Source: a virus | Virus record (IMG/VR): IMGVR_UViG_3300045995_000350 | Coordinates: 1 to 40,811 of that record | Direction: 5' to 3' (one strand) | DNA: 40,811 bases | Shown here: positions 1 through 40,811 of the stretch, in pieces | Position numbering within the stretch: position 1 is the first letter of the stretch | Layout: each line of letters starts with the position of its first letter | The notes under the pieces: generated by a model | What the model was told of the DNA's origin: nothing | Database searches by the model: none | Seen by the model: only the letters and a program-made list of their open reading frames with translations | Made by a program: the position numbers and the translations under genes

Positions 1-164
1 TGAAGCGCAGCGACTGTTTCTGGCATGAACTGATATGGCCCCATGGCCTTCGTTTGAGGATTTATGGCGTAGGCATTCCCGCCGCTTTCAACGCGTTGCA
101 ATCCATCGAGGATATTTGTAGGGGTGTCATATTTACCAGCCCCTATGGCCATCGGGGTAGGGTC
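1..164. repeat. Left copy of the 164-bp terminal overlap
   Basis: These bases repeat 40648-40811 with a single difference, T at 127 against C at 40774. The repeat lies inside one reading frame, the ejection-type transglycosylase gene, which continues in frame across the junction. It therefore looks like the redundant overlap of a circular assembly or a circularly permuted genome rather than a physical DNA end. Confidence 0.95.
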
Positions 165-197
165 TATAGCACTCGATGAAAAGTCTTCAAGGGCCAT
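1..197 (-). CDS. 5' end of the ejection-type lytic transglycosylase gene (continues at the right edge)
   Basis: This is the start of the large gene that fills 38382-40811. The frame begins at the ATG at 195-197 and adds 15 residues (MALEDFSSSAIDPTP) ahead of the methionine that looks like the start in the right-hand copy. On the circle the protein would be about 820 residues. The start overlaps the stop of the upstream 480-aa gene (187-189) by 11 bases, as in neighbouring gene pairs. No strong ribosome binding site precedes either start, so translational coupling is likely. Residue 24 is Asp here and Gly in the other copy, because of the single mismatch between the terminal repeats. Confidence 0.8.
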   Translation of the reverse strand, partial: MALEDFSSSAIDPTPMAIGAGKYDTPTNILDGLQRVESGGNAYAINPQTKAMGPYQFMPETVAAL

Positions 198-1629
198 TTT
201 GAGTGCCCAAAATCAGACCACGCATTGCATCAACGCTTTTCAGCGCGGCTTTATATCGAGGAGCGGTACGGCCACCCATTTCCTTGACTACAGTGGGCCA
301 AGCGCCAGGATCGTCGGCGGCACTCTTTTTGGCGTTGTAAAGCAAAAACCCGTCCACATTGGCAGTCGATGACCATTTATTGGCGAATGACTGAATCGCT
401 GCTGGATTACCGGTTGATTGAGCTCGTTCAATCCCTTGGTTATAAAGTTGCACTCCTTCGCTCAAGGCCCGGTTTACACGGGCAATATTGATAATGCTGT
501 CCTTGGTGTAGGATTGGCTTCCAGTGACCGCCTGGGACAGCGACTTGTCGGCGTCGGTCCCGGCAAGGCCAGCGGCTCGCATCTGCGTCATAGCCTGTAA
601 CCCCATAAAGTGGCCGATATTATTGTAGTTGCTGGACATATCTGATGTCCACGGAATACCTGCCCATTGGCCGCCAAGTTTCGATAGAGTATGCCCACCC
701 TCACCCAGAGCATTTGGAGACTGCGCGAGCTTGATAATTTGGTTGTTGTTGAACTGGGCCTGTGGGTAAGTTTTAGCTTCCGCGTTGGCATTCTGCCGAA
801 TCGCCGCAGAGGCGGCAATATTGGCAGTATCCATTGGCCCCAACGCCGTAACCGGCCCCGGTTGACCTGGTTGTAATGGTTTAGCGGGGCGAGCATACAT
901 ACTTGACTGGCCAGTATTTGGATCGACAACTTGTGCAGTTGGCGATGGCTGAATATCCTGTTGAGTTCCTGGAATTACTTGGCCTGGCTTTTCGGCTCCA
1001 AATTCATTAGTGCTGACGACTGATGATGTCTGGTTATTGGTAACAGGCACACCACTCGGGTTAATCGCACTTACTTGCGAAGAATGATCAAGCATCGAAA
1101 GCAGACGCTCTTTCATAAATTGTCGAACTCCGCCAGGATTATTCTGCGCCATATCCATATATGGAGCAATAATATTGTCTGCTGCCTCCCTTGGAATACC
1201 TAAATCGGCGGCTTGCTGATAACCCCATTTTTGTATAGTTGACACAAGCGCATCTTTATTTACTGAACCTGGGTCCTTCGCTGCTGCAATAATCATAGGG
1301 TCATTAATAGCCCCCGCATATCGACTGGCAATTCCAGCCATTTTTTGATTCGCAAGCGCCTGTTGATTCTGCCCTGCTAAGGCTTGTGCATTGGATGCAT
1401 TTGCTGTTGCGGTATCAATGCTTGGCTGCTGTGTGCGCTCTGCGACATTGGTAGTTGCTTGCTGCGCACGTTGCAGCAGGGGATTCATGGCTGTAGCCTG
1501 CTGGATTTGCAACGCACCTGACTGCAATGCCTGCTGCGTGCGCTGCAAATTCATGATGTTGCCAAGCTGCGTCATGCCGTCAGGCGGCGTGTTTCGGCCC
1601 GCTACGGGGGCTCCAAAATCTGGTGGCAT
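187..1629 (-). CDS. Ejection-type virion protein (P22 gp20-like position)
   Basis: A 480-aa protein rich in Gln, Ala and Asn, with no recognisable catalytic motif. The N-terminal 100 residues are low-complexity Gln/Ala helix, and a Pro/Gln-rich linker lies around residues 200-270. It sits between a 255-aa gp7-like gene and the transglycosylase gene, which is the order of the P22 ejection genes 7-20-16. It is therefore probably carried in the head and delivered into the cell envelope with the DNA. The ATG is two bases past the upstream stop, with a GGGAGGGGG ribosome site inside the end of that gene. The role rests on position and composition, not on a clear sequence match. Confidence 0.65.
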   Translation of the reverse strand: MPPDFGAPVAGRNTPPDGMTQLGNIMNLQRTQQALQSGALQIQQATAMNPLLQRAQQATTNVAERTQQPSIDTATANASNAQALAGQNQQALANQKMAGIASRYAGAINDPMIIAAAKDPGSVNKDALVSTIQKWGYQQAADLGIPREAADNIIAPYMDMAQNNPGGVRQFMKERLLSMLDHSSQVSAINPSGVPVTNNQTSSVVSTNEFGAEKPGQVIPGTQQDIQPSPTAQVVDPNTGQSSMYARPAKPLQPGQPGPVTALGPMDTANIAASAAIRQNANAEAKTYPQAQFNNNQIIKLAQSPNALGEGGHTLSKLGGQWAGIPWTSDMSSNYNNIGHFMGLQAMTQMRAAGLAGTDADKSLSQAVTGSQSYTKDSIINIARVNRALSEGVQLYNQGIERAQSTGNPAAIQSFANKWSSTANVDGFLLYNAKKSAADDPGAWPTVVKEMGGRTAPRYKAALKSVDAMRGLILGTQNGP

Positions 1630-1630
1630 A

Positions 1631-2398
1631 TCAACCCCCTCCCATTTTTGACCAGCCCTGGGTCGATATCAGAGCGCCCAACGGGTCTGAACTGGTATTT
1701 GCGTTCGCCAGGTCTGTTTTGGATACGCTACTGTTATTATTTCCAGACATGAGGTAGCCCAGTGATGTCGCATTCCCCCCAAGGGCATTTGCAACGCCCA
1801 CTTGCCCGCCAGCGGTTGCGGCACCCTGAGCAGCTTGAGACTGGGCAATGCCGGTGCCAAGCGTCGTTCCGTTATTGCCAGTGTTCGCTGCGGCATTTTG
1901 TCCAAGTCCCGCAATACCAGACAGTCGGCCAAAAATGTTATTCTGAGTCGTGTTAAAGCGATTGAATGCGTTCTGGTATCCGGTTGAGGCTAGGCCCGAA
2001 TTGAAACTCATTAGGTCCTTGAGAGACGATCCAGATAGCGCACCTTGCGTAGGAGTATCAGCATTGCGAATGGCTTGCCCACCGGTATCAAGTTGGAATT
2101 TATAGCCAGGGTCAAGGTTATTTGTGAAGTCTGTGGGGCTGAATCCCTTGGAAAACTGACCTTGCGTTACTCCGGTTGTGCCCGGGTCACCACCAGCTCC
2201 CAATCCGTACATCGCAGCGTTCAGCGACTTTCCACCGGCATCCATGTAGGGTTGCTGATTCGCTTGAAGCTTGTTGAACATGTCCCACTGCGTCTGCGTG
2301 GACTTTCCCAGAGCATCCGCCTGAGTGTTTGCGGCTGCATTTTGACTGAAGGCTCCAAGTAGGGCACTCCCACCGATTGCTACGGCTATCCAGGACAT
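1631..2398 (-). CDS. Ejection-type virion protein (P22 gp7-like position)
   Basis: A 255-aa protein with a hydrophobic, signal-like N-terminus (about residues 3-20), then an Ala/Gln helix and a Gly/Asn-rich remainder. This layout is common for small podovirus ejection proteins encoded first in the set of three. The ATG at 2396-2398 has an AAGGAG site seven bases upstream and overlaps the end of the cupin-like gene by 13 bases. The stop lies one base before the next start, so the two ejection genes are almost certainly co-translated. Assignment is by position, size and N-terminal pattern. Confidence 0.6.
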   Translation of the reverse strand: MSWIAVAIGGSALLGAFSQNAAANTQADALGKSTQTQWDMFNKLQANQQPYMDAGGKSLNAAMYGLGAGGDPGTTGVTQGQFSKGFSPTDFTNNLDPGYKFQLDTGGQAIRNADTPTQGALSGSSLKDLMSFNSGLASTGYQNAFNRFNTTQNNIFGRLSGIAGLGQNAAANTGNNGTTLGTGIAQSQAAQGAATAGGQVGVANALGGNATSLGYLMSGNNNSSVSKTDLANANTSSDPLGALISTQGWSKMGGG

Positions 2399-2844
2399 GG
2401 TAGGCTCCTTGGCTGATTATGTGCATCAAAGATCGCCGTATCGTCCGGCTCAATCAGCTCAACTTCGATCTCATCAAGATCGGTTCCCCCAGTCGGGTTT
2501 TGGTGTACCGTCATGCAGATTGAGTCTTCAAGCGCTAGAACAGCCCGCTTTGTCCCAGGTTTTGATACGATCACGTCGCCAGCCTCATAGATAATAGCTG
2601 CGCCATCTCCATTCGTAACCTGCACCCGGCCTTTGGCGACGATGTAAAAATGCTCTCGTTTGTGTATTTTCCCAATGATTAGACAACCAGCCGGTCTGGC
2701 CAGTGGCCTGCAATACATACCGTCAGCATGTAGATGGCGAGTCTGCTCAGAGAGATCAAGCTGTGGCATTTTTGACATAATATCTTGCAAGTGCAGGATA
2801 CTCTCGCGCGTTGACTGTTCATCAATGATGGCAACTTCGCTCAT
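2386..2844 (-). CDS. Small cupin-like protein in the virion operon
   Basis: A 152-aa protein whose middle (residues about 55-115) reads as one cupin-type beta barrel: a GKIHKREHFYIV stretch, then a GRVQVTNGDGAAIIYEAGD stretch and an aromatic/hydrophobic strand. The His-x(n)-Glu-His arrangement resembles a metal-binding cupin motif but is incomplete. It starts by an ATGA overlap with the upstream 112-aa gene, and its end overlaps the next start. Placed between fibre genes and ejection genes, it may be a virion or assembly protein; an enzymatic role is not supported. Confidence 0.6.
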   Translation of the reverse strand: MSEVAIIDEQSTRESILHLQDIMSKMPQLDLSEQTRHLHADGMYCRPLARPAGCLIIGKIHKREHFYIVAKGRVQVTNGDGAAIIYEAGDVIVSKPGTKRAVLALEDSICMTVHQNPTGGTDLDEIEVELIEPDDTAIFDAHNQPRSLPCPG

Positions 2845-3179
2845 TGCACAATCAACCCGGAAGCCGTAAATGTCACCGATGTCGCGACGCTTGCATAAAC
2901 ACGCAAGGCGGAGGCAGACGGCAGGACAGCGCCAGCGAGTTCAGGTGACACGTACGTTTCGCCTGGGGCAATTGTGCGGGCAGAGATCATGGTCGTTGTG
3001 GCTCCGAGTGCTCCACCGGTAGTAATACCGGCAGTGATGGTTACTGCACTCGCCGTGGTGTTAATGAACACCGCACGACCTATTTTTGCCGTCGTCTGCG
3101 TGGGCACATTATAAACCGATGCATCTGCCGCCGCAAGTTGTAAAGGCGCAACTAACTGTACCTGTGTGATTGTTGTCAT
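2841..3179 (-). CDS. Beta-rich fibre-associated protein, unknown function
   Basis: A 112-aa protein made mostly of Thr, Ala, Val and Ser in alternating beta-strand pattern, starting MTTITQVQLVAPL. The ATG at 3177-3179 follows a TAAGGA site at ideal spacing. A longer frame reaching 3533 exists, but its extra part is Arg/Gly/Ser-rich and lies over the 143-aa gene in another frame. The product is probably a small virion or fibre-attachment protein. Its stop overlaps the cupin-like gene start (ATGA). Confidence 0.7.
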   Translation of the reverse strand: MTTITQVQLVAPLQLAAADASVYNVPTQTTAKIGRAVFINTTASAVTITAGITTGGALGATTTMISARTIAPGETYVSPELAGAVLPSASALRVYASVATSVTFTASGLIVQ

Positions 3180-3187
3180 TTTGGTCC

Positions 3188-3619
3188 TTAAGCTGTAATT
3201 TGTGCCCGCAATACACCTGCCTGGTCTTCCAGGGCTTTGATTCGGGTTAGATCGCCCTCCCGCAAGGCTCGAATACTTTTCAGGTCGAGGTCGTCTAACT
3301 GGGCTTTGATGGCTTGATTGGCCTGGATTACTTTCTGAGCCTGATTCGCCGCCGCCGTAGCCGCATCCAGTGCCCCCACATCCCACTTGTATTGCCACTG
3401 TCCATTCACCAGTTCCCCGCCGTTGCGCTGGCAGGATTGGGTGATGGTGTCGAAAGCGGGCTGCTCTGTTTCGAGTAGCGTGACAACGTGAAACATCGCC
3501 GCTTCCTCTGCTGTCAATGCTGATGCAGGACAAAAGTGGTTTTCATCCCACTCCACATTGCCGCCGGTTGTAATCTGATGGCTATAGCTGCCGTCTGTGT
3601 TGAGTTGTGCGCATTGCAT
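3188..3619 (-). CDS. Fibre-locus protein with C-terminal coiled coil, possible fibre assembly factor
   Basis: A 143-aa protein. Residues 1-75 are a small mixed domain (WDENHF, then a Glu-rich helix). A segment with the QWQYKW motif follows, and the last 60 residues are a long charged helix (ALDAATAAANQAQKV through LKSIRALREGDLTRIKALEDQ). Proteins of this size and shape next to fibre genes are often fibre assembly or chaperone proteins. The start at 3617-3619 is preceded by AAAGGA; an extension of the frame to 3730 is low-complexity and unsupported. Confidence 0.65.
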   Translation of the reverse strand: MQCAQLNTDGSYSHQITTGGNVEWDENHFCPASALTAEEAAMFHVVTLLETEQPAFDTITQSCQRNGGELVNGQWQYKWDVGALDAATAAANQAQKVIQANQAIKAQLDDLDLKSIRALREGDLTRIKALEDQAGVLRAQITA

Positions 3620-3629
3620 GATTGATCCT

Positions 3630-4382
3630 TTACATGTCTGCTGTGTTTGTTGAGGGGAATGAGCGAGTGTTACCGGGCCAGATGATGCGGACTGCGCCCG
3701 TACCGGCTCCCCCGCTATTACCGCCACCACCGTAACTGCCGCCTACACCCGTTAACTGCGTCCCAGAGCCAGCCACTCCCCCAGAACCTGCTGCACCACC
3801 ATTAGCACCACCCGCACCACTTGCCCCGGCCCCAAAAATTCCAACGCCACCGCCTGTACATTGATAAGCACCACCAGCCGCAGCTCCCCCAGCTCCGCTT
3901 AAACCGTTACCAAAAGCTGTTCCGCCATTACCGCCATTTCCAGAGTAACCGCCTGCACCGCCTGCTCCGCCAAAAACGTTGCCGTCCCAAGCACCGCCTG
4001 TACCGCCCGCCCCGCCACCATCAGTAGCTGCTGGTTTCGTCCCTCCTACACCCGAGGCAGAACCGCCGTTGGCATACACAACAGAGTCAAATGAAGAGTT
4101 GCCACCGGCTTTTGTTCCGTTGAAAACCCCGCTGACACCGACAACCACTGAGTAGCTTGCGCCCGGCGTTACAGAGATATTATTTTTGTAGCCGAGACTC
4201 CCGCCGCCTGCACCCGAGCCGGTTGAGCTGACAAGTTCCCCCCCGCCACCAACTGCAACTAAACTTACTGAGGTAACTCCTGCGGGGCAAACCCATGAAT
4301 AGGTCCCCGGCGCTGTGTACGCCTGCTGACCCGGTGGGGCCGTAAAACCCAGTGCGGCAACAAGCTGTTGAATCGCGCTCAT
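3630..4382 (-). CDS. Glycine-rich tail fibre or adhesin protein
   Basis: A 250-aa protein. The N-terminal 30 residues look like an attachment segment. Residues 30-100 are beta strands ([21 protein letters not shown]), and the last 150 residues are dominated by GGAGG, GGNGG and GAGGA runs ending in RIIWPG. Glycine-rich domains of this type occur at phage fibre tips, where polyglycine helices display receptor-binding loops. It starts by ATGA overlap with the collagen-like fibre gene, so the two proteins are probably partners at the same tail site. Receptor contact is inference from composition and position. Confidence 0.75.
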
Positions 4383-6346
4383 GTCAAACCCGTCCCGGAA
4401 ATAATCCACTCCGTCGCCGTTACCTTAACGGCCGTAGCAACACCATTTGCCGCAAGTGTCCTACTTCCCGTAGTTCCCGCACCCGCCAGTCGCATCGTGT
4501 CCGTCGTGATTGCAATCGTCATAACCCCCGCGCTAGCTTGATTCACAAAGGTGATTGCCGTACCTATCGGATAAGCCACGTTTGCGTTGCTATCAATCGT
4601 GAAGGTGCGGGCCGTGGTATCAGCGCTGGGGTGCAGTAGGTGTTTGCCAGAGTCGGTTAATACTGTGGTGTACGCGGCGGATTGGCTATTCTGGGGAACT
4701 GTTTTGAAGCCGACTGCATTTGTGCCGTCAGCCGTGGTGTTTGAAAGGTTGCCGGATGCGGGGGTGCCAAGTGCGGGAGTTGTCAGCGTTGGGCTTGTCA
4801 AGGTTTTACTGGATAGGGTCTGTGCCGTCGTTAAATCAGCCGTAACAGCCGTATTTATAGCAACGGATGCCCCAGTGATCGTAATGCCATTACCACTCGT
4901 GAACGATCCGATGCCAGCAGACTGTACAAACGTCAGTGCAGTTGTCCCCATCGTGGGGTTATCTATCCCTGTGTAGGTCCAGGTCGTCGCTGGATTAACG
5001 GTACCCGAAGTGACAAAGAGCGAATCCCCGGTTTTTATGTCCGTACTCATGTCGAAGTCTGTTGCACGAGTCATTACAAAGACAGCGATACCTGAACCCG
5101 TAGCCGTGACCGTGTAGATTCCGTTTTGAAATAACGAGACTTGATTTTTAACATCAATCCTGTCGCCTACCGCTGGAGAAGCACTATCAATCCCCAAAGC
5201 ACCCATCGCAACACCTGTGAGCGTAGCGCCTACCCCACTCGAGCCGTTAGCATAGACCACAGTCGGGAGGGCTGCGGTCGTTGCGTACTTCGCTGCTTCC
5301 TTGAACTGTTGGCCAAGTATCGCGTTGTCAACATAGGCTGTCGTCGCGGCATTTGTGGAATTGTCGGCTGGGGCCTGAGTAGCTACCGATAGTGTAATGG
5401 CTGGGGTGCTGGTGGCAGTTGCCACCGAACCACTAATCCCATTCGCAGAGACTACTGAGACTGATGTGACTGTGCCGGTGCCGGCAGCGCCTGTAGGACC
5501 CGTCGGACCCGTTGCTCCGGTAGCCCCAGTCGGCCCCGTTGCACCCGTCTGCAACACCAGGTTGAGTGTCTGAGTTGGGGCGGTTCCTGTAATCGTTGCT
5601 GCCGCGGCCCCAGCGGTTACGGTCCCGATAGCCAAAGAGTTAGCCGGGCCTGTAGCTCCCGTAGCCCCGGTTGCACCCGTTGGACCAGCGACTGTAGACG
5701 CAGCGCCAGTCGCGCCTGTGGGTCCTGTTGCCCCTGTGCTTCCTGTGGCGCCAGTCTGCAACACTAAATTTAACGTCTGTGTCGGAGAAGCCCCAGTGAT
5801 GGTAGCTGCTGCACTACCGGTAGTAACGGTTCCTATCGCCAGCGAATTTGCTGGACCGGGGTACCCTATAGCGCCGGTAGCACCGGTTGACCCAGTAGCT
5901 CCTGTCGCACCGGTAGGGCCTGTGGGACCACCGCTGGGGCCAGTTGGCCCGGTTGGCCCTGTAAGTCCAATTGCACCAGTAATTCCCGTCTGTAATGTCC
6001 CATTCGCATCGTAGACTTTCCAGCCATCACGATCGAAAGTTGCATTCCCGCCGATGGGCACGACGAAAGAAACGACTTTATTCAGCCCCGCCGTGCCATT
6101 TATGTAAATCGACACCGATTCTGCGATCGACGATATGGACGCAATCAAGATATGGCTCACCAAGGCAGAAGTGCTTGAGGGTACCGTGTAAAGCACGCCA
6201 GCCGATGACGGGAGTTGACCTTGCGCCAGAATCTGGTAGGCGCTTGTCGGTCCCGAAGTCACTGCGGCACCGCCGATTGTGTACGTCATGACCGACGCAT
6301 GCGAACATACGCCCTGGATCGTCGAACCTGTTGCGAGTGGGATCAT
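4379..6346 (-). CDS. Collagen-like tail fibre protein
   Basis: A 655-aa fibre. Residues 1-120 are beta-rich with a [10 protein letters not shown] stretch. Residues about 125-290 hold three blocks of Gly-X-Y triplets ([13 protein letters not shown] type), separated by two copies of a roughly 35-residue beta module beginning [12 protein letters not shown] non-repeated domain follows ([15 protein letters not shown] through [20 protein letters not shown]), then a Thr/Leu-rich stalk and a compact C-terminal domain. Gly-X-Y tracts form collagen-type triple helices in phage fibres. An AGGAG site lies nine bases upstream of the ATG. Its neighbours are the Gly-rich fibre and the short collagen-like protein. 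Confidence 0.8.
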
Positions 6347-6350
6347 CTCA

Positions 6351-6869
6351 TCATGCTCCTAAGAAAAATTTATCAATGTTGTTTGTAATGCCGTCCCAAT
6401 CACCCCAAGTGCTCCAATCGCCCCAGTTATTCCAACTGCTCCAGTCATTCCAGTCGCTACCGGCTGAGAAACTTGCCCCAGTTGCGCCAGTGGCACCAGT
6501 TGCGCCGGTAGGGCCCACCGGCCCCCCACTTGGCCCCGTAGGACCTACCGGCCCTGTTGGTCCACGATCTGGCAACAGACCATCAAATGCTAGCAACATG
6601 GCATTGTTCATATCCCGGAATGTCGGGGTATTCTCAAGGTCTGGTTGCAGCAATGCTAGATTTTCAATCTGCTTATATGCCTGCGGAATGTCCGAAGCAG
6701 AGACATCGACGTCTATATTGTTTTGGTCTGAGTTTCCTGTTCCAAAAGCCTTATTGGCCAGGTTGTATAGAAACAAATACCAGTTTATTTCTACAAATAC
6801 GTGGCCTTTATCGTCGGTCCTACCAAATGGAACGGTCTGCGGCTGAATTTGGTTTGGAAGTAAAGACAT
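6351..6869 (-). CDS. Short collagen-like virion protein with tryptophan-repeat tail
   Basis: A 172-aa protein in three parts. Residues 1-100 form a globular domain ([19 protein letters not shown]). Residues about 103-132 are Gly-X-Y triplets. Residues 138-160 are a Trp repeat built on (S/G)(D/S/N)W(N/S/T) every three residues, with seven tryptophans. It lies between the gp10-like gene and the large fibre, which shares the same triplet block, suggesting it links fibre to tail or trimerises with it. The start is the ATG at 6867-6869; the ribosome site is weak and coupling to the upstream stop at 6871 is likely. Confidence 0.75.
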
Positions 6870-6870
6870 T

Positions 6871-8481
6871 TTACAGTCCAGCGCTACTGAATGCCCGCAA
6901 AGTCACACCGATCAAGTCCCTGGGAATTGGATCTATTATCTCAAGATCAAGCACACTATCACGGCCAAAACCAAGTTTTCTCCACATCGTGCGAATCTTG
7001 TTTTGAGCCATTTGCCCAATTGGTGCAAATATCCTAGCGCCAAAAGTTTTACCGCCATCCCGAGATATTGCAATCCCGGCTTGTGGGTTTGATCCCATTC
7101 CGCTTGCATTGCCCACACCGGTCAAGAAATCCAGTTGCAGCGAGCCCATAAACACGCGCCCGCGCTGGCCTTTATCCCATATCGGTGGTGATCTACGCTT
7201 TGCTAGCAAAGGCCAGCCTGCGTCCGTGTAGGCGGTTCTGGTGAGCCAATGGAGAGCTCCGCATTGGTAATCCCCGACGACGCGCATACCCTGAAAATTC
7301 ATGTAGCAGTTTGACCGATGCCGGTGAAAATCTTGCTCGTAAGGGTCGTATGAGAGCCGTTTATGAAATAGGTTTGTCTGGCCGTCAAATACCCACGTCA
7401 CATCCGCAGTCGGGAATGTGAGTACATAAAATTCATGGGCATGCTCCTGATATGTGTATCCAATCGCATCGGATGTGATTGGGTAGTTTTTTACCTCATT
7501 GGAAAATGCAGGAGTTGAGACCACGTCGGTAGAAAATCCCCTTGTGCGAATGATTACATTCTCGCCGCGCTCAGAACTGCCCAGCCAAATAATCCCATCC
7601 TGTCCCTCGAAATTAAAGCGAGCGACGCTGTGCTTGGCTTTGCACCCTGATTGCATCATCGTTCCAACAAGGCGCTGGAATGGGAAATATTGGCCCCCGG
7701 CGTTGTACCAAACCTCAGTTGTCTTTTCTCCGATCAGCCAAAGCTGCTCTTTATTCTCGAAGATCGTCACAATATTGTCAGGTGCGCCATCCTTGAGTGC
7801 ATAGTAGGAGCCATTGAATGTAGCACCGTACTGCTGTCCGCTCGTATAGAACGCTTGAGAATTTGGTTTGTTGAATACCCACCACCCGTCAATCATAAGC
7901 ACTCGATCAGCACCTAGAAATGCCGGGTCTGTGATATGCGAAAAAACGTTAGTCAGCCAGTTGTAGAAATATCCGTACGGCCCATCGACAAGGCAAACAT
8001 TACCAACGACCGTGCCAGCGACCCCATAACCAACACCATTATCAGCCGCCATGACGACAGGACCGCTCGTGGTGTATAACGTACCGACAGCCGTGAGTGC
8101 GAGCGTAGGGAATGCCGATGGCGTGGCCGGAACAGCGACTGTCACCAAATAACAGGTATTGCCAATGACGGCAAGGGCCTTCTGACCGCCAGGTATTTCA
8201 AGCAGTCCACGGACCGGTAGATTTGGGCCAGAATATGGTTGTGGCCACTGTGTCATCGTCGATGTAAATCCAGGTGCGCCACCGCCTGCGGCCGCTACAA
8301 GCTGCACAAGTCCTGGGCATCCCAACAGTCCAAGCAGCTCTTTCGGATTCTGCTGATCGATCTCTGGGTAAAAATTGATGCACTGTTGGGTATTTTGTAG
8401 AGGATTTGGGGCCGTGTCTTCGCCGCCGACGAAGCCAAAATCCGAAAATAACTGCAAAGGAGAAGAATTATTAATTGCCAT
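6871..8481 (-). CDS. Tail closure / DNA stabilisation protein, P22 gp10-like
   Basis: A 536-aa protein that matches the gp10 type by its opening (QCINFYPEIDQ near residue 35), its size and its place right after the gp4-like gene. In P22, gp10 plugs the portal after packaging and forms part of the tail tube. The sequence is rich in beta strands and aromatic residues, with LWLIGEKTTEVWYN and WVFDGQTNLFHKRL stretches typical of the family's beta-propeller-like body. I chose ATG 8481. A longer frame to 8556 exists but lies over the end of the gp4-like gene. The GGAGG ahead of 8481 is 17 bases away, so coupling probably helps. Confidence 0.8.
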   Translation of the reverse strand: MAINNSSPLQLFSDFGFVGGEDTAPNPLQNTQQCINFYPEIDQQNPKELLGLLGCPGLVQLVAAAGGGAPGFTSTMTQWPQPYSGPNLPVRGLLEIPGGQKALAVIGNTCYLVTVAVPATPSAFPTLALTAVGTLYTTSGPVVMAADNGVGYGVAGTVVGNVCLVDGPYGYFYNWLTNVFSHITDPAFLGADRVLMIDGWWVFNKPNSQAFYTSGQQYGATFNGSYYALKDGAPDNIVTIFENKEQLWLIGEKTTEVWYNAGGQYFPFQRLVGTMMQSGCKAKHSVARFNFEGQDGIIWLGSSERGENVIIRTRGFSTDVVSTPAFSNEVKNYPITSDAIGYTYQEHAHEFYVLTFPTADVTWVFDGQTNLFHKRLSYDPYEQDFHRHRSNCYMNFQGMRVVGDYQCGALHWLTRTAYTDAGWPLLAKRRSPPIWDKGQRGRVFMGSLQLDFLTGVGNASGMGSNPQAGIAISRDGGKTFGARIFAPIGQMAQNKIRTMWRKLGFGRDSVLDLEIIDPIPRDLIGVTLRAFSSAGL

Positions 8482-8488
8482 ATCAATA

Positions 8489-9532
8489 TCAACCATAACC
8501 TCCGTGAAGCACCCAACCACCGTCTGGCCGATTCCCTCTAGACAGCGCTCGATCATAGCGGGATACCATTGCCGGACGTGAGTTCAACGCCTTGATAAAA
8601 TCCATTGATTGTTGGGCATTGACCTTAATCGCTTCGGTCAGTGGGAATCCATACTCAGCGCACAACTCCTTAGCCAGTAGCCATTTGAAAGCCCGGTTAT
8701 ATCCCTGCGGCATCATGATGGGCTGATTGAGCGTCAGGTTGGACAAGATAGTGTCAGTGAACAGGTGCAGTTCGGCCCCATTTCCAGGCGTCTGATAGAC
8801 GTTCAGCAGGCCGTAGGGGTACTGCTGGTTGTACCATGCCACAGTCGGCCACGGTCCCGATTGAACCTTGTATAGAATGCTGGTAAATTGCTCCTGAGTT
8901 TCATTCACGTCAATCGTAAAATCCAGATTGTTGAACCGTGTGAATCCATGCGTGATCCGAAGCGGTCGCGGGATTGGTAGATCACCAGGTACCGTGTAGG
9001 TGATCGAGTCAGAACTGTTAGAGGTACCGGTCGCCTTTGCCGACATTGTGATCGTCTGAGCCATAGCGCTGAAGGCCGTCACTGTGGCACCGTTTGGAAT
9101 CAGGTTTTGCAGGTCAGTCAGGATCGAGCCAGAGCCAATCTGATATGCCGCCGATGATCCAGCGACAAGATTACTGGGGATGCTGGTAACGCCCGTAATC
9201 ACGCTTGATCCGCTTGTAAGCGTACCGGTGATGTTGGGCCATACCTGCGAGAGATATGGGGAGGATGCGGCACCTACTGCGCTGGTATTGTTCGCCCCGC
9301 TCAACTGTGCATTCGTTGGGTTTCCAATCGTGTAGATACTCTTCCCGGAAGTCCAACTCAGAATCCATTCATTGGAGCCGAAAATATAGGCCTTGTCGGT
9401 GCTCAGAGAGTCCAGTAAGTCATTGAAAGTATCGAGGCAGTCTTGTGCGTCCGGTGTTGCGATCTGTTCGCCGGATTGGTAGCTGTTGATGCGGCGCAGA
9501 GCGGCCTTGATAAAATCAAGCGCAGTCGTCAT
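8489..9532 (-). CDS. Tail accessory / portal extension protein, P22 gp4-like
   Basis: A 347-aa protein beginning MTTALDFIKAALRRINSYQSG, the characteristic gp4 start (helical pair, then LDTFNDLLDSLS). Such proteins attach under the portal ring and extend the channel. Residues about 95-185 form a Ser/Thr/Ala-rich beta insertion that splits the usual domain. The fold resumes with PIPRPLRITHGFTR and ends with helices (FKWLLAKELCAEYGFPLTE). P22 gp4 itself is much shorter, so the insertion is notable. A GGAGGA site precedes the ATG, and the start overlaps the PASTA-like gene (ATGA). Confidence 0.8.
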   Translation of the reverse strand: MTTALDFIKAALRRINSYQSGEQIATPDAQDCLDTFNDLLDSLSTDKAYIFGSNEWILSWTSGKSIYTIGNPTNAQLSGANNTSAVGAASSPYLSQVWPNITGTLTSGSSVITGVTSIPSNLVAGSSAAYQIGSGSILTDLQNLIPNGATVTAFSAMAQTITMSAKATGTSNSSDSITYTVPGDLPIPRPLRITHGFTRFNNLDFTIDVNETQEQFTSILYKVQSGPWPTVAWYNQQYPYGLLNVYQTPGNGAELHLFTDTILSNLTLNQPIMMPQGYNRAFKWLLAKELCAEYGFPLTEAIKVNAQQSMDFIKALNSRPAMVSRYDRALSRGNRPDGGWVLHGGYG

Positions 9533-9867
9533 GATCCGATTCCTCCGAAGTTAGATACACTCATGGGAAATGACAATGCGGTCAGACTGACTGCGGAATT
9601 CGACGCTACGATACTGCCTGCTGCTGGTGACTGATCTGTCACCTGTCCGGGATTTATGATTGGTACTGAAAACCACATAATCGTTACCATTGATAAATGC
9701 CAGTATGACATCAGGACCATTGGTTTCGCACTAGTTGGAGTGACCCAAGCGATCGTTACCGGATCAGCTTGGAAATACCCCAAAGGAAGCACTCTCACAC
9801 CAGCGCTGACCATCGAGACCAGAGCATCGTGATAACCCATACCGACAACGTTTGGCATCATCGGCAT
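9529..9867 (-). CDS. PASTA-domain-like small virion protein
   Basis: A 112-aa protein. Residues 4-30 (PNVVGMGYHDALVSMVSAG) and 70-100 (GQVTDQSPAAGSIVASNSAVSLT) match the two halves of a PASTA domain, with a longer loop between them (residues 33-68). PASTA domains are known from cell-wall-binding kinases and penicillin-binding proteins. In a phage structural operon the domain is more likely a decoration or tail-joining fold. It lies between a beta-rich virion gene and the gp4-like gene and overlaps the latter by ATGA. The domain call is from pattern recognition only. Confidence 0.65.
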   Translation of the reverse strand: MPMMPNVVGMGYHDALVSMVSAGVRVLPLGYFQADPVTIAWVTPTSAKPMVLMSYWHLSMVTIMWFSVPIINPGQVTDQSPAAGSIVASNSAVSLTALSFPMSVSNFGGIGS

Positions 9868-9876
9868 GAGTTATCC

Positions 9877-10242
9877 TCAAATAATCACACAAGCACCGAC
9901 ATTCACCACGCCAACCAGCGAGGTAGGAGTGATGGTAACCAGCCAATTAGCCGGCAATACGTCCGTTGCCGTCACATTTGTGACTGCGGTCAATCCTGGG
10001 TAAACAGTCAGAATCGTAACGGCTGCGGCGCTGAGTGCGGCTGATGTCAGGATTGTGTATGCAACCCCGTTGATCAACCCACTAAGCGTCACTGTGAAAC
10101 TACCCGATGTGTACGGAGTGCAATTGACTTGCAACTTTACGCCACGCCCATATGGGTTGCTTTGTACCGAACTCGTTGCAGCAGTCGATCCCGGCGAAGA
10201 TGCCGAGATGACGCTTGCAATGTTGCTATTGCTGGAACTCAT
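9877..10242 (-). CDS. Beta-rich structural protein, unknown
   Basis: A 121-aa protein with a Ser/Asn-rich N-terminus (residues 1-30) and a strongly beta-patterned rest (SGSFTVTLSGLINGVAYTIL, then NWLVTITPTSLVGVV), resembling an Ig-like or fibronectin-like fold. It lies in the head-to-tail part of the structural operon, between a 240-aa head-associated protein and the PASTA-like gene. The start ATG at 10240-10242 has an AGAGA site. A decoration or joining role is plausible but unproven. Confidence 0.6.
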   Translation of the reverse strand: MSSSNSNIASVISASSPGSTAATSSVQSNPYGRGVKLQVNCTPYTSGSFTVTLSGLINGVAYTILTSAALSAAAVTILTVYPGLTAVTNVTATDVLPANWLVTITPTSLVGVVNVGACVII

Positions 10243-10251
10243 TATCAGTCT

Positions 10252-10974
10252 CTATGCCGTACGGCTAAATGTGTAAGCCGTGGCAGACGAGAACATCAGA
10301 GTGAATTCAGCTTGGCCAGTAACACCACTTGGAACAGTCAGCAATCCGGCACCACCCGCTGAACCAGCCGCCGCAGCCGCCGACAGAATCCCATTAACAG
10401 CGACTGCAATAGTTACCGTATTAGCCCCCGCAGTATTATCGATATACAGATTGAATATCGTACCCTGAGCAGCACCCAATGCCGTTCCAAGCAACGTTCC
10501 CGTGGGTAGCGTGATGGTCGTAGCAGCCGCCGACGTAGAGGTGATGTACCCGGATGCTACTTGCGCCGCCGTTGCTGTAGCGGTTGCGTTGATTGCTTGC
10601 GGGGTATAGATGCCAACTTGTGTATCAAGAATCAATAGTCCAGTACCCTTTGGAGTAATGGACAGATTCGTGTTGGAGCCAGAATCGATTGCAGCAATAT
10701 TTACTGTTCCGCCCGTCACTGCGCCAGTGACCTTTACCCCAGCAGCCTGAGAGGCGGTAGACGAATCTACGTTGAATGCCGGATTCGTTGCTCCATTAAG
10801 GCCGATGGCAAGCGCAGTAGCCGAAGCCGAAGTAACGACGCCAAGAGCCGAAACAGATGAGCCGCCAATAGTTGTTCCTGCAGGGAGCGTTGCGGTAGTG
10901 TCAACAAGGAGATTGCTAAACTCCATGTTTTCCATAGCAACGCCCTGGGCTTTACCACTTGGATAAGTAGCCAT
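10252..10974 (-). CDS. Head-associated (decoration or head-fibre type) protein, unknown
   Basis: A 240-aa protein of low aromatic content, dominated by Ala, Thr, Gly, Ser and Val. Residues about 25-130 are short repetitive strand segments (VTSASATALAIGLNGA). Residues 130-240 look like a globular beta domain (TITLPTGTLLGTALGAAQG, then FNLYIDNTAGANTVTIAV). Genes here, two places after the coat gene, often encode head decoration or fibre proteins. The true start is ATG 10972-10974; the frame extends to a TTG inside the previous gene. The coat-adjacent position is the main evidence. Confidence 0.6.
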   Translation of the reverse strand: MATYPSGKAQGVAMENMEFSNLLVDTTATLPAGTTIGGSSVSALGVVTSASATALAIGLNGATNPAFNVDSSTASQAAGVKVTGAVTGGTVNIAAIDSGSNTNLSITPKGTGLLILDTQVGIYTPQAINATATATAAQVASGYITSTSAAATTITLPTGTLLGTALGAAQGTIFNLYIDNTAGANTVTIAVAVNGILSAAAAAGSAGGAGLLTVPSGVTGQAEFTLMFSSATAYTFSRTA

Positions 10975-10979
10975 GATGC

Positions 10980-11435
10980 TTACCAATCAAGCTGGTTGCC
11001 AGACGCCGGGGCAATCCAGTTCGTCTGCTGCCGCCAAACAGTGACGTAATACGGAGCCGCTACCGTGCCGGCAACCGGGGTAGGTGTCCCAGTCGTGCCG
11101 AAGAACGAGATGCCCAGAGTATCAGCCGCCGTCACTCGCGCCGCAACAACGCTAGTTGTCGCAGTTTGAGTTGCGGAAGTTGATACAAGCACTCGATCAC
11201 CGACTTGCAAACCAATTGCCGGATAATACTGAGTCGTGCTTGCCGTCGCAGCGGTACCGACGAACGTTTGCTCGGTAATGATTGGGCCAGAACCCAAAGC
11301 AGCCGGCGTGAGCGCGACTGCGAAGGTTCCGACCTTCCAAAGATTACCGACGGCCAGTTGAACGGTATCGGGTGCAGTAACTGCATTCGGCCCCGGGTTG
11401 GAGCCGTCAACGTTTGTAGATGCGGGAAATGCCAT
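10980..11435 (-). CDS. Structural protein following the coat gene, possible decoration protein
   Basis: A 151-aa beta-rich protein with a central barrel-like segment (YYPAIGLQVGDRVLVSTSATQTATTSVVAARVTAADTLGIS, residues about 68-110) and an aromatic end (YYVTVWRQQTNWIAP). It is the first gene after the coat gene, in the same direction and 11 bases away, which is where many phages encode a decoration protein. The ATG at 11433-11435 follows AAGGAG at good spacing. Function is inferred from position and fold pattern only. Confidence 0.65.
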   Translation of the reverse strand: MAFPASTNVDGSNPGPNAVTAPDTVQLAVGNLWKVGTFAVALTPAALGSGPIITEQTFVGTAATASTTQYYPAIGLQVGDRVLVSTSATQTATTSVVAARVTAADTLGISFFGTTGTPTPVAGTVAAPYYVTVWRQQTNWIAPASGNQLDW

Positions 11436-11446
11436 GATTTTTCTCC

Positions 11447-12811
11447 TTAACCTGAAATACGAACCGACATCGGGCGATACAGAGAGGCGAAGCCGTAGGC
11501 CACGTCCATCCGAGTCGGCTCGGCGTCATTGTTGATGGTGTATTGGGTAGCGATACGAATCGCAAGCCCCAGGTCTTCGTCGTACGCACGGGATGCTTCG
11601 ACAGCGGTCCGAGGCAACGGCAGATCGACAAAGGCCAGCGCGAATGCGTCACGGTGGAAATACACATTTTCGGTGGATGCCGTACCGGATGCCGCGCCAC
11701 CGTTGATGGTCACAGCCGGGGTGCTGGTAAATGCCGATGTGGCCGCGCAGTTTTGGAACTGGCCGCCGACAATTGCACATTCGCCAATGGTCACAGACAG
11801 AGTTCCCGTACCGCTTGATGTATAAACACCAGTCGCTGCGGTGAATGTGCCGGCCGTCAGAGTTGCGGTATTGAACTGAGGTCCACCAGGAGCGGCGACA
11901 CCAGCCATTTGACCGTATCCACCAGGCGGCAGAACGACGAACTGTTTCAGCACATTCCCGTAACGTCCACGATTTTGCGGGTTCACAGGATAGAGGCCAG
12001 CGATCTGGATCGTATCGCCCACAACGCACTGCGCCGCAGTGTTGGTCAGGCCGGAGATGTTCAGCACGCCCGATGCGCCCCATCCAGCAGTCAGGATAGC
12101 AGAGCCACCCACCGCAGAAGTCACGCCAGCCAGCACCGGGGTGCCAGTCAGGGTTCCCGTGTTGTAATTGGCAATGTTGGGGTCTTCGAACCAATCCGCA
12201 CCGGCTGTTTTTGCAGCGATCATGCCGGTCTCGATAAACTTGGAGATGTCGGCTTGAGGGTTGTACAAACCCTTGAGGCTGTCAGCCATGCTGGAGCTGG
12301 CCAGCGGGTGCAGAATGGCCGTAGGGGTCATGCCTTTGGGCATACCTTCGGAAGCCAGAATCGCCCGCGCATCTGAAAAGTTCTTGAACGCGGTGGGCGT
12401 GGTGCCAGGAGTACCAACTCGGTTTGCCGTGTTCTGCATCGCGAAATAGGCCCCATCAGAGTCGATTCGGTTACCTACAGCGATACAAGCCGGTTCAATG
12501 AATCGAGATTCGAAATCATCGATGTCCAACAGCATGTTAATGGTGTTGAATTGCACATCGACGTGGTATTGATACAGGATCGAGACAGGCACATAGTTTT
12601 CCGTGCTGGGCTCGACGTTGAGCGCAGGACCGAATGTACCCATGTAGCGCGGGGGCAGACGCACATTACACGTTGCCCCGATTTTTCGACCCTTTTGGCC
12701 GAACTCTTTGTCGTATTGACGGTTAAATTTATCCGTCAGAATACATTGGTTTGCGAGAACCGGAAGAGACCGGTTCGTGATCATTGAGATCGTAAGCAGT
12801 TGATTTGCCAC
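11447..12811 (-). CDS. Major coat protein, P22-like
   Basis: A 454-aa coat protein. The N-terminal part (LPVLANQCILTDKFNRQYDKEFG, then KIGATCNVRLPPRY) and the FESRFIEPACIAVGNRID helix belong to the P22 coat type seen in betaproteobacterial podoviruses. A Thr/Gly/Ser-rich beta region (residues about 215-375) likely corresponds to the inserted domain of this coat class. I chose GTG at 12809-12811 because an AAAGG site lies seven bases upstream; the frame runs on to a TTG at 12832 that falls inside a hairpin. Scaffold lies upstream and a decoration candidate downstream, as expected. Confidence 0.88.
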   Translation of the reverse strand: MANQLLTISMITNRSLPVLANQCILTDKFNRQYDKEFGQKGRKIGATCNVRLPPRYMGTFGPALNVEPSTENYVPVSILYQYHVDVQFNTINMLLDIDDFESRFIEPACIAVGNRIDSDGAYFAMQNTANRVGTPGTTPTAFKNFSDARAILASEGMPKGMTPTAILHPLASSSMADSLKGLYNPQADISKFIETGMIAAKTAGADWFEDPNIANYNTGTLTGTPVLAGVTSAVGGSAILTAGWGASGVLNISGLTNTAAQCVVGDTIQIAGLYPVNPQNRGRYGNVLKQFVVLPPGGYGQMAGVAAPGGPQFNTATLTAGTFTAATGVYTSSGTGTLSVTIGECAIVGGQFQNCAATSAFTSTPAVTINGGAASGTASTENVYFHRDAFALAFVDLPLPRTAVEASRAYDEDLGLAIRIATQYTINNDAEPTRMDVAYGFASLYRPMSVRISG

Positions 12812-12825
12812 GATGTACCTTTCAA

Positions 12826-12841
12826 GCGCCAAAATCGGCGC
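12826..12841 (-). other. Hairpin just ahead of the coat gene
   Basis: GCGCC-GATTTT-GGCGC forms a five-pair stem in the gap between scaffold and coat, 15 bases before the coat GTG. A second hairpin overlaps the scaffold stop (12875-12889). Neither has a U tract, so they look like processing or stability elements that could raise coat expression rather than terminators. Confidence 0.5.
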
Positions 12842-12874
12842 AATGCGAACGCAAATCCGCAGGTACAGCGTGGC

Positions 12875-12889
12875 GAGGCTCAGTGCCTC
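12875..12889 (-). other. Hairpin over the scaffold stop codon
   Basis: GAGGC-ACTGA-GCCTC is a perfect five-pair stem that spans the scaffold stop codon at 12880-12882. With the hairpin at 12826-12841 it brackets the 68-base gap before the coat gene. Confidence 0.45.
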
Positions 12890-13896
12890 TTACGCGCATT
12901 GAAGTTAGCTTTGTTCCGCTTTTGCCACTCGCTGATCATTCCACGCGTATCCATGTTACGCACATCAGATTCAACCAGGACGCCATCGGAGCTACTCAAC
13001 GGCTTGATAACCGGTGCTGTAACGCGGGCCTTATTGCTCGGGCTAAATCCCGTATCGTCATTGCTCAGTGTGGCGGTTTCCCGTTGACTGTTTTTGGCAC
13101 TCGGCTTGTCGCCGTGTATTTCATCCGCCTTTGTGGCGAATGGTGTTAGTTTACTCTCAATTTTTCCAATTTGCACCAATTGTTCATCCGGGAGCAATTT
13201 ATTTAGTGTTTTAGCAACATCTGGGTGTTTGCTAAGATAATACCCAAGCTCAGCGAACATCTCAGAGCGTTGCATATACCCAACCACCGCCGAAGGAATC
13301 ATGATGCTGGAGGATTCTGTCACTTCGGCGAAGTCTGGCACCAGCTCAGCGGCAACGCGTAGGCGCTCTTTGGCTGTGGTAATGATAGATTGCTGGCGTT
13401 CATCGTCTCGTGCGCGCTTTTCATCGGCGTCGCGCTTGGCAAACTTCTGGTCGGTCTTCCAATCGGCCAGGGCCTCAATGTATTCGTCTTCGGTACCAAC
13501 GAAGGTATTTCGTGCGGGTTTACCTGCGGGCTCTGTCTTGGCTTGTTCTGGTTGCAGTTCCAGTAACTTCCGCTCCAGGTCTTCGGCGCGTTTCTCTGCC
13601 AGTTTACGCTCGCCGTACTGAGCCGATGCGAATTCCTCAGCCTCTTTCATTTCCCGGTGCTTCTTTCCGATGGTCTTGAGCATCTTGGCCGAAAACTCGC
13701 GCCGCTGCTGTTCAGTGATGCCATCAGCATCTTCCACTTCGTCAGCATTAGCAACCTCTTCATCAACCTTTGGTTCTGGCTTTTCATCAGCCTTTACCTG
13801 TGTTTCAGGCTTGGCTACTACCTGTTCCACGGCCTCGTCGCGTGCGTCCGCAAGCACGGCTTCAAGATTGCTGCTGTCGATCACTGTTACTGCCAT
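12880..13896 (-). CDS. Scaffolding protein
   Basis: A 338-aa, very charged and helix-rich protein between portal and coat, as expected of a scaffold that shapes the procapsid and leaves before maturation. Residues 30-60 are acidic (Glu/Asp/Lys/Val), residues 60-110 are a coiled coil (KKHREMKEAEEF through EDLERKLLELQ), and the basic C-terminus (WQKRNKANFNARKRH) matches the coat-binding basic tail of scaffolds. The start is ATG 13894-13896, eight bases after AAGGAG; an ATG two codons earlier is too close to that site. The gene follows the portal stop directly. Confidence 0.85.
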   Translation of the reverse strand: MAVTVIDSSNLEAVLADARDEAVEQVVAKPETQVKADEKPEPKVDEEVANADEVEDADGITEQQRREFSAKMLKTIGKKHREMKEAEEFASAQYGERKLAEKRAEDLERKLLELQPEQAKTEPAGKPARNTFVGTEDEYIEALADWKTDQKFAKRDADEKRARDDERQQSIITTAKERLRVAAELVPDFAEVTESSSIMIPSAVVGYMQRSEMFAELGYYLSKHPDVAKTLNKLLPDEQLVQIGKIESKLTPFATKADEIHGDKPSAKNSQRETATLSNDDTGFSPSNKARVTAPVIKPLSSSDGVLVESDVRNMDTRGMISEWQKRNKANFNARKRH

Positions 13897-13898
13897 TT

Positions 13899-16103
13899 TC
13901 ATTCTCCTTGGGGTTGGTTTTCTGCTCGATCTGCGGTTTGTAATACGCGTTCAGCAGCATCTTTGTTATGTGCTGCCTCGACATGTGTATTCAGCAAAGA
14001 TGCCCCAGCATGTATCTCTGCGACTGCCAGTGCGGTGTGAGATTTCATTTCAGCCTCATGAGTATCTTGAGCTACCCACATAGCATCAGAACTACGCTTT
14101 GTCTTTTCAGACTCTTCGATACCGTGGGCTTTGACCGTAGCGTCCAAGTGCGCCTTGGTGATGCCGTATTTCAGGTCGGCCTGCACGGTTTGAAGTTGCT
14201 GTTTGAGAGCCTCGTTTTCCTTGGCCAGGTACTCGACTACTGCCTTGGCCTTGCTAGACAGCCCTTCCATGACCTTCTTGAGCCCTTCCGGCGTGCTAGA
14301 TACCAGCCTGTCGGCCAGTTCCTGCATGTAGGGGTGATCGATTGAGCGGAACACTAGATCGGCGCCGGTTTTAGCGACAATCTCAGCCAGTCCTTCAATT
14401 TTCAGAAGATCAAGCAGATTCTCAGCACCCTCTTCTCGCTTGGTCTCATAGCCCGGGCCGGTATCCATGACAACGTCGTATTTACCAACGGATAGGTCAT
14501 TTTTGATCTTTTTCTCTGCGTTATCGCCCTCGTCGGGCTGCGAGTCATTGATCTTTACCATGCGCGGCGTGGAGTCTTCACCGATGACCCGCTGCATACG
14601 CTCTTCCGAAAAATACACTGGAATCCAATCGACCATGCATCGCCAGCATTGTGCAATCGCCAAAGTCAGATTATCGTAATATTGATAATGAGATTGATCG
14701 GACAGGAATTGACGGCGGGCGATGGCTTTACCTGATACAACTTCGCCTCGTGCATCTTGGCCGGGCTCGTTTGGCATCCCGGCGACGGCCATGAGGTTTG
14801 AGCGCATGCCTTGCACAAACTCACTAAATCCAGCCTCAATCTGCGCGGGGGGCTGGCGTTCAGGCTTCGGCATTACCACCGGGCCACTTGATGTCTCAAT
14901 GATCACGGGCTTGTAGGTCAATACCGTGGTGGGTCTCTGGTTAGCCTCGGCCCACTCATCTTCGCGCCCGTCAAGCTGCCCCTCAGCGGCTACCCAGGGG
15001 GCCTTGGGAGCTAGCCCCAGGCGCTTGATTTTAGCCACCTCGCCGTAATTTACCATGCGCTGCGGGTCCATCATGGCTTCGACCATGCCCCGCCGGCGGA
15101 TACGTCCGTCGATGTCCTTGGTCTTGCCCTCCACCCGGAAAACTGGGATGTAAATCCCTGGAATCTCCTGGCGCTCCACGACTTTAGTGCCGTTGAGCCG
15201 GAACCATTCGACTTGATGCTTGGAGGAATCGCGCTCACCGTCGATCCGTAGACCACGATCACCCAACATCAGGGTTACGTCATCGATTGGCATTAATTTG
15301 TTGGAGCCAGGAATACGCGGGAGCTCGCTTCGATATTTTGTAAACTCTTCGCCATTTTGGCCACGAAGCTGGTATAGCTTTTCTGTCTTTTCACGGATGC
15401 GGAAATACTCAGCCAAGCGAATGTCTTCTTTATCTCCCCAGTCTCGATTGGGATCAGACGCACCGGTATCGCTCCATTTATCAATCATCCCAGAGCCATA
15501 GCGGCGTCGGTACTCTTCACGCTTCATCTTGACTGAGATAAGACACCAGTTTTGATCTGAACCATGCGGCATAATCGCGCTCGGGTCCATATAAACTGTG
15601 AAAATGTTGCGTATTGGCAGGATGCGTAAATCTTTTTGAAACGACCGATTATCGATATATTCAGCAATCAACCGGAAATAGCCCCAGCCTGCGTCCAATG
15701 CGCTCGCGGCAGCTGTATCGTAGGCGATTGATGCCTCTGACCTGGTTTCAATGTGCCGCCCAATCCCGTTCAGAATCTCGGCAATCTCAGTGTCTGCGCC
15801 CTCACCGACCGGATGGCATTTACCCCGTGGTCGCTGCTGCTTAATGTTGTTTTCGACGCGCTCTATCATCGCATCGGTCAAATTAATCGTAAGTTCAGGG
15901 GAATCATCGCTGGCCGTGGTGTTGGTGCTGTGATCCCATTGGTCGCCTTCGCGGAAGCTAATCGCTGCTTTGCCACGGGAGCGATTATCTGATTCGGCCT
16001 CGACGCATATCGCCAAGCGGTCCCTAGCTTCGGCGAATATCTCGGCTTCGGTAATGGCTGAGAACTCACGATCTTCTTCGGTACGTGTGGTTTTGGTTGT
16101 CAT
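13899..16103 (-). CDS. Portal protein, P22 type
   Basis: A 734-aa portal, close to the size of P22 gp1 (725). Recognisable parts are ISFREGDQWD near residue 50, INLTDAMIERVENNIKQQRP near 72, the clip/wing region with LRILPIRNIFTVYMDPSA, and a C-terminal helical barrel rich in Ala, Glu and Gln (residues 620-734) with ANEALKQQL-type coiled-coil pattern. It forms the dodecameric channel through which DNA is packaged and ejected. The start overlaps the terminase stop by ATGA, and scaffold follows directly, the standard terminase-portal-scaffold-coat order. Confidence 0.9.
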   Translation of the reverse strand: MTTKTTRTEEDREFSAITEAEIFAEARDRLAICVEAESDNRSRGKAAISFREGDQWDHSTNTTASDDSPELTINLTDAMIERVENNIKQQRPRGKCHPVGEGADTEIAEILNGIGRHIETRSEASIAYDTAAASALDAGWGYFRLIAEYIDNRSFQKDLRILPIRNIFTVYMDPSAIMPHGSDQNWCLISVKMKREEYRRRYGSGMIDKWSDTGASDPNRDWGDKEDIRLAEYFRIREKTEKLYQLRGQNGEEFTKYRSELPRIPGSNKLMPIDDVTLMLGDRGLRIDGERDSSKHQVEWFRLNGTKVVERQEIPGIYIPVFRVEGKTKDIDGRIRRRGMVEAMMDPQRMVNYGEVAKIKRLGLAPKAPWVAAEGQLDGREDEWAEANQRPTTVLTYKPVIIETSSGPVVMPKPERQPPAQIEAGFSEFVQGMRSNLMAVAGMPNEPGQDARGEVVSGKAIARRQFLSDQSHYQYYDNLTLAIAQCWRCMVDWIPVYFSEERMQRVIGEDSTPRMVKINDSQPDEGDNAEKKIKNDLSVGKYDVVMDTGPGYETKREEGAENLLDLLKIEGLAEIVAKTGADLVFRSIDHPYMQELADRLVSSTPEGLKKVMEGLSSKAKAVVEYLAKENEALKQQLQTVQADLKYGITKAHLDATVKAHGIEESEKTKRSSDAMWVAQDTHEAEMKSHTALAVAEIHAGASLLNTHVEAAHNKDAAERVLQTADRAENQPQGE

Positions 16104-17440
16104 ACTCTCATCCAGTTGTTATGTCCGTGTAACCGTGGTCGAATGATCTGTGGTTTCAGTTGTTCTTCGGGTTTGGTTAGTTCAGGAAAAATATCCGAGA
16201 ATCCCCAGATCATTGCATCCGCACGGTTTGGGCTATTTTCACCCATGTACCCGTGCGTTGTAAAGCCGCACAGCTCGTCTTCTAACTCCCGGAAGATGCC
16301 AGCGAATCGAATCTTGCCAGTCTCCACCAATGCAGATATAGGCTCAGCACGCACCACCTTGCCACGGCTGGCGGTAACAGGCCGGAATGGCGTTCGTGGG
16401 CGTGCAACGTGGATTGTCTGGCGCACCATAGCCCCACCATAATTCATTTCAGCCACGATCCGATCGGCACTGTGGCGGTCAAATGCGTTTGTTGCTACTT
16501 TGCCCCATGTACCCGGTCCACACTTACACGTCAAGTCCTCCAGCACGTAGCCATTACCATCGACTCCCAGGCCGCACACCATGATACCAATAGCGTCATT
16601 GTCCATATTGTCGGTGTCATCGGCTCCTGATGGGTCAACAGCAACCACGATGCGTAGCATATCTGGTAACGGTTCGTCGATCACACGCCAGCGCTCAAAC
16701 CATTCCTCACGAAAATGCGCATTTGGTGATGCATCTCGAAACTCGCCATAAAGGAACCGTTTACGAAGTCTCTCAGGTAGGGCCTCCAGCGTCTTGATAT
16801 ACGACTCAGGTAGATTAACCTGATTATCACCAGGATTGATTTGAAAGAACCCGTAGTCTTCACGAGGCAGCATCTGACGAGATTCTGGGTCTTGCAATAA
16901 CTTGAACATTCGATATGTCCAATGACCTTTGTCCGGTGGATTCTCGTCGTAGTACATTTTCAGAACCAAGGGCTTACCGGTAGCCCGATCAAGCACTTTC
17001 TGAGCCAAACGCGTGACAGCCATATTACGGCTGTTGTATGCGATCTGTGAGCATTCATTAAGAAATATGCTCGCGTACTCATTGCCCAGAATCTTTTCCA
17101 CTCGACCTTTATCGTCAAGGCCCCCAAACCATATCTCAGAGCCTCCTGGCATTGTGGCATACAAGTCACTCTTATTCAGGTCGTAATCGATAGATGGGAA
17201 ACACTTCTGCATTATCGTGGGGAATGTATCCATGACAATGGATTGCTTCACATGGCCCAGCCTAAAGCGCAGGATCGCATGGCGACTACCCGGCGCCTTA
17301 AGAGCGCGCTGAATTATCTTGCGGACAATGAGCGCAGTTTTCCCACTGCGGGAGCCACCAGCCAGCATGATATGGGTCGCATGGCCATTTAGCTCTTCCT
17401 GGGCCTCTTTTTGCTTCTCAGTAAGCACAAAATCAGCCAT
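16100..17440 (-). CDS. terL: Terminase large subunit
   Basis: A 446-aa packaging motor. The ATPase has Walker A GGSRSGKT at residues 28-35 and a Walker B-like ASIFLNE at 123-129. The nuclease half contains VVAVDPSG (Asp269), RIVAEMNYGG (Glu331) and RADAMIWG near residue 410, giving the three acidic positions of the terminase RNase H-like nuclease. It pumps DNA into procapsids and cuts it. The start overlaps the small-subunit gene by eight bases, and the end overlaps the portal start (ATGA). A P22-like head suggests headful packaging, which fits the circular map. Confidence 0.93.
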   Translation of the reverse strand: MADFVLTEKQKEAQEELNGHATHIMLAGGSRSGKTALIVRKIIQRALKAPGSRHAILRFRLGHVKQSIVMDTFPTIMQKCFPSIDYDLNKSDLYATMPGGSEIWFGGLDDKGRVEKILGNEYASIFLNECSQIAYNSRNMAVTRLAQKVLDRATGKPLVLKMYYDENPPDKGHWTYRMFKLLQDPESRQMLPREDYGFFQINPGDNQVNLPESYIKTLEALPERLRKRFLYGEFRDASPNAHFREEWFERWRVIDEPLPDMLRIVVAVDPSGADDTDNMDNDAIGIMVCGLGVDGNGYVLEDLTCKCGPGTWGKVATNAFDRHSADRIVAEMNYGGAMVRQTIHVARPRTPFRPVTASRGKVVRAEPISALVETGKIRFAGIFRELEDELCGFTTHGYMGENSPNRADAMIWGFSDIFPELTKPEEQLKPQIIRPRLHGHNNWMRV

Positions 17441-17894
17441 CTTTATCGCTACCGATTAATACTAAAGCTACCGGGGCATTTACATCTCCCATGTGAGTCT
17501 GCTCCAGCTTTTCTCCGTACTTTTTTGGGTTCCATTTGGCTAACAACTTGAGCCTAGTCTCAATCTGTAGTTTACGATGCCCAAGCATATCCTCTTCTTT
17601 TACTTCTTTGGAACCATCTCCTTTATACGTTGTAATCTTGCCAAGCGTATGCGTATCAGCGATACTGAGAGTTTCCTCTAGTATTGCATCCATACCAACA
17701 TCCCTCGCGCGCGTGATGGCTAAATCAAAGTTTGGATGTGCCTCACGCCAGTTATAAATGGTTACCCAAGCAAGACCATGCTCCCGACATATCTGCCGTA
17801 ATGGCTTTCCTTCGCTCAGTTCCGCACAGATTGCTTCGCCTAGTGAGATTGTATATTTTGAGCCTGAACCTTTGGGTCTACCTAGCTTTGCCAT
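17433..17894 (-). CDS. terS: Terminase small subunit
   Basis: A 153-aa DNA-binding protein. After a basic start (AKLGRPKGSGSKY) comes an HTH (GKPLRQICREHGLAWVTIYNWREAHPNF, residues 28-57), then a helical region (DAILEETLSIADT) and a C-terminal segment (KLQIETRLKLLAKWNPKKYGEKLEQ) typical of phage small terminases. It recognises viral DNA and loads the large subunit, whose gene it overlaps by eight bases. The ATG at 17892-17894 has a GGGGG site; the frame extends two codons to a TTG. The family call is firm by motif and position. Confidence 0.88.
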   Translation of the reverse strand: MAKLGRPKGSGSKYTISLGEAICAELSEGKPLRQICREHGLAWVTIYNWREAHPNFDLAITRARDVGMDAILEETLSIADTHTLGKITTYKGDGSKEVKEEDMLGHRKLQIETRLKLLAKWNPKKYGEKLEQTHMGDVNAPVALVLIGSDKDG

Positions 17895-17896
17895 AA

Positions 17897-18055
17897 TCAA
17901 GCCCCCGGACGGAAGTTATGTTTTTGCTTCGGTTGCTTTGGCTTGGGTCTGATCTCAAATATTGGGCGAAGCTGCTTGCCACCGCAGGCATGCTCTGCTG
18001 CGTAAGCGATGGCCGTGGGGTTATGGACGATGACGTCCACCTTTGGCATCTTCAT
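17897..18055 (-). CDS. Small basic protein before terminase
   Basis: A 52-aa basic protein starting MKMPKVDVIVHNPTAIAYAAEHACGG and ending in a Lys/Pro/Gln tail (RPKPKQPKQKHNF). It overlaps the previous gene by ATGA (18052-18055), has AAGGG upstream, and ends two bases before the terminase small-subunit start. The tight coupling suggests a real gene of the packaging operon. I do not recognise a family. Confidence 0.65.
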   Translation of the reverse strand: MKMPKVDVIVHNPTAIAYAAEHACGGKQLRPIFEIRPKPKQPKQKHNFRPGA

Positions 18056-18387
18056 GCCCTTGGGTCCTGGTTTTCGCGCATATACCAATGGCTCACAAAG
18101 TCCTGACATTGACCGGCGTGGGTGAATTTCATGGCTTTCTCAGGATACCGGTAATCGTACTCAGCCGGGAATAGTGTGACCATGTAGCCATCCCCAGTGG
18201 GCCGGACATTGAGTAATGCACCCTTGAGCCAGTTTTCTGGGATTGTGGGCATCTCTGGCATGATGATGAGATCGACAAGCGGCTCCAATGCGGCATGCAT
18301 GGCCCGGATGATCACGGCCAAGGGAACCAGTTTATTTGATGCGACCTCAATATTTTTGGTGTTCTTTGATCCTTTAGGCCGTGCCAT
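18052..18387 (-). CDS. Conserved-looking hypothetical protein before terminase
   Basis: A 111-aa protein: a basic ARPKGSKNTKN start, a helical segment (VPLAVIIRAMHAALEPLVDLIIM) and a C-terminal half with aromatic pairs (YMVTLFPAEYDYRYPEKAMKF). GGAGG lies upstream of ATG 18385-18387, inside the end of the GroES-like gene. The frame extends to 18444 without a suitable start. The RPKGSK start resembles small-terminase-type DNA-binding tails, but no HTH is evident. Function unknown. Confidence 0.65.
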   Translation of the reverse strand: MARPKGSKNTKNIEVASNKLVPLAVIIRAMHAALEPLVDLIIMPEMPTIPENWLKGALLNVRPTGDGYMVTLFPAEYDYRYPEKAMKFTHAGQCQDFVSHWYMRENQDPRA

Positions 18388-18829
18388 GCGATGCCTCCAA
18401 TCGTGCCGACTCAGCCGTGAGTCCCCCACACACAAACGAAACATCTTCCTCTCGGCATATCAGGTGTAGTTTGCCGCCCCAGTAGATGCTGGGAAATGAG
18501 TATCCCCGAAAATCGTAGCCCCCCAGCTCGATCACATCCCCTACTTTTACAGTGGTAGGCTGGAAAACGTCGCTTTTCCACACCTTGGTTCGCTGGCCCT
18601 TATCGCCGTTGTACCGCATTGGGTAGCACCCAGGGCCGACGGCCTTGATGATGCCTCGAAGGGGCTTTGTTTCCTCTTTGGTGATGATGATTGTGCTCAG
18701 CACAACATTAAGGGGCTCTACGATGATCTGGTCGCGCAATGGCCTGATTTTATCGTCTCCCGAAACATCCGTGTTAGATGCGTGATTCAGGGAGGCAGAA
18801 CGGCCATCGTTCGCATGTTTTATCGACAT
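18374..18829 (-). CDS. GroES-like co-chaperonin-type protein
   Basis: A 151-aa protein whose residues 27-133 follow the GroES (Cpn10) pattern: IRPLRDQIIVEP at the start, a mobile-loop-like stretch STIIITKEETKPLRGII, then KAVGPGCY, VKVGDVIELGGYDF and a closing WGGKLHLICREEDVSFV. The hydrophobic III sits where GroES has its GroEL-binding IVL. GroES is about 97 residues; this protein has extra N- and C-terminal tails and a 20-residue insertion before VKVGD. Phage co-chaperonins (T4 gp31) redirect host GroEL to fold coat protein. It lies upstream of the terminase genes. The family call is by eye. Confidence 0.7.
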   Translation of the reverse strand: MSIKHANDGRSASLNHASNTDVSGDDKIRPLRDQIIVEPLNVVLSTIIITKEETKPLRGIIKAVGPGCYPMRYNGDKGQRTKVWKSDVFQPTTVKVGDVIELGGYDFRGYSFPSIYWGGKLHLICREEDVSFVCGGLTAESARLEASHGTA

Positions 18830-18876
18830 TTTTTTGATTCTCTCTAAGTTTTTGGCGTCTTAGTACCGACTTGAAT

Positions 18877-19062
18877 TTAGTGACGTTTTCGTCCGTAATG
18901 AGGCGATTCGTCTTTCTTGGGCTCTTTCTTTTCGTCTTTTGCCGATTCTTTGTGTATTCCAAGATGATCCTCAATGCGTTTTAGGCGCTTTTCGAGTTTG
19001 TCTTCTGGCTTACCTTCTGGGTCATGCTTTATGCCACCATCATCGCCGTCTTTACCGGTCAT
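18877..19062 (-). CDS. Small highly charged protein
   Basis: A 61-aa protein made almost entirely of Lys, Glu, Asp, Gly and His, with a short helical core (PEDKLEKRLKRIEDHLG) and a basic end (YGRKRH). A GGAG site lies six bases before ATG 19060-19062. It is the first gene behind the promoter candidate at 19105-19133, at the head of the late block. No family recognised; it could be a nucleic-acid-binding or inhibitor peptide. Confidence 0.6.
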   Translation of the reverse strand: MTGKDGDDGGIKHDPEGKPEDKLEKRLKRIEDHLGIHKESAKDEKKEPKKDESPHYGRKRH

Positions 19063-19104
19063 TTTGATCTCCAATTATTTGCCAAGATGGCACTAAGTTG
19101 CGAA

Positions 19105-19133
19105 ATTTTACTGCAATTCTGAACAGCAATCAA
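19105..19133 (-). promoter_or_regulatory. Promoter candidate ahead of the GroES-like and packaging genes
   Basis: TTGATT and TAAAAT with 17 bases between them, on the minus strand. This gives four of six and five of six matches to the sigma-70 elements. It lies in the 80-base gap after the 110-aa gene, the only clear gap between the recombination genes and the packaging genes, so it may start late transcription. Confidence 0.45.
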
Positions 19134-19142
19134 TTCAATCAT

Positions 19143-19475
19143 TTATTCCCCTGTTGGAAACCACACCGCATCCAGGGCGTTTTGCCGCGGCTTAAATTCA
19201 GATCGGCCGGCCGGCTTTGGCTTTGGCTTTTTCGTTCGGCCAATGGCATCAATCAGATCTCTCCACCCATCAACGATGCTGTATTGCGCCGGAAATTTCT
19301 CTCGATTCGACGTTAGCAATCCGTGGCTTAGGGCCCGAGAGCAGTATTTGTGCGAATTCTCAAGCTGCACTCCTACCATGTGACTCAAGACCTCCCGGTA
19401 GCTGCATGGGCCGATTCTCTCGACGATCTCACAAGCCTGCCTTATGCGCTGTCCGATGGGTCGTCCTTGTTTCAT
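19143..19475 (-). CDS. Putative winged-helix-like small protein in the recombination cluster
   Basis: A 110-aa basic protein. Residues 8-60 (IGQRIRQACEIVERIGPCSYREVLSHMVGVQLENSHKYCSRALSHGLL) have the helix pattern of a winged-helix DNA-binding domain, and the C-terminus is Lys/Pro-rich (TKKPKPKPAGRSEFKPRQ). It overlaps the Ref-like nuclease gene by ATGA and has AAGGAG upstream of ATG 19473-19475. It closes the early-middle operon and could be a late regulator; that is inference. Confidence 0.6.
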   Translation of the reverse strand: MKQGRPIGQRIRQACEIVERIGPCSYREVLSHMVGVQLENSHKYCSRALSHGLLTSNREKFPAQYSIVDGWRDLIDAIGRTKKPKPKPAGRSEFKPRQNALDAVWFPTGE

Positions 19476-19750
19476 GCAAGCTCCTTGATGGTCAGCGCCA
19501 GCAATTCGGCCTGCGTCCCATATTTCACCTCGAACTGAGTTTTCCACGGATGAATGGCCGGGGCAGACTCGCCGCCAGTCTGGTGATGTGGTCCACAGAG
19601 TGCCAGCACTCGCATATGCGCCCCTAGTTTAGTTCGACCATCGATATGGTGGATTGAAACGTAGGTATTTCGAATTCCGTCTTTCAAACATGCCGCACAG
19701 CCACGGTCTGCCACCTTACTCCACCATTTCTTTTCAGCTTTTGTGGTCAT
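19472..19750 (-). CDS. Ref-like RecA-dependent nuclease (HNH type)
   Basis: A 92-aa protein with the pattern of the P1 Ref nuclease family: WWSKVADRGCAAC near the start, SIHHIDGRTKLGAH at 32-45, LCGPHHQTG at 51-59, and AIHPWKTQFEVKYGTQAELL at 65-84. The paired HH...HH residues form the metal site of this HNH fold. P1 Ref cuts DNA within RecA-bound strand-exchange structures. The gene overlaps ninB by ATGA, a coherent recombination pair. The start ATG 19748-19750 has AAGGA upstream; the longer frame to 19927 lies over ninB. Confidence 0.8.
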   Translation of the reverse strand: MTTKAEKKWWSKVADRGCAACLKDGIRNTYVSIHHIDGRTKLGAHMRVLALCGPHHQTGGESAPAIHPWKTQFEVKYGTQAELLALTIKELA

Positions 19751-20193
19751 TGCGCTATTTCCTTCGGTTCTGTCCACACAATCCCGACTTCCGACCCAAG
19801 CGCATAAAGCCATTCCACAAAGGCGCTGGCGAGCTTTTTTGGAAAACGCCGGGTCTGCCAACCAAGCGCGACAATCCCTGATCTGTCTATGCTTGGGCAC
19901 ATTTCTACTGTTCCCATGCCGTCCCACAGATCACGCAGGTCCGGGTCTTTTGCCGTGTCGCGCCGAAATTGATCCACGCAAATGCGCTTCATACTCTCGG
20001 CATCCCACTTTTTTCCGTGTAGTTCAAGCTGGCGGGAAAGATCCGATAGCATCGCGTGGTATTTCTCTTCCTGCTCTCTGGTCTTACCCGCGTCGGTAAA
20101 CGTCGCTTTGGTACCATCTGGAGCCTCCCATGCATACGCCTGGCACCGACGTCGTGCGGTTTCATGCACCAGGACGAAGGTTTTTTTACTCAT
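19747..20193 (-). CDS. ninB: NinB-like recombination mediator
   Basis: A 148-aa protein of the NinB (lambda Orf) type: a short beta start, KKWDAESMKRICVDQFRRDTAKDPDLRDLWDG in the middle, and the signature GWQTRRFPKKLASAFVEWLYALGSEVGIVWTEP at the end. Lambda Orf binds single-stranded DNA and SSB and helps load recombinase or annealing protein. The gene overlaps the 79-aa gene upstream by eight bases and the Ref-like gene downstream by ATGA. Recombination partners in the opposite arm are the likely annealing protein and the exonuclease at 30641-33119. Confidence 0.85.
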   Translation of the reverse strand: MSKKTFVLVHETARRRCQAYAWEAPDGTKATFTDAGKTREQEEKYHAMLSDLSRQLELHGKKWDAESMKRICVDQFRRDTAKDPDLRDLWDGMGTVEMCPSIDRSGIVALGWQTRRFPKKLASAFVEWLYALGSEVGIVWTEPKEIAQ

Positions 20194-20425
20194 TCTTCAC
20201 CACCTTCAGCGACAGCAGATCCACCCCGGCCTGGTCGGTCAGCGTCACGCTGTGTTCATTGTCATCAACCCAAGTCACGCCCTCCCATCCAGTTTCTATT
20301 TCGCCACCGAATGCCAGTTCATGGAGCGCGAGCCCGTAAAGCAGGTCTTTGACGCAATCCTCCCGGCGCTCGATTGGCACGGATAGCAGGTCTGAAATTA
20401 GTTTTAATCTATATTCTGTGCTCAC
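20186..20425 (-). CDS. Small acidic hypothetical protein
   Basis: A 79-aa protein: a helical N-terminal half (RLKLISDLLSVPIERREDCVKDLLYGLALHEL), then a beta half (TGWEGVTWVDDNEHSVTLTDQAGVDLLSLKVV). It starts at GTG 20423-20425, which overlaps the stop of the HNH gene as GTGA and has an AGGGGA site upstream. It ends inside ninB. Coupled on both sides, so probably real. No known family. Confidence 0.65.
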   Translation of the reverse strand: MSTEYRLKLISDLLSVPIERREDCVKDLLYGLALHELAFGGEIETGWEGVTWVDDNEHSVTLTDQAGVDLLSLKVVKNE

Positions 20426-21309
20426 AACAAAAATCCCCTGCTTTGCATAAAGTCTACTGGGTGCGTTGCTCGCTTCTGGCTATTGCAGTGCCGGCGCAAT
20501 AGTTGGATGTTGTCGTCAGTATTTGATCCACCAAGAGCCACCGGCATCTTGTGATCTAAATGGAAGTCTTTCCCTAGTGGCTTTTTACAGCAAGGGCACA
20601 AGCCCCTCTGTAACTTGAAAAGTTTGGCAGATAATCCCTTGGATAAAACCCCTCCGTTTTCACGTTTGCGGGCTTCTCGGTTTTGACCGTGGATGCGTTT
20701 GGCTTCTGGATTAGCTAGCCGCCATGCTGTGCTGGCTGCATTTGCCTTCTCTTTATTGGCCGCGTGCCAGGTGGCGTGGTTAGCTTTAGCCTTCTCTGGA
20801 TTGGCGGTATTCCATGCTGCGTTAGCTGCTTTCTTGCGCTCAGGGTTTGCTTTAGCCCATGCGGCATTAGATGCTCGTATTTTGTCGGTATTAGATTTTC
20901 GGTAGATGGCTTCAGATGCTCTGCATTTATCAATATTTTCCGCTCGATAAGCGGCAGCGTTGGCTCTTATTTTGTCGATATTTGAGACGCGATAGGCAGC
21001 TTGGGTTGTGCGTACTTTATCTAAATTTGCTGCGTAGTAGGCAACACCTTGTGCACGATATTTATCAGCGTTGGCTTTGTAGTGGGCGGCTTTTGTTACA
21101 CGGATTTTTTCGGTGTTGGTTGTGTAGTAGGCGGCGTTGGCTTCTTGCACTTTATTTTTGTTGTTCGCCCTCCATACTGCGCTGATTTCCTTATGACGCT
21201 CTGGATTTGCTACGCGCCAGGCTTCGGCGAATGCCCTTGCGCATGGCTTGCATTGCCCCCTCGGACCGCGATCAGTCTCGACTTGGCATTTTTTGCAGAA
21301 TCTAATCAT
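20422..21309 (-). CDS. HNH endonuclease with twelve 15-residue repeats
   Basis: A 295-aa protein in three parts. Residues 1-25 carry CKKCQ...CKPC, a probable zinc knuckle. Residues 29-208 are twelve repeats of exactly 15 residues, consensus AAxxxANxEKxRAxx with Tyr/His/Trp near position 3-4, predicted as an alpha-helical rod. Residues 225-285 are a classic HNH nuclease (CPCC, then DFHLDHKMPVALGG, then NIQLLRRHCNSQK). HNH proteins cut DNA and often act as homing or packaging nucleases. The repeats make a long arm between zinc knuckle and nuclease. It is the first gene behind the promoter candidate at 21398-21426. Confidence 0.85.
   Translation of the reverse strand: MIRFCKKCQVETDRGPRGQCKPCARAFAEAWRVANPERHKEISAVWRANNKNKVQEANAAYYTTNTEKIRVTKAAHYKANADKYRAQGVAYYAANLDKVRTTQAAYRVSNIDKIRANAAAYRAENIDKCRASEAIYRKSNTDKIRASNAAWAKANPERKKAANAAWNTANPEKAKANHATWHAANKEKANAASTAWRLANPEAKRIHGQNREARKRENGGVLSKGLSAKLFKLQRGLCPCCKKPLGKDFHLDHKMPVALGGSNTDDNIQLLRRHCNSQKRATHPVDFMQSRGFLL
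20686..21225 (-). repeat. 45-bp coding repeats (12 units)
   Basis: This stretch encodes residues 29-208 of the HNH protein, twelve consecutive 15-residue units with no shift in register. At DNA level the units have diverged, so the array is old and kept by selection on the protein rather than recently amplified. Confidence 0.85.
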
Positions 21310-21368
21310 TTGATACCCTCACTTGTAATTGAATTGTGTGGGTAATCTCTCTGAGTGAGCAGAGGAAA

Positions 21369-21380
21369 CGGTTGCAACCG
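21369..21380. promoter_or_regulatory. Perfect 12-bp palindrome, operator candidate
   Basis: CGGTTGCAACCG is a perfect palindrome 17 bases downstream of the -10 element at 21398-21403, in the leader of the HNH gene. It is followed on the plus strand by a second small inverted repeat at 21381-21392 (CTGT-CCCC-ACAG). The pair could be an operator or a leader hairpin. Confidence 0.5.
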
Positions 21381-21397
21381 CTGTCCCCACAGTTCCA

Positions 21398-21426
21398 ATT
21401 TTGAATATATTTTCATGAAATGTCAA
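21398..21426 (-). promoter_or_regulatory. Promoter candidate for the HNH-ninB-ref operon
   Basis: TTGACA (perfect -35) and CAAAAT (four of six) with a 17-base spacer, minus strand, about 90 bases ahead of the HNH start. The 169-base gap at 21310-21478 holds no gene; it contains this promoter, the palindromes at 21369-21392 and a leader. Confidence 0.6.
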
Positions 21427-21478
21427 CAGGTCTGAAATTTTGTTCAGGGTATAGGTATTCCCGCTCATTCAGATTCAG

Positions 21479-21685
21479 TCAAGCTTCCTTGACCACCACG
21501 TAGCGCGTGCTTGTCAGGTACACGTCATCGGAAGTCATTGCGGTGGGGTAGTCCAGGTGGCGCTCGAATGCCAGTGTGTCGGGCTCGGCCCCGCCATCAG
21601 GCAGCGTGCGGCCCTTGTCCCAAACCTGCACCAGCACCTTGTAATCGGCGGTGTCAGCATTCTCGATTCGTACTTTTTTCGTCAT
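21479..21685 (-). CDS. Small hypothetical protein
   Basis: A 68-aa protein: a beta-strand start (KKVRIENADTADYKVLVQVWDKG), a Pro/Gly turn, then HLDYPTAMTSDDVYLTSTRYVVVKEA. AAAGGA lies eight bases ahead of ATG 21683-21685, whereas an ATG three codons earlier is too close to it. The start lies inside the end of the zinc-ribbon gene. It is the last gene before the promoter gap at 21310-21478. Unknown function. Confidence 0.6.
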   Translation of the reverse strand: MTKKVRIENADTADYKVLVQVWDKGRTLPDGGAEPDTLAFERHLDYPTAMTSDDVYLTSTRYVVVKEA

Positions 21686-21845
21686 TTTCTTCATCCTTTG
21701 GTGGTAGTAATAGGTCACCTTGATCCGCCGTGACCGAGTGGCGGCGGGGACACTCAACGTGTGAGCATTCCCATATATACGTATAATCTGCTGCGTAGTG
21801 ACGTTGCGGCTTGCGCTGGCATACTGGGCACGGTTCAGGCTTCAT
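21654..21845 (-). CDS. Small zinc-ribbon protein (Lar-like appearance)
   Basis: A 63-aa protein with CPVC at residues 6-9 and CSHVEC at 27-32, giving a two-pair Cys zinc site, and an acidic tail. The CPxC start and size resemble Lar-type restriction-alleviation zinc ribbons of phages, but the spacing is not diagnostic. It overlaps the upstream gene by ATGA (21842-21845). Confidence 0.6.
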   Translation of the reverse strand: MKPEPCPVCQRKPQRHYAADYTYIWECSHVECPRRHSVTADQGDLLLPPKDEENDEKSTNREC

Positions 21846-22015
21846 TGCGTCTCCATTTTCTCAAGCCACCTCCGAAATGGCGCGGTGATGCGGTCAATTG
21901 GGGTCTGCGGCGCTACCGGCTTTGATTCTGGTATGGGCCAGGGTACGTTGTGATCGAGCTCAAACACTGGCTGGCCGGACAGTTGAAGGGATGGGGTGTC
22001 GGTGGGTTGAGTCAT
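21842..22015 (-). CDS. Small Pro/Thr-rich protein
   Basis: A 57-aa protein starting MTQPTDTPSLQLSGQPVFEL, then a Pro-rich middle and a short helix (IDRITAPFRRWLEKMETQ). ATGA overlap with the DUF1064 gene (22012-22015) and with the zinc-ribbon gene supports it. No family recognised. Confidence 0.6.
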   Translation of the reverse strand: MTQPTDTPSLQLSGQPVFELDHNVPWPIPESKPVAPQTPIDRITAPFRRWLEKMETQ

Positions 22016-22350
22016 TTGGTAATCATGATGTGAATTCCCAGTGTTGCCAGAAGCCAATGCCGTTTTGCGCGAAACAGCGGTGTTTGAACTCCCTTCACAT
22101 CCTCGCAAACGATCTTCCCGGTTGCTGTGTCAGAATAGACAAAATCAGCGACGTAACGCATGGCTGGCTTGGCTCGTTTCTCGCCTTCAAACTTGACGCT
22201 CGGCGCCAGCTCATATGCAACCTGTCGGGTTAGCCCCGCAATGTGGCCAGCCTTTTGCAGCATCACTAAATCAGCATAACGCTTGGCCTCGGCGCGAGAA
22301 TCAAAAACAATACCCGCCACCTCGGTTTTCTTAGCTCCAAATTTGTTCAT
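22012..22350 (-). CDS. DUF1064 nuclease-like protein
   Basis: A 112-aa protein with the DUF1064 pattern: KFGAKKTEVAGIVFDSRAEAKRYADL at the start, a QVAYELAP strand, then YVADFVYSDTATGKIVCEDVKG, where D-x(n)-ExK-like EDVKG and the upstream Glu resemble a PD-(D/E)XK nuclease core. Such phage proteins are thought to act in DNA recombination or resolution. It is overlapped by ATGA on both sides in the small-gene chain after the replication genes. Confidence 0.8.
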   Translation of the reverse strand: MNKFGAKKTEVAGIVFDSRAEAKRYADLVMLQKAGHIAGLTRQVAYELAPSVKFEGEKRAKPAMRYVADFVYSDTATGKIVCEDVKGVQTPLFRAKRHWLLATLGIHIMITK

Positions 22351-22532
22351 AGCACACCCCCCACCATTTCAGCAATCTGTCGCAGCACTAAGCGTGCATC
22401 GGCATTTTCAATAACCGTCCTGAAATTTCCAGAGCCAATGCGTAGATTTAGTTCATTTGCGGCTTCCAGTTGCGCTTCCAGGCGTTCGATCGTGCGCTTT
22501 AATTGGGCGACGGTTGGTTTTGCTTCGTTCAT
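22347..22532 (-). CDS. Short coiled-coil protein
   Basis: A 61-aa protein whose first half is a coiled coil (VAQLKRTIERLEAQLEAANELN), then a helical end (ARLVLRQIAEMVGG). It starts by ATGA overlap at 22529-22532 with the 38-aa membrane protein gene. The longer frame to 22673 lies over two small genes. No function assigned. Confidence 0.6.
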   Translation of the reverse strand: MNEAKPTVAQLKRTIERLEAQLEAANELNLRIGSGNFRTVIENADARLVLRQIAEMVGGVL

Positions 22533-22645
22533 CGCGCACCCCCCGCCACAATCAGCAGCGATACCGCCAGTAGTAAAAATATTGACCAAAAAATGATGAC
22601 GGCCAAGCGCAAGGGCGTGAGTAGGATTGAGATTATGGTTCTCAT
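22529..22645 (-). CDS. 38-aa single-span membrane protein
   Basis: ATG 22643-22645 to TGA 22529-22531 gives 38 residues. After MRTIISILLTPLR comes a hydrophobic span (LAVIIFWSIFLLLAVSLLIVAGG). It overlaps the gene before and the gene after by ATGA, which argues strongly for translation. Small inner-membrane proteins in phage early operons often interfere with host functions; that role is inference. Confidence 0.65.
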   Translation of the reverse strand: MRTIISILLTPLRLAVIIFWSIFLLLAVSLLIVAGGAR

Positions 22646-22800
22646 TTTTTACTCTCTTCCAATGCGGCCTCAAACTCCTTGCGCCAGAGGACTATTTCAT
22701 CAACATTGGAATAGGGGCAGGAAACAGGCCAACCTGATAAGCGGGCGACGGCATCCTGCTTCGCACGCCGGATGATTTCAGTTTGTTGGGTAGGGGTCAT
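22642..22800 (-). CDS. 52-aa hypothetical protein
   Basis: Starts at ATG 22798-22800 and ends at TGA 22642-22644, with ATGA overlaps at both ends. It is helical (TEIIRRAKQDAVARL, then NVDEIVLWRKEFEAALEES). The uninterrupted chain of overlaps makes it a probable gene despite its size. Unknown family. Confidence 0.65.
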   Translation of the reverse strand: MTPTQQTEIIRRAKQDAVARLSGWPVSCPYSNVDEIVLWRKEFEAALEESKK

Positions 22801-23093
22801 TTTGTGGCGCGATTCATTTGGGACCAGTTTTCCGCCAATACAATTTTCATCTCTGGCGTTGCTGCGATGTAAGTTTTTATTTGATCTGGAACCGTATCAC
22901 CCGGCATATCTAGCGGTTTCCACCACAGTAACTCCGATAAAATCAGAGCCGCGTCTTCTGGCGTGTCATACCAGCAGCTATCCTCAGTCATCGAGTTAAA
23001 ACACCCACAGTACCCGGCGCTATTGATGCCAACGTACACGGTTTCGCTGTCGCAAGGGGGAAGACCATCAACTTTCACATTATTCCAACGCAT
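22797..23093 (-). CDS. Hypothetical protein (DUF551-like appearance)
   Basis: A 98-aa protein. LPPCDSETVYVGINSAGYCGC followed by WYDTPEDAALILSELLWWKPL resembles the layout of short DUF551-type phage proteins (LPP...V...W..L). The helical end is IKTYIAATPEMKIVLAENW. AAAGGG lies upstream of ATG 23091-23093. The family comparison is tentative. Confidence 0.6.
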   Translation of the reverse strand: MRWNNVKVDGLPPCDSETVYVGINSAGYCGCFNSMTEDSCWYDTPEDAALILSELLWWKPLDMPGDTVPDQIKTYIAATPEMKIVLAENWSQMNRATK

Positions 23094-23111
23094 GATTGCC
23101 CTTTCATTGTT

Positions 23112-23300
23112 TTACTTCCACTCGCCATAATCCCCGGTGTTACCTTTACGGAGCTGGTCGAAGTAGTCCTTTTGCAATTGGCTACCGGGCCAACGCTTCC
23201 AGCCGTACACAAACCCTTTAAACCAGTCCAGGCCGCGCTGCCTTGTGAGGGCGAGGTATAGCCGGACTTCTGATTTATGTCTGAATTCTTCATTGTGCAT
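23112..23300 (-). CDS. Small hypothetical protein
   Basis: A 62-aa basic protein starting MHNEEFRHKSEVRLYLALTRQRGLDWFKGFVYGWKRW. ATG 23298-23300 overlaps the end of the nuclease gene by 11 bases; a TTG at 23336 would give 12 more residues but sits deeper in that gene. Its place in the coupled chain supports it. No family recognised. Confidence 0.55.
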   Translation of the reverse strand: MHNEEFRHKSEVRLYLALTRQRGLDWFKGFVYGWKRWPGSQLQKDYFDQLRKGNTGDYGEWK

Positions 23301-23832
23301 TTCCGTGTCTGCGTGAAATGTTATGCCGGTCTGCAATTTGTTTTACAAACTTGCGAGCTTTACTATTCCATTCATCGTCGCTATCAACTCCATCGCGGCA
23401 GTCTTTTCCGCTTATTCTATAGACGGTCCAGCCAATATTTTGCAACTTTGTATCGCGGGCTTCATCTTTGGCTTTGTCGCAGTGGAATGCTACGCCATCA
23501 CATTCAATTGCAACCATCGCTACGGGATTGGCAAAATCGACAAAGAACCCTGCTATGGGGTATTGCGGATACAGCACAAGATCAAGGGCACGTATGTCAT
23601 TCCACAACCAACTTTCAATCGGAGTAAACAGCGCAACCCAATTTATTTCGTATGGGTCAATTCCCCACTCTGCTTTGCCCGCTTCTTTGATTTCAGGAAG
23701 CGCCAACCGATAGAAATCGCGCAAGGCGTTGAATCTGTTTTTTAGGTCCGCTCCAACAATCAAAGGCAATAATCCAGAACGCTTCGCGGAGTTTTCAAAA
23801 GACTTAACAACTGACGCCATTAAATCTTTCAT
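23290..23832 (-). CDS. PD-(D/E)XK-like endonuclease (Vsr/DUF559 type)
   Basis: A 180-aa protein. Residues 90-145 read FFVDFANPVAMVAIECDGVAFHCDKAKDEARDTKLQNIGWTVYRISGKD: an Asp, then an I-E-C-D-G strand, then a strand ending in YRISG, as in the Vsr/DUF559 nuclease fold. Those enzymes nick or cut DNA. The N-terminal 85 residues are helical. It starts by ATGA overlap with the helicase gene, so it probably works with replication or recombination. Exact activity is unknown. Confidence 0.7.
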   Translation of the reverse strand: MKDLMASVVKSFENSAKRSGLLPLIVGADLKNRFNALRDFYRLALPEIKEAGKAEWGIDPYEINWVALFTPIESWLWNDIRALDLVLYPQYPIAGFFVDFANPVAMVAIECDGVAFHCDKAKDEARDTKLQNIGWTVYRISGKDCRDGVDSDDEWNSKARKFVKQIADRHNISRRHGNAQ

Positions 23833-25172
23833 ATATCACCCCGTTTCGACGTCGCCCTTTGCGGCGCTGGTCCAGACCATCCGGTAAACTTGGTTCTGTC
23901 ACCCTGATAGCTCAAATTCACCACGCCGGTTCTGCCGTTGCGGTTTTTGGCTATTACCAACTTCGCGTAGTAGTTCCACTCGTGGCCCAGTTCCGGTTTT
24001 GCCTGGATCGGCCGGTGAATGAACATCACTACATCCGCATCCTGCTCAATCGCGCCAGAATCGCGCAAGTCGCTTAGTTGCGGTGTCGCATCGGTTCTCT
24101 CTTCAACTTTACGGTTTACTTGCGCCAGACACAGCACAGCCATTCCGAGTTCTTTTGCAAGCGTTTTCAGACCTCGGCTGATCTCTTCGAGTTGATAGGC
24201 GCGCTGCTGCTTTTGATCAATCCCGTTCATCAATCCGATGTAGTCCACGATCAGCACGTCGAGACCGCGTAGGCGCTTGATGTTGCGGGCCTTGCTGCGC
24301 ACTTGGTTGATGTTCAAGCCACCCTGGTCGCTGACGCAGAATTTAAGCGTCCTGGCGCGCTCTACGCTATCGATAACCCTATCCCATTGCAGACCGCTCG
24401 CTGGGCGCTTGACGTGCGACAGGCTAACGTTACCCAGCATGGCCGTCATGCGGTCGCGAACATCGTTCTGCGTCATTTCCATCGAAAGCATGGCAACTGA
24501 ATATTTTTCTGCCATGTGCAGGCCAATCGTCATCCCCAAAGCTGTTTTACCCATAGACGGTCGCGCCCCAACGATGACTAATTCCCCAGCTCGAAAACCA
24601 CCCTCAAGGCAGTTATCCAGGTCTATCAAACCAGTTTCCCACGCATGGATCTTACCGCTGTCCCGGTCTTCCAGCATCTGTGTATGCAAAACCATACCGT
24701 CATAAGCCGACACCCAATCGTCCTTGGGCGCGTTGTCGATCAACTTAGCTAGTTGGCCTTGCGCGCAGTCGATACGGTCCTCGATTGAGCGTTGGTGATC
24801 ATGTGCCAGTTCTGTAAGCTCGGAACTAACGGCCATCAATGCTCGGCTTTTAGCGCGCTCAATCACCAGTTCTGCGTAACGCTTGATGTTGGCTGTGCTG
24901 GCCACATACTGCGCCAGCTTGTTGAGTTCTTGGATCTCGATCTGTCCCTGCATCGCCATAGAAACGGTCACCACATCGCAAATATTTCCGGTATTTATCT
25001 GGTGTGAAATCTCAATGAATAAGGCGCGGTTTGTAGAGCTTAAAAAATGCTCTGGTTTTAGTTTGTCACTGATCCGGTCAAACGCTGCGTTATCAAGCAA
25101 AAGACTGCCGACTAGACCATTCTCTGCGTCCATGTTGATAATTGACTCAATCATGTATTCTTCACTGTTCAT
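23829..25172 (-). CDS. dnaB: Replicative DNA helicase, DnaB type
   Basis: A 447-aa hexameric helicase. The N-terminal domain (residues 15-110, ENGLVGSLLLDNAAFDRI) is followed by a linker and the RecA-like core with Walker A GARPSMGKT at 202-210, MLSMEM, Walker B LDVLIVDYIGLM near 300, and AQVNRKVEERTDATPQLSDLRDSGAIEQDADVVMFI. It unwinds DNA at the phage replication fork. It overlaps the DUF1376 gene upstream and the nuclease gene downstream by ATGA. Length is normal for the family. Start chosen at ATG 25170-25172. Confidence 0.95.
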   Translation of the reverse strand: MNSEEYMIESIINMDAENGLVGSLLLDNAAFDRISDKLKPEHFLSSTNRALFIEISHQINTGNICDVVTVSMAMQGQIEIQELNKLAQYVASTANIKRYAELVIERAKSRALMAVSSELTELAHDHQRSIEDRIDCAQGQLAKLIDNAPKDDWVSAYDGMVLHTQMLEDRDSGKIHAWETGLIDLDNCLEGGFRAGELVIVGARPSMGKTALGMTIGLHMAEKYSVAMLSMEMTQNDVRDRMTAMLGNVSLSHVKRPASGLQWDRVIDSVERARTLKFCVSDQGGLNINQVRSKARNIKRLRGLDVLIVDYIGLMNGIDQKQQRAYQLEEISRGLKTLAKELGMAVLCLAQVNRKVEERTDATPQLSDLRDSGAIEQDADVVMFIHRPIQAKPELGHEWNYYAKLVIAKNRNGRTGVVNLSYQGDRTKFTGWSGPAPQRATSKRGDI

Positions 25173-25993
25173 GCAGCGGCCTTTTGATTTTCGTAATTAC
25201 CCTGCACCACCTTCGCGAAGTTGTCGGCTTTCATCAGCCACCCGAGATCGCAGTTTGTCCACTTGCCACTGCGACCAGTCAGGAAGTCGCTTCCGGCAAC
25301 GTATCCAAAGAACCTACTGAACCAATCGACTGCCTCGACCTCGGTCGTTGCATAGCGTTCAAGGTTGCGCCGGCGCGCGGTCAAAACCCACTTCCAGCGC
25401 GCCCGCATAGATTCAGCGTTCTTTCCTGCCCACAATTCCGGCTTTGGCTGAGGAAGTTCCGGTAGGTGATTGCCGAAAAGGTCGATCAGGACTAGATGCG
25501 GGCAGGCCGGTATCGCGGTCGGCTTGCCGTCCGCACTCTCTCCTCTTATGGCTATTGGCTTATGGCTATTGGCTTGGGTTCCATTCGGTTTCTGTGCTGG
25601 AAACCCTTCGCTAACCGTTTTGGTTTGTTCTTTAACTGTTTCGCTTTCTGGTATAACCGAATCAGTTATTTCCTTCGGCCTTCCTCCCATCCGGCCGATA
25701 AGCTGGTTTACCTCGGACTTGACCTGTTTGTGGTGGATCTCTTCGTCGCATCGACTTTGGTGCCATCCGTCAGCCGTTTTCTCGAAGAACTCATTGAGTA
25801 CAATCTCAACGGCCTCACGCTCATCGTCGCTCTTTGCGCCTACTAAGCGTTGCACAGCGCGTACATCGGCCAGCAGTGACTTTTCCGCCGTGTAGTAAAC
25901 ATCAAGCAGCATCGTGTAGACCCCATGCTCCAGTAAGCTCAAGTGGCGGGTTGCCGCAGCGTAGTCTCCGATATGACGCTTGTAGTAGTTCAC
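25169..25993 (-). CDS. DUF1376 replication-initiation-type protein
   Basis: A 274-aa protein opening with the typical DUF1376 sequence NYYKRHIGDYAAATRHLSLLEHGVYTMLLDVYY, a winged-helix domain of phage replication proteins. A low-complexity linker (residues about 105-150) is followed by a second domain with RARWKWVLTARRRNLERYATTEVEAVDWFSRFFGYVAGSDFLTG, as in helicase-loader partners. The start is GTG 25991-25993, overlapping the 39-aa gene stop (GTGA); there is no strong ribosome site, so coupling is expected. With DnaB directly downstream, it probably binds the origin or loads helicase. Confidence 0.85.
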   Translation of the reverse strand: MNYYKRHIGDYAAATRHLSLLEHGVYTMLLDVYYTAEKSLLADVRAVQRLVGAKSDDEREAVEIVLNEFFEKTADGWHQSRCDEEIHHKQVKSEVNQLIGRMGGRPKEITDSVIPESETVKEQTKTVSEGFPAQKPNGTQANSHKPIAIRGESADGKPTAIPACPHLVLIDLFGNHLPELPQPKPELWAGKNAESMRARWKWVLTARRRNLERYATTEVEAVDWFSRFFGYVAGSDFLTGRSGKWTNCDLGWLMKADNFAKVVQGNYENQKAAA

Positions 25994-26109
25994 AGACCAA
26001 GCCGTCTTGCAATAGCTTTGAATGCACACTCGATCTGTTCCGCTGTGGCACCAGGATGGGCGCGAAGCCATGCCTGTTTCTCGTAGTCATAGAGGGCGTA
26101 GGAACTCAT
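25990..26109 (-). CDS. 39-aa conserved-looking phage protein before DUF1376
   Basis: ATG 26107-26109 to TGA 25990-25992 gives a 39-residue protein starting SSYALYDYEKQAWLRAHPGAT and ending in a helix with ARRLGL. Short proteins of this pattern (YALYDxEKxAWLxAHP) precede DUF1376 genes in other phages, as I recall them. It is coupled to the next gene through GTGA. An AAAGGTG site lies nine bases upstream. Confidence 0.75.
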   Translation of the reverse strand: MSSYALYDYEKQAWLRAHPGATAEQIECAFKAIARRLGL

Positions 26110-26294
26110 GGTGTAACACCTTTATCCAGCACACAGACAGCCTTGACGGACCAGGAGGAAACCGGCACGAAGCCTGAGAAACCTGGCGAATCTTGCGATT
26201 CGGCTGAATATGTGCTGGATGAAAATGTCACTGGAATTTCCTTTTTTAAGTCCGTCAAGACCGGGTGAATTTGATTGCGTCTGTGTGTTAGCAC
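26106..26294 (-). CDS. Possible small gene in the pre-replication leader
   Basis: A 62-codon frame from GTG 26292-26294, with AGGAG six bases upstream, ending by ATGA overlap with the 39-aa gene. The product is Ser/Val/Pro-rich (VTFSSSTYSAESQDSPGFSGFVPVSSW) and matches nothing I know. The same stretch is full of inverted repeats, so it could instead be a non-coding leader or origin region. Good start and stop signals but weak protein features leave it undecided. Confidence 0.4.
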   Translation of the reverse strand: MLTHRRNQIHPVLTDLKKEIPVTFSSSTYSAESQDSPGFSGFVPVSSWSVKAVCVLDKGVTP

Positions 26295-26296
26295 AC
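26110..26296. repeat. Inverted-repeat-rich leader of the replication operon
   Basis: Several inverted repeats are nested here: 26124-26133 with 26211-26220 (10 bp), 26130-26138 with 26279-26287 (9 bp), 26142-26151 with 26250-26259 (10 bp). Local hairpins lie at 26110-26120 (GGTGT-A-ACACC), CGAATC-TTGC-GATTCG near 26187-26202, and GTGTG-TTAG-CACAC at 26283-26296. The stretch precedes the replication genes and is the main candidate for an origin or control site if not coding. Confidence 0.5.
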
Positions 26297-26353
26297 TTTA
26301 CTCCTATTTCACCGCTCTAAAAATATTTATTTCGTTGTGCAGTGCAGCATGGA

Positions 26354-26860
26354 TCAGCACCGGGTCCCAAAGCTCTGAACCTCAGCCGCAGCCCCGTCGC
26401 GTATGTTCCAGGCCGGTCCCGTGTACGCCCCTCGCTGTGTGCCGTTGCAGTGCGTCCTTGTGGGCGTTACCACCTGCGGTTCAGGCTCGATGCTTTCCAG
26501 CTCGCGTGCGGCCCGCTCGATACGGGCTTTTTTAGAAGCGGCGAGAATCAACGTAACCCGATCGGATCTCATGTGGAAATATTCTGCGATCTGGCGAAGG
26601 GAAATGCCCTGCGCGTCCATCAGTGCCATGCGGTCCATCGTCTCCTGCGGCGTGCGTTGCAGTAGGGAATCGCGGGTGATCACAATACCGTGCATGCGCA
26701 TTAGCCGCCCCAGTGTCTTGGGGCTGATACCGACAAATTCGATGATCTCTGCGCGTGTTTTACCCTGGCCGGCCAGCTCGAAAACGGCAGCGAGTTGAGC
26801 TGCTTTTTTTACGCGCTTGAGCTCGGCTGTGCGGATTTCGGTGATTGTTTTTAGGCGCAT
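26354..26860 (-). CDS. Two-HTH regulatory protein
   Basis: A 168-aa DNA-binding protein with two helix-turn-helix segments. The first (residues 30-60) is ELAGQGKTRAEIIEFVGISPKTLGRLMRMHGI. The second (residues 80-107) is DAQGISLRQIAEYFHMRSDRVTLIL. The start is strongly basic, and the end (residues 125-168) is low complexity. AAGGG lies upstream of ATG 26858-26860. As second regulator behind the switch promoter, it could act like lambda CII or as an early-to-late activator. Target unknown. Confidence 0.7.
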   Translation of the reverse strand: MRLKTITEIRTAELKRVKKAAQLAAVFELAGQGKTRAEIIEFVGISPKTLGRLMRMHGIVITRDSLLQRTPQETMDRMALMDAQGISLRQIAEYFHMRSDRVTLILAASKKARIERAARELESIEPEPQVVTPTRTHCNGTQRGAYTGPAWNIRDGAAAEVQSFGTRC

Positions 26861-27024
26861 GAAGGAACCCTTTCTATTGGTTTTTCAACCAGCGCAAGAA
26901 TTGGATTTGCGCTTACGTGATTTTTTTTAAGCTCGACAGAGACAGCATCGATTGCGTCAAACGGGATATTTGTTGCAACCTCGAATTGCGCGAGCTTTCC
27001 GTCCAGGCGGCAGAAGACTTTCAT
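26851..27024 (-). CDS. 57-aa hypothetical protein
   Basis: ATG 27022-27024 (GGAG seven bases upstream) to TAA 26851-26853, overlapping the next start by ten bases. It is a small beta-alpha protein (KVFCRLDGKLAQFEVATNIPFDAIDAVSVELKK) with no known family. The good ribosome site and overlap support it. Confidence 0.6.
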   Translation of the reverse strand: MKVFCRLDGKLAQFEVATNIPFDAIDAVSVELKKNHVSANPILALVEKPIERVPSCA

Positions 27025-27068
27025 GCTTTCACTCCAGTAAGTACCCGGCGCAGAGCGGCGTTTTTCAT
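27021..27068 (-). CDS. Possible 15-aa coupling peptide
   Basis: A 15-codon frame (MKNAALRRVLTGVKA) three bases after the repressor stop, whose TGA overlaps the next ATG. It may only serve to couple translation from the repressor gene to the 57-aa gene. Ribosome site is weak. Confidence 0.25.
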   Translation of the reverse strand: MKNAALRRVLTGVKA

Positions 27069-27071
27069 GGT

Positions 27072-27272
27072 TTAGGCACCTGCGGGGACTTGGCTTTTAA
27101 ACAGGTAGTCATGCAGCGCTTGAACCCGGCTAAAACCAGGGTCGCTCTCCTGGTTCTTGATGCGCAAAATTGTGTCGTATGGGATGCCGCTTTCGTCTGC
27201 GACTCGCCGAAGGTCGCCTGTTCGCTTTTCCAGCTCTGCGACTACGGCTTCAAGGATGTTTGGATTGCTCAT
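27072..27272 (-). CDS. Small Cro/CI-like repressor, probably from a leaderless mRNA
   Basis: A 66-aa protein with an HTH (TGDLRRVADESGIPYDTILRIKNQESDPG, residues 18-46), the size and fold of a Cro-type repressor. I place the start at ATG 27270-27272. The -10 element of its promoter (27280-27285) ends eight bases before the A of this ATG, so transcription should begin at or next to the start codon; no ribosome site fits in front. It is the first gene of the leftward arm. Three operator-like sites lie between it and the divergent promoter, so it probably represses both. Confidence 0.8.
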   Translation of the reverse strand: MSNPNILEAVVAELEKRTGDLRRVADESGIPYDTILRIKNQESDPGFSRVQALHDYLFKSQVPAGA

Positions 27273-27279
27273 ATTCAGC

Positions 27280-27308
27280 ATCTTAGGCATATGTGCCTTG
27301 TATGTCAA
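27280..27308 (-). promoter_or_regulatory. Leftward early promoter
   Basis: TTGACA (27303-27308) and TAAGAT (27280-27285) with a 17-base spacer on the minus strand: a perfect -35 and four of six in the -10. It drives the repressor and the leftward arm. The operator-like palindrome at 27285-27298 overlaps the -10 and the spacer. Confidence 0.75.
27285..27298. promoter_or_regulatory. Operator-like site 1
   Basis: AGGCATATGTGCCT: perfect AGGCA/TGCCT half-sites with four bases between. It overlaps the -10 and spacer of the leftward promoter, so binding there would shut the repressor gene's own promoter. Confidence 0.65.
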
Positions 27309-27355
27309 GTCCTATTTTCACGGAACACACCCGAAACACTATGTTACAGTTTAGA

Positions 27356-27369
27356 TGGTAAAAATGCCT
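27356..27369. promoter_or_regulatory. Operator-like site 2
   Basis: TGGTAAAAATGCCT carries a good TGCCT half-site and a weaker GGTA half-site at the same spacing. It lies between the two promoters, 71 bases from site 1 and 31 from site 3 (centre to centre). Confidence 0.45.
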
Positions 27370-27377
27370 GAAATGAC

Positions 27378-27406
27378 TTGACGTATAGGTAGATATGCCT
27401 GATACT
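27378..27406 (+). promoter_or_regulatory. Rightward early promoter
   Basis: TTGACG (27378-27383) and GATACT (27401-27406) with a 17-base spacer: five of six and four of six. It faces away from the repressor gene. The transcript would start near 27413 and enter the structured leader. Confidence 0.65.
27387..27400. promoter_or_regulatory. Operator-like site 3
   Basis: AGGTAGATATGCCT has AGGTA/TGCCT half-sites (one mismatch to perfect symmetry) and fills the spacer of the rightward promoter, the same placement as site 1 in the leftward promoter. Confidence 0.55.
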
Positions 27407-27436
27407 TCACTCATCGCACCAAAAAGCGCAAGACCC

Positions 27437-27460
27437 AGCCCGACGCAACGAGGGCTTTTA
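27437..27460 (+). terminator. Early terminator or attenuator-like hairpin
   Basis: AGCCC-GACGCAACGA-GGGCT followed by TTTA, about 25 bases after the expected rightward start. The stem has five pairs and the U tract is short, so it is weak; it could act as a pause or an antitermination-controlled stop. Confidence 0.4.
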
Positions 27461-27539
27461 TCCGAACCGCATGGCGCTAGGGGGTTTAGGGCCAAGGCCT
27501 ACAGCTGGGGGGCGATGAGAGATGAGATAGGTAGACCAC

Positions 27540-27726
27540 TTTGACTCCGGGGTGCCAGCCCGGACGAGCGCGAAGGCTGAGGACGCTAATGAGCCGAGCC
27601 CCATCGAGGGCAAACCGATTAGCAGTAGGCTGGAGACAGTCAAACGCCGGTACGCGATCCGGCACACAATTGCCCTTGGGAACAGGGGCAAAACCAAAGC
27701 AGATTTTGCGGTATGCTTTGGTTTTG
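27540..27726 (+). ncRNA. Structured leader RNA, unknown
   Basis: Stems visible by eye: 27540-27546 with 27638-27644 (7 bp, closing), 27547-27551 with 27559-27563, 27585-27590 with 27618-27623, 27598-27601 with 27608-27611, 27646-27650 with 27659-27663, 27670-27675 with 27686-27691, and a perfect 13-bp stem 27689-27701 with 27714-27726. The loop bases 27555-27560 can also pair with 27628-27633, an alternative fold. An 87-codon GTG frame (27552-27815) covers the same stretch but has no known features. RNA and coding readings are both open; I favour RNA. Confidence 0.45.
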
Positions 27727-27817
27727 GACGCAAGTCATGCCCTGACGCCGCAAGGCAAAAAGGGATTGAGGGGATTTTCCCAAGACTGGGCCGCGCAGTG
27801 CAGCGGAAGGAGTAAAA

Positions 27818-27985
27818 ATGCTGGCAAAACAAATCCAGCGGGTTGCCGAAGAAGTGATGGTGCTTAACCACCATTTCTCCGACGTACAAGTTTCCGACAT
27901 GGTGTATTCGCTAATTTTTGGCGAATACGACGGGCGTGAAGCCCACAAGCGCAATCTCGCGCTGGTCGTGCGGACAATTAGTTAG
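27818..27985 (+). CDS. 55-aa hypothetical protein in the structured early region
   Basis: ATG 27818-27820 with a strong AAGGAG site, ending at TAG 27983-27985. The product begins MLAKQIQRVAEEVMVLNHH and ends in a basic helix with EAHKRNLALVVRTIS. It is the first gene of the rightward arm and is surrounded by structured non-coding sequence. No family recognised. Small first genes of phage early transcripts often target host functions; that is inference. Confidence 0.65.
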   Translation: MLAKQIQRVAEEVMVLNHHFSDVQVSDMVYSLIFGEYDGREAHKRNLALVVRTIS

Positions 27986-28035
27986 CTCGCAAGTCTGGCA
28001 AGACTAAAAACATGCCGCCCGACTCCGGGGCGCGT

Positions 28036-28076
28036 ACCGGGTGACAAATCAAACTGCACAAGTTGCGGTTTTTTTT
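28036..28076 (+). terminator. Weak terminator candidate with T8 tract
   Basis: ACCG (28036-28039) pairs with CGGT (28066-28069) around an inner AACT/AGTT stem, followed by eight T at 28069-28076. The stem is poor but the T tract is long. It would separate the 55-aa gene from the five-way-junction RNA. Confidence 0.35.
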
Positions 28077-28089
28077 CGTCCAAATTTTG

Positions 28090-28249
28090 CGAGAGTGATG
28101 TGTGAAGGTGAATTGCCCGATGAATTCCAACGTTTCGGGCCGTGGTTGTCGGAGACGTCCGATTTACCACGATGGAGGTGTGGAGTAATTACCGCACAAG
28201 TGCCATGAGGTCGGGTGATGGTCCCGGCCGCCTTCACACATCATTCTCG
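28090..28249 (+). ncRNA. Five-way-junction structured RNA, unknown class
   Basis: A 19-bp closing helix (28090-28108 with 28231-28249) encloses four hairpins. They are 28115-28120/28135-28140; 28141-28146/28166-28171 with inner 28149-28153/28158-28162; 28178-28183/28192-28197; and 28209-28215/28223-28229. Helices two and three abut with no gap, and the last lies one base from the closing helix. Three wobble pairs (28095-28244, 28181-28194, 28211-28227) are G-U only if the plus strand is transcribed. Length is about 160 nt, lying before the DUF7666 gene. A 120-codon frame from 28142 covers part of it but looks random. I do not recognise the RNA family. Confidence 0.6.
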
Positions 28250-28263
28250 ATGAGAGTTGAGAT

Positions 28264-28446
28264 AAGCGGCGGCGTGAAATTTTTAAACAGCACGCAAAAC
28301 TGGGAATATGCCGGTGACGTAAACCGGGGAAGAAACGAGCTCATCCGCTGCCAGGTTCGTGCGGGTGACTTGTGGGGCACGTCAGACAGTGCCATTCCGG
28401 GGTGGTGTCCGGACCGCTTTTCTCAGCTCTCGATGAGCGATTTTTC
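28264..28446 (+). ncRNA. Second structured domain after the five-way junction
   Basis: AGCGG (28265-28269) pairs with CCGCT (28345-28349) around two hairpins (28272-28276/28291-28295 and 28311-28315/28323-28327). Three more hairpins follow: 28376-28380/28389-28393, 28396-28400/28409-28413, and 28426-28429/28435-28438, the last followed by GA and TTTTT. It may be the 3' part of one longer RNA or the leader of the DUF7666 gene (start 28470). Confidence 0.35.
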
Positions 28447-28469
28447 GATGTGCAACTACAGGAGTTTAG

Positions 28470-29396
28470 ATGGCGACCAAGAAAAAAACGACGAAGGCGA
28501 TTGAAGCGGCACACGCGCCTGCTACGCCGGTAGTGATCGGGTATAAAGGCTTCGATACTGATCTGAAATGCCGAGGCTTCGGCTACGAGGTCGGCAAGAG
28601 CTACGAACATGATGGTCCGGTTAAGGCGTGTAAGTCAGGATTCCACGCATGCGAAAACCCGCTGGACGTGTTCTCGTACTATGGCCCGGTTGATGCCAGG
28701 TTTTGTCTCGTCGAAATGTCGGGCGAGTTGAGTCGACGCAGCGAAGATAGCAAGATCGCATCGGCAAAGATCACGATCAAGGCTGAAATCGGATTGCCGC
28801 AGATCATCGCGGATTCGGTTAAGTGGATCATGGCTCTGTGCAAGGCCTCAGCGCTGGGCGCTGAGGCCGCGTCGGGCGACTACTCGCAACTGGCCGCGTC
28901 GGGCGACTACTCGCAACTGGCCGCGTCGGGCGACTACTCGCAACTGGCCGCGTCGGGCGACTACTCGCAACTGGCCGCGTCGGGCGACTACTCGAAACTG
29001 GCCGCGTCGGGCGACTCCTCGAAACTGGCCGCGTCGGGCGACTCCTCGAAACTGGCCGCGTCGGGCGACTACTCGCAACTGGCCGCGTCGGGCGACTCCT
29101 CGAAACTGGCCGCGTCGGGCTACTCCTCGAAACTGGCCGCGTCGGGCGACTCCTCGAAACTGGCCGCGTCGGGCGACTCCTCGCAACTGGCCGCGTCGGG
29201 CAAAAAATCTGTTGCCTGCGCCGCCGCTCCGAACTGCACGGCCAGCGCGGGAGAACTCGGCTGCATCGTGTTGACGCGCTGGGTCGGCATCGAAAATCGC
29301 TATCGGGTGTCGGTTGGATACGTCGGAGAGAACGGGATCAAACCGAACGTGATCTACAAGATTGGTTCTGCCGGCGAGTTCGTGGAGGTCGAATGA
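28470..29396 (+). CDS. DUF7666-type protein with twelve 9-residue repeats
   Basis: A 308-aa protein. A Lys-rich start is followed by the DUF7666-like domain (YKGFDTDLKCRGFGYEVGKSYE, then CKSGFHACENPLDVFSYY, residues 25-110). Residues 133-240 are twelve nearly identical 9-residue units AASG(D/Y)(Y/S)S(Q/K)L, which should form a regular beta-solenoid. Residues 245-308 are a beta-rich cap (GCIVLTRWVG, then YRVSVGYVGENGIKP). AGGAG lies before the ATG. Such repeat arms in phage proteins of this class have no settled function. The next gene overlaps it by ATGA. Confidence 0.75.
   Translation: MATKKKTTKAIEAAHAPATPVVIGYKGFDTDLKCRGFGYEVGKSYEHDGPVKACKSGFHACENPLDVFSYYGPVDARFCLVEMSGELSRRSEDSKIASAKITIKAEIGLPQIIADSVKWIMALCKASALGAEAASGDYSQLAASGDYSQLAASGDYSQLAASGDYSQLAASGDYSKLAASGDSSKLAASGDSSKLAASGDYSQLAASGDSSKLAASGYSSKLAASGDSSKLAASGDSSQLAASGKKSVACAAAPNCTASAGELGCIVLTRWVGIENRYRVSVGYVGENGIKPNVIYKIGSAGEFVEVE
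28866..29189 (+). repeat. 27-bp tandem repeat, 12 units
   Basis: The unit GCCGCGTCGGGCGACTACTC plus GCAACTG is repeated twelve times in frame, with a thirteenth partial unit. Differences are confined to a few bases (TAC/TCC, CAA/AAA, one GAC/TAC). Such near-identity at DNA level means recent expansion or ongoing homogenisation by slippage or recombination. Confidence 0.95.
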
Positions 29397-29581
29397 ACAA
29401 CCTTCCCACCGCCATCACCCGTTCCCTAGCGCCCTGGACGCCGCCAACAGAAGATCAATGGCTCGCTGCTGACCTGGCCGATCTAAAGCGCAAACAGCAA
29501 GACCCGTTCCGCCAGCGGGAAGCCGACGAAGCGATGCGGCGGGAGTTGGATTTTCAACGGATGGAGGGGAAGGCGGCATGA
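29393..29581 (+). CDS. Small hypothetical protein
   Basis: A 62-aa protein: Pro/Thr-rich start, then a charged helix (ADLADLKRKQQDPFRQREADEAMRREL). It is coupled by ATGA to the DUF7666 gene and to the next gene. No family recognised. Confidence 0.65.
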   Translation: MNNLPTAITRSLAPWTPPTEDQWLAADLADLKRKQQDPFRQREADEAMRRELDFQRMEGKAA

Positions 29582-29898
29582 GCGCGAACAATCTGGATAT
29601 GATAAATAGGCTGCGATACATTGCTCAAAACGGAGTCAACGCAACCCAACGTGATCTTGCCCGGAAAGCTGCCGACGCTACTGAGCGCCTAGCTGAAAAC
29701 GAGCACGTTATTGCTTCGCAAAAAGAGCATATCGAAATGCTTGAATTTCATCTGGGGAAATGCCGTGATAGCGCTTACCAGATGTATTACGCCACTGTCG
29801 GCGTGCTGCCTGAAAATTATGCAAAGCGTAATGAAGACGCTGCGCTGCGTGAATATGGTCCGGATGGCAAACAAAAAAAAGCGAAGGTGAAAAAATGA
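29578..29898 (+). CDS. Coiled-coil hypothetical protein
   Basis: A 106-aa protein: residues 5-60 are a long helix (INRLRYIAQNGVNATQRDLARKAADATERLAENEHVIAS), continuing as HIEMLEFHLGKC; the end is Lys-rich. It starts by ATGA overlap with the 62-aa gene and ends by ATGA overlap with the next. Short coiled-coil proteins of this kind are common in phage early operons. Unknown role. Confidence 0.65.
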   Translation: MSANNLDMINRLRYIAQNGVNATQRDLARKAADATERLAENEHVIASQKEHIEMLEFHLGKCRDSAYQMYYATVGVLPENYAKRNEDAALREYGPDGKQKKAKVKK

Positions 29899-30095
29899 TC
29901 TTCCTCACATCAGCCAAAGACTGGATTGGAAGCATCTTTTCTCCAGTCCCGATAGAGCAGGCCATTGCCATGATAGGCGAAGAGGCGCAGATAGAGATAG
30001 CGCAACGGGACTACGCCATAGTGAAAGAGCGATTCGGGCGGCACATGGCTGTGGCAAAGCTTGAAGCGGTGCGGTCTTGGGGGAAAACGTCATGA
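29895..30095 (+). CDS. Small hypothetical protein
   Basis: A 66-aa protein with an amphipathic start (MIFLTSAKDWIGSIFSPV) and two helices (IEQAIAMIGEEAQIEIAQRDYAIVKERFG, then AVAKLEAVRSWG). ATGA overlaps join it to both neighbours. No family recognised. Confidence 0.65.
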   Translation: MIFLTSAKDWIGSIFSPVPIEQAIAMIGEEAQIEIAQRDYAIVKERFGRHMAVAKLEAVRSWGKTS

Positions 30096-30415
30096 GCGAA
30101 AAATGTTCTAAATTTATCAGTAGTAATTTTACTGTCTACCAATGCGGGAAACCAGCCAAATTCGAAGCTAACGGCAAGCACTTTTGCGGAATCCACAACC
30201 CAGATAAAGCGCCGACGAAGGCGCAGGTTCAGGCAAAGGAAAACTACAAAAAACAACTCACAGTATGGCGGATTAACGCTGCTGCGCCGGACTTGCTTAG
30301 TGCGTGTGAGCGTGCCAGGTGGTGCATCACCGGGCTATTGCACGGCACCCCAGTACGCGATGCTGATGAAACATTGAGTGAGATTGATGCGGCTATCGCA
30401 AAGGCCAGAAAATGA
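30092..30415 (+). CDS. Small protein with a Cys/His zinc-finger-like site
   Basis: A 107-aa protein. Residues 4-36 hold C...C...C...H (EKCSKFI, YQCGKPAKFEANGKHFCGIH), a plausible zinc finger. The second half is helical (AAPDLLSACERARWCITGLL, then ETLSEIDAAIAKARK), like the small phage proteins found in many early regions. The start at 30092 is an ATGA overlap; a frame from 30077 would overlap the previous gene more deeply. Confidence 0.65.
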   Translation: MSEKCSKFISSNFTVYQCGKPAKFEANGKHFCGIHNPDKAPTKAQVQAKENYKKQLTVWRINAAAPDLLSACERARWCITGLLHGTPVRDADETLSEIDAAIAKARK

Positions 30416-30630
30416 ACGGCTGTACCCAAGTTTGTAACCAGGGCCGAGATTGCACCTGTAGCCCGATGGTCTGCGAAAACAGCGACGGCTCAGATGTCGA
30501 CCTACCGATCACGATGCACGACGATTTTTTCTCGTGGATCGATGACCTGGTGGTTGCTGCGCGCTGGGTATTGCTTGGGGCCGCTATTTTTGTGGCTACC
30601 GGCGCAGCAGCCTTTTTTGTTTTTAACTGA
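30412..30630 (+). CDS. Cys-rich small membrane protein
   Basis: A 72-aa protein: five cysteines in the first 21 residues (CTQVCNQGRDCTCSPMVC), an acidic linker, then one membrane span at the C-terminus (WVLLGAAIFVATGAAAFFVF). ATGA overlap with the previous gene. The N-terminus is probably cytoplasmic or metal-binding. Unknown function. Confidence 0.65.
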   Translation: MNGCTQVCNQGRDCTCSPMVCENSDGSDVDLPITMHDDFFSWIDDLVVAARWVLLGAAIFVATGAAAFFVFN

Positions 30631-30640
30631 GGAAAGAAAA

Positions 30641-31516
30641 ATGAATGAAGTAGTGGAACTAAAACCTAAAGCGGGCGCACTGACATCGCCACAACAGGGC
30701 CGCATGGCCGTGTCGGACATCATCAGTCATGTCGCACTTGTGCAGGAGGTCATGCGCGCCGTTATGAAAAAGGATGTGCATTACGGCATCATCCCAGGCA
30801 CGCCCAAGCCGACACTCTATAAAGCTGGCGCCGAAGTGCTGTGTATGACATTCCGGGTCGCTGACACCTATGAGGTGGAAGACCTGTCTACCGCCGACAT
30901 GATCCGTTACCGGGTAAATTGCATCGGTACCCACCAGACAACGGGGATTGTTCTCGGGTCCGGCCAGGGCGAGGCCTCAAGCAGCGAGGAAAAGTACAAA
31001 TGGCGCAAGGCTATTTGCAAGGAAGAGTTTGACGAAACACCGGCCAATATGCGCCGGGTCAAGCATGCGCATGGTAAAGGCGGGACGACCTACAGACTGG
31101 AACAGGTTCGTACCGAACCGGCCGATCTAGCCAACACCGTTTTGAAAATGGCAAACAAGCGCGCCAAGATGGCAATGACCTTGAATGTCACCGCCGCCAG
31201 TGACTGTTTCAGTCAAGACCTTGAAGATATGGATGCTGCGCTGGTAGACCACCTTACCCGGCACGAGGGCGATGCGCCGGCTGACCAAGGAGCACCCAAA
31301 GAACTGCCGCCATGCCCGGATGCCAAGTTTTCCAAGTCACTACCGAACTGGGAGAAGTCTGTTTCCGAAGGCGGCAAGGTCGCCGACCTGCTGGCAATGT
31401 TGCAAAGCAAGTACACGCTGAGCGCCGAGCAATTGGCGGCGGTCAATGCGCTGACGGCCAAGCCCGCAGATGCACCGGTCATCGATGACGAATTTGTCAA
31501 CGCATTGGGAGATTGA
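30641..31516 (+). CDS. Putative recombination partner of the exonuclease (annealing-type), unassigned family
   Basis: A 291-aa protein. The core (residues 25-190) has the widespread phage pattern DVHYGIIPGTPKPTLYKAGAEVLCMTFRVADTYEVEDLS, then YRVNCIGTHQTTGIVLGSGQGEASSSEEKYKWRKA and MANKRAKMAMTLNVTAASDCFSQD. The C-terminal 100 residues are acidic and less ordered. The gene is separated by one base from a YqaJ-type exonuclease, the usual position of a single-strand annealing protein, so I infer that role. The start is ATG 30641 behind GAGGAAAG; the frame extends to 30494 over the membrane protein gene. Confidence 0.6.
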   Translation: MNEVVELKPKAGALTSPQQGRMAVSDIISHVALVQEVMRAVMKKDVHYGIIPGTPKPTLYKAGAEVLCMTFRVADTYEVEDLSTADMIRYRVNCIGTHQTTGIVLGSGQGEASSSEEKYKWRKAICKEEFDETPANMRRVKHAHGKGGTTYRLEQVRTEPADLANTVLKMANKRAKMAMTLNVTAASDCFSQDLEDMDAALVDHLTRHEGDAPADQGAPKELPPCPDAKFSKSLPNWEKSVSEGGKVADLLAMLQSKYTLSAEQLAAVNALTAKPADAPVIDDEFVNALGD

Positions 31517-31517
31517 T

Positions 31518-33119
31518 ATGAAGGCCACTATCCATAATATTCAGCAGGGTTCAGATCTGTGGTTACGCTTGCGCAGCCAGTACAACACCGCCAGCGAAGC
31601 GCCAGCCGCCCTTGGCTTTTCCAAGTACCAGACCCGCACTTCCCTGATAAAGCAAAAATCAACCGGTCTGGCTGACGAAATTGACGGCGCGAAACAGGCT
31701 CTGTTCGATCGTGGGCACGCCGCTGAGGATGCCGCACGAGCGATCGCCGAGGAAATCATAGGGGAAGACCTGTTCCCAATCACAGCAACGCTCACAGTCG
31801 ACGAGGTTCCCCTGCTGGCGAGTCTGGACGGGGCAACGTTGGACGGGAAGATCATTTGGGAACACAAACTATTTTCCTCCCAACTAGCAGCGGATATTCT
31901 TGTTGGCATTCTCGATCCTCACTACAGCACACAAATTGATCAGCAATTGTTGGTCACGGGCGCAGAAAAATGTCTTTTTATGACTTCGGACGGCACTAAT
32001 GAAAAGATGGCTCACCAATGGTATTACGCCAACCAATCCAAGTTCGACGCGTTGATTGCCGGATGGCACCAGTTCACCGCAGATTGTATGTCCTATGTCC
32101 CGGCTCAAGCAGTAGCCGAAGCCGTGGGCCGCGCCCCCGAAACACTGCCCGCCCTGCGCATCGAAGTCACTGGCATGGTCACAGCAAGCAATCTGGCCGA
32201 ATTTAAGCAGACTGCCCTGGCCGTGTTTGCGGGCATAAACCGCGAGTTGACCACGGACACCGAGTTTGCCAACGCCGAGAAAACTATCAAGTGGTGCGGT
32301 GATGTCGAGGACCGGCTGGCCGCAGCTAAGCAGCACGCCCTGAGCCAAACTGAGAGTATTGATGATCTGTTTCGGACGATTGACGACATCAGCGCCGAGG
32401 CGCGGGCCGTGCGCCTGGAACTGGACAAGCTGATCAAGACACGTAAAGAACAGGTCAGGGGCGAGATCGTGGCCGGCGGCATCGCCGAACTGCAAAAGCA
32501 TATCGCCGGTCTGAATATCCGCCTGGGAAACAGGCCATATATGCCAATCATCGCTGCCGACTTTGCGGGAGCCATCAAGGGCAAGCGCACCGTTGATAGT
32601 CTGCGCGACGCGGTAAGCACCACGCTGGCAAATTCCAAGATCAGCGCTAGCGCCATCGCCGACAAGATTCAAGCGAACCTGACCACGCTGCGCGAGCTGG
32701 CAAAGGACTATGCATTCCTGTTTGCCGACACAGCAAACCTTGTTTTAAAGGACACGGACACCGTTGAAAACATCATCAAGATTCGTATCATGGATCACAA
32801 GGAAGCCGAAGCCAAAAAGGAAACCGAGCAGCGCGAGCGCATCCGGGCCGAGGAAGTCGCCAGATTGGCGCGGGAAGCGATTGCCGAGGCCCAAGCCACG
32901 ACGGTACCGGCACCGGTGCAAGCGCAGCCTATGGTGTCAACTGTGACCGTTCGGCAAGTGGATCGTCCTCTTTTCCAATCTACTCAACCAGCGCCAGCGG
33001 TGAAGGTCAACACCATCCGGGAAGAAATTAATGCTCGCCTGGACAATTTGAGCGACGCCGACCTGCCGCGCATTCTTAGCTTTTTAAAATCACGCTACCC
33101 GCAAGGAGTGACGGCGTAA
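31518..33119 (+). CDS. YqaJ-type exonuclease with a long C-terminal domain
   Basis: A 533-aa protein. Residues 1-200 are a lambda-exonuclease/YqaJ nuclease: QGSDLWLRLRSQYNTASEAPAALGFS, GHAAEDAARAI, then LLASLDG...DGKIIWEHKL with Asp104/Asp109, Glu115 and Lys117, and a QIDQQLLVTG strand. Residues 215-450 are a long helical region with DUF1351-like character, and the last 80 are a linker plus a small helical end. It would degrade one strand of DNA ends to feed the annealing protein encoded just upstream. Start ATG 31518 behind GGGAG. Confidence 0.85.
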   Translation: MKATIHNIQQGSDLWLRLRSQYNTASEAPAALGFSKYQTRTSLIKQKSTGLADEIDGAKQALFDRGHAAEDAARAIAEEIIGEDLFPITATLTVDEVPLLASLDGATLDGKIIWEHKLFSSQLAADILVGILDPHYSTQIDQQLLVTGAEKCLFMTSDGTNEKMAHQWYYANQSKFDALIAGWHQFTADCMSYVPAQAVAEAVGRAPETLPALRIEVTGMVTASNLAEFKQTALAVFAGINRELTTDTEFANAEKTIKWCGDVEDRLAAAKQHALSQTESIDDLFRTIDDISAEARAVRLELDKLIKTRKEQVRGEIVAGGIAELQKHIAGLNIRLGNRPYMPIIAADFAGAIKGKRTVDSLRDAVSTTLANSKISASAIADKIQANLTTLRELAKDYAFLFADTANLVLKDTDTVENIIKIRIMDHKEAEAKKETEQRERIRAEEVARLAREAIAEAQATTVPAPVQAQPMVSTVTVRQVDRPLFQSTQPAPAVKVNTIREEINARLDNLSDADLPRILSFLKSRYPQGVTA

Positions 33120-33189
33120 CAGTTACGGCCTGAAAGCGGATGCTTTGTCTAGCCATCACCCAACGGTTAAGCCCGGAAGTTTTGGGTCC

Positions 33190-33225
33190 GGTGACACAGT
33201 GAAGCGAGTAGGGTCACCTTTTATT
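33190..33225 (+). terminator. Intrinsic terminator candidate after the exonuclease gene
   Basis: GGTGAC (33190-33195) pairs with GTCACC (33213-33218), followed by TTTTATT. It lies in the 121-base gap between exonuclease and homing nuclease genes and would stop the recombination transcript. No other feature is visible in that gap. Confidence 0.55.
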
Positions 33226-33240
33226 ACATGGGAAATGGAC

Positions 33241-33705
33241 ATGAACCACATTGAAAAAGTGATTGATGGTCACGTCATTAGATATGATTCCGGATTTCAA
33301 TCTGTCATTGAAGAAAAAAGATGGTCTGTAACGAAAAATAAAAACATATTTTATGTTCGGTCATCACAACTTTATATGCACAGGTTGATTATGTCCGCTT
33401 CCAAAGGACAGATGATTGACCACATTAACGGAGACGGACTTGATAACCGGATAGAAAACCTAAGATTCACCAATCATCAAGCGAATAAAGCTAATAGTTT
33501 AGATAGACGGTCAACGAGTAAATACATAGGCGTAAGCACTCACAGAAGAAGGTTCCAAGTAAGCGCAAAAGACAATGGAAAGAATGTCCATATTGGGATG
33601 TTCGTGTTGGAAGTCGATGCAGCCAAGGCGTATGACTCTTTCGCATTAAAGAAATATGGTGCCAATGCGTTGCTTAACTTTCCAACTATTCAAATGGCCG
33701 AGTAG
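33241..33705 (+). CDS. HNH-AP2 homing endonuclease
   Basis: A 154-aa protein from ATG 33241 (GGGAA upstream; an ATG at 33235 is also possible). An N-terminal strand region is followed by the HNH_3 nuclease: YMHRLIMSASKGQMIDHINGDGLDNRIENLRFTNHQANKAN. An AP2-type DNA-binding domain follows: SKYIGVSTHRRRFQVSAKDNGKNVHIGMFVLEVDAAKAYDSFALKKYG. Free-standing HNH-AP2 proteins are mobile and cut sites lacking them. It follows a terminator and has AT-richer sequence than its neighbours, consistent with a later insertion. Confidence 0.85.
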   Translation: MNHIEKVIDGHVIRYDSGFQSVIEEKRWSVTKNKNIFYVRSSQLYMHRLIMSASKGQMIDHINGDGLDNRIENLRFTNHQANKANSLDRRSTSKYIGVSTHRRRFQVSAKDNGKNVHIGMFVLEVDAAKAYDSFALKKYGANALLNFPTIQMAE

Positions 33706-33726
33706 GGCCACCAACAAGAGAATAAA

Positions 33727-34140
33727 ATGGGCAAAAATATTGTAGTTGATGAACAAGATATTTCAGGCGCACTTGCTGTCTTACACACTGAAATAATTCG
33801 TCTGACCGCCGAGAATAGCCTACTCAGCGGCACGCTTGACAGCCGCGACCGGAATATCGAAATGCTGGTGGAAGAAAATAAACGCATGACTGCTGAGCGA
33901 GACGCCCTGCGCATCTTCGCACAATTCGTCATGGAGGCTTGGCCCGACGATGATATTGATGGCGGCGACTTGCAAGACAAGGCGGTTGAGCTGGGCCTGC
34001 TAAAGCTTGAAGACCCGGCACCTACAGACTCATGTGGGGAATACTGCCGTTGTGCTGAGATGTATAGCTGCGAGGAGTGGGAAAATGGCGAAGTAATGTG
34101 CTACCGGCGCACAGCGCTGTTGACGGGAGAAACAAAGTGA
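33727..34140 (+). CDS. Coiled-coil protein with C-terminal cysteine cluster
   Basis: A 137-aa protein: a coiled coil (residues 15-65, LHTEIIRLTAENSLLSGTL through LVEENKRMTAERDALR), an acidic middle (WPDDDIDGGDLQD), and a Cys-rich end (CGEYCRCAEMYSCEEWENGEVMC) that could bind zinc. An AAGAG site precedes ATG 33727. The next gene overlaps by GTGA. Unknown family. Confidence 0.65.
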   Translation: MGKNIVVDEQDISGALAVLHTEIIRLTAENSLLSGTLDSRDRNIEMLVEENKRMTAERDALRIFAQFVMEAWPDDDIDGGDLQDKAVELGLLKLEDPAPTDSCGEYCRCAEMYSCEEWENGEVMCYRRTALLTGETK

Positions 34141-34436
34141 GCAAACATGCCGATCTGATTAAGGGGTTACGAGCACTCGCAGCGGATTTATCCAGTGGCA
34201 AACAAGTATGGATTCCTGCCTGGATACTGACCGCTTCTGCGGACGCTATAGAAGCCATTGATGCGCCAGAGCAGTCATTGCAGCAGATCGCAGAGTTTGG
34301 TGAGGCGCAGAATCAGGTGCCACTGACAGATAAGCAGATTGACGAGATGGGGCAACGCTGGGTGCGTGATGGGTACGACCTGCTTCATTTCGCCAGCTCT
34401 ATTGAAGCTGCACACGGAATTAAGGAATCGAAATGA
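34137..34436 (+). CDS. Hypothetical protein
   Basis: A 99-aa mainly helical protein (SKHADLIKGLRALAADLSSGKQVWIPAWILTASADAIEAI, then DKQIDEMGQRWVRDGYDLLHF). It starts at GTG 34137 overlapping the previous stop (GTGA) and ends by ATGA overlap with the next gene. A frame reaching 34077 would lie over the previous gene. No family recognised. Confidence 0.65.
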   Translation: MSKHADLIKGLRALAADLSSGKQVWIPAWILTASADAIEAIDAPEQSLQQIAEFGEAQNQVPLTDKQIDEMGQRWVRDGYDLLHFASSIEAAHGIKESK

Positions 34437-34624
34437 TTAACCTCACTGAAATGCAAAAGGCGGCAGAGTTCGGATATTACGATCAGTGCGAACCTGAAAA
34501 TATCCTCAAGCTGATCGATGTTGCGCGGGCGGCCAAACGCGCTTGGGAACTGCTTAATGTGATTCGTCCGCGCAGCCCTGAAACGGACAATCTTTTCAGG
34601 GCACTGGAGGGGATTGAGTTGTGA
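34433..34624 (+). CDS. Small hypothetical protein at the end of the rightward arm
   Basis: A 63-aa helical protein (LTEMQKAAEFGYYDQCEPENILKLIDVARAAKRAWELLN). It starts by ATGA overlap. Its TGA at 34622-34624 is directly followed by the reversed stop of the spanin gene, so the two arms meet with no spacer. Unknown function. Confidence 0.65.
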   Translation: MINLTEMQKAAEFGYYDQCEPENILKLIDVARAAKRAWELLNVIRPRSPETDNLFRALEGIEL

Positions 34625-35203
34625 TCACTTCGGCCAGGTCTGAATCACCTTCATGGTGTCAGAGGAGATGCCCGCAGCCTCTGCTGCCAGTCGAGTAACT
34701 TCGTCTGTGCATTCTCCAAGTATGGTACTTGCAGTCTCTGCGTATCGATTGACGGCATCTCTGGAAGCCTTGGACACGTCGGCACGGGCGGTGGTAAGGT
34801 CGTTGCGCAGGCTGACAGCAGTGCGGCGGGTAGCAGCAGCAGCCGACGCGAGTTTAGTTTCTCTGATTTTTGCATCATCATTTGCCCTCTTTAGGTTAGT
34901 TGCATACTCTGCTTCCTTGGTCCTGGCGACCAGTTCTGCCGCCTTCGCTGCGACTGCGTAGTCACTTAGTTGCTTTTCCAGCTTTTCTATTTTCGGCTGG
35001 TCCTTGGCAAGTTGGTGCGACTCCCCGGCCATGAAGGCCCACCCGTAAGCCCCCCAGCCAAGCGCCAGCAGCACCAGCGCGCTGATGATGTACTTGTTCC
35101 ACAGCAGTTTGCCAGAGAGGCCTCCAATGGCCAGTACGACACCAAGAATCACGACGATGATCAGTGTGTATTTGTTGAACAAAAGATCAGCAATAAACAT
35201 CAT
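34625..35203 (-). CDS. Inner-membrane spanin (Rz-like)
   Basis: A 192-aa protein with two hydrophobic segments at the N-terminus (LIIVVILGVVLAIGGL, then YIISALVLLALGWGAYGWAFM), followed by a long coiled coil (residues 75-150) and a short end with ECTDEVTRLAAEAAG. It has the layout of Rz-type inner-membrane spanins, which join the outer-membrane partner to fuse the two membranes at lysis. The Rz1 gene is nested in another frame. It starts by overlap with the endolysin stop (ATGA; GGGGA upstream). Confidence 0.8.
   Translation of the reverse strand: MMFIADLLFNKYTLIIVVILGVVLAIGGLSGKLLWNKYIISALVLLALGWGAYGWAFMAGESHQLAKDQPKIEKLEKQLSDYAVAAKAAELVARTKEAEYATNLKRANDDAKIRETKLASAAAATRRTAVSLRNDLTTARADVSKASRDAVNRYAETASTILGECTDEVTRLAAEAAGISSDTMKVIQTWPK
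34651..34881 (-). CDS. Outer-membrane spanin lipoprotein (Rz1-like), nested in Rz
   Basis: A 76-aa lipoprotein encoded entirely inside the Rz gene in another frame. After a basic start comes RRLLLLPAALLSAC with Cys25 as the lipidation site. The mature part is short and Pro-rich (TTLPPPVPTCPRLPEMP) with a coiled-coil end (LENAQTKLLDWQQRLR). This matches Rz1: an outer-membrane lipoprotein that joins Rz across the periplasm. Nested Rz1 genes are the classic lambda arrangement. Confidence 0.85.
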   Translation of the reverse strand: MMMQKSEKLNSRRLLLLPAALLSACATTLPPPVPTCPRLPEMPSIDTQRLQVPYLENAQTKLLDWQQRLRASPLTP

Positions 35204-35685
35204 GGCTTTTCCCCAATACACTCTTTAAATTCGGCCTGGCGTCGCAGCGTCAGACCGTGTATGACGCGCCCCTTCACCTTGTCCCAAGAAAGCAGACCCA
35301 GGCAGGCCCCTTCGTAGTCGAGCAGGTTGAGCTTCTTGGCTACGGTCGAATGGCAAAAGGCGTAAGCCCCGACGTTGTAGGCAAAGCTCACATAGGCCGA
35401 AAACTCATAGGGGTACATCGGAACCGGGGCGCAACGCTTGACGGCCCGCTCAAACTTGCTTGCGTCCCTGAGCAGATCGACCAGCGCCCTGGGCGGCGTA
35501 GTGTGCTCACCTGGCCTGAGCGGTGTGCCATCAGCGTGCGTTGTCGTTCCAAACCCATAGGTTTCTACATCCCCTGGAACTGGGATTACTGTGTCGCTCG
35601 TGTAGCTTTCATGCACAGCAATTCCCACGAGTGTGGTTGCTGCCAGCACCAGTCCAGCGCTTGCGGTACGTTGTTGAGGTGTCAT
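35200..35685 (-). CDS. SAR endolysin (lysozyme family)
   Basis: A 161-aa muramidase. Residues 10-24 (AGLVLAATTLVGIAV) form a weakly hydrophobic signal-anchor-release segment directly before the catalytic HESY (Glu26). GDVETYGFGTT follows (Asp39 and Thr42 as remaining triad candidates), then YPYEFSAYVSFAYNVGAYAFCHSTVAKKLN and GLTLRRQAEFKECIG. This is the endolysin type of Burkholderia phages: held in the inner membrane inactive, then released to cut peptidoglycan. It overlaps the spanin start and follows a 202-aa membrane protein gene by three bases. Confidence 0.85.
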   Translation of the reverse strand: MTPQQRTASAGLVLAATTLVGIAVHESYTSDTVIPVPGDVETYGFGTTTHADGTPLRPGEHTTPPRALVDLLRDASKFERAVKRCAPVPMYPYEFSAYVSFAYNVGAYAFCHSTVAKKLNLLDYEGACLGLLSWDKVKGRVIHGLTLRRQAEFKECIGEKP

Positions 35686-35688
35686 AAG

Positions 35689-36297
35689 TTATCCATGAGG
35701 AGTACTTTGATAGACTCCCATAAGTACAACAAGCAGAACGCCAGCTAGGGAAATTGCAATTGCAATCCATGACTTGCCATCTTCTTTAATTGACTTGACA
35801 CCGGTTTCCTGCCCAGCGTTTTGATCTAGACGACTCTTAGTATCAGCAATTTTTTCGTCCATCGCCTTATTCGAGGCTGTGATCAATGTATAAATTTGGT
35901 CAATCTGTTTTGTCACGGCGATTTCACTTTTACTAATCGCTAAGGCGCTTGACTTATTCTGTTCGCCTACTGCCTCCTTGGCCGCTTGTAAGGCTGCATC
36001 TACCGCTGTCTTGCTATCCTTCGATGTTTGCTCTGTTCGTGTATCACGCTCCCGAAACTGGGTTTGAATCGAGTTGAACTTTTCGGTATGAATCAAGTTA
36101 AGTTGCGCGATTGCATGATCAATTAGGTCGGTTATTCTTTCAAAATTGATGGTCAGTTTGTCAACCGCTTTTTCTCCTGCAATCAGTCGATTAGAAATCT
36201 TATCCTCCAACAGACTCACCTCGCGCAAAAGTTGCCGCGTGGTAAGTTGTGAAGGATCAGTTATCATAATTGAATCCTGTAGATATGGTTCTGGCAT
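35689..36297 (-). CDS. Lysis-locus coiled-coil membrane protein
   Basis: A 202-aa protein made of a long coiled coil (residues 15-165, e.g. LTTRQLLREVSLLEDKISNRLI and AISKSEIAVTKQIDQIYTLI) ending in one membrane span (WIAIAISLAGVLLVVLMGVY). It lies between the holin candidate and the endolysin. Proteins of this shape occur in lysis cassettes of several phages and could act as an antiholin or lysis modulator; that is inference. An internal ATG at residue 11 is a possible start. Confidence 0.6.
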   Translation of the reverse strand: MPEPYLQDSIMITDPSQLTTRQLLREVSLLEDKISNRLIAGEKAVDKLTINFERITDLIDHAIAQLNLIHTEKFNSIQTQFRERDTRTEQTSKDSKTAVDAALQAAKEAVGEQNKSSALAISKSEIAVTKQIDQIYTLITASNKAMDEKIADTKSRLDQNAGQETGVKSIKEDGKSWIAIAISLAGVLLVVLMGVYQSTPHG

Positions 36298-36306
36298 AAT
36301 ATCTCC

Positions 36307-36498
36307 TTAGCGCATGATTCGATAATTGCCAAGACCTGGCACAAATTGAGCAACCAGCACCAGCAAAAGAAGCACACCAGTTATCGCAAGTATTGGCATC
36401 TGCGCAGGCGCAAGAAAGAATTTAGTGATCACCCAATATGCCAGGTAAGCCACAACAGCGAAGACGACGAGAAAGATTAAAAGGCTTGTTAAAGTCAT
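36307..36498 (-). CDS. Holin candidate
   Basis: A 63-aa protein with two membrane spans (LTSLLIFLVVFAVVAYLAYWVI and MPILAITGVLLLLVLVAQFV) joined by a short loop and a basic end (NYRIMR). It starts at ATG 36496-36498 with AAGGAG at good spacing; the larger frame to 36864 lies over the tail fibre gene. First gene of the lysis cassette, before the endolysin. Two-span, 60-residue proteins here are usually holins. Confidence 0.7.
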   Translation of the reverse strand: MTLTSLLIFLVVFAVVAYLAYWVITKFFLAPAQMPILAITGVLLLLVLVAQFVPGLGNYRIMR

Positions 36499-36520
36499 GA
36501 GATTCTCCTTGGGTTGAAAA

Positions 36521-38257
36521 TTAGGCAAGCCGGCTGCGAAGGTAAGCGCACTCAAGTACGAGTGCTTCTTCATAGCGCACACCGTAGCGCTGCTGTGCAA
36601 CGCCTTCTTTGTCTGTCCACTTGTCAAGACAGAGTAGACCGTATTGCATCGCGTCCAGTCCCTCAGACGCGAAGGCTGCTTGAACCCGTTGTGCGATGAC
36701 ACCAAAATGCCAACGTGCCCCGTCTCCCTTTTCTGCAACGGCGTCATTGAACTTAAATTGGCAGTATTCGACTTTGGCCCATGCTCGAAGTGCAGCGGCA
36801 TCAATTGGCTTGATCTGTTGCTTGAGTGTCTCGTCCGATGTATTAATCGTCCCTGTAGCTGCAAAGAGAACTTCCCAACGCTCAGCAGCCGATCCTAATC
36901 GCATACCAACATCAACTTTTGGGAAAAAGGAAATAATTCCGCCTGTTTGACCTGCGTCGATATTACACGCATCGGTCATTACACCGGCCTTCATAACTCT
37001 AAAACAGTAGTTACCATATCCTCCAGAGCCAGAATTAGATTGCTCCTGTACTGTTTCGGATTGAAGGAAAGTCGTAGCACCATAATACTGCTGCTTCCCT
37101 CTGAATACTGGGTATCCGCTATCTGTTGTATCACCAACCCCCGGCATTATTTCAATCGTCGGTCGCGAGACGTTTGAGCCAAACCCGATTGAGTTCGCTG
37201 CTGTATTGATGAGTGGGTTACCATCATTGATACCGCGCCCAAAAAGCATTGCCCCATTATTAGAATTGAGTTGGAACCCAATTGCTGTCGTACCGTCTAC
37301 ACCAGTCGTCACACCTGCTTTTACGTTGTAGCCAAGGGCAATTGCACCAACGCCATTAAGGCCAGTTGTCGCAAACCAACCAGCAGCAAACGATGCGCGC
37401 CCATTCGCTGCGGATTCTTCGCATAAAGCCGCAGATTTCTCGCCCAGAGCAATTACATTCCTGCCGTATGCAAATGAGCAATATCCTGCGGCCGCGGTAG
37501 GAGCATCTGGATTCCCAGCGCAGGAACCAGCGCCGCCAGCGGTACCAGCTACACCATAGACTACACAGTCATGCCCAAACGTGTTGGAGTAGGGGGCGTA
37601 GCTGGCACCGTTGCGATTGAACGCTGTAGAGTACACGCCAATGATTGCCGGGTCACCCCAGGCATTAGCAGTACCCCCGCCAGGGAGTCCGCGCCAATAA
37701 TTACGTGCGTCGTCCAAAGACGTGGTATCCGAACCACCATAGCGTAGGGAGCCTTTGTTAGTTATGAAGTGCAGGTCTACACCTCGCGTGTCTGTTCCAG
37801 TCACGGCTTGAGGGTAGAGTTTGTTCAGGACGGCTTCATCAAGTGTAGCTACACCGTTTGCACCGTAACTTGGAATGCCAGAGTGACCGATCAGAGAGGC
37901 CCCATCGGGTGCAGAGGTTGCGGCGAGATCATCCTCCAGTTCAGCGGTAGCTGACTGGTTTGCCACGACATACGTTGCTTCGTTAATTTGGTTGCCCATT
38001 GGGTCAAACAGCGTAAAAGTGTAGGCCGCACCATTCACTAAGAACAATTGGCTGGACACCCCGCTGGAATTCGACACCTCACCACGATTGTTCAACGGGA
38101 TCGGGTTGGGCAGCGGAATCGACCCGGCTGAGTCCTGATAAGTCGCGTAGTTGACCCCGCCGACCTGTGTCAGCACGGACCCTCCCGCGTTGGGTTGGCC
38201 CTGATTGTTGAAAAATTGCAATATCGGGCTGAGACTGATTGAAACTGAGGTTGTCAT
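36521..38257 (-). CDS. Tail fibre/spike with peptidase S74 chaperone domain
   Basis: A 578-aa fibre. The N-terminal 100 residues (LSPILQFFNNQGQPNAGGSVLTQVGGVNYATYQDSAG) form the virion-binding domain typical of podovirus fibres. The middle is Gly/Ala/Asn-rich beta repeats (FAAGWFATTGLNGVGAIALGYNVKAG). The last 110 residues are a peptidase S74 domain: SDETLKQQIKPID with the Ser-Lys dyad, then WHFGVIAQRVQAAFASEGLDA. S74 domains assist trimer folding and then cut themselves off. AGGAACACC precedes the ATG. It follows the transglycosylase gene and precedes the holin. Confidence 0.85.
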   Translation of the reverse strand: MTTSVSISLSPILQFFNNQGQPNAGGSVLTQVGGVNYATYQDSAGSIPLPNPIPLNNRGEVSNSSGVSSQLFLVNGAAYTFTLFDPMGNQINEATYVVANQSATAELEDDLAATSAPDGASLIGHSGIPSYGANGVATLDEAVLNKLYPQAVTGTDTRGVDLHFITNKGSLRYGGSDTTSLDDARNYWRGLPGGGTANAWGDPAIIGVYSTAFNRNGASYAPYSNTFGHDCVVYGVAGTAGGAGSCAGNPDAPTAAAGYCSFAYGRNVIALGEKSAALCEESAANGRASFAAGWFATTGLNGVGAIALGYNVKAGVTTGVDGTTAIGFQLNSNNGAMLFGRGINDGNPLINTAANSIGFGSNVSRPTIEIMPGVGDTTDSGYPVFRGKQQYYGATTFLQSETVQEQSNSGSGGYGNYCFRVMKAGVMTDACNIDAGQTGGIISFFPKVDVGMRLGSAAERWEVLFAATGTINTSDETLKQQIKPIDAAALRAWAKVEYCQFKFNDAVAEKGDGARWHFGVIAQRVQAAFASEGLDAMQYGLLCLDKWTDKEGVAQQRYGVRYEEALVLECAYLRSRLA

Positions 38258-38381
38258 TTTGGTGTTCCTGTGCTAGATTAAGGGATGCAAACTTTTTGGA
38301 AAGCCTATGCAAGCTGTATTCTTGGTACTTTTCATATACGTCCTGATCTGGATTTACGGATGGATTGACAAAGTTCGAACA
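38258..38381. other. Gap between the transglycosylase and tail fibre genes
   Basis: 124 bases with no convincing gene on the minus strand. I see no clear terminator and only a poor promoter match. A plus-strand frame from 38307 encodes a hydrophobic start but soon runs into coding sequence of the opposite strand. Confidence 0.5.
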
Positions 38382-40811
38382 TCACGGTTGATTCCCGCTG
38401 GACATGATCTGTTTGAGAGAGATGCTTTTAGAGTTCCACCGTTTGAGAGCCGCACGTTCGGCCATCGACGAAGATGCTCGGCTACCAGCCATTTCCCCGA
38501 GTGTTGCGCCTCCTGCTGCTCCAACAGGACCCAGAACAACGCCACCCAATACAGCGCCGCTGGCAGTGAGCCCTTTGCGTATCATATGGGGCATGAGACC
38601 CTGCTTGACGGCGTTTGCAGCTTGTGCGGACGCACCTGGGTAGGAGGGGTCGAAACTGAGTATGTCTCCAGCCTTCCGAAGAACATCAATCTTGCTGAGT
38701 TCATCCGGAGACATGAGGGACGATAGTTTTCCACTGTTGCCATTGATAATGTTTTTGACGCCGGTACCATTCCAAAATGCGCGCCCGTTCCCCCCGCGTG
38801 TTTCTGTGGAGGCTTTCAACATTTGGTTCAGATAGTGCGACTTAATCTCTCCAAGCGCACTGTCGGCCAGCGGCTTAATTTCCATCGGCACATCGCGTAA
38901 TGTATTGACAATATGGGCAAACTGTTCTTGCGGCATGTTCGCAACTTTTGCGGCTATATTTTCAAGCGGAATCTTCCTATTCGTTCCCTCTTCATCGAGG
39001 ATTGAGGATATACCTTTAGGGTCATTAATCGTTTGTTGGCGAAGTCTCCAGAGTGATCGAGCCTGATCGTAAATAGGCCCTCCCGCTGCTTTCCCCACAT
39101 CATCATCGAGAGAATCTTTTAGTGCATCGACGAATCTCCCATTGGAGTTGGTACGCTCACTATTTAGATACTTTCGAACGGTTTCAGCTTGTAATGCTGT
39201 ACCGCTTATTGCCCCATCTTCTCCAATATTCATGCCCGCTTTTTTTGCGTACGAAAGCGCTGCATCTTTCAGCATTACCCTATCTTGGTTTGTCCACTGA
39301 CTTTGATCTGAAAGAGTTTCTCCAAAACCGCCAAGTGTTACTGGCTGGCCCTGTGCTTTTTCGTCGGCGGCGGTATAGAGGCCACGAGCCTTTTCATCAA
39401 ACCAATTACGCAGGGCCTGAATTGGCTTGATGATGGTGGAACCGCGTTGATAGAGACTAGCCTGATCAGTTCCTACTGAACCACCAGCATCGTTTATCAA
39501 TCCTGTAGCATAGTTTGTAAGCGTCTGTTTCTCACTGTCAAACTGCTTTGCTGCTGCTTGTCCTGCTGGTTCGTCATACTTCGACATTTGATATTCGACG
39601 GCACGAGAACGATGATCTCCCTCAACGGCTGATTGTCTAGCGTCATTAAAACCAGCAGCCTGTAGCGTCTTTGCTCTATCTGCATGGGCAGGTTGAGACA
39701 ATGTCTGGCCTGGTAGGATTTCTACCGTAGGAGTTTCAGCCGTTATTGGTACTGGTTTTGCAACTTGTGGTGTTGTTTTCGACGCTCCAATTTGTGCAAT
39801 TGGTTGCACGGTGGGATTACCCGATTTATCAGGCATAGAAGGCTCAACCCGATCAGCAAAAGGAAGCGGCTTGGAGCTCGGTTTTAGCATAGTCGCAGTG
39901 TCACCGACTGCCGAAGCTATGCCATTGCGTACGCCCTTGACGCCTAAAAGCATAGGTGCAGCGGTAAGAGCTCCACTAACAACAGCGCCAGCGCCCGGAA
40001 GACCTTCCTCAGCCAGTTTCCCGCCAGCATATTCACCTGCGGCTCCAACCCAATTAAGCGGGTTCAACTTTGACCCTAACGCCTCGACTACAGTTTTCCC
40101 GATATCTGTTCTGGGCTGAAATGTGTAATCTTGCTGTGTCTTTGTGACGGCCTCTGCACCCTGCTGTGTTGCCTGATCCCACGATTTACCGTGTGCCAGC
40201 GCATCACCCACGTTATAGATGCCACGGAATCCACCGGCAATTGTGCTTCCTAAGCTCGAAACTTGATTCGCAACTACATCTAACCCGGGGCTTTGAAGTT
40301 CACCATTCGGACCGACTACATTACGCTTAGACGGGTCTTGTATTGGCTGAGTTGGTGCAATAGCGACGGCAGGATTTACGGCCGGACCAGAATCAAGCGC
40401 GCTCGACGAGAAGTCATCGATCTGGGGTTTGTATGATGGCAACGAAGACGGAGCAGCCGCAGGTACCGCACGGGCTCCCATGACAGCATTTACATAATTT
40501 GACGGGTCTTTAGTCTTGAACCCGCCATATTGAGCAAGCGCCTTGGAATAGTCCCCTTGGTGCTGCTTGGCAAGCTGTGACATATACATGTCTGCGGCAT
40601 CCCTGGCCTGAACAGGATCGAACGGATCGAACTTTACCCCTTTCTGGTGAAGCGCAGCGACTGTTTCTGGCATGAACTGATATGGCCCCATGGCCTTCGT
40701 TTGAGGATTTATGGCGTAGGCATTCCCGCCGCTTTCAACGCGTTGCAATCCATCGAGGATATTTGTAGGGGTGCCATATTTACCAGCCCCTATGGCCATC
40801 GGGGTAGGGTC
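38382..40811 (-). CDS. Ejection-type virion protein with N-terminal lytic transglycosylase (gp16-like position)
   Basis: A large protein, 820 residues on the circle; the last 15 codons of its 5' end lie at 153-197. Residues about 30-110 form an SLT lytic transglycosylase: LDGLQRVESGGN with catalytic Glu37, then GPYQFMPETVAALH. It cuts peptidoglycan locally during DNA entry. The middle is linker and helical regions (Gln/Asp/Lys-rich). Near the C-terminus a Gly/Ala-rich hydrophobic stretch (GAVLGGVVLGPVGAAGGATLG) may insert into the inner membrane. It is the third of three ejection-type genes, matching P22 7-20-16. It ends with 124 non-coding bases before the fibre gene. Confidence 0.8.
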   Translation of the reverse strand, partial: DPTPMAIGAGKYGTPTNILDGLQRVESGGNAYAINPQTKAMGPYQFMPETVAALHQKGVKFDPFDPVQARDAADMYMSQLAKQHQGDYSKALAQYGGFKTKDPSNYVNAVMGARAVPAAAPSSLPSYKPQIDDFSSSALDSGPAVNPAVAIAPTQPIQDPSKRNVVGPNGELQSPGLDVVANQVSSLGSTIAGGFRGIYNVGDALAHGKSWDQATQQGAEAVTKTQQDYTFQPRTDIGKTVVEALGSKLNPLNWVGAAGEYAGGKLAEEGLPGAGAVVSGALTAAPMLLGVKGVRNGIASAVGDTATMLKPSSKPLPFADRVEPSMPDKSGNPTVQPIAQIGASKTTPQVAKPVPITAETPTVEILPGQTLSQPAHADRAKTLQAAGFNDARQSAVEGDHRSRAVEYQMSKYDEPAGQAAAKQFDSEKQTLTNYATGLINDAGGSVGTDQASLYQRGSTIIKPIQALRNWFDEKARGLYTAADEKAQGQPVTLGGFGETLSDQSQWTNQDRVMLKDAALSYAKKAGMNIGEDGAISGTALQAETVRKYLNSERTNSNGRFVDALKDSLDDDVGKAAGGPIYDQARSLWRLRQQTINDPKGISSILDEEGTNRKIPLENIAAKVANMPQEQFAHIVNTLRDVPMEIKPLADSALGEIKSHYLNQMLKASTETRGGNGRAFWNGTGVKNIINGNSGKLSSLMSPDELSKIDVLRKAGDILSFDPSYPGASAQAANAVKQGLMPHMIRKGLTASGAVLGGVVLGPVGAAGGATLGEMAGSRASSSMAERAALKRWNSKSISLKQIMSSGNQP
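40648..40811. repeat. Right copy of the 164-bp terminal overlap
   Basis: Same sequence as 1-164 apart from C at 40774, which changes an Asp codon to a Gly codon in the transglycosylase gene. See the left copy. Confidence 0.95.

Follow-up and report, generated by a model that had tools for sequence, protein, structure and literature searches.

A modular leader RNA of environmental phages, very likely a conserved family, with a five-way-junction RNA as one of its domains

The leader locus

The window, a stretch of 40,811 nucleotides corresponding to positions 1 to 40,811 of the IMG/VR virus record IMGVR_UViG_3300045995_000350, holds a 160-nt element, D3, with two further structured domains, D1 upstream and D4 downstream (Table 1). 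They lie between a divergent gene for a small HTH protein and the first large gene past the leader, and recombination genes follow. The start of leader transcription is inferred from the promoter to be at about 27412-27413, without expression data. Between D1 and the operon there is a terminator-like hairpin and no other promoter-like site on the plus strand, and 32 nt separate the end of D4 from the DUF7666 start codon. The 17-bp direct repeat suggests, by inference, an insertion of 27530-28264 at the junction of D1 with the type A module (described below); the 55-aa ORF, for which no PHROG or Pfam match was found, the terminator-like hairpin and D3 would all belong to this probable insert. 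The DUF7666 gene contains tandem 27-nt repeats (28865-29215) corresponding to a 9-aa repeat, and first genes of other phages also have short repeats.

Table 1. Features of the leader locus in the window.
Feature	Position	Strand	Basis or remark
Small HTH repressor/Cro-like gene, divergent	27072..27308	-	phrog_9425 transcriptional repressor, E 4e-15
Sigma70-like promoter TTGACG-N17-GATACT	27378..27406	+	Consensus scan
D1, 5' domain	27410..27519	+	Match to covariance model R2 (E 2e-13); pairs covary across 8 phages
17-bp repeat, copy 1	27513..27529	+	D1 end and start of long-helix arm; left edge of probable insert
55-aa ORF with good Shine-Dalgarno (AGGAG)	27818..27985	+	Within probable insert between D1 and D3
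Intrinsic-terminator-like hairpin, 8-T run	28051..28078	+	Weak stem; absent from list of energy-based terminator scan
D3	28090..28249	+	Four hairpins within a closing helix of 20 bp, which is similar to type B (R1, 17.8 bits)
D4, long-closed multi-hairpin domain, type A module	28246..28437	+	MFE -80.5, z -5.8; R3 match
17-bp repeat, copy 2	28248..28264	+	Right edge of probable insert
DUF7666 protein gene, first large gene past leader	28470..29396	+	PF24703, E 2e-38; phrog_4433, E 2e-72

Fold of the 160-nt element

On the plus strand D3 has a minimum free energy (MFE) of -87.6 kcal/mol, the MFE and centroid structures being the same, against a mean of -51.4 (sd 4.1) for dinucleotide shuffles (z -8.7; none of 200 as good). 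The minus strand is weaker (-68.8 kcal/mol, z -6.2). For its GC content D3 is the most stable 160-nt stretch on the plus strand of the entire window. Elsewhere, on the minus strand, unusually stable folds were observed at 9721-10120, within genes at 9529-10242. The closing helix of D3 (28090-28109 with 28230-28249), of 20 bp in the fold and 19 bp when counted as an inverted repeat, encloses four hairpins (28115-28140, 28141-28171, 28172-28206 and 28209-28229) in a five-way junction. Two hairpin-hairpin junctions (28140/28141 and 28171/28172) are free of any spacer, and the fourth hairpin abuts the closing helix. G-U pairs are formed at 28095-28244, 28181-28194 and 28211-28227, as well as at 28109-28230 and 28148-28163. 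All three sense frames are interrupted by stops, and a 120-aa ORF (28142-28504), without a PHROG match, overlaps D3 only partly. A search of the window with Rfam 15 gave no match at the gathering threshold, and 27300-28500 gave none at E<=1; membership of the leader in the Rfam families tested, including GOLLD, ROOL, OLE and riboswitches, was not met, and the relatives described below gave a single chance match, to snoR9 (E 0.52).

A preliminary description, made from sequence alone, had presented this element as a plus-strand five-way-junction RNA. The helices that it described and the three wobble pairs that it named (the first three listed above) were all recovered, and the comparison with shuffled sequences that it had proposed is the one given above (z -8.7, 0/200). 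Its view that the fold is that of a plus-strand RNA held, the sense fold being better than the antisense fold and G-U pairs outnumbering A-C mismatches, as did its statements that no good protein reading covers the element and that no known phage RNA family has this shape. Its count of one spacer-free abutment between hairpins was short by one. The placement in an early transcript of the phage, ahead of a gene for a repeat protein, is supported by position and by the DUF7666 gene downstream, in the absence of expression data, and the suggestion of a regulatory, antitermination or structural RNA is still supported as a possibility. It overlooked that D3 does not stand alone and belongs, as a module, to a larger leader.

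A family of modular leaders

D3 is one domain of a modular leader RNA, not described before, which is present in at least eight environmental phages, called unrelated, and which very likely represents a real conserved family. The first link came from blastn against phage loci gathered via a neighbouring protein, where 27406-27489 matched L002 over 85 nt; downstream of this motif, L002 has a closed domain with 26-nt arms and then a repeat-protein gene. L022, L035, L036 and L043 were recovered by pattern scans with the motif and arms, L004 and L033 by protein searches, and L001 by covariance model. The same plan is found in all of these IMG/VR phages, the version in L004 being divergent.

D1 occurs once per record and begins within a few bases of the expected transcription start, and promoter-like hexamers, some of them weak, are similarly placed just 5' of it in other phages. 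It is followed by long-closed modules, either of type A, a five-way junction, or of type B, a long helix that branches at its tip. L002, L022 and L035 have B, L004 and L036 have A, L033 and L043 have A then B, L001 has none, and the window has D3 then D4. The closing helices are of 18-24 bp, and the modules abut directly in L033. The last module is followed within 16-33 nt, including a Shine-Dalgarno sequence, by a start codon (58 nt in L001, with D1 only), and in most members the leader is almost wholly base-paired from +1 to the Shine-Dalgarno region. A and B are separable from D1, as shown by L001, which has D1 without them, and by L036, which has an extra module between genes. This extra module (3204-3328) is B-like and long-closed; it separates gene 1 from gene 2, whose Shine-Dalgarno it immediately precedes. 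The closing helix of the B module in L035 (6042-6167, reverse-complement coordinates) is chimeric, with an L002-like 5' arm, an L022-like 3' arm and an internal mismatch, which looks like recombination inside the module.

No homologue of the leader was found by blastn against 50,697 phages and 72,556 plasmids, so that its members are known only from IMG/VR. Model R2, built on D1, found nothing in 292 cyanobacterial genomes and gave no match in related annotated phages or HK022, and no module was found upstream in the repeat-protein relatives L030-L032. A pattern scan of genome contigs gave two matches, dismissed as chance, in a cyanobacterial acetyltransferase-like gene, and a looser D1 pattern gave mostly chance matches in coding DNA. 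The covariance models R1-R3 were run only on a limited set of loci, and copies in prophages of GTDB genomes remain possible.

Evidence for a conserved RNA structure

D1, of about 110 nt, consists of a closing stem P1, a stem P2 enclosing P3 and P4, and a small hairpin P5, with the conserved unpaired stretches GCGAAACGA, CGAUACGA and CAGGAUGC. In an alignment of eight phages (A7), 93.4% of the cells are paired and 15 of the 26 pairs have changes on both sides; the covariation score is 0.493, against 0.157 for shuffled alignments (0/500) and at most 0.065 when the structure is slid. This alignment was hand-made to the structure, which biases the pair counts in its favour, and a raw MAFFT alignment with RNAalifold did not recover the fold, structural alignment by hand being required. 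Independently, R2 finds two members beyond its seed, L033 and L001; D1 of the window, which is in the seed, scores 65.8 bits. Changes on both sides were also found in 10 of 34 pairs of type B, in an untouched MAFFT alignment, and in 14 of 30 pairs of type A, in a hand-padded one. In D1, A and B alike, compensatory base changes preserve the helices.

The strand is indicated by the 11 long-closed modules, in every one of which the sense fold is better than the antisense fold; their closing helices contain 13 G-U pairs and 5 A-C mismatches. Stops occur in all sense frames of seven of the nine modules checked. The preliminary description would have been refuted by relatives with broken helices or by codon-type conservation; this test did not refute it, since the paired regions of D1, A and B are preserved by compensatory changes and, in most modules, each sense frame is interrupted by stops. 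Because of these stops a protein-coding reading of the modules was rejected. A retron msr-msd reading was rejected as well, no reverse transcriptase being present among 20 window proteins scanned, a subset of the window ORFs that includes the main flanking genes.

A chance inverted repeat or a remnant of a mobile element, without function as RNA, can be all but excluded. In its favour, D3 itself has no sequence homologue. Against it stand the z of -8.7, the recurrence of the architecture in seven other phages, the covariation of D1, A and B, and the result of a search for helices of this form, which gave matches in the member loci and none in 303 kb of other, unrelated phage loci on either strand.

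A purely mechanical role, in which the 5' UTR is insulated against RNases and Rho and the ribosome-binding site is kept free without any specific partner, is unlikely. It would fit the near-complete pairing of most leaders between +1 and the Shine-Dalgarno region and the retention of pairing despite fast divergence of the A and B interiors. However, the excess stability of D1 is small (z about -1), yet the window, L002 and L022 share about 58 nt of it (27430-27487) without a difference, and it covaries; identity and covariation despite low excess stability indicate that its specific sequence and shape are selected, rather than bulk stability. In the window and L002, though apparently not in L022, the identical stretch is also part of a short open frame (PSPTQRGLLSEPHGARGF).

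Position of D3 and D4 among the modules

D4 is recognised, at 28252-28431 (E 0.0012 in 312 kb), by the type A model R3, which was derived from four other phages and left the window out. D3 scores only 6.4 bits with R3, and membership of type A by sequence is not met; its topology equals the five-way junction predicted for type A in L004, L033, L036 and L043. The type B model R1 has its best local match in D3 (E 0.0011 in 2.5 kb), via the closing helix GAGAGTGATGTG, and D3 was not reported in an R1 search over 335 kb. For the interior of D3 no sequence homologue was found. A and B interiors diverge fast with pairing retained. Type B has the conserved unpaired stretches CAUGACGGGA and UGAACG, and its tip sequences are conserved. 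Because of the type A-like topology and the closing-helix match to type B, D3 is inferred to be a divergent long-closed module of the A/B kind that can as yet be assigned to neither, the link to type B resting on the closing helix.

Genomic setting and downstream genes

The first gene after the leader codes for a DUF7666 protein in the window and L002, a YdcK-type solenoid repeat protein in L022 (with a near-identical start in L035), an RNA ligase in L043, an HNH endonuclease in L001, and proteins of unknown kind in L004, L033 and L036. The ligase gene of L043 (630-1229 of its locus, minus strand; PF09414, E 7e-12) lies directly after modules A and B, and the adjoining of an RNA ligase to two long double-stranded RNA domains is an intriguing pairing. 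Since the downstream gene varies between phages, the RNA would serve the operon and not a single gene. This variation also argues against a riboswitch-like or autoregulatory RNA that senses a ligand or protein and controls the first gene. Such a riboregulator could account for the conserved unpaired stretches in D1 and B and for a site just before the start codon, but neither an alternative terminator nor a sequestered Shine-Dalgarno was seen and no Rfam riboswitch matched; it is considered very unlikely.

The leader adjoins genes for Cro/CI-like regulators in the window, L001, L002, L033 and L035. In L033 and L035 the order looks like that of lambda, a codirectional HTH gene lying upstream of the leader (in L035 judged by eye, without a PHROG match). 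From these neighbours, this order and the recombination genes after the leader of the window, the leader is inferred to occupy the PL slot of the early operon, the position of nutL or putL.

Proposed function

D3 is proposed to be a domain of a cis-acting modular 5' leader RNA in a PL-like early operon. D1 would fold on the nascent transcript and modify the elongating RNA polymerase, either alone like put or with Nus-type factors, and the modified polymerase would resist pausing or termination across the operon, read-through being inferred. D1 is proposed as such a nascent-RNA element because of the PL slot and the precedent of HK022 putL. The A/B domains including D3 would be double-stranded modules for RNase III-type processing and protection, which may insulate the ribosome-binding site of the next gene and mature the 5' end of its mRNA. 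The mechanism as a whole, D1 acting on RNA polymerase together with processing by A, B and D3, is inferred without expression data, and we consider it slightly less likely than not, though still the likeliest of the readings compared here. An antitermination role of D1 is inferred from position alone, since R2 does not match HK022 and there is no boxA-like site on the plus strand. As counterpoints, the early operons downstream of D1 contain few sense-strand intrinsic terminators, and a plain RNase III site would need neither a five-way interior nor the conserved loops of type B.

Another, less likely possibility is a cassette of trans-acting noncoding RNAs, in which the A, B and D3 domains are cut from the leader at their closing helices and act free in early infection, for instance by serving as decoys or scaffolds that counter a host factor or a defence. 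It is supported by the compact closed form of the domains with their 18-24-bp closing helices, directly abutting in L033, by the separable and reorderable modules (A-B in L033 and L043, D3-D4 in the window, the extra one in L036), by the conserved tip sequences of type B, and by the precedent of the RNase III-cut leader-trailer helices of rRNA (PMC10250234). Against it, no terminator or own promoter separates the modules from the next gene, the tight spacing of 16-33 nt to start codons favours a role in cis, and the interior sequence of D3 is not conserved.

Beyond the proposed cis-acting leader, a bolder reading is a categorically new class of phage early-transcript RNA. Its conserved core, D1, would target RNA polymerase or some other machinery of the host, and its long-closed multiway-junction modules would be interchangeable cassettes, swapped, duplicated and inserted between phages, which might also be set free as functional RNAs. 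These parts form one joint claim, and we lean against it while giving it a considerable chance.

Comparison with known systems

In HK022, the putL site is found immediately downstream of PL and needs no phage protein for its action (PMC9378689). The leader resembles it as a structured RNA directly past a PL-type promoter, present once per operon and independent of the next gene (PMC9378689). However, put has about 70 nt and two stem-loops, whereas D1 has about 110 nt, five stems and another sequence; R1, R2 and R3 gave no match to HK022, membership of put is not met, and unlike in HK022 no second D1 copy was seen in the other early operon.

In phage lambda, the leader with nutL that precedes N contains a stem before N that is cut by RNase III. 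The resemblance consists in a PL-type promoter, an RNA signal and a long double-stranded element before the Shine-Dalgarno of the first early gene; unlike in lambda, the first gene is not N-like and the long element is a closed multi-hairpin domain and not a simple stem. A boxA resembling CGCTCTTTA, with 0-1 mismatch, is absent from the plus strand of 27400-28470, and a nut site of the lambda type was rejected for want of it, boxB and N being outside the specific search.

RNase III cleaves the leader-trailer helices of E. coli pre-rRNA, of which the one around 23S has 27 bp (PMC10250234). They are similar to the modules here in that a long helix with an RNase III-type site closes a multi-branched domain (PMC10250234), but the domain enclosed here is small and not rRNA-like, without an Rfam match. 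GOLLD and ROOL share with the leader that they are large structured phage RNAs of unknown function, and GOLLD consists of a conserved and a variable half (PMC12286853); they are RNAs of roughly 800 nt near tRNAs, whereas here a core of 110 nt and modules of 100-180 nt lie in an mRNA leader.

RNA-only antitermination signals like put are few and poorly sampled beyond enteric phages. In diverse uncultivated phages, the family offers a covariation-supported RNA at the putL/nutL position, and its model can be used for searches. Collectively, the functional slot, that of an early leader RNA at nutL or putL, is already known, while the RNA and its modular architecture are new, and long-helix domains rearranged between phages as modules would be an unusual RNA architecture whatever their role.
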